Below, one piece after another: positions 1 through 64,000 of a DNA stretch of 64,000 bases. The position numbers were made by a program, and so were the translations under genes. The stretch is from Pontederia crassipes (lineage: Eukaryota; Streptophyta; Magnoliopsida; Commelinales; Pontederiaceae). Under the pieces are notes generated by a model. That model ran no database searches and was not told the origin of the DNA. It was given only the letters and a program-made list of their open reading frames with translations. The stretch spans positions 39,759,909-39,823,908 of the forward strand of contig CM060184.1 of the NCBI GenBank assembly GCA_030549335.1, given 5' to 3'. Each line of letters starts with the position of its first letter. The stretch's first letter is position 1.

Positions 1-218
1 CTCATAATGTTGGTTGAAAGTTGAAACATGTGTAAACGTTTGATCAACTGAACCTGTAGCGTATGTCAGTGGTTGGTCAACGACCAACTAATGCAGAAGT
101 GAAAAAGAGAAACATGATGAATCACACGTTTACTAACATGCATAATACGAAATGCCTTTCCATCAACTGAGCTGTTAGATTGGGTTAAGTGATCATTTCT
201 CGTTGCGTTTCTTTTCAG

Positions 219-463
219 CATTCGAAGCATTTCATGATGGATCATGGCATGGGATAGATCAAATTCATATCAAGGATGGCCATATTGGTATCACGTTGAA
301 TGGAAGTGGCTCTTTGGCAGAAGTAAACGGTGATCACTTGCGTATGCGGTCGAGGAGAGCAACCTCAGATGATTGTTCGGAGCTCCTAATGGACGGTGCT
401 CATGTTTGTGTACTCTCAGCTCATCCAGCTGCTATGATTTCTGACAAGGATCGGCGAAAATCC
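219..463 (+). CDS. CLASSY-like gene, N-terminal exon (partial gene)
   Basis: The exon follows a clear acceptor (cgtttcttttcag) and ends at a donor (tcc|gtatga). It encodes about 81 residues containing FEAFHDGSWHGIDQIHIKDG, LRMRSRRAT and HVCVLSAHP. This matches, from memory, the N-terminus of the CLASSY1/2 SNF2-type proteins (PFEVFCWGTW, RIRSRKAT, DVCVL). Those proteins act in the nucleus with Pol IV in RNA-directed DNA methylation. The exon starts in phase after one base of a split codon, so a short upstream exon with the initiator lies outside the window or in bases 1-200, where I could not identify it. No in-frame ATG opens this exon. Confidence 0.75.
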
Positions 464-634
464 GTATGATACAACACCCTCCATGTGCTTCCAAGATTTC
501 TATCTGTCTCTGCTGTCATGAAATTTATTTTATGTTCTGATATGTTAAATCCAATTTTTTATTTATTTTCTGAAGCATTCTGTCACTAATTTGAGTTCTA
601 ATTCTCTGAGCCTCTGTACGATTCTTGCCTGCAG
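464..634 (+). other. Intron of the CLASSY-like gene
   Basis: A 171-bp intron with a GT donor (gtatgata) and a pyrimidine-rich acceptor ending in gcctgcag. It joins two exons in phase 0, and the protein similarity to CLASSY runs straight across the junction (DRRKS then LPAMSWNDAKIISVKRLPH). Confidence 0.7.
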
Positions 635-1468
635 TTGCCAGCAATGTCATGGAATGATGCTAAAATTATCTCTGTCAAGAGGCTTCCCCATGTCAATGAA
701 TGTGCATGCCTATTTTCCGTGTTCATAAATAGGAGCAAGTTCCCTATTACCAAGCAGAAATCGAAGGATGCTAGACGGATGGAGGTAGTTCCAATTGAAA
801 AAATTGCAATACTCCAGAAGCTCCTAGAAGATCCTTGTGGAAATGGATATCATCGATGGCGCTCTACTGAGGACTGTGTCTCCTCAAGTAAAAGTAAGCT
901 GCTCAGTGATACCTTTGGTTCGGAAGTTGCATATCTAATGGTATTATCAACTCTCAAAGGAATGAATTTTGAGTTGAAGATGGTACAGGATAAAATAGTT
1001 TGCTGCATCCTTGATAATGATAATGGCATAGCCAATGTTTCCAATCCACAAGTGAATGGTGCTAGGCACAAAATTAATCCAGAGTCTCATGGGGAGATGA
1101 AGATCATGCGCTTCCAAAGATGTCATGGAGTTAGAATTTACCGCAGGATTGAAGCCATTACCAGACCATCTATTCCGGAAGTAAAAATACCTGGAATTGC
1201 CATTAAGGTCAATCACTGCAGTGATGATGTTAGTGAGGATTCAGATGTTGAGATTTTGCATTCCCAAGTAGGTTTGAGGAGATTCTTTCATTCTGATCAT
1301 GCTTCTAGTCATCAGTCACCAGATTCATATCATTCTTCCAACGAGGACAACAAACTAGATGAAAGTGATGATGAGCAACCAGACACATCAGCACCTGATT
1401 CTTCAAGCTCTGATTCGGTTGCAGAAGTAGAAGCAACTTTTACAACTGGACAACAAAGAAAACGATAG
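635..1468 (+). CDS. CLASSY-like gene, second exon, ends at an in-frame stop
   Basis: The exon starts right after an acceptor and is open for 277 codons. Recognisable CLASSY-family blocks are KIISVKRLPHVNECACLFSV, EKIAILQKLLEDPCGNGYHR with WRSTEDC next, and SEVAYLMVLSTLKGMNFELK. They correspond to the N-terminal domain that precedes the helicase. The tail (about residues 200-270) is Ser/Asp/Glu-rich and disordered-looking, as is the family's linker. An in-frame TAG at 1466-1468 ends the exon, whereas family members continue for hundreds of residues. Either splicing leaves the exon earlier, or the gene is broken here. Because the linker and helicase lobes are missing, I treat the locus as a truncated gene or pseudogene. 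Confidence 0.75.
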   Translation: MPAMSWNDAKIISVKRLPHVNECACLFSVFINRSKFPITKQKSKDARRMEVVPIEKIAILQKLLEDPCGNGYHRWRSTEDCVSSSKSKLLSDTFGSEVAYLMVLSTLKGMNFELKMVQDKIVCCILDNDNGIANVSNPQVNGARHKINPESHGEMKIMRFQRCHGVRIYRRIEAITRPSIPEVKIPGIAIKVNHCSDDVSEDSDVEILHSQVGLRRFFHSDHASSHQSPDSYHSSNEDNKLDESDDEQPDTSAPDSSSSDSVAEVEATFTTGQQRKR

Positions 1469-1547
1469 TTGCATTCTCTAGGAAGTTCTGATTTTTAAAA
1501 TTTTTTCAAACAAACCCGTATCTTCGATGATTGTGATGAATTGTTAG

Positions 1548-1700
1548 GTAATGGATTCAGAGGCATCCAATGGGAGTACTCGTTTAGTAAGAGATGATGA
1601 CGGATCGTGCCAACATGATTTCAAGCTGAATGAGGAGATTGGATTGATATGCCGGTTATGCAATTTCGTGGACACTGAAATAACTACAATACTATCGAAG
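1548..1700 (+). CDS. CLASSY-like gene, third recognisable exon (pre-helicase zinc motif)
   Basis: Acceptor ttgttag and donor tcgaag|gtactt bound 51 codons. These include HDFKLNEEIGLICRLCNFVD, the conserved HE(Y/F)xLDEEIGLxCRLCG block just before the SNF2 domain in CLASSY/DRD1-type proteins. About 300 residues of linker expected between this block and the previous exon are absent. No helicase exon follows anywhere in the next 62 kb. The 3' half of the gene was therefore deleted, or lies beyond the window after a very large transposon-filled intron. Confidence 0.7.
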
Positions 1701-1924
1701 GTACTTATACCTAGCTGAAACCATTGACAGTGTTTTATTTGATTAATTATTATCGAACCACATGATTATATAAGATAGACAAATAGGGTTCCAAAGTCTT
1801 TATCTAGCTGACAAAGAAAGAATCAAGTAATGCCATGAATCAAAGTAGTATACGACTAATGCACAATAGTGATATACACATTGAAATAGATATTCGAGAT
1901 ATGTGGGGATTATAGAAGTCATCA

Positions 1925-2985
1925 TAAGGTCTTTTACATCGTCTCTAAATCTGATGATGATTTTTATTTTAAGAGGTGTATAATATAACACCCGAGAATT
2001 TGGAACATAAACAAAAGAAAAGGCAAAATCTATAATTCCAAAAAATTTGGAATTTATAAATAATAATTATTTGTCATAACCAACCCTCTATGTTTTAACT
2101 CCTTATCCTATTTAACTTCTTATAGCTCCTCCACTTCACCAATTTTCGGCCACCATAACTCCTTATTTTCCCCATAGCCGCACAATAATCAGATCTCCCG
2201 AGATGCGGAAATGTTGCTGCATCTAAGAGACAATACTGAGGAATGACGATGATCCAGGTGAGGAACAGTGGCCATGGCTAAGGTTTTTCGCACTCTTTCT
2301 TCACTCTACTTTTCTAGCCTCATTTTCCTCATCTGGTGGCACTAGCAAGCACATGGGTGCATGGACGAAGGATCTTTGATGTAAGGGACCTTTAGGGCTG
2401 TCGGCATGAGAAATGAATGAGAAGTCGACTAATTAAACATAAGAGGATTCCCGTAGGGACATCTAAAAGGTGGGTGGTCAATCATTAGGTCAACCTGGGA
2501 TTGAGTTTTAACAATAGTTTTTCAGAATCTTAGGGTCAAATAAACTTCCATCATCGTTTACAATTGTCCATGATTCGCCCACATGATTATTTTGATCCTA
2601 AGATGTTTAATCTGACGAAATCACCTTAACAACGATCATTAGGCTTTCATTGGAATCACAAAAGACCGGGTTTCAAACAACGCAACCCAAGTGTACAATT
2701 ATAAGGCAGAACAACGGGCAATCCAGGCTGAGTTCCATGCTACTTGACCCGTGTCTTCCACACAAACCTTCGTGCATTGTCGAAACTCGGATTGGAATCC
2801 CACTGATCTGGGTTGACTCCTTCAATTATTGGGCCAGAAAATTAGAATCCGAGCTGAGTCCTCACAAACCAAGACCAAATTCCCAAAGCCGAATGCTTGA
2901 CCATAATCCGGGCCAAGTCTGGATTACACTCGGGCTGAGTTCGCCCGAGCTCATTGAGTGAGTGGAACTCGAGCTGGGTTCCGTC
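1925..2985 (+). mobile_element. Ty3/gypsy-type 3' end and LTR remnant
   Basis: A stretch at 1947-1983 (tttattttaagaggtgtata) has the form of a plant gypsy polypurine tract, followed by TATAACACCCGAG at 1984, the usual LTR start TGTAACACCC with one change. It parallels the junction of another element at 32683-32720. The downstream part (2650-2985) is rich in CGGGCTGAGTT / CGCCCGAGCT words. No coding domain, matching second LTR or target duplication was found, so this is an old fragment with uncertain right edge. Confidence 0.45.
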
Positions 2986-3020
2986 GCAAAAAAGGTTATT
3001 TTATATTTCGTTATTATATT

Positions 3021-3089
3021 GCATAGGTATGAGACAACAACAACAACAAAGTCTTATCCCACTAGGTGGGGTCGGCATAGGTATGAGAC
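3021..3089 (-). mobile_element. 39-bp retroposed tail (RTE/SINE 3' end) with 15-bp target duplication
   Basis: The 39 bases at 3036-3074 are flanked by exact 15-bp direct repeats gcataggtatgagac (3021-3035 and 3075-3089). Read on the minus strand, the insert is CGACCCCACCTAGTGGGATA, then AGACTTTG, then a (GTT)n tail. This is the 3'-end signature shared by many plant RTE LINEs and the SINEs that use them. It is an extreme 5' truncation, essentially only the tail. Confidence 0.8.
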
Positions 3090-3650
3090 ATGATCAGAAT
3101 TTTATTGCTATTTTACATTGTAATCCCGATTTATTTTGTTTAGTGTTACATGTCATGACAAATGAAAAGCTTGTGAATTTTCGTAGTCTTGCAAATAATT
3201 CAAATACAATAATTTCAACATATTTTAAGCAGCTTAGATCTAACAGCATAACAAAATCACTGTGGTCATACAATATGATAGCTAAGCTAATATGTCACGG
3301 AAATCTTCCAACTGTTTCAAGGGCCTCATGGCATGAAGCAAAAGGAAGATGTATAGAAGCAAATTAAGGATTAATACCGGTGAACAGTTCGATATTTGTT
3401 TTTAAGTTCCGAATAGCATTGCCCTCATATTACACAGTCAAAACAAAGGTGATGACGGCGAATGTACGTGCTCCACAGTTCTTAAACCTCCCTTCAGAAA
3501 AAAAAAGGCTCAAACCAAGAGAAGAACCCAGAAGCAAAGCAAAGCACTTCTTCCACCCTCCGTAAACCTCCCTACACCTTGACTGTTCCAATATTTACAT
3601 CTCATCCTGAGGATGAAATCAAAATAAACAGCCATCACCGGACCTATATA
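3090..3650. other. Unassigned intergenic DNA
   Basis: Moderately AT-rich sequence with short open frames that have no recognisable motif. It ends at the target site of the L1 element (TACACACATCC, 3651-3661). I see no gene, repeat or regulatory signal here. Confidence 0.5.
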
Positions 3651-6059
3651 TACACACATCCTTTTTTTGAAAAGAAAGTACTATCATTACGTAATGAAAA
3701 GAATCATAGTCATTGTAAAAAATGCTCTCGAGGCCATGGGGGATTGTGGAACCAAAAATTCTTGTCATTTTGGCGGCCAAAATTAGCTAGAAAGTCAGCT
3801 GCAGTATTTGAAGTTCTTGGGCAAAATACAAGTGATGATGGGGTAAGGCAGCAACCAATATAGTTCTGGATGTCAACAACGATGCTGCGAATTCGTCACG
3901 GACAATTGCGAGTACTCCTGATGATGTGAACTAGACTCTCAGAATCAGTGCAGATTTTGACATGGGTGATCCGACGAGTGATACATGCGCAGATACCAAG
4001 TAGAAGCGCCCAGCCTCGGCATAGAGGGCAGAATCAGCAGGGACATCACCCGCTCCTGCAAAAATTAAAGTACCAGTGTTAGTCCGTAGAATATAACCAT
4101 AGCCCCCTTTCCTGTTGGCCCAGCAGAAGGAGCCATCCGAATTGAGGATAACCCAATTCGGGAAGGGGTGCTCCCACTGGATTTGTGGAGGATCATGGGG
4201 GAGAGCGCCTCAGGTGCGTGGGTGACAGAGGTAATAAATTTGTGAAAACTGGCGACGACTTTTTCCCAGATCACATTGACGGTTGCATGTCTTGATCGGA
4301 AATGGAGATTGTTCCCGAGGTTCCAGATTCCCCACAAGGCAGTAAGAGAAGATCAAAAGAAAATGTTGTTTTGAAGGCTGATCCAAAGTGGCTCCTTCCT
4401 GGGTCCACGAACCAGAATCCCAAGAGGAGAAGAACTGAAAGTTGAATTGTAGTTTTTGTTGGAAGAGGGTCCACAGTTGAAGCACGGTGGGACATGAGAA
4501 AAATAAGTGGGGTATTGTTTCAGTGGCCAAACCACAGAGAGAGCAAAGTGGATCAACAGTAGGGGCAAAATGCTGAACACAGGATTTTGCAGGAAGACGG
4601 TTGTGAAGGAGTTTTCAAAGGAAAAAATGTATTTTAGGGGGAACTTGAATCTTCCAAATTCTGGACCAAGGCTGCCGTCCAACCAAGTTGGTCGGCAAAG
4701 CCCGCTGGTATACGAATTTATAGACCACACTAGCATTGGGAAGCCCATAATCATTTGTCACCCAAATCCACCCGTCATCACAGGCAGTATGTGGGATATA
4801 AATATTACAAATAGTTTCACAAGTCGAAATAGTAAAAATTTGAGGTAGCAGGGGGATGTTCCAGGTGTGATCGATGATGAGGTTCGAAACTTTAAGAGTG
4901 GAGATGTCGATGTCCATATTTATGTAAGTCGGCGATCTGTTGAGGAGGATAGGGGATATCCCCAGATCATGGAGAACCGAGGTGTTCAAGCCTGACCCGA
5001 TAGCCTTGATAAAACCTAGATGGAGGTGTGGGATTGCTTCAAGGATAAGTCTCCAGGACCAAGCAGAGTGGTGGAAGTCCCTTGGCTCCCAGAGGCAGAA
5101 AGAACCATATTTTGCGTGAATGAGAGTAGCCTAGGTCGAAGTTGAGTAATTTAGGAGGTTAAGAATTCTATGAGCCAAGAACGAGGCCCGAATGAGATGG
5201 ATACCCAGCCCGCCCTCAGCTCGGGGGCACTGGACAGTTTTGCCGGCTAATGAGATGTGATGAATGGTGGCCATTGCTAGAATCCCAAAAGAAAGATCTA
5301 CTAAGTTTCTCCAGGGTAGAGACAGTGCCCATGGATAAATATGTCATGCCGAGGAAGTAGTTAGGTATAGAGGAGATAGTAGACTTAATGAGGGTAGCAC
5401 GGCCCGTCTGACTAAGCAGCCGACGATGCCAACCAGTAAGCCTAGTCATGATTTTTCTAACAAGAAAAGCTTGCTGTGATGCAGGATATATTTAGGAGAT
5501 GGGGGCTCCTAAATAAGTCAAGGGGAATGTATCTTGGTGGATGCCCAAAAATTAGTGATGGATTGTCTTCTTCTTGGGCTGAGTTTAGATGGGAAATAAA
5601 CAACAGATTTGAGGGGATTTAATCATTGACCAGTAACACTACAAGAAAAGTAACTTTTAACGACGGGTTGAAAAAATAGTCGTTAATTTGGCTTATTAGC
5701 GACGGGATAAAAATGTTCTCTTTAATAAAAGTATCAGTAATGTCGAGTAAAAGATTCCGTCGATAAAAGAATGAGTCCGGTCGTTAAAAGTTCAAGATAA
5801 CAATGAGTTATTCGTGTGTCCATTAATGATCATTAAAACAATTAAAAATATTTAAAATGGAGATGGAAAGTTTAACTAAACCCGCTCATATTTCATTTTT
5901 TTGGCGGATTACAAAATAATTTCCCTTCGTAAATTTCACTAACTTGGTACCAAAATGCATCTGCACTGTTGATCAAACCACAAAACATCTACTACGGTAA
6001 ACGAAGTCCTAAAAGGTCATACCAGCCGCTGTGCATGTCCTTGTACCAAAGCTTATGGT

Positions 6060-6425
6060 CCTCCATGCTCAAATTTCTCCCCAATTTTTTTTCACCTCCT
6101 CTGCTCACAGCTGCAGCACCCAGTGGTGCCTATCACAGTCATCATCGTCGCCTTCAAGGAGCAACTACCAGAGCTCCGGGTCCTCGAGGCTTGAATTTCT
6201 CCCCCAATTTTTCTTCACCTCCTCTGCTCACAACTACAACACCTGGAGATTCCTACAACAGTCATCACCGTCGCCTTCAAGGAACATCTATTAGAGCTCA
6301 TGGTTCTCTAGGCTCAAATTTCTCCTCAATCTTTCTTCACCTCCTATGCTCATCACAACTGCAGCACCTGTCGGCGCCTATAGCAGTCATCATTGTCGCC
6401 TTCATGGAGCAACTCACAACAGCCG
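6060..6425 (+). repeat. Three tandem copies of a ~122-bp unit inside the CACTA element
   Basis: The anchor tcacctcctctgctcac occurs at 6092, 6215 and (as tcacctcctatgctcat) 6337, spacing 123 and 122 bp. Each unit also carries a gtcatcatcgtcgccttcaa-like block. Because the period is not a multiple of 3 in all copies, the apparent Ser/Pro/His-rich open frames here are probably a by-product of the repeat. Confidence 0.8.
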
Positions 6426-8560
6426 GCTGTCCCTAGCTTCATCGCAGAATGATGTTCTTCTCTCACAGACTAAGGCATCCTCTAGCAGTTTCAACTCATT
6501 TGTGCCCCCTGACTTTGCCCCTTTTCTCTCAATTGAAATAGTTTTGTGATTTTTTTCCATTTCATCGTTCTGATAGTTTTTTACCTTACTATTTCAAGTT
6601 GCATAGGATGCCAATTTATGGAAGTACACATCCTGTCAATACTTGAAGACATGCATTTGGATTTCGAATTGCAGGGAACAACCTTTTTACATCTAATGCT
6701 TTTGGTTGTGTTCAGGTTTAGTAAAGTCCCCCATATGTGCAAGAAGAGTTTTTTTTCAGGATCATTCTCATATCTGTGTAATATTTATGTCTTTTGATGC
6801 TATTATAACAACTACTTTTTTACTTTTGAAATCACATTCTAATGGTGCTGTAACTTGATAGCATCCATATTTATGTAAGTTTTTAAAGATTAAATATTCT
6901 ACAAGTAAAGCATCTTATAATTGCACAATTGATAATTAAACATGTAGTCCTTTCTATATATAGGATCATTTTTTGGATCAACTGAGAATCATGGCAAGGC
7001 AGTGGGATGTTTCCTCTTTCTTTTGAGTCCATTGTTAAGAGATATTCCATAGTTGTAGTATCTAAAATGATGATGGCGACAACCATTTACTAGGATGGTG
7101 ACTCAATGCCTCTTCCATCCATTATCCAGAACAGAAATTTATTACATTATTTTATTTTTCAGTGCAACCTTGCTACAATAGTAATCTCAATTGGCATAAG
7201 TCTCGTAAGGCTCCCAATTATGAACTCATGTACAACCCTTGCATCTTTTGCCCATTTACTTTGGTCCCTAGTTTTAGTTTAAAATTGCATAGAATGCTAA
7301 TAAAAAGGTTGAAATTAATTATATTACCCCAAAATGCATTAGTGCATAATAACGCTATAGAAACTCTATATTGCCACAATTCATTTGTTAATGTGTTAGA
7401 TCTGAATTTTTTTGAACGTATTAGCTAATGTGTCACAATTCTTTCGTCGTCTTCCATGCTTCCTTTTTGCTTGAGCGTTTCTTTTTTTTGTTTCCTCTCT
7501 TCTCTTATTTACAATTATAATGAGTGAGAACGTGGCGAAGGTAGAGGGAACAACGAAATCATATAAAGCTCATCTTTATGCTAAAAGTAACCACTGAGTA
7601 TTTTTTTTTCATGTTAGTGAAGTCTCTTAATACTTCTTATTTGAGTAGGTGCGTTTACTATGTGCAAACGGCAAAAGTGACAGCCAATCTGGTGACTTGA
7701 TGGATAAGGTAAAGCTGAATCGATAAGAAACATTTCCTTCTCTAAACTTATTCTTGTACTACGATGTTGTATTTTTTATGTCTTATGAATATTATGATCA
7801 TCTTGTTTTGCTAGAAACTACCCTGCAGTAATCTGTTTCTTAAGTCATAATGATAATGCATGTGAGCTTTCTATCACTGTGTCATACTTTCTATATGAAT
7901 GCATGATTAAGTTCTTACTACTTCCTACATGAAGAATTGATATTGAAATTCAACTATTTCATGCTCTACTTATTTTGCATGTGGAGTATGAACATTATCA
8001 TATTTATTTTTCATTTTGTTTTGACAGGTTGAAGAAATGCTTCATCCACAAAAAAGATCATAGATGGTCTTCTCATTTGAAATTCCTGAAACAACTTGGA
8101 CAACAAATCACATTCCAAATCAGCTAGCTATGGAAGTTTTTACCAATATTTGTAATATGAATGAATGCCGATTGCCAAGCACACTAGTTGATGTTATGTA
8201 CAAAGTGTTGGAGTTGTTGAAAGTTCTATTAGAGACTCAAATGTGACATTTCATCTTTTTGAAATGACAAATTTATTTCTTTTTTTCTCTTTTTGATCTA
8301 GAATGTATACCATGATATTAATGCAAAGAATTTGTATCTTATCAAATTTAGATGATACGAGAACTTTTTATAATATACTTACAAGTGATATGTAATATGT
8401 GAATGTTACTTTTACTTTTATATGTGTTATATGTTAGAAGATACAACAGAAATGTATTGGTAATAGTTTTTCATTGAAATTTAAAACAAATTATTATGAA
8501 GTTCTAATAAATTATTTGTATTACTGATTGGAATAGTGGTAATTGTTGGTCACTTTTTAT
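6426..8560. other. Internal cargo of the CACTA element, unrecognised
   Basis: AT-rich anonymous sequence. The only open frame worth noting is 8064-8246 on the plus strand (60 residues, containing FEIPETTWTTNHIPNQLAME). It is preceded by a pyrimidine-rich, acceptor-like ttttgacag at 8021-8029. It could be an exon of a captured gene, but I do not recognise the family. No transposase signature was seen. Confidence 0.4.
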
Positions 8561-10996
8561 TAGTTGTTAATTCTTTAATGGCACCTTTTATAGTTTAATA
8601 ACTTTTAGCGACCGAATCTTAATTGGTCATTACTATACTTTACGACAAGTTTAATTGCCATTAAAGATCAATAATGACAATAAACTTGCTCGTCATTGAT
8701 AATGTGTGACGATGAGATCTTTTGCCATTATAGATTTTCAACGGCCAATGTTTTGCTTATCGTTACTAGGTTTTAACGACCGGCTAGTGCACGTTATTCA
8801 TCATTAACGACGGAGCCTATAACGATGAGTGACGATCCAAAAATTCAGTCGTTAAAGATTTTTAAGGACCAGAATATCATTTTTTGTGACCACTTTTTCC
8901 TTCGTTATTAGACACTTTTCTTGTAGCGAAGCGTCTCATAAGAGTGAAGGATGCTCTTAAGCTGTCGATAGTTAGCGAGAGTCGCCCTTATGCAGATAAG
9001 AAGGTCATCAATAAAGAGAAGGTGGCTAATAGAGAAATTGTTGTGGTTGAAAGGTTTGATAAGGCAAGAAGTTATGCTGGGTTCAAGAAGTGAGGTGAAG
9101 ACTTGCGAAGAGATGATGAACAGATCGGGTGAAAGCGGATCACCCTGCCTAATGCCCTTGTGTGGCAGAAAATATGGAGAAGGAGATCCATTAATCACAC
9201 AGGAGAACATGGGGGATCAAATGCATATTTCTATCCAAGTGATGAAGGCAGGAGGGTAGTTCATGAGGGTTAAAGTCTTAATAATTTCATTCCAGGACAC
9301 ACAATCAAAAGCTTTCTCCATGTCAGCTTTAATGATCATGCGCTTAATGCGACCAGAAGATAGAGAATGCGTGAGCTCTTGAGCAATAAGAATGTTATCC
9401 TGAATACTACGTCTCGGAATAAAAGCAGTTTGCATGGGATTGATAAGAGTGTTTAAGGTAGGTTGCAGCCTATTGACAATAATCTTTGATAGAACATTAC
9501 AGAGGGAGATGGGCGATAATCTTTGATGGACAAGGGAGACATTTTTTTGGAAATGAAAATGAGTGTTGTTTTCCCCAGTCCTTAGGGATTTGGTTGAATT
9601 TTAGAAAGTAAGTTGAATTTTGGAGATGATTCGGGGACCCACAATCTCCTAGTGAATACGATAGAAATCAATGGTGAAGCCATCTAGACCTGAGGCACAG
9701 CCCGATGGTATGCCCCAAACAACCGAGGTGACCTCCTATTAGGTAATGGGTCTAGTGAGGGAAGGAAAGAAATAGGGATCACATGAAGGCAGGGAAGGCC
9801 AGAGGTTCAAGGGGATGTCGGCCTCGCGTGGAGGGGCCCATAGGGTTTGATAGTGATCAACATAATCCTGCACAATGAGAGCAGGACCCCTGAGATGACT
9901 ACTAGAGTTGGATTGGACCGAATGGATGAGGTTTTGTTTATTCCTAACAATGGTCTGAAGATGAAAATTTTTTGTGTTGCTATCACTATGGTGGAGCTAG
10001 GAGGTATGTGCCTTACTCCACCATTTGATACTGATTTGGCGTAGGAGGGCCGTGTGCAGGTGATAGGAGGCCCGCAGGCAAGCGAGAGAGAGCCCTTGGG
10101 TAGAGTCAGGTGCTCTAAAAGGGAGATTGAGTGAGCGTCTCCTCAGCGCGGGTTTGAGAACCTCCCGATTCTAGCGTAGGGTGATTATGCGGATCCGGTG
10201 AAGGGCTTTCTAAATGGAGTTATGCTTAGAAGAGGAGGACCATTGATGTTTTACAATACAGAGCCAGAAGTGTTCGTATTTGAAGGACCGAGGCTGAGGA
10301 AGTTGAATATTAGATTGGAAAAGAATGGGGACATGGTCCGACGCACAGCGTGGGAGGGAGGAAAGAACAAGGCTCGGGAAAGCACTAATCCAATGATGGC
10401 TGACCAACATACGATTCAATCGACACAAGATTCTAGCGTGACTAGCACGATTGTTTGACCAAGTGAAAGGGTTTCCAGAGAGGTTGATGTCTAAAAGACC
10501 ATGGCTTTGGATGAGGTTGTTAAGGAGCACAGTAGATATGGTTGGAGTAAAGGGATTACACCCCCCCATTTGTCATCAGAAGATAAAATGCAGTTAAAAT
10601 CACTGATAGGAAAATCATTAGAATTTATCTAGTTTAACATGTTCCATAAAAGGTTTCTATCCGAACATTAAGGACTAGAATAGATGCAAGATAATAGGAA
10701 ATGAAAGATTTCGTAGGAAACAACAGCACACAAAATAGAATCCGAGGAGAGTAAAGAGGTAACTTACGTATCCTACCCATGCTAGGTGAGGATAATAACC
10801 TTAGCAGCGCTTGTCCTAACGCAGAATGTGCCGGACCAAGAAGGATCGTGGCGGCGGATCACCTGCTTAGACTTTATAGAACCAACATGACTCTCTAATA
10901 AAATTACAATATTAGGAGAATGTGTGGAAATAAGGTTCCTAATTCTATCTCTAACTTTCGATCTGAACGCGCCTCTATAGTTCCAGGCGAGTATCT

Positions 10997-12836
10997 TCAT
11001 GGCAACAAGTGTAAAGTGTCTACCTGACCCTGTAAGACACCAGCAGAGGGAACGGATGAGTACTCATATTGTAAAGTAAATTTTTTCTTACCTTTGCCCC
11101 GGATTGGGTTGGGAGTTGGTTTCGGACGGAGGGATAGAGTGAGGGTAGGGGCCATAGGCTTCATAAGGTGGGTCTTTTTCTTTTCCTGGCGAGGCGCCAA
11201 GAGCATATCAGAGTCTTCCTGCTCATCATGGGATGAGTCATCTTCGATCATCTCAGCGGGAGCCCGAAGTCCAGCAGAAGCACACGCAACAAGAGCCACA
11301 TGGTTGGGAATAGATCCATGCAAGGACGTGCACTCAGTATCACCGACGACCTGCATGGGAGGGGCAAAGAGGGTCTGTGAGGGAACAATGGTAGGAGAGG
11401 GAGGCGACACCCAGATGAGAAGAGAAGAGGTTAGGGTGAAGGGGGTTTGGGAGATAGCGTTAGGAGTATATCTGGAGCGGGATGGGGGGAGACGTGTGGA
11501 CAGCGCAAATGCCTCAGAGAGGGATCAACGGTCATCGGTGATGCATTTTTACCTATCACATTAGAAGAAACACGTAGAGTTAGTGGTGTATGAGAGCCGT
11601 TAGATACAACTGAGATATGTCGTTGGATGGCATTCCCATGGATCGTTGACGGGGCGGTGATAAGCGGAGTGTCAGGTAGGCCCACGTAGGTGTCGCACGT
11701 GCCACTATGATCTGACGGGTTACCACGGGGGCCTACATCAGCTGTCGCCATGGTGATTTTAGCCGTCGAGCGAGCACCAGGGGGATGGTGGTCCGCACCC
11801 CCGGCGCTACTAGCTGTACGACAAGCACCAGACGTCTGCGACTGAGCGGTAGGGCAGTTTAGTTCTAGAGAATGGGGCCAGGGGAGATGCAGCTACGACG
11901 GCTGATGACTCGAAGTTGGGTGGGTCGTCGTACGCATCCAAGGCCTGAACAGTAGCGTGGCCACCCGGGGCTCCCCTTTCGTGAGAGCGCTAGGGCAGGC
12001 TTCCAGGCAGTGTCCGATGATGCCGTAACGATAACAAAAGGTTGGGAGATTCTCATACGTAGCTTGTTGGAGGTAATGCTCCCCATTCGGAACAGAAATC
12101 CAGATGGCCTGTCGAAGAGGAGAAGCAAGGTTTACCTCAACATAGGATCGAGCGCAAGGCACATCAATGGAGTTGAGAGCATGTTCATTTATGTAGAGAA
12201 TAGATTTGAAAGCCGCTGGAATGCATTTGAGAGATGGGGTTACGAAGCTCCAACAACAGATCTGGGAGCCAGATGAGCTGGATCCAGAGAGGATGCTGAG
12301 TCGAGGTGGAGAAACGGGGAAAGAGAGGTGACACGGAGCAGATGACCTCCGAACTCCCACGGGCCGCCGGTTAAGAGCTGCATACTCATTCTCAAAAGCA
12401 AAGAGGAAAAAGGAGTTACCTAGATGCGAGATGATCGGAGGGAAAGCGGCACCCCAGAGTGGCCTAATTCCTTGCTTGAGCACCTCCAGAGAACCAATGA
12501 ATCGGCCCATGAGACATAGTCTGCGGTAATCAGAGAAGGGGGTAGTGTTCGAGGTAGGGATGACAACTTTGGCTGTGGTGGCCGCCTATAGTTCCCTAAG
12601 TTGGAGAGGTGAGATTTTTGTAAATATGGCCGTAGCAAGGCAATTTCTACGGGCTTCCATGAGCCATGATTTTGCAGGGCGTGGTGGGATGGAGGGGGGG
12701 GGGGGGGGGGGGGGAGTCCCTAGTGATTTGAAGGAGCGAGAGGTTGGGGTTGTTTTTTATGGAAGAGGGGGAAAGGGTCATCTACAAGGCCGGGGTCTCC
12801 TCCTAGGAGAGAGGCGACCGTGACCGGAGTGGACAT
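10997..12836 (-). pseudogene. L1 ORF1: DUF4283 / zinc-knuckle nucleic-acid-binding protein (decayed)
   Basis: The likely start is the ATG at 12836 (MSTPVTVASLLGGD), about 165 bp inside the element's 5' end. A DUF4283-like block lies around 12090-12510 (MGRFIGSLEVLKQGIRPLWG, FFLFAFENEYAAL, CARSYVEVNLASPL). A zinc-knuckle remnant CYRYGIIGHCLEAC follows, with its second Cys changed to Tyr. The C-terminal part is Pro/Ser-rich. A 21-base G run at 12694-12714 (C run in the coding sense) and in-frame stops interrupt it. The last codon overlaps the start of ORF2 in an ATGA arrangement at 10997-11000, consistent with termination-reinitiation coupling. Confidence 0.7.
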
Positions 12837-13013
12837 CTTGACTATGAGGGGAAAATCTGGTGGTGGGAAAGCAGGGTTCTTGTGGGTGGCGCCTCCGACG
12901 GGGAGTTGCCGGAGACGAGGGGGGAAACTACCCCAAGTGGCAGCGGCATGGATGGGCGCTAGGGTTTCAAACTATCTGGCGCAAGATCACACTACTTCAT
13001 TCTACACACATCC

Positions 13014-13600
13014 TTGAAGAAAGAGACTATCTCATATGTTAACATAGCATAAATATAGAAAGACTAAAAAAGCAGAACCATAACTTAATAAAAAGACTAA
13101 AAAAGTAACAATTATAGAAAGATATATCTACGGATCGATGAAGTGATTTCTTACAAGATGCTTGCTCTCGAACTCCTCCCCTATTTCAATGACATCATAG
13201 GAAGAACATAAGTTAAAATGAAGAAAAAAGAAGAAGAAGACGACATGCAAAAAGGATGAGTTGTTTGATTTGTCGCCTAAGAAAGCGTTCTTTACATGAA
13301 GATGAAGAAGGCGCTCTCGTTGGTGGCGTTGCACCTCTTCGTCGATACCATGAAGGTTGATTATCCAGAATAATCTCAACCAATTGAATGTTACCTTGCA
13401 GGGAAGAAGCCTTGCTAGGTGACAAGAGAGTGTAACCATCAATAAGCTTTGAGCATTTCAATCCCCATTTCACCATCAAGAATTCAATGAGATGACGACC
13501 ACTGTAGATTAAGATGATCCAATACTTAATATAGGGCTACATCTCCATGCAATATAATGAAAGATTAAACCTTCGGTTATGGTATGTTGTTATAAATACG
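13014..13600. other. Unassigned intergenic DNA
   Basis: Sequence between the L1 and a CACTA-type end. Short open frames on both strands lack family motifs and overlap each other, so I call no gene. Confidence 0.5.
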
Positions 13601-13603
13601 GAA

Positions 13604-13720
13604 CACTACAAGAGCCGTCGAAAATTGTAAAAAAATTGTCACAAAGGTAAGTTTGCGACATATATTTTGAGGGGAGAGAACCGTCATAAAATTGCTCGTC
13701 GCAAACATTTTTTGACGGCT
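13604..13720. mobile_element. CACTA-type terminus (one end only)
   Basis: Starts CACTACAAGAGCCGTCG, a CACTA terminal sequence of a different subfamily from the one at 5637. An inverted copy of the next bases (agagccgtc ... gacggctct) closes about 105 bp downstream, a subterminal hairpin of the kind CACTA elements carry. No matching right end was found before the next recognisable repeat at 14127, so this is a fragment or a decayed element. Confidence 0.55.
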
Positions 13721-14126
13721 CTACCACAGTCTTGGGAAACATTTGCCATGGTTGCGGCTGTAGGAAAGTTCCCACGGAAGAGACCCTGTGGAAAATGTTT
13801 CCCATGGCTCAGGCTGTGGGAACTTCTCACGTGTCATGGGCTACTTTTTCGCTTCTCCGAAAATCTCGTGCGGCAACGGCACCTCCCCTCTTCGGGACGT
13901 CTGTTCAGCCTCCATGAACTCTACTGGAAAGACTCTCTTTGGAACATCTCCTAGCAAGCTATACCACAATGCAAGAATAGAACACACATAAAGATAAAAG
14001 GGAAAGCATATATCTATTCCATGACTCGATCGCTACTCCTATCGGATGTGTTCACAATGGGAGGAGACATGAGTTTATATAGAAGAGCCATCCTCACTAA
14101 CTCCTTAACAACTCCACTAATCCATC
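13721..14126. other. Unassigned, possibly CACTA-derived
   Basis: Contains related words (ccatggttgcggctgt, ccatggctcaggctgt) suggesting an internal duplication, and several overlapping short open frames in all plus-strand frames. No recognisable product. Confidence 0.35.
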
Positions 14127-14381
14127 CCACAATATTAGGGATCTCGCAAGATCCCCTTGATTCTAGAGATCTTACACGATCCTCTAGCTATATCGAAAAC
14201 CCCCACTTTAGGTGCTAAGATATTATTCTCCATATCCCTTAATCTCCTCCACAAGTTCCGCACAAAGGATAATCATTAAGATCACCCTGTGATATTCTAG
14301 GATCTTCCTCGATTCCCTGGTTGGCCTCAAGATCTTCTCCACAAGATCCTCCCTGATATTATCTTCAGGATCCACTTGGAA
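14127..14381. repeat. Repeat X, copy 1
   Basis: About 255 bp (acaatattagggatctcgca ... ggatccacttggaa) repeated in direct orientation at 18268-18526 with roughly 85-90% identity by eye. The copy abuts a copia LTR directly. Its identity is unknown; it may be part of another element's LTR. Confidence 0.8.
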
Positions 14382-14862
14382 TGTTGGAATTTATAACAGA
14401 TATAAATTCTAGAGGTTGTCGGGACTTTTCCACGAACTCTTGACGAACGCACTTGCACCTCGGGATCGGGAATTGGACCTCAAGGGACAAAACTCTTTGC
14501 CACAATACAAGTACTCTGGACGAACCTCTGCAAAAGTATATTTGAGACCTATGCTATGGGTCCCCTTTTATAGGGTAGGGAGGCTTAAGCGAGAAGTTAG
14601 GCAGAATGCATCATGTGTGTCCAACGCGCGTGATGTGCAACCCTCTTATCTCACGGCGTGAGATTAGAGCATCGTCTGCGCAAATCGCACGAACTACATG
14701 CTTCGCGCGGTCCACTCTGACCGCATGCGGTCCGCGCGCTATCAGCTCCCACCATGCGTCCTACGTGCCGTCGCGCGCTGCCCGTGCGTCGGCACGAGTT
14801 TTGCTTAAGTTGGCTGCTTGCATGTGTGGCCCACATGCCCAAAAGGGCATTTGTTCCAACAA
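14382..14862 (-). repeat. 3' LTR of the copia fragment
   Basis: 481 bp bounded by TGTTGGAATT and GTTCCAACA, giving TG...CA ends with an 8-bp terminal inverted repeat. A TATA box (minus-strand TATAAAAG, plus 14565-14572) lies inside. The neighbouring internal bases on the minus strand form a purine-rich tract immediately before the LTR start, as in copia elements. Confidence 0.8.
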
Positions 14863-15870
14863 TCTCCCATCTGCCCGCATTGGGCATCGTACTTTTATTT
14901 ATCCAGAATTGGTAAATGTGTCGTGCGACCCACGAGTACAAGCACGCTTCTTTATAAGAGCTAGAAAGATACCTATTAAGGTTCAATCGCTCAACTATCT
15001 CTAGATTACATGTCATGCCCTTCAGGTATTCATGACACCTCTCATATGAGCCAACAAATGCTCAAAATAATGTAACTCGTTATGCTCTAGATTTGACTTG
15101 CACTATAGCCAAGACAACACATGTCATGCTCCGCGGTAACTATCTTTCACATACACTATTTTAAAAAATAATTAGCCAATTGTATGTGAAAGCTTAATGC
15201 AGCTCATAACAGTTCTTTCTCTCGCTCTCATGTCTCTTAGTAGTGAACTAGCTGCTTTCCTAGAGGTGGCTCGACAGGCTACTTTATTTTTTCACCTTTG
15301 AGTACCCCCGCTAAAGTAGCAAACACTAATTCCTTCCCTTAAGACATAGTCAAGAATCTAAGGGCACATGTAGATGAATCATCTGTCAGAGACTCACACC
15401 ATGATAATCATTGAACTAATCAATTCATCATGTCTCTCTAGATCGACTTTGCATATTTGATACTAAATACAAATATTGTGGTGGAGACTCCCACTGAAGG
15501 AGCGTATGTCTAGCTCTGTTTAATTATACACCGCACAGACTTAAGTCCAATCGCTACCTTTTAGCGCCTGACCCGAGTTTTCAAATTGCTCGCTGTTCAA
15601 TAGCGGCAAATTTGAATCTCGTATCTGGCCTCTCTCTCTCTTAATTAGGCGACATTGAGTTACTAAAACTCATGTTTTAATAATTACACTATGACTCACA
15701 TAGTTCATTCCGCTTGCTATCTACGTAAGCGACGAAAATATTTGTTCGTGTGAGTGAACAAATCTAGGCCTGATCGACATACTTTTCACATGCATAATAA
15801 GAATTCTAGAGAATGAATTTATACAAGAAACATAATCTTTTATTCATTGAAGATTTGAGTACATTATTGT
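14863..15870 (-). other. Non-coding 3' internal region of the copia fragment
   Basis: About 1 kb between the end of the polymerase frame and the LTR, with no coding signature. It contains a second purine-rich tract (minus AGTGGGAGTC near 15490) resembling an extra polypurine tract. The region is treated as untranslated retroelement sequence. Confidence 0.5.
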
Positions 15871-15872
15871 GT

Positions 15873-18254
15873 TTATAATCTACGCAGCCCTAAGGTATTT
15901 ACATGTCTCAAGAATGCCTCTTTTGGCAATGGTTTGGTGAACGTACCAGCAACCATATTGTGCGTTGATATGTACTCAACTGAGATCTCCTCTTTAACTT
16001 CTTGATTTCGTACAAATTTGTACTTCATGTTGATATGCTTTACTTTGCAATGGTATTTCTTGTCCTTCACATAAGCTATGGCTGCTTGATTGTCACTTCA
16101 TGGATCAAATTCGATTCAGTGGGATCTTTCACTCACATTTTGGAGGATCATCTTCTTCGTTGCATTCTTAGAAATTCTCAGGTTTTGAAGGAATCTTCTA
16201 AGACATAAGACCTCTTGTACTGCCATTGAACAAGCTATGAATTCTGCCTCCATAATTGATAGTGCCACACAATTTTGTTTCTTGCTACTCCAAGTAATAA
16301 CACCATTGCTGAGCAAGAAAGTATATCCGAAGGTGGATTTTCGTTCATCAACGTTACCAGCCCAATCGGCATCGGTGAATCCAGCAAGTCGTACACTTCC
16401 TCCATAATAGTACAATGCAAGATCTGCAGTACCCTTGAGGTATTTCATGATTCTTTTCACCGCCTTCCAGTGTTGGCGTCACAGATTAGCCTAACATCGA
16501 CTAACAAGACCCACGGCAAAACATATGTCTAGCCGAGTACACAACATAGCGTACATCATGCTGCCGACCACACTCGCATAGGGAACATTGGACATTTCCT
16601 TTTGTTCCTCTGGAGTTTTAGGGCACATGTCCAAGCTTAAAACCTCGCATTTATAATAGGAGTGTCAATGGATTTGCAGCCATCCATGCAAAATCGTTCC
16701 AAAACCTTTTTTATATATGATTCCTACGACAAAGCAAGGAGTCGTTTGGAATGGTCGCACTGGATTTTCACGCTTAGTATGTATGCTGCTTTACCCATGT
16801 TCTTCATCTCAAGCATGGAGGACAACCATTGCTTAATGGTAATGACATAGTCTCTATTATTCTCAGCTATTAGAATGTCATCAACATATAACGTTAGGAT
16901 AGCAAAATTATCCTTGGACTTATGAACATACACACAAGTCCTATTTGGCAAGTGGAACCAGGCGTCTGGTTCCGCCTGGTTCCAGCTGGTTCCGCCAAAC
17001 GATGTGACGTTTGGCGGAATCGGATAAAGAACGGATTCCAAAAAAAGGGGTCACGTTACCCCTTTTTCCTTCACAAATGGTGGAACCAAGTACTGTAGCA
17101 ACCGTAGTTTTTTTTAAGTTGACGTGTTAACTTTTTTTTCCAATTTTGTTTATTCTTTTTTTTTTCTTTCTTTATTTTCTCTCACACACATATGTATCTT
17201 ATAAAATAATTTATTTATTATAACATATTAATATAATATTATTTTTTCACTTGTTGTTTCATTAATAATTTTTAATATTTTACTACATATAATTTATTAA
17301 AAATTGATTTCTTGATATTTAAATAATTTTTTTATGAATTTTTTTGAACAAATTTTTTAATTTTTACTTTTTTTATTTATTAACAATATTTTATTTTATA
17401 TTTATAATATAAATTTTTATTTCAAACCCACCAAAAATTAATCCATCACATTTACTTTTTTCTATCACATCAACTATATACCTTATTCTTCATCATCAAA
17501 TTCCACTCTATCCAAACACAACTAGAACTACGGAAACTTGATGGAACTCTAGTTCCTATTGCCAAACGGCTCCACAGTGATTTTCATCAATCATGTTAAA
17601 ATCGTACGAAATGATTGATTGATTAAATTTTAGATACCACTGTCTAGATAATTATTTTAGTCCATAAATGGACCGGCATAGTTTGCAAACTTTGCACTCT
17701 TCTCTTTTTATAATGAAGTTTTGAGGTTGCTCCATGTAAATTTCTTCATCTAGTTTTCCATTAAGAAATACAATTTTTACATCCATTTGATGTAATTTTA
17801 AGTTCATATGTGTGACTATAGCTAATATTAGGCGAATTGAAACAAACCTTACAACAGGTGCAAAAGTTTCTTCATAGTCAACACCCGATGTTTGGGTGAA
17901 ACCTTTCGCCACTAGGTGGACTTTATATCTCTCAATTGATCCATCCATGCCATGTTTAGTTTTGAGAACTCATTTGTTCCCAATTACCTTACGGCCTGGC
18001 GGGAGATCAACCAAGTCCCAGAGTTGATTTTTCTGCATGGACCCTAACTCTTCCTCCATTGCCTTAATCCATTCTTCTTTAGCAGGGGACGAGTGAACAT
18101 CTTTGTCCAATTTGGGCTCAAGTTCATTTTCCAGACTTACTATGTTGACCTCATGTGGTTCATGTTCATGTAACCCTTCGATGTCAAGTCGTTGGCGCAG
18201 AATATGTTTTCTAGTAGTCCGTCGAAGAGAACTTTCAGATTGGTCAATTGGCAT
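15873..18254 (-). pseudogene. Copia pol remnant: reverse transcriptase and RNase H
   Basis: Minus-strand blocks in order are: EEWIKAMEEELGSMQKNQLW at the reverse-transcriptase entry, VAKGFTQTSGVDYEETFAPV, LHQMDVKIVFLNGKLDEEIY, the catalytic YVDDILIA, then RNase H with FTDADWAGNVDERKSTFGY, ITWSSKKQ and MEAEFIA. These are diagnostic of Ty1/copia. The region is broken in several places and split by a MITE; treated as a fossil. Confidence 0.9.
16938..17573 (-). mobile_element. hAT-like MITE, copy 1, inside copia pol
   Basis: About 636 bp with imperfect terminal inverted repeats GTCCTATTTGGCAA and (reverse complement of the right end) GAGCCGTTTGGCAA. It sits between two reverse-transcriptase coding blocks. 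Flanking host-side bases suggest an approximately 8-bp duplication (minus strand CACTGTG and ACTTGTGTG), which points to hAT. The AT-rich interior is the reverse complement of the interior at 47895-48500 (ttgatgtgat, aaagtaaatgtgatgga). It has no coding capacity. Confidence 0.75.
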
Positions 18255-18267
18255 TTGTGAATCTTTC

Positions 18268-18526
18268 CCACAATATTAGGGATCTCCCAAGATCCCCTTG
18301 ATTCTAGAGATCCTACACGATCCTCTAGTTATAACAAAACCCCCACTTTAGGTGCTGGATTATTATTCTCCATATCCCTTGATTATCTCCACGAGATCCG
18401 CACCAAGGATAATCATCAAGACCACCCTATGATATCCTGGGATCCTCCTCGATTCCCTAGTTGGCCTCAAGATCTTCTCCACAAAGATCCTCCTTGATAT
18501 TATCTTTAGGATCAACATGGAATGAT
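18268..18526. repeat. Repeat X, copy 2
   Basis: Direct repeat of 14127-14381, starting acaatattagggatctcc. It lies immediately beyond the truncated internal end of the copia fragment, so the two copies bracket that fragment. This could reflect insertion into a larger repeated element followed by rearrangement. Confidence 0.8.
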
Positions 18527-18619
18527 CTCCCGGATCCACGCTGATCTTCTCGAGATCCTTCTTGATTTCCTAGAGTTAGGTGGCTGGCCAGAATCTCCAA
18601 GGAACCTCCATGATCTTCG

Positions 18620-20700
18620 GTTGATATGATGCGCCCCATCATATCCTTCTAATTGCCATCTTTGTTCCAAGGAGTAACCGATTGGTGTTACTTGTGGACA
18701 GTTGTCCTCCTCGACTCTTGCCATCCTTTCAGGTAGTTTGGGATAGGTGGATTTGGCCTGGGACGATATCGTCCCTCTGCTGCCTAAGTGCGCGCTGCAT
18801 TGCTCTACCGTCGTTGCCAAACTGGGCGTTCTGTCAAACTGGGCATAATGCCAAAGTACATAGAATACCAAAGTGGGCGCCGCCTGCGTTCCAGCTTTGC
18901 CTGCCGCAACGTCCCATGCTCGTCCTGGGACGTGGCTGGAGAATGAGGCATGACACACGAGCTGAGCTGTGAGAAACATTTTTCACGGCCCAAGCCGAGC
19001 GTCACCCCTCGCCTTAGGCGAAACGTCAGGGCGCATGGAGGGACAGGCGCCCAATGCCCGCCCAGCCATGGCGTGCCTCGGACGCGCCCAAGCGCACGGA
19101 CGGCATGAGGACTGGGGCGAAGCATGAAGGCGGTGTAGGATAGATTCTCTGCCCAAAGTTGCATAATAGCTGATTTGACATTATGCCCACTTTGGCAATG
19201 GACGACGGGCGCAGCACGAAGGGCTTGGCACGATGGAGCAGGGCGCGATGCGGCATGGCGACGGAAGTCCTGAACTATTTGGCATCTCTCAGAAGTCAGG
19301 AGTTAGAGGCAAGCTTTGAGAAGGATAGCAAGTCTACCCAACAATCATGTGGTTTATCCATTAAAGGAAATGTGGCAGTTGGGAATAAGTTAGTTGGAAA
19401 GAGATAAGTTGGAAAACTTATCTCTTGGCCGAATGATTAGGGTGGAATCAAGAGGATTGTCCTTGGCTTAAATCTTGCAGAGAAGATAAAGTTTAAAGGG
19501 AGTTTTACAGATTAGGAGATCGAGGAGGATCCCTTAATTAGTGGAAAGATAAAATAGGGAGGTTGGAATTAGCCAGCCCTAGTATTTTATAAATAGAGGC
19601 CTTTGGCCGAGTTTTGTAATCATTGAGAAATCAATAAAGTTCCAAGCTTTCCTCCATATCCAAGTGTTCTCTAGAGGCATTGTGTGTGTGTGTTTTCGTT
19701 GCATGCAAGGCAGATGACCATGAAGGCTGCTAGAGTTATTGCGCATGAGGCGCTCCAAGCCGACCCCTTAAGGGCGTGACAACGTGATATGAGAGCGAGG
19801 TTCTGCAACAATGTCTAGAGAAAGATATGGACCTTGGACACGAAGCCGCACTGAAGCAGAGACGGCTGCCAGGGCGCGAGCGACACGATCGCGGGCAGCG
19901 GCCAAGGCGTGCGGGACGCGATCACTGGAGGTGGCATTCCCCATGCTGGTAGTGTGCATGAAGGAGAGCGACGGAAGATGACTCACGGGAAGTCCAAGGA
20001 GCCAGTGGGCACCTTGGAGAGGCAAGTCGACCAACTAGGGCAAAAGCTCTAGGACACGGATGCAGTGGTCCTTGGTCTGGAGGCCGTGGTGGGGCAGCAT
20101 GGCCAGGCTCTCGAGGAGGGCGTGACCGCATTGTAGGACATGGAGGCACAACTTCAGGCCATGGAGGCGGCCATGGACATGAAGGCCAAGACGATGGAGG
20201 TCGATGTCCTTAATCGACAACTTCTCGACGCAAGAGGATTGTCGGTGCGGTGTCCGTCCCAAAATTTACAGGCCCTGAACCGAAGAAGTGATTGAGAAGG
20301 GCTTCAAGACCAGCAGGATCGTGATCGAGAAGGATCATATTGACATGGCTCCCTGTTACTTGGCGGGCGACGCGCTTCTATGTTGGAGGTGCGTGGAGGA
20401 GGAAATCATGAAGTCCACAATCGTTATCGACACGTGGAGCAACTTCAAGACAGAACTGAAAAAACAGTTCTACCCAGAAATGCTCAAGAGGTTGCATGAC
20501 GAAGTTGACGACGCTAAGTCAAATAGGCTTGATGAAGAACTACATCGAGCGTGATGGAAGATTCTAGATGGCTCTTCTTCTTTTTGCAAGAATGGAGCCC
20601 TTTTGTGTACGGAGATGTCTGCAAGAAGATTGCTCTCGATCATTTCCGCACTGCCCTTTTCCTTTGACCCATGTTTCTTTCTTCCTTTTGTCAACTAGTT
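18620..20700 (+). mobile_element. Ty3/gypsy element, 5' part only (LTR, primer site, gag)
   Basis: An LTR-like region with a TATA box (TATAAATAG, 19588-19596) and a downstream AATAAA ends at GGCGTGACA (19781). It is followed at 19784 by GTGATATGAGAGCGAGGTTC, a decayed match to the TGGTATCAGAGC primer site (initiator methionine tRNA). A gag-type region follows. Pol and the 3' LTR are absent. The left LTR edge is uncertain; TGATATGATGCGCCCC near 18623 is one candidate. Confidence 0.7.
19812..20700 (+). pseudogene. Gypsy gag remnant
   Basis: Contains IEKDHIDMAPCYLAGDALLC followed by W, and IDTWSNFKTELKKQFYPEM. This is the retrotransposon gag domain pattern (TSMYLSGDAKLWWR, WxxFKxELxxQF). An acidic, coiled-coil-like upstream stretch (VDQLG, QLQAMEAAMDMKAK) fits gag N-termini. 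The region is broken and ends without pol; only the family call is meaningful. Confidence 0.75.
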
Positions 20701-22162
20701 CATGGCACGCAATTTAGGAAAGAGATGCTGTAGTCAAAGGTGAAATGGAGTAGCAGCCTCTCACGACTGGTGAGAGAAAGAGGGAGAGAGAGAGAGAAAG
20801 AATCCATATTATCGTGTTTGTTTGCACTATTCCTCAACTTTGACGTGTGCAAGACTCATAATTGCAATAATCTCAATTTCTTTTAACAATCTTAATTTTT
20901 CTTCTCATTTTGGACCAAATTGTTGAGGTTGAAGCAAACTTTGTTAGTTGTTGGTGTCTTTACCCTCTGCTTTCCTTTCCTTTATTATTCCTATCGCTGC
21001 AGTCTGCAACTCTACTCCTCTACTCCACCTCATGCTCGCCTGCGCGCACCTAAAGGTCTTCATTGATGTGTGCCCGACGAATTAAACTGCCACAGCCTCG
21101 TGTGATCCCTCAAACGCTCACTCCTCTCTGTACCTCTCTCGCTGAGCGTTTCTTTTCTGCTGCTCTACTAGTACTAGTTAATGGCGGCAGGGCAGTAGAA
21201 GGAAAGGAGCACAGAGGAAGAGGATGCTTGGAGAGTGAACGCGAGGGACAGAGCCAGATAGGGATTGAGATAGAGAGTGAGTGAGAGAGAGAGAGAGAGG
21301 GGGGGGGGGGGGGGGGGGGGGGGGGGTTGGTTCGGCGGAGTAGTTAGAGGTCGTCCTCTTCTCATTTTCCTCAGGGGTTTGGAGTCCATCACCTGCTCTA
21401 TTTTTTTGACTTGAGCGCGTCACCGTGGGCGTGCCCATGTCTCCCTCTTCTTCTCCCGTTCTCTCTACTCTGCGATCTCTTTCTTTAGGATTTCAAAAAA
21501 AAATTCTTTTATCGCTCTGCTGAAGAAAATGTCTCATTTGGTGGCCCATTTTTTATCCCTCCTTGGATTCTTGCTCCATGTGTGTCAATTCGCTTTGCGG
21601 ATGACCAATTCTTTCTTCTGCAAATAATGCCGGTTCTTTCGAGGCTGATCCAAAGAACATAATTGAGTGAGTTCTGCATAATTTTTATTGCCGATTCTTA
21701 TTTTCCTTCGTCAAAATCACTCCTTTGCATTATCTCCTACGTAAGGACCCGTACTTTCCCTTCCCTTGTTTATCTGATCAAAATCTGACCTTGCTTTTCA
21801 GGCCTCTTCGTTTGATCCGCATATGTTCTGTACTGAATCCTGTGAATTCCGTTCGTTTGTTCATGAAGTTTGCTTATTTTGCTGAATTCTTGCCTTCTAG
21901 ATTTGTAATAAGGTTGATCGTTTGCCATTGGTTTCGTGTGATCAAGATCGGAATTTTGTCCGTCCGTTCGGCATTTTTCTTTGTGGTACTCAATTGAATG
22001 CAGGGTGACGACTGCGATCGAGATCGGAGCTCTCTTGATCTGAAAGAATGTTCCTAAATGTGGCATCTTCCTCATTCTGAAACCTTCGTGGATCCCAATC
22101 TTATACATTTCCACCAATTCTTGAGAGGTTCAAAATCCACATCTCCCATTATTGGAATTCGC
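20701..22162 (+). promoter_or_regulatory. Upstream/leader region of the glutaredoxin-like gene
   Basis: About 1.4 kb of pyrimidine-rich sequence before the host start codon, with CT-rich tracts (20960-21150, 21430-21490) typical of plant promoters and 5' leaders. The section 21490-22140 reads like a 5'-UTR intron, but exact splice sites cannot be assigned. It contains a (GA)n-G28 tract (listed separately). No TATA box can be named with confidence. Confidence 0.35.
21280..21326. repeat. (GA)n followed by a 28-base G run
   Basis: Alternating GA to 21298 then G at every position from 21299 to 21326. Such homopurine DNA can form G-quadruplex or triplex structures. The exact G count may be affected by sequencing or assembly error. 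Confidence 0.9.
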
Positions 22163-22335
22163 ATGGGCTGCGGCAACTCCAAGCAGGTCTTACGCCGCGG
22201 TAGGCGCAGTCTGCCGTACGGCCGCACATACTCTCTCCCCCTGCACAGCACCGGAAGCACCAGCGCCCGACGGAATGTTGCCTCCGGCGATGAGCCAGGA
22301 CACGTCGTTGCGCTCACTTCCTCCACTCTCGGCAC
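22163..22335 (+). pseudogene. Glutaredoxin-domain protein (At5g39865-like), N-terminal part
   Basis: ATG at 22163 begins MGCGNSKQ, an N-myristoylation signal like the MGCASSKQ start of this plant family. It is followed by YGRTYSLPLHS and GHVVALTSSTLG, which match the family (RSYSMHVHH, HVVALTSSTLG). The reading frame runs directly into the LTR of a gypsy element at 22336. The rest of the gene is at 35894-36998. Expected original reading across the site is LTSSTLG then ILRLD. Confidence 0.85.
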
Positions 22336-23654
22336 TGTAACATTCTCAAAAATTAAATGGAAAGTAAAAAAAAAATAAATAAATAAATAAAAGAAAGCTA
22401 AAGTCACTTAAGACTTATTAAAAAATCCATTAGCCTAACAAACCCCCAAATCCAAATATAAATACTATATGTTAAGCCCTAAACCTTCACTCTCTTTCCT
22501 TTTCTCTCCCAGCCGGCACAGCAACCTTTCCCCCTCACCTACCCCCTCCACTCTCATTTGCTCTCTCTCAGCTCCTCTCTCCATTCACGTCCACAGCACC
22601 CTAGAAGCTCTCCCTCTTTCATTTGTTCTCTCTCTTGTTTACACTCACGACGAGCACAAAAAAAGGAGCAACCCACACTCTCCCTCTCCCACAGTCTCTC
22701 TCCTCTCACACGACCACCAGGAAGAGCTCAAGGAAGATTTGGACAGCTAGTGGAAATAAGAGAAGAAGAAAAAAGAAAGAAGAAAGAAAAGGAAGATCAG
22801 AGAAGGAAGAAGGAGAAGAAGACAAAGAGAAAAAGAAGAAAGAAATTAGGATTTAGGATTAGGGTTTTAACGTAAATCCTTAAGATATGTTTGAAGAAAT
22901 TCTAAATTTAATCACCCCTTAATGATGTATGTTTGTGTGAATTAAGGGATTTTAAGACAAACTAGATCTTATTAATGCATAATTAGGGAAAGTCCATATT
23001 TGTATTAAAATGTTTCTTATTTCATTAATACTATTATTTCATTGTTAATCATGTTTAGTATTAGAATGTTCATTGCTATCCATGTTTAATTCATTATGAT
23101 GTCTTTTATTTTATCATATGAATATGATTAATAATTCTTAATGTTCTTTAGGCAAATCCCTTCATATGTTCAAGATTAAAATAGTAGAAATGTTCATGTT
23201 TAACCTATGTGTTGATTAGTGAATAATGTATGTTTTATGGGATCCAAACCTCCCCAAACCCTCCCTAATGTTGTCTAAATGTGTGGATTAGGGCATGAAG
23301 AATAAACCTCATGTTCTTAAGCTTAAAGGGTTAGGGAATATGCATTAGAGATCCATGTTCATTGTTAATCATGAGTAGAATGTAATGTGCTTCATATTTA
23401 TCATGACTATTGTTCTATTGCTAATCATGTTTAGATGTCGAATATTTAAGGCTTCTTATGTTAGCTCAAAAAGAAATTAGTTCAATGTTCATGTACCTCC
23501 ATGATTGTGATTAACATGTTTGATGTCTTCATGTGAATACACTGTTTACCTCACTGTTAGAATGTTAAGAATGTTTCATATGTTGTGTAGAATCACTTTT
23601 GTGCTCAATATGTGAAAGTATGTAAGATTGTAAACAACATGATGTAAAAATCGT

Positions 23655-24215
23655 GTGCTTGTCGGTTCAGAACGGGCGACCGATAATGTATCGGTCGACC
23701 GTTCTGGAGACATTGTAGTCTTGTACACTGTCCAACGGTTGACCGATTCAATAACGATCGTCTGTTTTAGAAGGGTTATTACATTCTGTGATTAACGGTT
23801 GTCCAAACACCCTGTTTCCATCGATCGAAAGCCATGTAATGATCGACCGATATACCAGCGGTCGTCCGATTTGAATGGTCGTTACATTCTGTGGTTAGCG
23901 GTCGACCAAACGCCCTATTTCGGTCGTCCGATAGCCATGTAATGGTCGACCAATATTCTTAGTGATTGTCCGATTTGATAGCCGTCATATGCTGTGATTA
24001 GCGATCGAACTGAAGCTCAATTTTGATCGTCCGAAAGACCTATAACGTCAATCGATATCCCATCGGTCGTATCAGTTGACACATTCTGTGATTAACGGAC
24101 GAACCGAAGCACAGTTTCTATCATCCGAAAAGATCATAACGGTCGACCGATAACCCGACCGGTCGATCGATACCAGTCCAACGGTCGACCGTCACCCAAA
24201 GCGGTCGTCCGTTCT
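23655..24215. repeat. CG-rich palindrome array in the 5' LTR
   Basis: A roughly 105-bp module repeated about five times, built from GGTCGACCG, GGTCGTCCG and ctgtgattagcggtcg words. Its first part is a 39-bp hairpin (23668-23706) with 18-bp arms (CAGAACGG... / ...CCGTTCTG) differing at one base. The copy in the 3' LTR (34060-34630) is collinear. Confidence 0.85.
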
Positions 24216-24297
24216 GGAAGATTATTGGTTATGATTGAATGTCCATACTTAGTATGATTTGAGATATGTATGACCTCAAATAGGATTAAAACATGCA

Positions 24298-25624
24298 TGA
24301 TGCATGAAAAATCATGTATTAATTTGGATCATTTAATTAACACTTTAAAATGTTTTATGTTTAGAAAAGAAGAGTTTTGATTTGTTTTCATATAATTTCA
24401 TTTAGATTTGATTTCTACCAAAATCTGGAAATTATTCATGGCAACATATGAGAAAACGTCGAAATGAAGACAAGAAAAGACCTAAAATAGCTCAGAAGAC
24501 TGTCACGGCCGTGACAGTTCTGGTCATGGCCGTGACAGAAACATTCAGCACTAAAAAATTTGGCTAAGTTCATGGTCGTGACAGATAATTTCTAGCAAAA
24601 ATTTTGGCTGTATTTTCAGCCTTGATCCGTCACGGCCGTGACGACGGTCTGTTATGCCGTTTTAAAGTCATTTTTATCCATTTTTTGGATATATTTTCTA
24701 TTTCTTTCCTTGGGGGACGAGAAAACCTATAAAAGAAAGTAGAAGAGGGTCTGGAAAAGCATCCCTGGAGCATTATTCTAAAGCCTACAAAGAGGAGAAG
24801 TGCGAGGACAACAGCGAAGCTCTGCCGGAAACTCGAGAGAGGACGCGCTTACCCTATGCTATAGTTTTTGTTTTCTTTTCCCTACATTTTTATTCCAGAT
24901 TTGATGTTATTATTCTCATATTTATTTCTTTATTAGGGTCATCCTAGTTGAACCTTATTTATGTATTGAAGTCTTTCTTAATATTAGTTTAGTTTGAATT
25001 TTTAATAGCATTGCAATTTCATATTTAATGCTTTCATTTGATTCCATGATTTATGATTTGATTGCTATCTGAGAAGAAGTGATTATTTTCATAATAGTTT
25101 CTGGGGATTGATCTTATTTATTGCAAGCCATAATTAAGAAAATCGAAAGAGACCTAATTTGTGTAGTTATTAAGATGACTTGAGAAAGCCCTTAATATTA
25201 ATTCCGATTGAATGCATCTTATGATTTAATTAAGTAAATTAAAAATCGAAAGAATTGATTTATTCTAATTATTCATAAGATAATAGTTAAAGACTGAAAT
25301 ATTGGTTAACTAATTTTGGGAATTCACTTTATTATTGATTCAACTAATTCTAAGTTGAGAAAATTCATTACATTCTAGTGGTGATAATTAGGTGCTCTAA
25401 TCATCAAATCATTATTTCTCCATGTGATCATTTCCTTTATTTTTATTATTTTCTTTTTATTCACCTCTAAAAATTATATATTTTCTTAATTTCTCAATTA
25501 ACAAGGTTAAAATAAAACCTAAGTTATTAATCGTCCTCGTGGGAACGATAACTCTACTCATTCACTTTATTACTTTAGCGATTAGTGCACTTGCTAACGT
25601 TTGCTATCAATTTTACAAGCATCA
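24298..25624 (+). repeat. 5' LTR of the nested element
   Basis: TG...CA bounded. It carries perfect palindromes CTGTCACGGCCGTGACAG (24500-24517) and CGTCACGGCCGTGACG (24628-24643) upstream of a TATA box (TATAAAAG, 24728-24735), so the palindromes sit in U3 close to the promoter. Confidence 0.9.
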
Positions 25625-25630
25625 AGTTTT

Positions 25631-25648
25631 TGGCGCTGTTGCCGGGGA
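25631..25648 (+). promoter_or_regulatory. Primer-binding site (tRNA-Asp type) of the nested element
   Basis: TGGCGCTGTTGCCGGGGA, six bases after the LTR end. It differs by one base from the complement of the plant tRNA-Asp 3' end (TGGCGCCGTTGCCGGGGA), the site used by Athila/Tat-type gypsy elements and their non-autonomous kin. Confidence 0.88.
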
Positions 25649-25798
25649 CGGTGTTTAGTAACTTTTATTTTTATTTTACTTGTTATTTGGGAGCTTTTAT
25701 TTTTTTGTTAAATTCCACGCAGATTTTTATTAATTCACGTACTTTCATATATTCTTTATTTTGTGTGACCAGGAAATATTATCAAAAGACAATTCAGA

Positions 25799-26741
25799 AT
25801 GACAATAAAACCAAAGACTATGGGAGATTACTATTTGGAAGAACGGAGAAAGATGCTTGAGGATCATGAAGCACAAATATCACAACTTGCAAATAACAGT
25901 ATCCCACTCATTCTCATGGTACAAGAAAATTCTACAATTGAAGACAAAATGTTAAAGTTCATCACAATGGTTGAAGAAAAATTTCAACTTCAAGAAAGAG
26001 CCTTTATGAAGTTGTTGGGACAAGTAGAGCAATTGGAGGCTAGGATCCAAATGAAAAATGATGCTCCTCCGTCCACCTACTTAGAGTTAAATTCCAACCT
26101 CGAGGAAAAGTTGTGCCAATTGATTAGAGTCAAAGAAAAGATTCATCCTACAAGATCAACTCATTAGCAATCTACAATCACAGTTGACACAATTGAAGAA
26201 TCAACAACTTGTTATTATTTCTTCTCCTCCTCAATCCCCAAATTTTAATGTTAAGTTTGATATGATGTCGGCAAAATTTCAAACATTAAAGAAGAAATTG
26301 GAGTTGGCTTCTCAGATTGCTTATGCCTCGGAGGATAATATTTTGAATAAATCTGTACCTATTATATGCCCATGTCACTTGCAATATTTTAATCTAGGAA
26401 GAAGACGACCGATGAAGAATTATTACCAGAAGACATGGACTACTCAATGGAGGGTCAATGAGACAAGTGAATATATTATGGAAGATGGACAAGTGCGAAG
26501 AAGAAATCCGCCTTCGGAAACTCCAACAACTATCCCTCCATTACCTCCAAATCGTTCATTGATAGAAGGGAACACACTGCCATCACCTCCGACATCACAA
26601 AATTCCATGCATTGGAAGTCCAAGGACCAAACTCCACAGGAAGATGCAGATAATTCTTATAAAGTGGAGGGACAATACTTTGAACATTACATCAGAGGTA
26701 ATATGGAAAAAGGTCACTTCGAATCCCTTCCAGACACTTGA
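25799..26741 (+). pseudogene. Gag-like coiled-coil region of the nested element
   Basis: Encodes a Lys/Glu/Gln-rich coiled-coil-prone stretch (EERRKMLEDHEAQISQLANN, LLGQVEQLEARIQMKND) and a Pro-rich segment (TTIPPLPPNRSLIEG). No zinc knuckle, protease or polymerase motif is seen. Position after the primer site suggests a gag-derived product. The region looks broken by about one or two changes. Confidence 0.5.
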
Positions 26742-28073
26742 GATAACCGAAGGGTAAAAGTCAAGCTAAAGACTATAACTTAGAACTATACTCTTAAACT
26801 TTTGTCCTTTTAATTTTTAGTTTAGCATTAGTATTAGATTATTTAATGTAGACTAGTTAACATTAAAAAAATGTTTAGATTGAGATTGCTTCAGGAGGAC
26901 ACGGTCACAGCCATGCCTACATCTCTCACGGTCGAGTCTATCTTATTGAGCGTCAAGGCCATGACAATTCTAAAATGTAGAAGTCCAAATCATGCCGGAA
27001 GAAGCCTATGAGCCACCCAAGCAATGCGACCAAGATTCTTTTTAATTGCTCATCAGAACCTAGAAATCATCAGGTTGTCTCTACTCCTTTTGCATTTTAT
27101 CATTATTATTTCGTAGTTTACATGTGCACGAGCCTAACACTGGGGCAGTGTCAGGTTCAAGCTTGGAGGAAGGACTTAGTCTTGTTTCATTTGCATGGCA
27201 TGTCTATTTTCAACATTTTGAATCTACCATCTTATTTTGTTTGACATGCATCTAATTCTGAATTTTAAAAAAAAAAATAAGTTTATGTCATCTCATTTCT
27301 CCTTGTTTATTATTTTATTATCTTTAAGCTTATTTTCAGAACATCGCTTAATCTATGAAATTCAATCATTGTTTCTTTTTATCGGGTATCACTAGAGTAC
27401 TGGGATTTGGATTGAGTTTGTTACTAAGTAGAAGGACTAGCTTTTAAATGATGAATTTCTCTATTATTTACTATGATCTTAGTCCTGATTATAATTGCAT
27501 CTCTATTGAAAGCATTAAGTCTTTTTGGAGATTATAATTATGCTATATAATTTTAATACAAAAAATGAAAATGAAAAAAGAGCTAGTTGAGCTCCAACAG
27601 TTAAGTGAAAAGTATAAAGTATCTTCTGGAACTTTGGTGTGTCCGGGTGATTAGATCCGTAGGGGATTCTTGCCTGGCGACCTAAGGGCATCTGCTCTAG
27701 GATTCGTCGATCGAAAGCCCGTTACATGGACCACTTTGTGCAATATGGAGGATTACTAAATTCTTAAGTGCAAATGAAAAAAAAATATTAATGCTGAAAT
27801 GTGAAATGATAATAGTATGAAAATAAGCTCCTTAAAGACTTGTGGTTCAATATTGATACTCTTATAAGATTGACTAATACTATTTGTAGATATGCAGGAA
27901 AGACATGTTTGAAAGCTAAGAATTTTGCAAGGTTGTGTATTGGTTGAGAAAAGATACTCTAGTGATGGTCGTGTAAAACAACAATGGGAGGAAAGTATTG
28001 GTTTTGTGATGGAGCCATGTGCCTTATCTGAAATTTGCTTGAGGACAAGCAAAATATTAAGCTTGGGAGTATT
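26742..28073 (+). other. Non-coding internal region of the nested element
   Basis: About 1.3 kb without recognisable coding sequence. It contains further CACGGTC / GCCATGAC words (26898-26975) like those in the LTRs. It ends in gaggacaagcaaaatattaa gcttgggagtatt, the polypurine-type tract directly before the 3' LTR at 28074. Confidence 0.6.
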
Positions 28074-29442
28074 TGATGCATGGAAAATCATGTATTAGTT
28101 TGGGTTATTTGATTAACACTTTAGAATGTTTTTATGTTTAGAAAAGAAGAGTTTTGATTTGTTTTCATATAATTTTATTTAGATTTGATTTCTACCTAAA
28201 TCTGAAAATTGTTCATGGCAGGATATGAGAAAACGTCGAAATGAAGGTAAGAAAAGACCTAAAACAGCTCAGAAGACTGTTACGGCCGTGGCAGTTCTGG
28301 TCATGGCCGTGACAGAAACATTCAGCACTCAGAAATTTGACTAAGTTACTGTCACGGTCGTGACAGTTTCTGTCATGGTCATGACAGATAATTTCTAGCA
28401 AAAAATTTGGCTGTATTTTCAGCTTTGACAGCCTTCTGTCATGGCCATGATGAATCCTTTCATGACCGTGATGGCGGTCTGTTAGGCCATTTTAAAGCCA
28501 TTTTTATTCACTTTTTGGGTATATTTTCTTGGGGGACGAGAAAACCTATAAAAGAAAGTAGAAGAGAGCTTAGAAAAGCATCCCTGGAGCGTTATTCTAA
28601 AGCCTACAAAGAGGAGAAGTGCAAGGACAACAATGAAGCTCTGCCGAAAACTCGAGAGAGGACGCGCTTAACCTATGCTAGAGTTTTTGTTTTCTTTTTC
28701 CTACATTTTTATTCCAGATTTGATGTTATTATTCTCAGATTTATTTCTTTATTAGGGTCATCCTAGTTGAATTCTATTTATGTATTGAAGTCTTTCTTGA
28801 TATTAGTTTAGTTTGATTCTTTAATAGCATTGCAATTTCATATTTAATGCTTTCCTTTGATTCCATTATTTATGATTTGATTGCTATCTGAGAAGAAGTG
28901 ATTATTTTCATAATAGTTTCTGGGGATTGATCTTATTTATTGCATGCCACAATTAGGAAAATCGAAAGAGACCTAATTTGTGAAGTTATTAAGGTGACTT
29001 GAGAAAGTCCTTAATATTAATTCCGATTGAATGCATCTTATGATTTAATTAGGTAAATTAAAAATTGAAAGGATTGATTTATTCTAATTATTCATAAGAT
29101 AGTAGTTAAAGTCTGAAATATTGGTTAACTAATTTTGGGAATTCACTGTGTTATTGATTCAACTAATTCTAAGTTGAAAAAATTTATTACATTCTAGTGA
29201 TGATAATTAGGTGTTCTAATCATCAAATCATTATTTCTCCAGGTGATCATTTTCTTTATTTTTATTATTTTCTTTTTATTCACCTCTGAAAATCATATAT
29301 TTTCTAATTTCTCAATTAACAAGGTTAAAATAAAATCTAAGTTATTAACCGTCCTTGTGGGAACGATAATTCTACTCATTCACTTTATTACTTGAGCGAC
29401 TAGTGCACTTGCTAACGTTTGCTATCAATTTTACACGCATCA
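28074..29442 (+). repeat. 3' LTR of the nested element
   Basis: Starts TGATGCATGG, ends ACGCATCA. Palindromes are more numerous here: several TGTCA(C/T)GG(C/T)C(G/A)TGACAG variants between 28280 and 28480. TATA box TATAAAAG at 28547-28554. Confidence 0.9.
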
Positions 29443-30631
29443 ATGCAACATGTATTGAATGATTATATGTATTGATGAAAGCAAGTAAAAGACGGATTGA
29501 TGTGAAGGTGACTTGTTGTAACCGAGAAGGGGAAATGAGTTTCACCCCTAAGTGGTGGCATTTCCTGGGGCAACGAGTTCCACCCTTGAGTGTGGAATTT
29601 TCATAAATTGAGGCGAGCTCCACCCTTGAGTGTGGCGTCTCTGTTGGGCCTATGCGGAATCAGGAGACGAGTTCCTCCCTTGAGTGTGGTGTCTTTATTG
29701 GCTACCCGCGAATCCAATCTTGGCCTAGCTAGCCATTCTCCCACGAACTCAACATGGTCTTTCCAATCAATAAGATAAGAAAGTATCTAAATAAAGATGA
29801 AAGACGAAAAGATGAATGACTTGGGACATAAAGTTAAAGATGTTAAAGAAGTATGATGAAGTATGCACCTATGAAGATGCAATATGAATGTCCACTTATC
29901 ACATCATATCATGGCATGAACAAAGATGACAAAGTAAAGTAAGATAAGATCATGATATGCATTATCATAATGATAAGTTATGATATGTTTGACCTAAAGA
30001 TTATGATGTTACATGTTATCTTATCTTGCCATGATGTTATGCTCACATGCCATATATTATGTATAAGTAGCTCATAGCATGCGTATGAATTATATTCCAT
30101 AATGATGATATGCATATGCCATGATATGTAGAGATTATATTATAAGATCATAGCATGCATGGACCTCAACATACTCTAACGGGAGAAATTATCTACACCC
30201 CATGAATCCGTGCAAGTGTGGATGAGGCTTAGGTTCGGCGGTAAGGGCCTCTTGACGAAGACATTGCACATGGGCGAGTTAGGCTACGGTCCAAGTTGTT
30301 TTACTATTATTATGTCATTTTGATGAATTCTTGTAAGAGTGGTTTATGTATGGCTTATGGGCCTTATGGAGTTATGTATTTTACTTGAACTCATTATGTT
30401 GTAGGAACTCTTTGTTTGGCATACATTAGAGCCTATTAGGTCCATGAACTAGTATGTTATTTTGGGTTTGTTTTATTTATTTATGAAGTCTTTCGTTGTT
30501 TATGCAATTATTGTTTCATGTTTATTATATTATGTTTCTACTGCAAAGTTTTATGAAATTAGGTCATGTCAAAGTAATGTCATTTAGGGTTCGACGACTA
30601 AATTGGGACCAAATTTTGGGGGCATTATAGA

Positions 30632-30645
30632 TGGTATCAGAGCCA
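30632..30645 (+). promoter_or_regulatory. Primer-binding site (initiator tRNA-Met type) of the gag-only gypsy element
   Basis: TGGTATCAGAGCCA, two bases after the 5' LTR end, complementary to the 3' end of plant initiator tRNA-Met. Confidence 0.9.
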
Positions 30646-30964
30646 CAGTTTGTCTCGTATGTATAGGATTTTAGTATATGCAAGCCATAGTTTTGGCTCG
30701 AGTGTTGTAAGTCCTAGAAGTCAAGGGCCATGGTTGAGCTCTTATATGTTATATGTTATGTTAGAGTAGGTGTAAGTTATAGACTTGTTCCATGCCTTAA
30801 GTCCTAGGATGTACAAGCCATAGGTTGGCTAAAATGTCTAAGTGTAATGTTTAAGTATGAAGCCCATGTGCAATATTCATGAGGTGCCACCGAACCTAAA
30901 GGTATGTGTTTCACTTTAATTATGTAAAGTTAGACATTGATGCATGGTTATTGTATAATGATAG

Positions 30965-31885
30965 ATGGATGTGAATTATTCAACGAACGCAGGCATGACT
31001 CAAGTTATGGAATGTGATGAAGGCTCATGCCAAGATTCTTTGATGATGTTTTTAAGCTTCAATCCTCCTATGTTCAATGGTATTGAAGATCCGGAGGAAG
31101 TCGAGGCATGGTTGGATGCCATCATGAATATCTTCAGAATGATGAAATGTTCGAAAGAAAGTAAACTGGCTTGTGCCACTCATAGTTTGACAGGAAAAGC
31201 AAAGCAATTGTGGGATGTTATCCTTAGGTCTAAATATGCCAATGAAAAAAATACGATATGGTGGAAATTCGTGATGGATTTCAAGGATCAATACTTTCTA
31301 CAAAGTATGAGTGAACAAAGACAAGAGGAGTTTCTTAAACTCCAACAAGGTGATATGCCAGTGGACGACTACGCGGTTAAGTACTTTCAACTCGAAAAGT
31401 ATTGCACCTTGGTCAAGACGGAAAGAATGAGAGGGAATCATTTTGTGAAGGGACTTAAACCCGAATTGAAGGCTAGAATGATGTGTGAAGCTCCTGAGAC
31501 AATGAGCGAAGCTCTTGAACTAGTTGTAGAACTAGAATAGAAGCTCAAGGATGAAGTTGTGAAGTATAATGGAAAAACATCAAAGAATATGACCAAGCAA
31601 AAAAAAAGGAAGGGTCCAAAGAAATCACCTTACCATTCTCCGAAGAAGATGGAACGAGCATATTACACATGTCATCATTGTGGAAGACGTCACCTCGATG
31701 AATGTCGTTTAAAGGCGGGAACTTGCTTGAAGTGTGGCAAGGCTGGCCATTATGCGAAGAATTGCTCGGAGAAGCTAGATGTCAACTTTCCAAAAGTGTT
31801 GGGACAAGTTCACGCCATGCAAGTCGAAGAAGCTCACCAAGTTCTGGATACGATTCAAGGTAATTGTCGCTTAATGTTTAACTGA
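30965..31885 (+). pseudogene. Gag of the gag-only gypsy element
   Basis: Retrotransposon gag domain: FNGIEDPEEVEAWLDAIMNI, KLACATHSLTGKAKQLWDVI and FVKGLKPELKARM. A basic linker (KQKKRKGPKKSPYH) and two zinc knuckles, CHHCGRRHLDEC and CLKCGKAGHYAKNC, follow. This is the chromovirus/Tekay-like gypsy gag layout. It looks lightly broken. No protease, reverse transcriptase, RNase H or integrase motif follows before the 3' LTR. Confidence 0.88.
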
Positions 31886-32707
31886 TCATACCAACCATAA
31901 TGTGTATGCATGATAGACATAGAAACCACCTAAAAAAATTTTATTGTTAAAGGAATATTCTAAGGATAAGAAATCAATCATGGTTCTTAAAATAAAGAAA
32001 GTTAAGGAAGGCTACCTAGATCACAAGAATGGTGGCGAAAATGTGAAGAAAATTGTGATTGTTTTACTTAGGTCTACATGACCTAAAAGATGACATGAAA
32101 TGGTCAAGTATTGAGTCAAAAAATTCGACACTTAGATGAAGCTAAAGTTTAGAGTAGCGCAACGGAAGCGTGATGCACGGACGATCTTCATTTTATGAAG
32201 TGGAGTAAGGATCCAAGATTCTACTAGAATTTTTAAGATATAAGATAACGTGATGGCATAGTTAGAACCATTAACAAGAACCGCTGACACTAGACTATTA
32301 AGTGCTGCTACTGAAAACTCATGAAGAAGGCTACATGGGTGGACCCGAAGAACTGGAGATGGATAAAGTAACAAGGATGAGAGGAATTTCATTTAAGGTT
32401 AACTTAATGATTAGAGTTGCATAGCGAAAACGTGGCTTAGGAACGAACTCAATTTCTTGAGATTGTCTAGAGATATGAGATTCCCACGAAAATCTTGGAA
32501 TGGAAAGAGTTAGTGATCACCTAGTGAAGATGAAATTCAAAAAACGTTAAAGTGAGATCACCAGGGAATGCGCATTGGGTGTCATAAATGGAGAGATCAC
32601 GTCGGTGCATACGAGGAGTGAAAGATAAATGGAGCAACGTGGATGAGGAGATCTATTGTATAAGATTTTACAAAATTCGAGGACGAATTTTATTTTAAGG
32701 GGTATAT
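31886..32707 (+). other. Post-gag internal region without pol
   Basis: About 0.8 kb of purine-rich sequence with no polymerase motif on either strand. It ends aattcgaggacgaattttat then tttaaggggtatat, the polypurine-type tract before the 3' LTR. Too short ever to have held a full pol, unless most of it was lost before or after insertion. Confidence 0.6.
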
Positions 32708-35700
32708 TGTAACATTCTAAAAAATTAAATGGAAAGTAAAATAAAAAGAAAAATAAATAAATAAATAAATAAAAGAAAGTTAAAATCACTTAAGACCCAT
32801 TAGAAAGCCCATTACCTAACAAACTCTCAAATCCAAATATAAATACTATATGTTAAGCCCTAAACCCTCACTCTCTTTCATTTTCTCTCCCAGCCGACAC
32901 AGCAACCTTTCCCCCCTCACCTACCCCCTCCACTCTCGTTTGCTCTCTTTCAGCTCCTCTCTCATTCACAAGCAACAAGGAGGCCATCACTCCTCTCTCC
33001 ACTCACGTCCACAGCACCCTAGAAGCTCTCCCTCTCTCATTTGTTCTCTCTTGTTTACACTCACGACCAGCACAAAAAAGGGAGCAACCCACAGTCTCTC
33101 TCCTCTCACACGAACACCAGGAAGAGAAACAAGAGAAGAAAAAAGAAAGAAGAAAGAAAAGGATGAGAAGGAAAGAAGAAGGAGAAGAAGAAAAAGAGAA
33201 AAAGAAGAAAGAAATTAGGATTTAGGATTAGGGTTTTAACGTAAACTCTTAAGGTATGTTTGAGGAGATCCTAAATCTAATCACCCCTTAATGATGTGTG
33301 TTTACGTGAATTAAGGGATTTTAAGACGAAACTAGATCTTATTAATGCATAATTAGGGAAAGTCCATATTTGCATTAAGATGCTTCTTATTTCATTAATA
33401 CTATGATTTCATTGCTAATCATGTTTAGTATTAGAATATTCATTGCTATCCATGTTTAATTCATTATGATGTCTTTTATTTGTTCATATGAATATGATTA
33501 GTAATTTTTAATGTTCTTTAGGCAAATCCTTTTATTTGTTCATTGCTATCCATGTTTAATTCATTATGATGTTTGTTCATACGATTAAGATAGTAGAAAT
33601 GTTCATGTTTAACCTATGTGTTGATTAACGAATAATGTATGTTTGAGGGGATCCAAACCTCCCAAAATCCTCCCTAATGTTGTTTGAATGTGTGGATTAG
33701 GGCATGAAGAGCAAACCCCATGTTCTTAAGCTTAAAGGATTAGGGAATATGCATTAGAGATTCATGTTCATTGTTAATCATGAGTAGAATGTAATGTGCT
33801 TCATATTTATCATGACTATTGTTCTATTGCTAATCATGTTTAGATGTCGAATATTTAAGGCTTCTTATGTTAGCTAAAAAAAAAATTAGTTCAATGTTCA
33901 TGTACCTCCATGATTGTGATTAACATGTTTGATGTCCTCATGTGAATACACTGTTTACTTCACTGTTAGAATATTAAGAATGTTTCATATGTTGTGTGGA
34001 ATCACTTTTTGCTTAATATGTGAAAGTATGTAAGATTGTAAACAAGATGATGTAAAAATCGTGTCTGTCGGTCCAGAACGGGCGACCGATAATGTATCGA
34101 TCGACTGTTCTATAGACCATTGTAGTCTTGTACACTGTCCAACGATCGACCGATTCAATAACGATCGTCTATTTTGGAAGGGTCGTTACATTCTGTGATT
34201 AGCAGTCGACCAAACACCTTATTTCGATCGTCCAAAAGCCATGTAACGGTCGACAGATATACCAGCGGTCGTCCGATTTGAATGGTCATTACATTCTGTG
34301 ATTAGCGATCAATCAAACGGCCTATTTTGGTTGTCCGATAGCCATATAACGGTCGATCGATATTCCCAGCGGTCGTCCAACTTGATAGCCATCACATTCT
34401 GTGATTAGCGATCGAATCGTAGCTCAGTTTCGGTCATCCGAAAGACCTATAACGTCAATCGATATCCTAGTGGTCGTTCGTTTCAGAGAGTCGACACATT
34501 CTGTGATTAGCGAACGAACCGAAGCACAATTTTGATCGTCCGAAAAGACCATAACGGTCGACCGATAACCCGATCGATCGACCGATACCAGTCCAGCGGT
34601 CGACTGTCACCCAAAATGATCGTCTGTTCTGGAAGATGATTGGTTATGATTGAATGTCTATACTTAGTATGATTTGAGGTATGTATGACCTCAAATATGA
34701 TTAAAACATGCATCATGTATTGAATGATTGTATGTATTGTTTAAAACAAGTAAAAGACGGATTGACGTGAAGGTGACTTATTGTAATCGAGGAGGAGAAA
34801 TGATTTCCACCCTAAGTGGTGGCATTTCCCGGGGAAACGAGTTCCACCCATGAGTGTGGCATTTTCATAAGTTGAGGTGAGTTTCACCCTTGAGTGTGGC
34901 GTCTCCTATGCGAAACCAAGAGGCGAGTTCCACCCTTGAGTGTGGCGTCTCTATTGGCTACCCGCGAACCCAATCTTGCCCTACCTAGCCATTCTCCCAC
35001 GAACTCAACATGGTCTTCCCAATCAACAAGATAAGAAAGTATCTAAGTAAAATTGAAAGATGAAAAGATGAATGATGAATGACTTAGGACATAAAGTTAA
35101 AGATGTTAAAGAAGTATGATGAAGTATGCACCTATGAGGATGCAATATGAATGTCCACTTATCACATCATATAATGACATGAATAAAGATGACAAAGTAA
35201 AGTAAGATAAGACCATGATATGCATTATCATAATGATAAGTTATGATATGCTTGACCTAAAGATTATGATGTTACATGTTATCTTATCTTGCCATGATGA
35301 TATGCTCACATGTCATATACTATGCATAAGTAGCTCATAGCATACATATGAATTATATTCCATGATGAGGATATGCATATGCCATGACATGTAGAGATTA
35401 TGTTATAAGGTCATAGCATGCATGGACCTCAACATACTCTAATGGGAGAAATCCCCCTGCACCCCACGAATCGATGCATGTATGGATGAGGCTTAAGTTT
35501 GGCGGTGAGGGCCTCTTGACGAAGACATTGCACATGGACGAGTCGGGCTCCGGCCCAAGTTGTTTTACTATTATTATGTCATTTTGATGAACTCTTGTAA
35601 GAGTGATTTATGTATGGCTTATGGGCCTTGTGAACTCACGTATTTTACTTGAACTCATTATGTTATAGGAATCCTTTGTTAGGCGTACGTTAAAGCCTAT

Positions 35701-35893
35701 TAGGCCCATGGGCCAGTATGTTATCTTGGGTTTGTTTTATTTATCTATGAAGTCTTCCGCCGTTTATGAAATTCTTGTTTCATGTTTATTATATTATGTT
35801 TCTGCTGTAAAGTTTTATGAAATTATATCATGTCAAAGTAACGCCACCTATAGTTTGACAACTAAATTAGATCCGAATTTTGGAAGCGTTACA
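32708..35893 (+). repeat. 3' LTR of the gag-only gypsy element
   Basis: 3186 bp, collinear with the 5' LTR throughout, and uninterrupted: CT-rich leader at 32865-33240, palindrome array at 34060-34630, ccacccttgagtgtgg repeats at 34845-34950. The bases before it (taaggggtatat) form the polypurine-type tract. Its last 186 bp are open in frame with the following glutaredoxin fragment. Confidence 0.9.
34060..34630. repeat. CG-rich palindrome array in the 3' LTR
   Basis: Collinear with 23655-24215. Many of the CG positions that differ between the copies read as CA or TG (for example cggtcgaccg to cgatcgact), as expected from deamination of methylated cytosine. Confidence 0.85.
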
Positions 35894-36998
35894 GATATCC
35901 TCCGCCTCGACAACTCGTCGGACTTCAGCTCCCATGAGGAAATGATGAAAATCACCAACGACCGAGTAATCGTGAGCCGCGAAGGCCTCTTCGTTGCCGA
36001 GGAGGCCAAGTCTTGGTCGGATATGATCGAGAAGCAACTTCCCAGGACGCCCACCATGACCCCGCCGGATGCTGAGCCGGAGACCATAGACACGTGGGAG
36101 CTGGTGGCGGGGCTGGAGGACGCTGGTCCCATCCACCCCGCCGCCGTCTGCCACGCGTTGTCCTTCCACACCTCGCGCGACGTGCCCCCATTGCCGGAGC
36201 CCATCCCTCTGTCACCGGAGCAGCGGCCGCAGTGGATGCAGCAGCTCGGAGTTACTGGCGACCATGTCGTAATGGATTTCGACCCTGAGATACTCTCCTC
36301 CTTCCGGGAAGCCCTCGAGAAGCTCATGTCGCAGCTTCCATCTGCGACGCCTCAATCAACCGAGACGGAAGTAAGCTCATCCTCAAAGTCGGCCGGCATT
36401 ATCCGCGTCCCGATCAATGCTTTCCGATAGAGGATGCCAAGAAGGCGGCCAAGATCATTGCGGTTTATAAGTCTCCGCCGGATGGGGAAGAAGAAGGCGG
36501 TGTTCTAGAGCCTCCGTGTGAGGAAAACCTACGAGGACTGCTGGGAGGTGCGCGTGATACTGAAGAGCTATGGCATCCGCGTCGACGAGCGGGACATGTC
36601 CATGCACGGGGGCTTCAAGGAGGAGCTCATCGAGATACTCGGCCCGGGATACGGCGGAAAAGGACACTCGAGGATCTTTGCGGACGGTGCCTACTTGGGT
36701 GGTGCCGAAGAGGTGAGGCAGATGCACGAGGTGGGGGAGCTGAGGAAGGCGTTGGAAGGCCGGCATCGCACGGGAAGGCCGGCATGGAGTTGGCCTGCGA
36801 TTGCTGTGGCAACAATGCCGTTCGTGCCATGCGAGACGTGCTCGGGGAGCTGCAAGTCTATGTAGAACAGGAAGAGGTCGACGAGGATGAGGAGGAGAAC
36901 GTGGCAGTGAGAGGGAGGAGCTCGAAGGATTTCGGCGATGCCTGGACTGCAACGAGAATGGACTGGTGAGATGTCCCGTTTGTTGTATGACCATTTAG
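35894..36998 (+). pseudogene. Glutaredoxin-domain protein (At5g39865-like), main part, frameshifted
   Basis: Continuation of the gene cut at 22335. In order: ILRLDNSSD; TPTMTPPDAEPETIDTWELV; DFDPEILSSFREALEKL; the glutaredoxin-fold start SLRVRKTYEDCWEVRVILKS; GIRVDERDMSMHGGFKEEL; YLGGAEEVRQMHEVGELRKAL; and the C-terminal paired-Cys block FVPCETCSGSCK, VYVEQEEVDEDEEE and RRCLDCNENGLVRCPVCC. These are the hallmarks of the plant family. Frame breaks include the stop at 36428-36430, a TAG at 36508-36510 where Tyr is expected, and shifts near 36780-36860. The likely original stop is TAG 36996-36998. Third positions are strongly GC, unlike the surroundings. Confidence 0.88.
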
Positions 36999-37810
36999 TG
37001 ACATCTTTTTTTTTTTCCCAAAAGATATTGGATCTTTTTTGGTGTTTCTTTTTCTTTTAATTTCTTTTTTTTTTTCCAAATTGTTGCATAACGTACAAAG
37101 AGGAAAAATGAGATGATGAGTGTTTGGGTGTTATAAAGAAAACATGAGGAATTTACAGTATGAAAAGAAAAAAATATTTCATGGTAACTTGAAGTGTTAT
37201 TTTGGTGTCTTTTTTTCTATATATTTGGCTTGGTTTCATCTTGTTTCTGTTATATCTATTATTTTATGTTTTCTTCTGTATGTTTTATCTTGCGGTATTG
37301 GTTATGTTGTTTATAACAATTAACAAAGAAGAGGAAAAATGACTTCATAGAAAATAACGTGAAATGGGTTGTTCTTGTAATTGGCATAAACTCTAGAGTT
37401 GGAGACTATTAATTAAATTTGTTTTGAGTTTGCTCTCAGCGTGTTCGGTGTGTCCTTTTTTTTTTCTTAGTTTATGTTGATAAGTATATATGTCTTTGTG
37501 GTGTTATTACGTGCTACTTCGTATGTTATACACTTATACCATCATGCGAATCTCATGATAAATTACGCCAAATGTTCTTCGACTTTGACATTTGTTCAAC
37601 GATACTCTCTAATTTATTTTTAACACAAATGCCCTCCATTTATGAACTCATTTCACTCGGTGCCATTTTTACCTACGATCGGCTGTCTCTCGATTGCCCC
37701 ATCGACGTGACATCCATGCGATTATTTTCTCTCTTCTCCATGCAAAAAGTCATCCGACACGACATTTCTTTCTCTTATATAGCATGATTAAATAATAATA
37801 AATAATATAA
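36999..37810. other. Downstream of the glutaredoxin pseudogene, no gene seen
   Basis: T-rich sequence (homopolymer T runs near 37010-37080 and 37450) that may include the old 3' UTR. Small open frames are T-rich noise. Confidence 0.5.
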
Positions 37811-37814
37811 TAAG

Positions 37815-38190
37815 TAAAAAAAAGAAGAGGACCTCCGACGACCTTGTCGGCGTTGGAGGGAGGGAGGCCTCATCGGCGCCAAACACAAGAGGCCTCGCCC
37901 CTCCTCTGTGACCTCCGATGAGTGCCGCAAGTCACAGAGGAGGGATGAGGCTCCCTCTTCTCGGCGTGCGCTGGTGTAGAGAAGGGGGGCTCGCCTTCCT
38001 CTACGTCCTTCGACAAGCGTGCACCCAGAGAAAGAGGGGCTAGGCCCTCCCTCTACATCCTCCGATGAGCACCGGAGGTTGCAGTAGGGGGCGAGGCCCC
38101 CTTCTCTATGTGCGCTGGTGCAGAGAAAGTTTTGTGTCCTTCGACGAATGCCGAAGGTCGCAAAGGGAGGCGACGCCCCCTTCTTAATCT
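37815..38190. repeat. GC-rich island of degenerate repeats
   Basis: About 375 bp of GC-rich DNA in AT-rich surroundings, with repeated words gaggcc(t/c)cgcccc, ctccgatgagtgccg / ctccgatgagcaccgg, and gcgctggtg(t/c)agagaa. The period is irregular, roughly 80-110 bp. It could be a Mutator-like element fragment or a captured gene piece; no terminal repeats are visible. Confidence 0.5.
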
Positions 38191-39464
38191 TTATTTTATG
38201 AGATATTTTATATGTGATTCGAAATTGATTTATTTTCTTATATGTATCTTATTTTTTTAGATTAATTCGGAGTCCCAATCGATCCTACCGTCTGTAAAAG
38301 TGAGTGCGTATAAACTCTCTAATGATCCAAACATAAAGTTGATCTTGTAATTCTCTTTTATTTTTTCCATCAAATAAATTTTCAGATTTTTTTGCGGTGT
38401 ATAATTTCTCTCGTGTGGTAATCCTAACAATATATAAAATATAAAACTTAGATAGCCTTAGATCATCAAGAGGGATCATTATTGGTTCAAAATATAATTC
38501 ATGCAATTAGATTAGAAAAAAGATAGGTCTTGTGATAATTGTTCTATGTATAAATCAATTTTCACATGAAATAACTAACAATATTAAATTATACGTTCTA
38601 ATGCAATAGGAAGATGACAACAATGTTTGACTAAAACATATGGGGGTGAAATCCGAAGAGGCTAGAGAAATGGTATTTAAAGATTAAAATGAAAGTGGCG
38701 GATAAAATAGTCATTTTGAAGTAACATAAGTTTTTGGGGGAGTGGGGAGTGGCATTAAGAGGACTTTAACATATTGGCTTTTCACCGACTATTTACATTT
38801 AATATTATATTCTTTTCGAATCTTATTATCTTTTGTAAAAAAAGTGTGTTGCGTGCGTGTAATTTTATTTTAAAAGTAAAATAGCTAAACAAGTATAAAT
38901 AGAAATGAGATCACGTCACTCCTAAATGTTGAATGATAAGTCACTCATTTGTCATCGCGAATTGATAAGCAACTGATGTGCAACTTTCATTATCAAATAG
39001 ATAATGTAATCAAAATTTAAAAAGCTCCGGTCACCGTGATAAAAAAAAAATTCTCCACGAAGAATTTTAATTTCTCACTTTCAACGATAACTTTTTCAAG
39101 AAATTTTATTTTTTTAATTCTTTATTATATGTTAATTAGTAAAATATTATTTAATCTTAATATTATCCATTAAAATATTTTTATATTATCTTAAATAATA
39201 ACCAATTATAATATTTTATTTATTAATATATTATCATTTAGCTTATAAAATAAATTCTTTAACTTAATATAAATAATTTTCTTAAATTATAATATTAATA
39301 ATATAGTGAAATAATAAATTATAATGTTATTATTTTAATAAATTATAAATTATAATATAAATATAAATATTTTTAAAATTATTATTTTAACTAAATAAAT
39401 ACATAATATTTTAATTTACTACATTTATACCTCATAAAATAATAAATTATATCCCCAATTCTTA
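38191..39464. other. AT-rich intergenic DNA
   Basis: Very AT-rich from 39100 to 39430. Its composition resembles the interior of the hAT-like MITE, and a further decayed copy is possible, but I found no terminal repeats. No gene. Confidence 0.45.
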
Positions 39465-39647
39465 CTTTTTATTTAAATGCCAACTAAAATTTTTTTTATC
39501 AAATCAACTTTTCAAATTCTCATCATTACATTTTTCATTCAAACACCAAATCTAAACTTTTTATTTAAATGCCTACTAAAATTTATTTATCAAATCAACT
39601 TTTCAAATTCTCATCATTACATTTTTCATTCAAACACCAAATCTAAA
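39465..39647. repeat. Two tandem copies of a ~91-bp unit
   Basis: Units 39465-39556 and 39557-39647 share ctttttatttaaatgcc through caaacaccaaatctaaa, differing at only a few positions, so the duplication is recent relative to its neighbours. Confidence 0.9.
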
Positions 39648-39694
39648 CTTTTTTCTATTAAATCGATTAATTCTTAAAAACTAATAAAAACTAA

Positions 39695-39955
39695 GGCCCC
39701 ATTTGGTTGGAAGTTAGCTCTACATTGGGTTAAAATATATAATTCATCCGATTAGTCAATTTTTGAAGTTTGCATCAGATTACCTATATTCTACAAGTTC
39801 TACAAAAATGCATTAATTCTCATATTTTCACCATTTACAAGGTTAACTTTTTTTAAAATAACTTTACCCTTTGTACCTTTTGTAGAATAAAAGGTGTGTT
39901 TGACTGTAATCCACGGTTATATATTCCATCGATTAATCTCCAACCAAACGTCACC
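39695..39955. mobile_element. Harbinger-like (Tourist-type) MITE, copy 1
   Basis: 261 bp, left end GGCCCCATTTGGTTGG, right end CCAACCAAACGTCACC. The inverted repeats agree at about 10 of 15 positions around TTTGGTTG. Flanked by TAA on both sides (39692-39694, 39956-39958), the 3-bp duplication of PIF/Harbinger elements. hAT-type MITEs can share the GGCCCCGTTTGG end, so the superfamily rests on the TAA. Confidence 0.75.
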
Positions 39956-39958
39956 TAA

Positions 39959-40227
39959 GGCCCCGTTTGGTTGAGGGTTAGCTATGCATCGGGTTAAGAC
40001 ACATAATCCATTCGATTAGCTCATTTTTAAAGTTTGCACCGGATTATCAATATTCTACTTATTATAAAAAATACGTTAGCTCTCATATTTTCACTGTTTG
40101 CAAGGTTAACTTTTTTTAAAACTGGCAACTTTAACCTTTGTACTTTTTGTAGAATAAAAGGTGTGCTTAGTTGTAATCCGAAGAATATCTACATATTCCA
40201 CCGATTAATCCTCAACCAAACGTCACC
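39959..40227. mobile_element. Harbinger-like (Tourist-type) MITE, copy 2, abutting copy 1
   Basis: 269 bp, left end GGCCCCGTTTGGTTG, right end CAACCAAACGTCACC, followed by TAA (40228-40230). It shares the TAA at 39956-39958 with copy 1 and is about 80% identical to it in the same orientation. Confidence 0.78.
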
Positions 40228-40474
40228 TAAAAGGCTAAGACTAATCTCCCACTAGAGACGCACTCTCTCTCCCTCTGTAATAGTATCGTATTTTCTTTGG
40301 TATTATTATTATTGTTATCATTATCTAATCATAGTTTTTTTGGAATTATTAACACACCAAAAACTAAGGTTCTTGTTTAGATGAATCAACAAAGTTGAAA
40401 GCTTGCTCTCGATGCCTTCAATGGGCATGCAAGCATGAATGCATGAATCACTCGACTAATAATAAAGAAGGAAC

Positions 40475-40935
40475 GTGATCATCGAATCATATGATCAAAT
40501 TGCCCTCTGATTAAAATTAGATTCCTTGAGCCCGTTAAATCACCCTCAATCTCATTAAAATAGATTCCCTATGGACCCATTTTGCGACTGAAGTTAAATG
40601 ACATCAGGGATGAGTTCCATCGCAATCATCGAATCATCTAATCAAATTGCCCTCTGATTAAAATAGATTCATTAGGCTTGTTTAATTGCCCTCAATCTCA
40701 TTAAAATAGATTCCTTAGGGACCCATTTTGTGATTGAAGTTAGATGGAATAAGGGACAAGTTTCATTTAGCTCCATCGCAAATAATCGAATCATCTGATC
40801 AAATTGCCCTATGATTAAAATAGATTCCTTACGCATGTTTAATTGCCCTTAATCTCATTAAAATAGATTCCTTAGGGACCCATTTTGTGACTGAAGATTG
40901 ATGGAATCAGGGACGAGTTCCATTTAGTTTCATGA
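40475..40935. repeat. Three tandem copies of a ~156-bp unit
   Basis: Units start near 40475, 40621 and 40777. Each runs from atcatcgaatcat through caaattgccctctgattaaa and attccttagggacccatttt to agggacgagttccat. No coding potential. Confidence 0.88.
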
Positions 40936-41250
40936 AAAGCAAATGCCTAATCTGGAATCAGATCATTAGAATCAAGAGTCATGTCATCTTGATTTCAATG
41001 CTTTGTTTCCAACTTTCTGGTGGAACTTGGTTCCCGAAGTGGAACCGGTCATTAGAACCAAGGGTCACATAACTAATGGCTTGTTTCCAACTTTTTTATA
41101 GAGTTATTAGATCCGGTCCGGCCCGACCTCATGGATTAGTTGAAATTTAGGAAAGAGTTTGATTTGTTTTAACCTCATCGTACTCGGTCAAAATTTAAAT
41201 TCAACCAACTGACTCGACGAATTTTACTTATCCAGAAGACTATCTCGATA
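40936..41250. other. Unassigned; contains decayed hAT-like MITE words
   Basis: Includes ggtggaacttggttcccgaa gtggaacc near 41020-41050, words typical of the ends of the hAT-like MITE family at 16938 and 47895. No bounded element could be drawn. Confidence 0.35.
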
Positions 41251-41254
41251 ATGT

Positions 41255-41530
41255 CATTGAATTCTATGACTTAATTATGATCAATCTACATGCTGATTTA
41301 CAATAGTGAAAGACTTAATTTATAATAATTTATATAATATGCAGAAGCCATTTATAAAACATCCAATAACTTGTGGGTTATGACCCATGTTTATATAATA
41401 ATGGACCTTATATCTATGTGCATGTCACTCATTAAAGGAGTCACCAACTGTCTCACCGTCATCATCACCATCACCTGTACGGATAGGGACAAAGCCAATA
41501 AAATAACTCAGTACGTAGAGTTATCCATAG
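41255..41530. repeat. Dispersed repeat Y, copy 1
   Basis: Shares aatatgcagaa, catccaataacttg, tatgtgcatgtcactcat and aactcagtacgta in the same order with 49040-49310. Words of this kind (aaaactcagtacgta) occur in plant gypsy LTRs, so both copies are probably LTR-derived. Confidence 0.65.
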
Positions 41531-41539
41531 TAATTATCA

Positions 41540-42060
41540 ATTGAATGATGGTCAATATCAATATCAATAGGAATACTACCAATAAACAATTATCTTGATC
41601 GTGAGAATGATCAATGAACACTAAATAATAATTTGATTAATCAATCATAATAATTATCTATATCAGCAATTATCGATGACCAATATCAATTCTATCTCAG
41701 TGTGATTCATTACAATTATCAATTCAATATCAATTATTTTTAATCAATTATCAATTGATCATAAATCAATGAAGACCATAATTTGATAATTAACAATTAA
41801 GATCAATTTCCAATTGGCCAAAGGTCAATGAAGACCATAATAATTATCAATTCAATTTTATTAACAATTTATCAATTCATCTATCAAGCACAAAAACCAC
41901 AATTTATTATCCATTAGACATAAGTGCACAATTCGATTATTTATCAGCCATAAAATACAATTCGATTATCCATCGGTACAAGGGAGAAATCAATAGTCTA
42001 TCAACAATTAGGGTGAATCAATTATCAATTCAACCTTGGGAGTTACAATCAATTCTTCGG
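41540..42060. repeat. Degenerate atcaatta-type repeat
   Basis: Dozens of variants of tatcaatt / gatcaat / aattatc with no fixed period, giving very low sequence complexity. Confidence 0.6.
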
Positions 42061-42204
42061 GCGCAATACGAGAGTTCTCTATTATTATGAGACATCACGC
42101 CACTTCATGTAAATTAATAAGTTTAGGTATAATAGAAGGACCATATTAAGGATGACTATAGTTTTTACACTATATGTCTTATTCAATTATCCATCACGAT
42201 GAAG

Positions 42205-42605
42205 ATGCAATTAGTCTAAAGGCCCCATCAACCCGAATGCATAATTAGCCCAAAGGTCCTATCAGCCTGAAGACGCAGTTAGCCAGAAAGCCCTAATAAC
42301 CTGAAGGCGTAGTTAACTCGAAAGCCCAATGAGCCCGAAGGCCCTATCAGTCTGAATACTCAATCAGCCCGAGGGCACAATTAACTCGAAGATGCAATTA
42401 ACCCGAAGGTCGTATCAGTCCGAAGACCCAATCAACTCGAAGGAACAATTAACCCGAAAGCTCCATAAGCTCGGAGGCACAATTAGCTGGAAGGCCCATC
42501 AGCCCGAAGGCATAGTTAGCCCTATCATATCGAAGGCACAATTAGCCCGAAAGTCTAAACAGCCTACAAGCGCAATTAGTCCGAAGGTCCAATCAAGTCC
42601 AGTGG
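42205..42605. repeat. Degenerate minisatellite, ~19-22 bp unit
   Basis: Around 20 variants of agcccgaaggcacaatt (for example aacccgaaggtcgtatc, agcccgaaggccctatc), 18-24 bp apart. It ends sharply at 42605. The units are too diverged to be CRISPR repeats and there are no constant spacers. Confidence 0.85.
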
Positions 42606-43985
42606 CAATAAGTAGATATGGATCTAATAATTTTTAATTTTTATCTCAATTATTTAAGATATCTATCTTTAACAATTTATCTTAGGTTAAACATGACCCA
42701 ATCAGAAAATCACTAGATCAATATATTAATCAATGGTATGATTAATAAATCAGATATGATAACAATTTGCTCATGATCAATCAACAATAATGTAAATAGA
42801 TTAATATCATAACCAATATCATGACTGATTGTAATAATAATAATAATAATTAATACGATGACAATTTAATCAGGTATGATCACACTAAAATTAGAGATGT
42901 TTATAAAATGATCAGCAATGATTAACAATCATAGCTATTCAATAAATTATAAATCAATTTATAAAAATATGTCTTCTATCCCCAGAACTCGACCCGCGTC
43001 GGATGGAACCCTGGCCGTGTTCTGGATGGTCCAATATGTCTCGACCGGGTCGGCCCGATTGACTTCAATCCATCCATTTAGACTGAACCCGGGCTGCGTT
43101 TACTTACAATATGGGTCGGGTCAACAAAACGGGCCCTATTCATGAAATATGGTCCATTTTCTCATTCCATTCGATTTGGGTTATATGAAACTCGAGCCGT
43201 ATTGATCATTATCAGGGTCGTGTTAAAAGAAACCCAGGCTGTGTCAGACAGAACCTAGGTCGGGATCATCGTTAGGAATTGCATTTCTGACACAATTTTT
43301 GGCCATCCTATCTGTCACACCAAACTTTGTGATTAAGTTCTAATCGTAATTATTATTTTCTTTAATTTTAATTAGCAATTCAAAAAATAAAATCAACAAA
43401 ATCTCATCTTAATTATCTTATGTTATTTGTCAATACACACAATAAATGCATATATTCTCATCCAAGTTTAATCGAAAATCATAAACCATGTCATTCATGT
43501 ATTGTCGCTATTATTCACACACCAATTCATGAACTATATTCTATATGATCAGATTCTGTGTCATCTTACAAAAAGTTTCTAATCAACTATATTCCCACAC
43601 TTATGTTTATCTTTTACATGCATGCTTTTAAAAAAAATAAAAGAGAAGGAAGAATAAAAGTGCTTCAACGACACGTCCTCTTCTATGTGCGTTAAAGACA
43701 AGCTTCGAGTCGACTCAACTCGAGAACTTAGAATTATCTGAAAAATTCAACAAGAGTAATGCGAGCAAGTAATATGAGCAATAATTGTTTGCTCACTAAG
43801 TGAAATAAAAGTACAACATAGGGAAACAATACAAGTGCATATAACAATTAAATAATCACATTTCTTTTATATGAGAAAATATTTAAAGCATAACACATAT
43901 AACATAAATTGTGAAATCATATAAACTTTAATATCAATATAAGTAACTCAAGATATCATCTTGTTCATAATTAAACTCCACACAT
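42606..43985. other. No gene; GC-rich cggcccg patch within AT-rich DNA
   Basis: Bases 42985-43265 are rich in gaccgggtcggcccga and acccgggctgcg words. The rest is AT-rich. Short open frames carry no motif. Confidence 0.45.
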
Positions 43986-43989
43986 GTAT

Positions 43990-44375
43990 CATTGCACATA
44001 TTCATCATGGGTCAATACACATCCCTTCGTGATCATGTGTCATACAATTAAGTAGAGCTTAATAATCATGAATCTCAGATATGCAAAACATATCATGAGT
44101 CAATACGTATTCCTCCATGATTGTGTGCTTATATAGTTAAGCAGAACTTCACAATCATGATTCTCGAATACTCAGAGCATGTATGGAGTATCTCTTCATG
44201 ATTGTGTGTCATACAATTAAGCAGAACTTTACAATCATAGTTCTCGAATACACAGAGTATATCATGGGTTAATACGTTAACACGCGTCCCTCCACGATTG
44301 TGTGTCATACAATTAAACAAAGTTTCACAATCATGATTTTCGAATACGCAGAGCATATCATGAGTTAATACGTGC
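43990..44375. repeat. Four tandem copies of a ~90-100-bp unit
   Basis: Each unit has catatcatgagtcaatacg, tgattgtgtgtcatacaatt, aagcagaacttcacaatcat and gattctcgaatac-like words. A minus-strand open frame of 82 codons here repeats MHVLTHDMLCVFENHDCE-type residues because of the array and is not a gene. Confidence 0.88.
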
Positions 44376-47130
44376 ACGTAGAGCAGCCTCCAAAAGGCAA
44401 AGACATCCGATATATGTCATAAAGAATTCATGTATATCGAATTCAGACCCAAAGACATTTTTCAACCAGCATGACCAATGAACACACATGGAGTTTATTA
44501 ATATCGAAATACACATGTCATAATCATATATCATTATCAAGTAAAACTTATTTTAACTTCACAAGTATTGTTCCTTGAAAATATTTTCGTATAAAAGATT
44601 ATTCCATCTCATATGAAATCTTTGAAACATATCATAAATAATTTTCATAATAATAATAATAATCTTTGCATGAGATAATACCATAAATAAAAAAAGTAAC
44701 ATATATCATTTTGCTATGTTGTAAATTTTCTTGAAAACTAGACTTCCTTGTTATTTAGTCATAAAATCTAGGGAATTTAACTCTTTGTATAACCTTATAA
44801 TAAAAATAGTCAATTTCGGTCGTGATCTATCAATGTCCTAGAAGTTGATAGAAGAATCACTATGAAATAAAAAAAATTCATTTCTCAACATCTACACATC
44901 CAAATTGGATGATTCCATTTCTCACAAAACCATTTTGAAGTCTAATTAAAAATATCTAAATTTCAAACCCTAATTCATTTTATCCTAATCATGTCCTAAT
45001 TTACAAAGTGGTCTTGTCTCTGATTCGGAATAGAGTGAGCAACCTTTGAAGCTGGATTCATAACTTCCTTTATGAAACTCCTTTTGAGGTGATTCTTGCG
45101 ATCGTGGAAAGTTGACTTCGAAAGGAGGAATCATGCAAATGTTCAGAATTTATGGACAATGAACCATGAATATATCATCATATGAATTTGAGGGTTACCT
45201 TCGGATCTGGAAATTCACCTTAAACTAGCAACCTTGTAGAATATCTTCAGACCGTTCGGCTAGGTATTTGATCTTGTAAATTTTTTTGTTAGCACAAGAT
45301 ACGAATAAGTGATATATGTTTTTTCAGAATTGTAACACGTCATATGGGGATTTGGAAAAATAGGTTTCCAAGCTGGTGAGTTGTTTGCTTCAGCTATTTG
45401 AAACCCCATTGGATGAAATAAATCATTTTTATTTGTTACAAATCAGCATTTGACCTCAGTTAATCATGGTTAAACATGTTTATTATAATATTTACAAATA
45501 TTAAAATGTATTTCTAATAATCTTATATAATTTCTTTATAATGCTTATCGATAATTTAATTATCATTATGCTTTAATCCAAAAGTTAATTGTTACATACA
45601 ACCATGACTATATAAGCATTTGAACAAACTTAATATGTTAATTAGAAGCACGATTATGTAAGAATGACACCATTTATGCCATATGATATCCCATCGATGC
45701 AAACAATATATCAATGTAATCTTTGTATAACGAAGAAGAGTCCATGGGTCTATGTCGCGAAAAACTAATGTCATACATACTTTAACTTGATTGAAAAACC
45801 AACTAGGAATCCTCTGGTTTACTAACTGCATGAATGTTAATACTTTGATCGATGATTTCTCTGTGATGAGATCTTAAAATTCACACCTACCACTTGGATC
45901 TTGTTCTCCTATGTCGAGACTTCGAAATGATATGTTGGCCGAGCTCTCGGATATCTCAATTTGTGAGAAAACGGAGGAGAAAGAGGAGACTCTTATGCAA
46001 AAATTATATGGAGGTAAATAATAGTTTCTGACCACCTTTTATGTTCTATTTATAGTTCTTCACCATGATTTTTTACTCACATTGGACCTTGGTTGATTTC
46101 TCCATCAACCATGACCATTTGTCATTAATTATCTTATGCTAAATATTCATATTTAATTAAATTTGAATTCCACTAATTATTCCATAACCATACTTATAAA
46201 AATTTCCTCTCTACTAAAAAGTTTTTTTTATCTCTTCCATAACTTCTCTCAATCAAATTGTATTTTCACTTTATCCTTTTATTTCTTATTTTTCTATAAT
46301 TTTCAGCATTATTTAATTACATAATATTTTATCACATAATTTTTTAATTAAACTAATAATAAATATGATTTTAATGGTTAAAATATTTTTAAGCTATAAA
46401 ACTCTTAATTCTATTCTATATGGGAGTCCTATATCCATTAAACAATATTTTGGATCTCAAATCAAATTGAAATCCCTAATATTAATATAATTACAATTCC
46501 TACTTCCAATAAGATTTAATTTTTTTCTTTTTTCTTTTCAATCATGCTTTTAATCCTACTTAAATTCTAATTTCTTCTCTAAATATGATTAATCTTTCCT
46601 TTCTCTATTCATTCATTTTCTGATCATATTCTTATTTGTTCTCAAATTCTTCCTTAGGCCACATTCAATTCATAAAAAATTTTAATTAGCTTATAAAATT
46701 ATTATATTACCCTTAATAAAATTATGAGGTATCTTCTTTTTAGAAAGGTGATGTGCCGAAATTGAGACTATTCTTTGTGGCATAATTGGGTTCAGAATAG
46801 AGTTTCAAATTTTTGGAGGACCCGTGGTCTCGGCTTTTTGAAAGAAAAAAAAGATGATTAAACGATATTCAATAGCTAAAATAGGTCCTGCTACACAGAT
46901 TAAGAAATGAACAAAAGTAAAATAAGAAAGCAAAGTGTGGTGAAATACACAGTCTGCATAATGTCTTCCATTCCCTAACCAGAGCAAGAATATGCCATAT
47001 AATATTCTCTACAGAGCAGCACCCCGCGAATTGAGTATCATTGCGGCCATGTAGCCAAAAGGATAGGAAAGACCTTCTTTTGCCCACTCCAGTTATGATC
47101 TATATGGAAATGGTGGCTGTCAGATATACC
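44376..47130. other. AT-rich intergenic DNA, no gene seen
   Basis: Apart from the LTR-like minus-strand promoter signals near 46050, nothing was recognised. The 46140-46740 part is almost pure low-complexity A/T. Confidence 0.45.
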
Positions 47131-47137
47131 GACCCCT

Positions 47138-47300
47138 CTTCCTTTTTTTTTTTTTTTGAAAATTGAGAAATTATATTAATGCTAAAGATGAGTACCAGAG
47201 TCATTATACAAAAATTAATAGAGGTCGAGAGGGGAATCGGCCGAAAGGGGGGATCGGCCACTAAAAAATACTCATCATTTTAGTGGTCAAAATTAGTTAC
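47138..47300 (-). mobile_element. Truncated L1 3' end (probable)
   Basis: A T run at 47142-47157 is followed by gaaaattgagaaattatatt. On the minus strand this reads as a 3' UTR ending AATATAATTTCTCAATTTTC plus poly(A), the style of plant L1 tails and similar to the L1 tail at 3662. No target duplication could be confirmed and the 5' limit is a guess. Confidence 0.4.
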
Positions 47301-47894
47301 CTCTTTTAAAGAAGATCCAAATTTTCAGAATTAATTATTACATTGCTAACAAGGTTGGAATGTAGGATTCTAGATCCAACTCGTCCAGACACCGGTTATC
47401 GGTGCGTAAGCTGTTTAAACTATTCAATAGGAACAACCGCGTGGTGGAGGGTACTGACATGAGAATGGATTGTGAATATTCCCTCAGAATGTGAATATAT
47501 TAATTTGTGGTTACTTACTTAGATGGTGCCATCTACTGACAAGGAGTTAGTTACATTAATTACATACAACAAACAATTTGCAGGAGATGCTCATATGACA
47601 TGCTTATTGTGACCTTGATCATCTTTTTCTTCGCTGGTCTGATGGCTACACAGAGGTGTGGCAAAGAGCAGGTTAATAAAGTGATCATGGGTGAGGGACT
47701 GGATGAAGAACTAATATTGTAGCATGTAAGGTTTCATCAATTTAATTTGTTGATGAACTCATATAATTTTTTTTTATTTTATAGGGTAAACTTGTCAGAA
47801 CATTTAGATACTGGTGAGTAGTCTACTATCTCTCATCGACTAGATATGTACACTCCATTTGGTTCCCAAACTCTTACACAAGATATTCTTTTAC

Positions 47895-48500
47895 GGGTCG
47901 TTTGAAAATGAACCGTGATTCCTCTTAAATTCTCAATGCATAGTTGAATTGACAGATTAGTTTAGATTGCGTTTGATTGGAGTGAAATTTAATGATAAGG
48001 AATAAGACGGTTGATGTGATAAGAAAAAGTAAATGTGATGGATGATTTTTTTGTGAGCTTTAAATTAAAAATAATTATTATAATTATGAAGTATAATTTT
48101 ATTATTAATTAAAATAAAATTATAAAATAAAAAAATATAGGAAAATTTTTGTTAAAAATATATTATTTAAATATAAAAAAATCATTTTTAAAATTAATTA
48201 TATTTAATGAAATATTAAACTTTTTTTATTGAGATAATAAGTAATAAATAATATTATATTAATCCATTATTATGAATATTTTATATTTATTAAATAATTT
48301 ATTTTATGAAGGTTATTGTGTGAGAGAAAAGAAAAAGAAAAAATAAAATAAATTAAAAAAACTAAAATATCGTGTAAAAAAAGGTGGAACTGAAGTGGTG
48401 AAACTAGGCTCACGTGAACCCGATTCCATCACATTTGTTCTCGCCCCGAAATTCGATTCCGGAGCGATGTTACTGCCTGGTTCCACAAACAAATGACCCC
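47895..48500 (+). mobile_element. hAT-like MITE, copy 2
   Basis: Ends GGGTCGTTTGAAAATGAACC and (reverse complement of right end) GGGGTCATTTGTTTGTGGAA form imperfect inverted repeats. The interior (ggttgatgtgataagaaaaa, gtaaatgtgatggatga, then AT-rich) matches the reverse complement of copy 1 at 16938-17573. No target duplication is readable. Confidence 0.7.
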
Positions 48501-48599
48501 TTAGAAAAATGATTCATCCTCCTAATTCATCCTCTTAAAAATCGTCCTAACACACATGTGTAAAACACTCACAAAAGTTGATAAAATTATAATCTATGT

Positions 48600-48992
48600 C
48601 ATTGTGAGATGCTAGGAGATTCTTTAGGAAGATTATTAAGAGTATATAGCATTACTCAATCTTTTATCATTACCTTTGGGTTGGAGTGTTCCTATGATTG
48701 GTCATCATTTAGCTTATCATATGTCTAACATTCCTGAAAAGCTAGCATTTAATGTCTAGCCTATTATTGATCAATATCACATATTTATGGGCATACTTCT
48801 CAATTACATATGATGGTTCTTATGAGTCATAAGCTCTATCCCAGCATTACTTTTAATGATTTTTATAAGGAAGTGACTACTACTTTATATAGTCTTCATG
48901 AACAAGAACCTAATACTTATTTACTTGATTTGCCACTTGTTTATAGCATAAGTTCATTGGTTAATGTTGAAGATTTCGCTCATATTGTGTAA
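48600..48992 (+). other. Unidentified coding-like remnant
   Basis: An open frame at 48810-48992 gives MMVLMSHKLYPSITFNDFYK and further residues. Similar-quality coding-like text (PLGWSVPMIGHHLAYHMSNI) precedes it from about 48660, interrupted by a TAG near 48757. Composition is richer than the surrounding AT DNA and reads like a decayed exon or captured gene piece. I do not recognise the family. Confidence 0.3.
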
Positions 48993-49310
48993 CACTCTGA
49001 ATTTTTTTTCTTTGCCTGCCTAGAAGGTTATTTCAGTAAAATTTCATGACTTAAATTAGTTAACACAATAGCTTACATAAACGAAAGACTCATTTGCAAT
49101 AAATTTTATAATATGCAGAATCTATTTATACAATATCCAATAACCTGCGGGTTGATGGTCCTACGTCTATGCAATAATAAACCCTATATTCATGTGCATG
49201 TCACCCATCAGAGGAGCCACCAATGTTTCACCATCGCTATCAATCTCACTCTGCACAAATCCAAGTACAAGGGTAAAACCCAATGAGAAAACTCAGTACG
49301 TAAGGTCACC
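48989..49310 (+). repeat. Dispersed repeat Y, copy 2, with LTR-like start
   Basis: Begins TGTAACACTCTGAATTTT, an LTR-like start. From 49040 it matches 41255-41530 in order (aatatgcagaa, atccaataacctg, catgtgcatgtcaccca, aactcagtacgta). No coding region or second LTR is attached, so probably an LTR fragment. Confidence 0.55.
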
Positions 49311-49379
49311 CTTCACGATAATAATATGAACCATGTATAAAAAAATGTCACATCATGCAAAAAAAGTGGACACCTGCTA

Positions 49380-49515
49380 AGAACTTGGCCCATGTGGGGC
49401 TCTAGTTTCAACTTTCGGTTCCACTAGAATCGCGATTCCGATTGTCATGTTTGGCGGAACCGAGGGAACCTGGGTGCAGTTCCACCCTGATTCTGTTGTT
49501 AAACGGTCCCATAAT
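49380..49515. mobile_element. Fragment related to the hAT-like MITE ends
   Basis: Contains gtttggcggaaccgagggaa and ends gttaaacggtccc, resembling the terminal parts of the hAT-like MITEs (TTTGGCAA, GGTTCC, AACGG). Short and without a clear partner end. Confidence 0.4.
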
Positions 49516-49617
49516 GTGTAGAGACCAAATAGTGCATTGGAATTTCTATGATGGATAGAAATTCAAATCACATAAGGAGTTTATGCATACATATCCCTCC
49601 TTTAAAGAGGAGACACC

Positions 49618-49622
<5 letters not shown>

Positions 49623-49684
<62 letters not shown>
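49623..49684. repeat. (CT)n(TA)n compound microsatellite
   Basis: About 14 CT units pass directly into about 16 TA units. Confidence 0.95.
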
Positions 49685-49688
<4 letters not shown>

Positions 49689-49789
49689 TGGTCCCAAAAA
49701 CACATATATTGAAGAATTCATAAAAGTTGTCTTCTTATTTTGCTTTCTTTTTTACTTTCCCCATCTTAAAAAAGAAAGTCAAGATGAAA

Positions 49790-52700
49790 AGTTTATATAT
49801 ATAATGTGTTATAACTTTTTTTTTGTTTTTTTCCTTGAAAAGATCAAGATAACCTTCATATTTAAACAAAATTCTATTTTTTTAAAAAAATAACTTGTAA
49901 GGTCACTACAATTGATTTTTTTATTAATTTTCTATTTGTACATAAATTTATTAACTTCATTATAGGAATTAATAAGACTTTAACTGAATTTACGTATTTT
50001 TTGTATCTTAATAATCTAAAAACATATTGCATTTGAAATTATTGCAATTCTTTATTATGAATTTTTATTCACTAATTGTACGTAAACTCTACGAATTTTT
50101 ATTTTTATGTAAATTTACTAATTTCATTATATGAATTAATAGGACTCTAACTTATAAGCATTGATGTTAATCTCTAATTGTTTAATTTTATTTGAATTCA
50201 ATAATAAAAAAATTAACTAATTGAATACTATAAAAAGAATGACAATAAGTTGAGGATAATAATGTTAGCATCATCGGGATGATGCATTCTAAATTGTTTA
50301 TTAAATGTATTTTCCAATGTTATCTTCTTGGTGATGATGTTTTTTTGAATTCCCTGTGACAAAAAATAATAACAAGCCTACAATCTTTGACATAAAATAG
50401 AGTCCTTCCTCATATAATGACAATCAAATAACATGTGCCCATTGTTGCAATCGACGATTTTCTTGCACCTACTTCATTTGGTGTGTTACCACTTTTTTGT
50501 TTTTTTTTCTTCAAAATACCAAAATGTCTTTCATATTTAAAGAAATTCTACTTTTTTCTAAAAAACTTGTGAGGTCACTAAAATTGATTATTTATTTATA
50601 TATATATTTATTAATTTCATTATGTGAATTAATAGAACTCTAATTTATAAGCATTGATGTTAATCTCCATCTGTTTAATTTTATTTGGGTTCAATAATCA
50701 ATTGCTAACACGAAGATTTTTGCTTTAAATTAACTAATTGAATATTATAAAAGGAATAACATTAAGTTGGGAATAATAATGTTAAGATTATCAGGATGAC
50801 GCATTCTAAATTATTTATTAATTGTATTTTCCAATGTTATCTTCTTAGCATTGATGTTTTTTTTTTAATCCTCTATAACAAAAATAGCAACAAGCCAAGA
50901 ATCTCTCATTTTGACGTAAAATAGAGTTCTTCACCATATAATGTCAATATTTGTTGCAATCGAGTCTTCTTGCACTTATTTTATGTGGCGTGCTATCATT
51001 TTTTTTTCTTCCATCAAAAGACCAAGATGCCCTTCATATTTAAAGAAATTCTAATTTTTTCTTATAAAAACTTGTGAGATCACTACAATTGATTTTTTAT
51101 TCAATTTTTATTTGTATATAAATTTATTAACTTAATTTTATGAATTAATAGGACTCTAATTTACAAGAGTTGATGTTAATATCTAGATTTTTAATTTTAT
51201 TCGTGTTCAATAATCTATTGGTAACACGAAGATTTCTGTCTTAAATTAACTAATTGAATACTATAAAAAGAATGACATTAAGTTGAGGATAATAATGTTA
51301 GCATCATCAGGATGATGCATTCTAAATTGTTTATTAAATGTATTTTCCAATGTTATCTTCTTGGTGATGATGTTTTTTTTGAATTCCCTGTAACAAAAAA
51401 CAATAACAAGCCTACAATCTCTGGCATAAAATAGAGTCCTTCCTCATATAATGTCACGATTTTCTTGCACCTACTTCATTTGGTGTGTTATCACTTTTTT
51501 TGTTTTTATTCAAAATACCAAAATGTCTTTCATATTTAAAGAAATTCTACTTTTTTCTAAAAAACTTGTGAGGTCACTACAATTGATTTTTTTATTTTTA
51601 TATATATTTATTAATTTCATTATGTGAATTAATAGAACTTTAATTTATAAGCATTGATGTTAATCTCCATCTGTTTAATTTTATTTGGGTTCGATAATCA
51701 ATTGCTAACACGAAGATTTTTGCTTTAAATTAATTAATTGAATATTATAAAAGGAATAACATTAATTGGGAATAATAATGTTAAGATTATCGGGATGACG
51801 CATTCTAAATTATTTATTAATTGTATTGTCCAATGTTATCTTCTTGGCGTTGATGTTTTTTTTTAATCCTCTGTAACAAAAGCAGCAAGCCAAGAATATC
51901 TCATTTTGGCATAAAATAAAGTTCTTCGTCATATAATACCAATCAAATAACATGAGACCATTGTTGCAATTGAGTCTTCTTGCACCTACTTTATATGACG
52001 TGCTATCACTTTTTTTTCCTTCAAAATACCAAGATGTCATTCATATTTAAAGAAATTCTAATTTTTTTTCTTAAAAAACTTGTGAGATCACTAGAATTTA
52101 TTTTTTATTCAATTTTTATTTGTATATAAATTTATTAAGTTCATTAGATGAATTAATAGGACTCTAATACAAGCATTGATGTTAATCTCTAACTTTTTAA
52201 TTTTATTTGTATTCAATAATCAATTGGTAACACGAAAATTTCTATCTTAGATTAACTAATTGAATAATATAAAAATAATAACATTAAGTTGAGGATAATA
52301 ATGTTATGATCATCGGTATAACACATTTTAAATTGTTTATTAATTGTATTTTCCAATATCCTTTTCTTGGTGATTATGTTTTTTTTAATCCCCTATAACA
52401 AAAAACAATAACAAGCCTAGAATCTCTCAGTTGGCGTAAAATAGAGTCCTTCATCATATAATATCAATCAAATAATATAAGCCCATTATTGTAATCAACG
52501 TTCTTCTTGCACCTACTTCATATGGTGTGTTACCACTTTTTTATTTTTTTTTCTTTCAAATTACCAAGATACTTTTCATATTTAAAGAAATTCTATTTTT
52601 TTTTCTAAAAAACTTGTGAGGTCACTACAATTGATTTTTTATTTATATATAAATTTATTAATTTCATTATATGAATTAATAGAACTCTAATTTATAAACA

Positions 52701-53560
52701 TTAATGTTAATTTCCAACTGTTTAATTTTATTTGGGTTCAATAATCAGTTGCTAACTCGAAGATTTCTATCTTAAATTAAATAATTGAATACTATAAAAA
52801 GAATGTCATTAAGTTGGGGATAATAATGTTAAGATTGATGATGTTTTTTTAATCCATTGTAACAATAACAATAACAAGCCAAGAATATCTCATTTTGACG
52901 TAAAATAGAGTTCTTTGCCATAAATGCCAATCAAATAACATGAGACCATTGTTGCAATCGAGTCTTTTTGCACCTACTTTTTATGTCGTGCTATCATTTT
53001 TTTTTTGTTTTTTTCCCTTCAAAAGACCAAGATGTCATTTATATTTAAAGAAATTCTATTTTTTTAAAAAAAACTTGTGAGATAATACAATTGATTTTTT
53101 ATTAATTTTTTATCTTTATATAAATTTATTAACTTCATTATATGAATTAATATCATTTTAATTTACAAGAATCGATGTTAATCTCTAGCTATTTATTTTT
53201 CTTTTTTTGTTCAATAATCAGTTGACAATATGAAGATTTGTGTTTTATACTAACTAATTGAATAGTACAAAAAGAATAATATTAAGTTGATGAACTATAT
53301 CTTTCAATGTCCTTTGCTTCACAATGATGTTTTTTTTTAATACCTTGTAAGAAAAACAATAACAAGCCTAGAATCTCTTAGGTTGGCGTAAAATAGACTC
53401 CGTCGCTATATAATGTCAATCAAATAACATGAGCATTGTTGCAATCGATGATCTTCTTGCACCTACTTTATATGGCGTATTATCACTTTTCTCCCTTCAA
53501 AAAACCATGATGCCCTTCATATTTAATCAAATTGTAAATTCTTTCTAAAAAAACTTAAGA
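49790..53560. repeat. Satellite-like array, ~505-bp units in A/B dimers
   Basis: The landmark (attgttgcaatcga or variant, then ttcttgcacctactt) recurs at about 50442, 50951, 51455, 51962, 52489, 52945 and 53436. Units also share caaaatgtctttcatattta, aacttgtgaggtcactacaa and aataatgttaagat. Units alternate between two types: A has caataacaagcctacaatct and catttggtgtgtta, B has agcaacaagccaagaatctc and gcgtgctatca. AT-rich and non-coding. The first unit (from 49790) is a variant shared with the later block at 56540-58960. Confidence 0.88.
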
Positions 53561-53599
53561 ATATACTAAAAAAAAGCAAAGAGTATTATTAGTGTCCAA

Positions 53600-54323
53600 C
53601 CATCGCGTCACTGACTCTTTTGCCGCATTGGGGCCTCAAATTAGGGAGAAACTCGAATTTGACAATACCACGGATAGAACAATCCCAAGTATGCTTCTTC
53701 ATCATCACTTGAGGAAGTTTTAAAGTCATTTTCTTCATCTTCAATTCCATCTCAAATAGTTTGAAGAGCTTTCTTTTTTTTCTTCAAATTTTTTTCCTAC
53801 TTTTCTTTCTTAGCTAGATTTGGACACTCATTCTTATAGTGACCAACATTTTTCCATTCAAAGCAAGTTATTTAATTTTTGCTTGTTGATGATTTTCTTT
53901 TGGAGATGCCACTCTTTTTTTTTTCTTGGCAAGCTTAAGATATTTGTCAAGCTTCTTGACATACAAAGCTAACTTCTTTTTATCTAATTCTTCACTTGTT
54001 TCATTTTCATTCATCATTGCTTTCAAAGCCAAAATCTTCTTTTTGAATATGCTTGTTTCATCTTACTTGACTCCAATCTCATAGATCAAGAAAGATTCTA
54101 TGAGATCATCAAAATCTAGCTTGTTCAAGTTCTTCTCTTCAATCACGGTTCTCTTTATGTGCCACTTGGAAGAAATGGACCTAAGAAATTTCTTCACTTT
54201 TTGAGAGTTAGTCCGTGGTTCACCCAAGGAGGTTAAGTCATTCACAATGTCATTAAAATGTGCAATCGTTTCATTTATAGATTCGTTTTCATACATCCTA
54301 AAATAGTCATATTGATGATTCAA
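53600..54323 (-). pseudogene. Copia gag remnant (UBN2 type)
   Basis: The minus-strand block YFRMYENESINETIAHFNDI, NDLTSLGEPRTNSQKVKKFL and LDFDDLIESFLIYE matches the UBN2 gag domain of plant copia elements. Downstream on the minus strand are a zinc-knuckle-like CFEW(K)...HYKNECP area (about 53830-53860) and an acidic tail. The region is broken in several places. Confidence 0.75.
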
Positions 54324-54726
54324 AATATTAAGTCTAGACTCCTTAACCTTATTGGTACCTTCATGTATAATGATAAGTTTTCTTCATATTTCATAACCAC
54401 TTTGACAATTAGAAGCACGATTAAATTTCATTGCATCTAATGAAAAAAAAAGATGATTTTTTGCTTTTCAATCTAATTTCACAACTAATCTTTCATCTTC
54501 CGTGTATTTCATAGGTGACCTTCCATGCAAATCAAAATCATTTTCAATTATATCTCAAATATCAATATCAATAGAGCATACATAAGCTTGTATTCTAATT
54601 TTCTAAAAGGCAAAATTTGAAGCATTAAAAAGTGGAGGATGATTCGTGGATTAATCTTCACCCAAAGTAAAACCACTTGATGTCATAGATCAAAAGATTT
54701 TTAAATCTTTAAAATAAGAACAACTT

Positions 54727-54739
54727 GGCTCTGATACCA
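54727..54739 (-). promoter_or_regulatory. Primer-binding site of the copia fragment
   Basis: Minus strand TGGTATCAGAGCC, two bases from the LTR end at 54742; complementary to the initiator tRNA-Met 3' end. Confidence 0.85.
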
Positions 54740-54741
54740 AT

Positions 54742-56145
54742 TGTAGGATCGAAAACACTAAGAGAGAATGAATTGATGTATAAAAAATCTAACTGAAAAA
54801 GCCGTCAAAGTTGATTTTTAGAAAATGTGATCGCAAGCAAGTAAAAGGTAAGTAAGAAGAGCAAGAGAAGAGAAAGACGTAATATGTTAACGAGGTTCGG
54901 CTCAATTCCTTGGCCTATGTCTCCGCTTTGACTTTCTGACCTTGAGACCGTCGGAGATTCACTAGCCTTCTCTTTTCTTGTAGGAAGAGAATAACCCTTT
55001 TCTACACCACAATGCCTTCTTCTTCTTCGTTCAAGAGGTAAGACCCACCTCTTCTTACAAGAAGCTCTCAAAACTATCTAAACAAGAACACAAGAATTCC
55101 CTCTAATTCTCTCTTCTTACAAAGGATGCTCACACTTAGAGACTAAAAGAGGAAAGGGATGATTTGCAAAATTTAGTTCAATAAAAAATGTTTTGGACTT
55201 GAAGAAAGCTCTAGAGTGATTTGTCTTGCATGGATAACCTTCCTTCAATCTTTTGAGTCCTTTTTATAGGCTTCTCTTAAAAATATGACCGTTGTAAATC
55301 AATTTGAAAAGTTTTGTCGTCCGTTTTACACAGTAATTAGTCGTTATGTCTTTTGTCGCATATTTAGCGATCACCAATTATAGTATTGGGCGTCCATTTA
55401 ATATAAAATAATAGCCGTTATTTTTGTCTTTTCTGTATAATTTTTCGTTGATCGTAGTTCATAGAAGGATTATAGCCGTTTATTTAATTTTTGCTCCATA
55501 ATGATCGTCCGAAAGGGAATCAGTCATCCGATTTAGAATTCTCGTACTCTCTGTAATCTACGGTCGTTCATGTAACGACTTCGATCGTCTGATTTCCATA
55601 CTTTTTGTTTTTTCTACCCAGAACGGTCGACCGTTAATGTTTTGACCGTCCGATTTAGAAGTGTCGGTGCTCTCTATAATCTGTGGTCATTCATGCGCTA
55701 GCTTCGATCGTCCGATTTATATATTTTTGACCTTTACTGTCCAGAACGGTCGACCGTTAGAGTTTCGGTCATCCATTTAAGAAATATTCGTGCTCTCTAT
55801 AATCTGCGATCGTTCCATCTATCATTTCGGACGTCCGTTATGTACTTCGATCTTTCATGTAATACATATAACGGTCGACCGAAAATAAATCGGTCGACCG
55901 ATTTAGGAAATCATTTCTTTTTGGAATTAGCGATCGTTCTAGCTTCGTTTTAGTCGTCCATGCCTCCTTCCTTATTACGCCACTTTATGAATCAAAGAGA
56001 TAAAGGACAAAAACATAAACAAAGTTTAAAAAGAGAAAAAAACCTAGGATGTTTTGCAGGACGAAAATACCTCGAAGAAAAACATGTGAAATAGGAAGGA
56101 AAAATTTTGAAAAACTACCTCGTCGTTGAAGAATAGCCGTCAACA
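54742..56145 (-). repeat. 5' LTR of the copia fragment, with palindrome modules
   Basis: 1404 bp. On the minus strand it runs from TGTTGACGGC (56145) to GATCCTACA (54742). A TATA box (minus TATAAAAA, plus 55261-55268) has the GGTCGACCG / GATCGTCCGATTT modules upstream of it at 55500-55975, that is in U3. The bases just beyond the right end (attattttgcaagacgaaaa) resemble bases inside the LTR (gttttgcaggacgaaaatac, about 56050-56070). Confidence 0.8.
55495..55975. repeat. CG-rich palindrome modules in the copia LTR
   Basis: About three tandem modules of ~125 bp. Each has tctataatctgcggtcgtt, cttcgatcgtccgattt, cagaacggtcgaccgtta and a gaccgtccgatttaga-like word in that order. The same words in a closely similar order form the array in the gypsy LTRs at 23655 and 34060. 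Confidence 0.82.
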
Positions 56146-56535
56146 CCATATTATTTTGCAAGACGAAAATAGGACCGTCATCTAATTAAATAGATCTAGG
56201 GTTATTAAAGGGTATATTTGGAAAAGGAAATTATTCAAGATTGCCCCACAAGTGATAATGTAGAATGCCACACCCCCCATAGGTAATATACATTGTCACT
56301 TCTTAGATGATTTGGATTGCTTGAGTAATGGAGATTACTCATTACTTGTCACAAGTGAACATGATAATATGGTGGACTCAGATAATTTAATACAATATTA
56401 TCTGTTAATTTACAAAGATTACCTCTAAATAAATGCCCCTTAGAAAATGTCTCTCTTCTCCAAAAAAAAAGAATCTGAATATTAAAGCAGATGTGAATAA
56501 TGAATGATACATTATTAGATGTAAAATGTCAAAAT
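56146..56535. other. Unassigned DNA between the copia LTR and the array
   Basis: Includes ggagattactcattacttg and other words not seen elsewhere in the window; no gene or element boundary recognised. Confidence 0.4.
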
Positions 56536-56539
56536 CAAT

Positions 56540-58960
56540 ATACAAAATTAGACCAAGATGCCCTTCATATTTAAAGAAATTATAAATTTAAAAAAAAATT
56601 GTAAGGTCACTACAATTGATTTTTTATTAATTTTCTATTTGTACATAAATTTATTAACTTAATTATAGGAATTAATAAGACTTTAACTGAATTTACATAT
56701 TTTTTTAATATTGATAATTTGAAAATAGATTGCATTTGAAATTATTGCAATTCTTTATTATGAATTTTTATTAACTAATTATTTATGTTATTTCTTTTTT
56801 ATGTATTTATTAATATATGTTTATGTAATTTAAAAAACAATAGTTATTAAATTAATATTGTACATAAACTCTACGTATTTACGTATCGAGTTTATGATAT
56901 GAGTTCAATCTTCCTAAAACTAACTTAGGTAAAAATTCGAACTTCATAATCATGAGCCTAGAAAGAAGAATCCCATCAACTAGACCCTAAAAACTCAATC
57001 TTGATCAGAATTACAAACCAACCAAATTTTTTAAAAAAGGAATCAACAATCTAACCAACAAACCGTCAATTTTCTTCCAAAATCCAGGTCAATTAGCAAG
57101 GCAAAAGTCACAATTTTGCATGTAAATTCAATGTTCACACCTAAGAATTCAATATTAAACATTCGAAACATAACAAGAAAAAACCAAAGAGTAATATTGT
57201 AACATGGTTCTCTGTACGTCTTTGCTGTCTTTCTTGTTGTATTGACACTATTTTTTTTTTGTTTTTTTCCCTTAAAAAGTACAAGATGTCCTTCATATTT
57301 AAAGAAATTCTAATTTTTTTAAAAAAAATAAACTTTTGACTTCACTATAATTGATATTTTATTCATTTTATATTTGTATATAAATTTATTAACTATTATT
57401 ATATGAATTAATAAGACTTTAATTGACTTTACATATTTTTTTAATCTTGACCATTTTAAAAAGATTGAATTTGAAAGCATTACAAATCTTTATTATGAGT
57501 TTTTATTCATTAATTATTCATGTTATTTTTTTATTTATTTATTAATATATTTTTATGCAATTTAGAAAATCATAGTTATTAAAATAATATTGTACATAAA
57601 CTCAACGTACTTACGTATCGAGAGTTTATAATATGAGTTCATCCTCCTAAAACGAACTTAGGTAGAAATTCGAACTTGACAATAAGGATTTAGAAATCCT
57701 CACTCCTCCCACCATTCGGAAGCATGTGCGAACCAGTTGAGAACCTTCTTCCACCATTCGAAAAATATCAACATTTCCACCACGCAGGGAAAACGAATTT
57801 AAGTAGACCAAGTTGACTCCGGACACAACAATCCCAACAAATAACTAGCCTAGAATCTCCCAGTTTGGCATAAAATAAAGTCTTTCATATTATGCCAATT
57901 ATTGCTAGGGATGGACGAATTTTCTTACATCTTCTGTTGTCATGTATTGGAGAAACTCATTCTAGGTTGACTCGAATGCATTTTCAATAACGCGTCAGAG
58001 AAATGTCTCTTTTATTCAAAAAAAAATTCTCAACATTAAAACATATGGTCAATAAGCAATGATCCACAGTTTGATATAAAATGTCAAAACCAATAAATGA
58101 AATTAGATCAAGAAGCTCTTCATATTTAAAGAAATTCTATTTTAAAAAAAACTTGTGAGGTCACTACAATTGATTTTTTATTCATTTTCTATTTGTATAT
58201 GAATTTATTAAATTCATTATATGAATTAATAAGACTTTAATTGAATTTACATATTTTTTAAATCTTGATAATATAAAAAAGATAGCATTTGAAATTGATG
58301 AAAAAATTCGAGAATAAGGAGAGAAGATCGCAGAGAGATTGCAGAAAAATAGAGGAGACGCACGAATTTACTCAGATTCACACTTGAGATGAGGGCTACG
58401 TCTTGTAAAGAGGTTCTACTATATCGTTTAGGTTTACAGCCGCCACACAGATTATACCAGAAATTAAACTATTAATAGCCTCTCCAAACCGGGTTTAAAA
58501 CCCAAACAAACAGAGAAAAAACCTAATCCGAACCACACGGACCGGCTAAACAAAAGCCCAAAATCCGTCTAGGTTTCGGGGGCGCTGCCCCTGAACCCCC
58601 GCCTGCTCACGTGGGGGGCGGGGCCTCTCGAACCCCCCCCTTTCGTTCGTACGCCAACAGCACTGCTAATTGGGTAATACTCAAATTCCCCTAAGCTCAC
58701 GTGGGCGAACCCGGTGTGAGAAACAAGGGGTCCTGAAGTATTCACCAACTCTAACAGAAATTACTGCAATTCTTTATTATGAATTTTAATTCACTATTTA
58801 TTCATATTATTTCTTTTTTTATTTATTAATATATTTTTATGCAATTTAGAAAATAATAATTATTAAATTAATATTGTACATAAACTCTATGTATTTGCAT
58901 AATTTATGATATGAGTCCACCTCCTAAAATTAATTTAGGAAGAAACTCGAAGTTGAAAAC
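56540..58960. repeat. Array continuation: three diverged long-form units
   Basis: Units at about 56540-56950, 57240-57690 and 58080-58960 (the last split by a solo LTR). All share the catatttaaagaaatt and gtcactacaattgatttttt core with the main array, but continue with attgcaattctttattatga, aatattgtacataaactcta and acgtatttacgtatcgag instead of the A/B text. The unit at 49790-50100 is of this form too. Confidence 0.8.
58296..58756 (-). mobile_element. Solo LTR (copia-like) with perfect target duplication
   Basis: 461 bp, ends TGATGAAAAAATTCG and CCAACTCTAACA (minus strand TGTTAGAGTTGG ... TTTTTTCATCA), flanked by exact GAAAT at 58291-58295 and 58757-58761. It lies inside a satellite unit whose text resumes immediately (gcatttgaaatt / attactgcaattc). 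GC-rich centre (cgggggcgctgcccctgaac). The usual origin is recombination between the two LTRs of a full element. Confidence 0.93.
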
Positions 58961-59050
58961 CTCCCACCATTTGGAATTATGTGCGAACTAGTTGAGGATC
59001 TTCTCCCAGCATTCGGAAGCAATGGACATCGCTGACTTCTAATAACTTGG

Positions 59051-59263
59051 TGAAAAAAGATCGCCAACCCGTGAACAGGATTTTATGATCAAGATCATGG
59101 TCAGGCGGGGAAAAAAGATCACCGACTTGTGAATGGAGTTTTAGGATAATGATCGTGTCCAGGCGGGGAAAAAATAAATAACACGAAGAATGGAGTTTTA
59201 GGATCAAGATCGTGGCCAGGTGGTGAAAAAAGAAGTAACACGGAGAATGGAGTTTTAGGACGC
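59051..59263. repeat. Tandem ~58-bp unit, ~3.7 copies
   Basis: Units 59051-59108, 59109-59166, 59167-59223 and a partial at 59224-59263. Each has ggaaaaaagat, aatggagttttaggatcaag and tcgtggccaggcgg. A further single copy lies near 59750-59805 (ttttaggatgccaggcgggg). Confidence 0.9.
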
Positions 59264-59347
59264 TACAAATATGTATAATCTAAAGTACAAATCATGCCAC
59301 TACTTTATAAATTATTTACGAGAACGCCACGGATGAGAACACAAGCT

Positions 59348-59728
59348 CGACTCTTTTGAGTAGTTTTCGTTTCAATAATTAACGAGGTTCTATTAATTTT
59401 ACTTTATCATGTTCTATAATGAATGATTAATTAATAGTACTTAATTAAATAGATGGCGAGCTAGGTTCATGAAATCCCATACCCCTCTTATAACATTTAT
59501 TTATTTATAAAAAAATAGGAGCTTGGTTCCGTGCGTGCTCTCAATAGAATAAAGACTACCCAAAGAATTAATTGGTTTAATTTTCAATAAATTGATACTT
59601 AATTAAATATCACAATATAATGTTAAAGTCTTTAAGGGCAAGCTTAACTTTGATGTTTTTTATTTTAAGTTAGATTAATTGTGACTTATAGATACATATG
59701 TAGCTAGGGGCCGGAACAATTAAGAAGG
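59348..59728. repeat. Local direct duplication, copy 1
   Basis: Shares, in order, cgactcttttgagtagtttt, tataatgaatgattaat, actacccaaagaattaattg, cttaattaaatat and gctaggggccggaacaatta with 60259-60513. The first copy is longer by internal insertions. Confidence 0.82.
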
Positions 59729-59805
59729 CGTGGTTCCGGAACAATTAATTGTGAATAGGGTTTTAGGATGCCAGGCGGGGAAAGAAGTAACAATAATGGG
59801 GTTTT

Positions 59806-60258
59806 AGCTTCGCCTCCGACCCCGATCCGAATCTTCGGTCCGAGTTGAACCGTATTTTTTTGTTCAGTCAAAAATTTATTAATTTTTTTACTAAGAGATA
59901 ATTTGATAAAAAATATTATTATAAATTTAAAAAATATGCAAGGTGGACTTTCTCTATAAACATTCAATATTGACCCATTAATCTCCTCATTCATTTATAT
60001 TTATCTATTTACTCTCACTTTTTTACTATTATTAATGTGGGACTATTTTTGTACACTCACTTATTCTTTGGGATGTAGGTATTCGGAGTCTCGCAGGACG
60101 ACGGGGCGGGGACAACTCCTCCCCCGCCCCAATCCCTAAAAGAGGGTTCGAAAATAATTTTCTCTCATTCCCGATCCCGCGGGAGAAAAATTCCTCAAGT
60201 TCGAGACCCCGATCGAAGATTCTTCGCAGGGCCCCCAAGGGGACGGGAGAGACGAGGA
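59806..60258. other. Spacer between the duplicated segments, no gene
   Basis: Mixed AT-rich and GC-rich (gacggggcggggacaactcc, cccgatcccgcgggag) sequence. Minus-strand open frames here lack motifs. Confidence 0.45.
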
Positions 60259-60513
60259 CGACTCTTTTGAATAGTTTTTGGTTGTCTTTATCATGTTTTA
60301 TAATGAATGATTAATGATTAATACTTAGTTAAATAGACCTTAGTTTCCGGCGTGTTCTCAATAAAAAAACTACCCGAATAATTAATTGATACTTAATTAA
60401 ATATTACAATCTTTACGGGCAGGCTTAATTTTGATTTTTTTTTTATATTTTAAGTTGGATTAATTATGATTTACCGTTACACATGTAGCTAGGGGCCGGA
60501 ACAATTAAGAAGG
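60259..60513. repeat. Local direct duplication, copy 2
   Basis: 255 bp counterpart of 59348-59728, same orientation, about 900 bp downstream. Confidence 0.82.
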
Positions 60514-61199
60514 TGGAGTGGGCTTGCAATCATAATCTTGTTTAAGATTAATTAAGAAGGCATAATATGTGCCTTAGGATAATATTAGGATACATAATAT
60601 TGTTAGTATATACACATGTTAGATTAAGATTAATATTATATATACATTAACATTTTAAAATTAGTTATAAATTTTCCTACCAATTAAGTTATTTTTAATA
60701 ATTGTGAAATGCCAATTTAATCTTTACTATCTTATTACAAGAAACATTTTTAAAAAGTATAAAAAAATGGATAATATTATTTATAAAAAAACATACTATG
60801 GTTACCGATGAATTTAGCATTCGATAAATACTATAATATTATTATGTAATAATTCAACATATATGAGTTGCACGAGATTCTAGTTTTATGAATAAAAATG
60901 TTCCTCCGTTGGACTGTCATCTGTTTCGTTGATTCTCAGACAGGCAGCCATGGGCAATGCAAAGGAGTATCAACTCATCCTATCAAAAAGTAAAATCAAG
61001 AAAGGGGTAACTTTGATTGTTGCCAGCCAAATCAGCATTGCTCAACTAGGATTTTTTTTTTTTTTTTTTTTTTTTTTGCTCGGAGAAGTTGCAGAGCCAT
61101 TAAACCTAAACGATAACAAAAGGATAGAACATAAACTAAAGTCGTATTATGATGTTTTAACAGAAATGTTGTACAAATTTTTTTTTGAAAGAATGAAAT
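60514..61199. other. AT-rich intergenic DNA with a long T run
   Basis: T run at about 61053-61077. No target duplication around it was found, so I do not call a retroposon. No gene. Confidence 0.5.
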
Positions 61200-62720
61200 T
61201 GTAACGCATGCGATTTTTGTAAACAAGAAAACGATACAATTGGTAACTAATGCAATAAATTTGAAATCAATTCGGATTCAAAAAAAAAGAAGAAAAGGAA
61301 ATAAGAACGGCCAACAGGGGAGGAAAAATCCTCCCCTGATTCCGCTCGAAATCGGCCGGCCACCCTGGCCGGCCGATGCTATAAAAAGGAGGAAGGGAAG
61401 CACCCTTGCACCCCTTCGACACCCTAATCGACCGTCGTGCCTCCGTCTTCCTCCTCTTCTGAGAACCGTCGGCGACCGATGCACACACACGACGAGCGAG
61501 GCAGAGCATGACTTCGACGATGAACGACCGACGATCCAACCTTTCCTCGACACACCGCGATCCCTCTGACGTGCGTGAGGACCAGGCGTACCTTGTCACT
61601 AGCCAAGAGCGACCGACAATCGATCGGACGACGCAAATTGTACCGACGAACTTTCGACGTCCAAAGTAGAGAAACCTTAGATTTAAGTCCCCTAGACGAA
61701 GAAATATAGATCTAATGTTGCGCATAAAGTTATAATAGGGATCAGAAAGTCATAAATGTATTTTTCATATGGTGATATGCTCGATTCGACGGCCGGAAGG
61801 TCGCCGGAGATGAAGGAGACGACCAGCGCAGTTTTCTGCGCGATGAAACTCGGCCCGGGTCACACCTAAATGCGGTCCGAGTCGATGTAGACCCGGAGCG
61901 AGTCGCCTTATCGGCGATGTCACGAGAACGCGACCAGAAACCCGACCGAGTCAGATAGGAACCCGGCTCGGGTCTTACCGAGTTGGATTGAGTGTGAATC
62001 CGACTCGACGTCGAACAATGTATCATCAATGACTCGGCCCGAGTCGGACCTCAACTCGGATCGGATCATGCACAAAAATCCTCCGACAGAGACTCGGCCC
62101 GAGTTTCCCATGCACCGGCCTGGGTTCTGTCGGCCAGGAAAGCGAACTCTTCCGCTGGGCCCAATCCTTCGGAAATTAGATTCCATTTCCCATCAGAGTC
62201 ATTTGAAATCTTATCTAAGACTCTAAAGACCATAATGAACCTTATCTTATCCTAAGGAAGATCCAACTCTTTATGAAAAAGGGATTTCTTCATCTTATGA
62301 TTCTGGACTCCATCAAAGATAATTAAAGACAAGTAAAGTGAAGTTAAAGACGTAGGATTGCTATGTGCCGACCCCAATGTATAGAGCAAATATCAGAGTA
62401 AAGTACAGAGAGGGGCAGGTAGTTAGCTGAGGAGACAGCGAACCTACTGATCTTCAATGACCACTGTTCCTGAGATTTCAAGTCTTCTTCCACCTGTGTC
62501 TCGAAGAAGGGTGATGCAATGGTCACACTCCTTCCCCCAAAGTAAAGTATTGTATAGTATGACATAGACATGGTATAGTAAAGTATGGAATACGGTATTG
62601 TAAAGATAATGCAGAGTATTGTAAAGACAAAGTATAGTTATAGCAAAGAATAGAGTATAGATCTGGATAATATTAAAGTATGATGTATGACTCGTTATAG
62701 ACATTGTATAAAGGTCAAGG
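61200..62720 (+). repeat. GC-rich LTR-like block
   Basis: Starts TGTAACGCATGCG at 61200. A TATA box (TATAAAAAG, 61380-61388) is followed by a leader with CT-rich stretches (ccgtcttcctcctcttctg), then GACTCGGCCCGAGTC-type palindromes (61850-62130) and degenerate gtatagtaaagtat words (62540-62690). This order resembles the gag-only gypsy LTR. The right end, partner LTR and internal region are not seen, so it is probably a solo LTR or fragment. Confidence 0.45.
61351..61388 (+). promoter_or_regulatory. Perfect hairpin directly upstream of a TATA box
   Basis: ATCGGCCGGCCA (61351-61362), a 3-base loop, then TGGCCGGCCGAT (61366-61377) form a perfect 12-bp-arm inverted repeat. TATAAAAAG begins two bases later at 61380. 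Confidence 0.85.
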
Positions 62721-63815
62721 TCTACAATTGCTTATCATTGATATAGTGATTCAATGTTCTTTATTGAATCTTATTTCATCGTCTATGTTCTATTGTACTA
62801 GGCGTTTTTACTCATGGGTGTTCGATTCCTCTGCATTGGGATTTTGCAGTTAAGAATGCTAATTGACGAGATGTTGGAGGGCACAGAGCTTGTAGGAGGC
62901 AGCACATGACTATTCTATTATCAAGCTTACTTCAATCGAATTCAGTGCTATGATTTTTAACATCATGCTATTCCGCTTATTAACTTTCTTTCACCTATTG
63001 AACTTTTTGAAATTTATGATCTCTTATTATCTTGGTATCACTTGTATGAGTGAATTATGTCTTTGATATTTCGACTATTGAACTTACGCATTAAAGTCCT
63101 TTATTATATTTTATTATAATATTAATACCACGTGTGTACTTTGTTGAATGATCATGGTCAATAGAGTAATAGACAGTGTAGCACTCCCGGGATCAATCTG
63201 ACTGTTTACGTGACAGGATAGACGATTTTGAAGGTGTACATAAATGTTATACATGAACATATGTTTCATCAAAACAGAATCAAAGTCTAATAGGGTCCAC
63301 GTGCTAGTCCTGTTACCATGGTTTATAAATTTGAGCCAATCGGCACAATGGAGGATGTAACATTGGATACATTTCTTTCTGAGAGAAGCCAAACATTGGA
63401 ACTAACTTGCGCCAAAAGATACATGTTAAACTTATGTACACTACAATTGTAACAGCTTCAAATATGGGAATTGACAAGGAAGAATGCATGTTAAACTTAT
63501 TCTTGGTGATCCTCCTGCAACATATGATGATTGAAAGATTCATCATTTAACTGTCGGACGCAAACACACAAAAAAGAAATCTCCAACATTGTAAAAAGTA
63601 TTATCATTGGAAGCAAGCTGTAATAAGATAAAAGAAACTCTGGAAATTGCAAAACCTGCTCAAGTCAATTCAAAAGGACACATTTATGAAAGTCAATCTC
63701 TGTATTTTATCGAGACAAACACTAACAACTTTTGGTATGCGAATTCACTACTCAGGTTTCGGAAATCAACCAAATGAACCAACTTGTGATGGAAAAGAAT
63801 GACACCATCTATAAA
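62721..63815. other. Intergenic DNA before the terminal gene
   Basis: No family-level coding signal on either strand. The part from about 63560 probably includes the 3' untranslated region of the minus-strand gene. Confidence 0.45.
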
Positions 63816-63816
63816 A

Positions 63817-63839
63817 CATCTCTCTCTCTCTCTCTCTCT
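63817..63839. repeat. (CT)n microsatellite
   Basis: About 11 CT units just beyond the stop codon of the terminal gene, in its 3' UTR (GA repeat in the sense strand). Confidence 0.95.
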
Positions 63840-63841
63840 AA

Positions 63842-64000
63842 TCACTTGGGAGCCCTAATGATTCTTTGCAACACGACTGTCCTTGCCCTCCGTATATCTC
63901 TACTGCATAGGTCTGCCTGCTCGCCCAGATCCTCAATGCTCTTCATGAACAGCTCCAATTTCTTCTTAATTTCATCGATCCCAAACTTCACAGCTTCCTC
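63842..64000 (-). CDS. C-terminal end of a host gene, possibly UPF0496/DUF677 family (partial)
   Basis: The minus-strand frame enters from the window edge and ends at TGA (63842-63844). Its last 52 residues are helical and charged: [40 protein letters not shown], then [12 protein letters not shown]. This looks like a genuine, unbroken coding end. The [16 protein letters not shown] pattern reminds me of At14a-like/UPF0496 proteins, but I cannot verify this without a search; another coiled-coil plant family is possible. Confidence 0.55.

Follow-up and report, generated by a model that had tools for sequence, protein, structure and literature searches.

The window, by which we mean the whole 64-kb stretch of DNA that was analyzed, contains two LTR retrotransposons whose LTRs carry CG-rich palindromic modules. 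One is a truncated copia copy on the minus strand. Its LTR (54742-56145) has TG...CA ends and an adjoining PBS at 54727-54741, in agreement with the initial annotation of this interval as a copia LTR, and it matches the LTRs of relatives in the same genome. No second LTR was found for this element in the window, where self-comparison gave it no repeat partner, and its coding content consists only of a gag fragment (54066-54383, minus strand; PF14223, E 2.3e-13). The PBS is intact; the C run near the LTR end is not. The palindrome module occupies 55495-55975 and reads on the plus strand, opposite to LTR transcription, in units of ~123-125 bp, with exact copies of CGGTCGACCG at 55624, 55747, 55872, and 55891. 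A TATA-like box (55259-55271, minus strand; a sequence match) lies downstream of it. Elsewhere, the window contains a tandem array at 50093-53556 with a spacing of ~484-525 bp, and shorter related pieces at 56442-58956.

The gypsy element lies on the plus strand, with LTRs of 3.2 kb that we delimited by self-comparison and by their ends. The 5' LTR spans 22336-30629, where it is split by a nested element and followed by a PBS at 30632-30644, and the 3' LTR spans 32708-35893. Between them is a gag gene (30965-31537, plus strand; PF03732, E 1.6e-13; also PF19259). Each LTR contains one palindrome module on the plus strand, in the sense orientation: 23655-24215 in the 5' copy, with five unit matches between 23782 and 24220, and 34060-34630 in the 3' copy, with four between 34189 and 34586. 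These two intervals had been annotated as the gypsy LTRs themselves, and they are in fact modules within the much longer LTRs. A TATA-like TATAAATA is kept in both copies, at 22457 and 32838, ~1.2 kb upstream of the module. Because of this position, the gypsy module is probably transcribed, although the TATA assignments in both elements were made by sequence only. The long LTRs hint that the family may belong to a plant chromovirus lineage; the chromodomain had no match at E 10 in the two 3'-end gypsy ORFs searched, both of which are broken. The nested LTR element (24298-29442, plus strand; LTR pair 24298-25625/28074-29443, 89.8%) is flanked by ATGCA on both sides and has CG-rich palindromes of its own, of a different kind: CACGGCCGTG occurs at 24504 and at 24631, and a TATA-like box follows at 24726. 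In its ends and its PBS-like word, this element may resemble Athila.

The copia and gypsy modules had been proposed to share a set of words. We found that CGGTCGACCG occurs exactly eight times in the window and that all eight occurrences fall within the three modules, as do all 22 copies with at most one mismatch. The ratio of observed to expected CpG is 2.01, 1.73, and 1.76 in the three modules versus 0.78 in the window as a whole. We then aligned the copia module with the two gypsy modules by the Smith-Waterman method, with 500 dinucleotide shuffles per comparison as the control. In the orientation given above, one alignment scored 43, where its shuffles reached at most 35, and the second scored 55, where they reached at most 33, so that both beat 500 of 500 shuffles. 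On the other strand, one pair scored 42, again above the best of its shuffles at 36, whereas the second pair scored only 28, a value reached by 16 of 500 shuffles; since 42 exceeds its shuffle maximum, the palindromes of that copia-gypsy pair match on both strands. A profile of gypsy units also matches the copia module at 55798-55912 (E 3e-7). Both the restriction of CGGTCGACCG near-copies to the modules and the alignments thus uphold the proposal of common words, and of the individual words it had listed, near-variants are present and TTAGCGGTCG occurs once, although exact AATCTGCGGTCG is absent from the window.

To place these modules among their relatives, we searched the 1.13-Gb assembly that contains the window. 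The pattern AACGGTCGACCGTT has 864 sites in the genome versus 2 for the reversed pattern, and CATTCTGTGATTAGCGGWCG has 768 + 667 versus none. We examined a non-random sample of 34 loci (L005-L038), made up of the 20 contig-1 site clusters that were listed, four chosen stretches, and ten 3-kb loci, and assigned each to a class by those parts of its LTR flanks that lie beyond the module. At 32 of the 34 loci, the flanks were those of a single class, comprising 10 of gypsy type and 22 of copia type (three of the latter, L034-L036, re-sample the element of L008), and no locus had both. The other two, L013 and L015, matched neither set of flanks and have a neighborhood that looks copia-like. Relatives bear out the annotated placement of the two elements in different superfamilies, to which the window itself contributes PF14223 for copia and PF03732 for gypsy. 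At L008, RVT_2 (E 4e-73), rve, and gag_pre-integrs lie between module-carrying LTRs (LTR pair, 94%); at L025, RVT_1, Integrase_H2C2, and SH3_Tf2-1, in broken frames, likewise lie between module-carrying LTRs, and L026 has gag and SH3_Tf2-1 in broken frames. As L008 and L025 have paired LTRs and pol genes of their own, we reject misassignment of the LTRs. The two LTRs of L025 differ at 1 of 800 aligned positions at ~800-1600, a stretch that covers the module, versus 92 of 904 elsewhere; this stretch is likely a gene-conversion tract, or an assembly effect.

The copia family has the hallmarks of a Sirevirus, and we therefore call the window copy, as a member of that family, Sirevirus-like. L008 has three exact AGGGGGAG PPT octamers before its 3' LTR, with the LTR-adjoining copy differing by one base and an AT/TG junction, and at least one exact octamer is present on some strand in nine of ten loci checked (none in L014), with its position checked only in part. 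The poly-C integrase signal near the LTR end and the conserved PBS are present in L008 and L019. In L008, as in the window copia LTR, the cluster of palindromes precedes the TATA box. Additional palindrome units, in opposite orientations, occur after pol (RVT_2) in L008 (6959-7164) and L010 (4046-4252), and at 7775-7991 of L014 in a similar place. Excerpts of Bousios et al. 2010 (PMC2829016) describe such an arrangement, with RM boxes made of CGG-CCG palindromes upstream of the TATA box and after pol, for 13 Sireviruses from both monocots and eudicots. In the one from Vitis, the box is exactly CGGTCGACCG. The post-pol units of L008, L010, and L014 resemble the linker boxes of env-bearing Sireviruses in the same excerpts. 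Because this layout of the repeated-motif region has already been described there, the copia half of our finding is of a known kind and not new.

The evidence that the modules of the two families are homologous comes from their tandem unit. In both families, this unit is ~103-125 bp long and has four words in one order, TCTGTGATTAGCGG, TTTCGGTCGTCC, TAACGGTCGACCGATA, and CGGTCGTCC, with order and spacing kept. The words are 9-16 bases long, one of the four is non-palindromic, and the linker words differ between the classes. Comparing 52 gypsy with 34 Sirevirus units (one antisense gypsy unit, GYP_L037_1449, was dropped), we found the same majority base at 64 of 88 comparable columns, where a slid control averaged 21.7 and never exceeded 37, and column conservation correlates between the classes (Spearman 0.48). 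A profile built from eight gypsy units scored 15.3-51.4 bits in all 20 Sirevirus modules to which it was applied, from 16 loci and the window (L005, L009, L013, L015, L021, and the second LTR of L019 were omitted), while 25 shuffles of each module reached at most 7.2 bits and reversed copies 0.0. When whole loci were scanned with the gypsy-unit profile at E 1e-3, the copia-type loci L005 and L007 gave no match. Across the genome, TCTGTGATTAGCGG followed by TTTCGGTCGTCC with a free gap of 10-25 has 478 matches versus none for the reversed control, and among the 100 matches listed the span is 41-43 bases, where 39-54 was allowed.

How the two sets of units relate to each other bears on their history. 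Mean unit identity is 0.653 across classes (best, 0.787) versus 0.736 and 0.716 within them. In a unit tree, from which we left out units of fewer than 78 profile positions and L034-L036 (which repeat the element of L008), one side of a split (support, 0.87) holds 52 of 53 gypsy units and no Sirevirus unit. The classes separate and gypsy units are not nested within Sirevirus units, so the tree gives no direction of transfer; the event was probably old. The likeness is confined to the module, as pieces of flank from outside the palindromes had no significant match within the LTR of the other family. Of the flank profiles run against the other class, SIRE_D had no match in gypsy loci at E 0.1, and SIRE_U and GYP_down had one weak match each (E 0.037 and E 0.05). 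GYP_up had two matches (E 9e-14 and 2e-10), in L022 and L005 and outside their Sirevirus LTRs, which we read as separate gypsy fragments, and the 72 matches of SIRE_M arise because that piece retains palindromic words. On the flank profiles, we reject a common LTR ancestry beyond the module. By its sequence, the module is a homologous, putatively cis-regulatory cassette present in two superfamilies, and its sharing is most simply explained by a single lineage of arrays. The initial annotation had offered either a site array acquired twice or a transfer of LTR sequence between families. Transfer is the better of these, and two independent acquisitions are unsupported, since common descent is what the collinearity and fixed spacing of the unit indicate.

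The orientation and position of the cassette differ between the families in just the way that had been suggested. Relative to transcription, all 33 assigned Sirevirus units are antisense and 58 of 59 gypsy units are sense; units that share an array or an LTR pair are not independent of each other in this count, which dropped units of fewer than 60 positions, L001-L004, L034-L036, and eight units with no LTR flank nearby. Likewise, the module lies upstream of the TATA-like box in the copia LTR and downstream of it in the gypsy LTR.

We also asked how the modules fold and how their CpG sites decay. On the sense strand, folding exceeds that of shuffled sequence in six gypsy modules (z -2.8 to -8.5) and in six Sirevirus modules (z -2.2 to -6.0), with 15 shuffles each; with 100 shuffles, the window modules gave z -2.15 (copia) and -7.26 (gypsy). 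In five of six LTR pairs, CpG transitions in the module reach 0.124-0.260 versus 0.032-0.088 at other positions, as expected of methylated DNA (L008, for example, has 11 of 70 CpG positions in the module changed versus 9 of 281 others), and an unmethylated CpG island is therefore unsupported. The sixth pair, L025, has no CpG transitions in its module. This decay does not single out the module because the rest of the LTR decays alike. Words with at least two CpGs that are common to both classes in the sampled loci comprise fourteen 21-mers and four 24-mers, with a single locus, L006, as the gypsy source of eight of the fourteen and of all four 24-mers. The palindromes of maize Sirevirus LTRs were reportedly identified as small-RNA hotspots by Bousios et al. 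in 2016. As to a known plant binding site corresponding to CGGTCGACCG, 45 papers contain one of three strings, and among the 15 of these that were listed none was on plant elements by its title. A host-factor or methylation role for the module is possible.

Taken together, we favor the reading, with a probability of roughly 65%, that one homologous cassette passed from a Sirevirus into a gypsy LTR, where it sits inverted, and that its words have the same job in both families. The cassette would have been a tandem array with a ~100-bp unit of CG-rich palindromic words, located in the repeated-motif region upstream of the TATA box in a Sirevirus-like copia lineage. It would then have entered, inverted, a gypsy lineage with long LTRs, landing within the LTR downstream of the TATA box, in what is expected to be the transcribed leader. 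The likeliest route would be an antisense piece of Sirevirus LTR stranded in a gypsy LTR by nested insertion and then deletion, after which the chimeric gypsy LTR would have multiplied. A Sirevirus source is favored because RM boxes are described in 13 Sireviruses, one of them with CGGTCGACCG (PMC2829016, in excerpt). Since both families have kept the words, these probably do the same job in each; they may be bound by a host factor that supports expression. The cost could be hairpin-forming transcripts that feed small-RNA silencing, such that the array would double as a silencing target. A wider reading is more tentative, and we would sooner doubt it than rely on it: the inverted cassette may have become fixed in a successful gypsy family, the same host factor may activate both families, and small RNAs may cross-silence them via the shared 21-24-nt words.

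Alternatively, the homologous unit may have moved from gypsy to Sirevirus, or both families may have received it from elsewhere, for instance from a satellite or some other element. We consider this unlikely, although the unit tree is neutral as to direction and gypsy copies are evidently many, given that the fetched CATTCTGTGATTAGCGGWCG sites lie in gypsy loci for seven of eight distinct elements sampled. Against it, Sireviruses of other plants are known to have CGG-CCG boxes that agree in core and position, and the boxes after pol in L008 and L010 are likewise as in env-bearing Sireviruses (both from excerpts of PMC2829016). In addition, none of the 34 loci fell outside the two classes by its flanks except L013 and L015, with their copia-like neighborhood. 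Less probable still is that both families evolved their arrays independently, with one host protein complex dictating word order and spacing. The conservation of words and not of linkers would fit this scenario, and the different palindromes upstream of the TATA-like box in the nested third element imply that such arrays may arise repeatedly. As the linker words differ, a strict spacing rule imposed by a host complex could mimic homology, which is one point against our preferred explanation. Convergence would nevertheless have to produce a single order of four words, each 9-16 bases long and one non-palindromic, with a spacing that differs by at most two bases among the matches listed. Chance likeness of CG-rich words, or a misassigned LTR, is very improbable: in the window, one of the two comparisons does give a palindrome score on either strand, but we reject chance similarity on the shuffled, reversed, and slid controls, and the paired LTRs and own pol genes of L008 and L025 speak against misassignment.

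If one cassette has indeed served both families, it bears on whether cis-regulatory DNA passes between LTR superfamilies and stays, and on cross-silencing between unrelated elements. Excerpts of PMC10760457 treat it as an unsettled question why Sireviruses keep CG-rich palindromes that resemble silencing targets. A second, unrelated family that has these words in reversed orientation, on the opposite side of its TATA box, amounts to a natural experiment, in which the words kept by both families are candidate functional sites and the linkers are not.

The closest known system is the Sirevirus RM box. As excerpted, PMC2829016 reports clustered CGG-CCG palindromes upstream of the LTR TATA box, extra post-pol boxes, CGGTCGACCG itself in Vitis, and high CpG, all of which are shared with our modules. 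Those excerpts compare copia elements only, among which the box is Sirevirus-specific, whereas here a homologous array is also present in a gypsy LTR, where its orientation is reversed and it follows the TATA box. Among the matches listed from the open-licence literature, we came across no account of a gypsy LTR with an array of Sirevirus boxes. According to excerpts of PMC10760457, an excess of small RNAs maps to the Sirevirus palindromes of maize; the palindrome-rich LTR region and its strong RNA folding resemble those described here, although the palindrome word differs. Maize Ty3 elements generally have no obvious structure peak in the same excerpts, in contrast to the strongly folding gypsy modules of this study. 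The excerpted text (Martin et al. 2023, PMC10760457) also notes that one Sirevirus palindrome recurs in maize Helitrons, and thus in another element class as well, but that is a single palindrome, whereas ours is a multi-word tandem unit in the LTRs of another LTR superfamily. The VANC targets of Arabidopsis VANDAL elements (Hosaka et al. 2017, PMC5735166, in excerpt) are likewise tandem arrays of short words in mobile elements, bound there by a sequence-specific protein; VANDALs are DNA transposons that encode the binding protein, and the likeness is one of way of working only. Within the literature searched, the module is a known kind of region in a new kind of carrier, a gypsy LTR.
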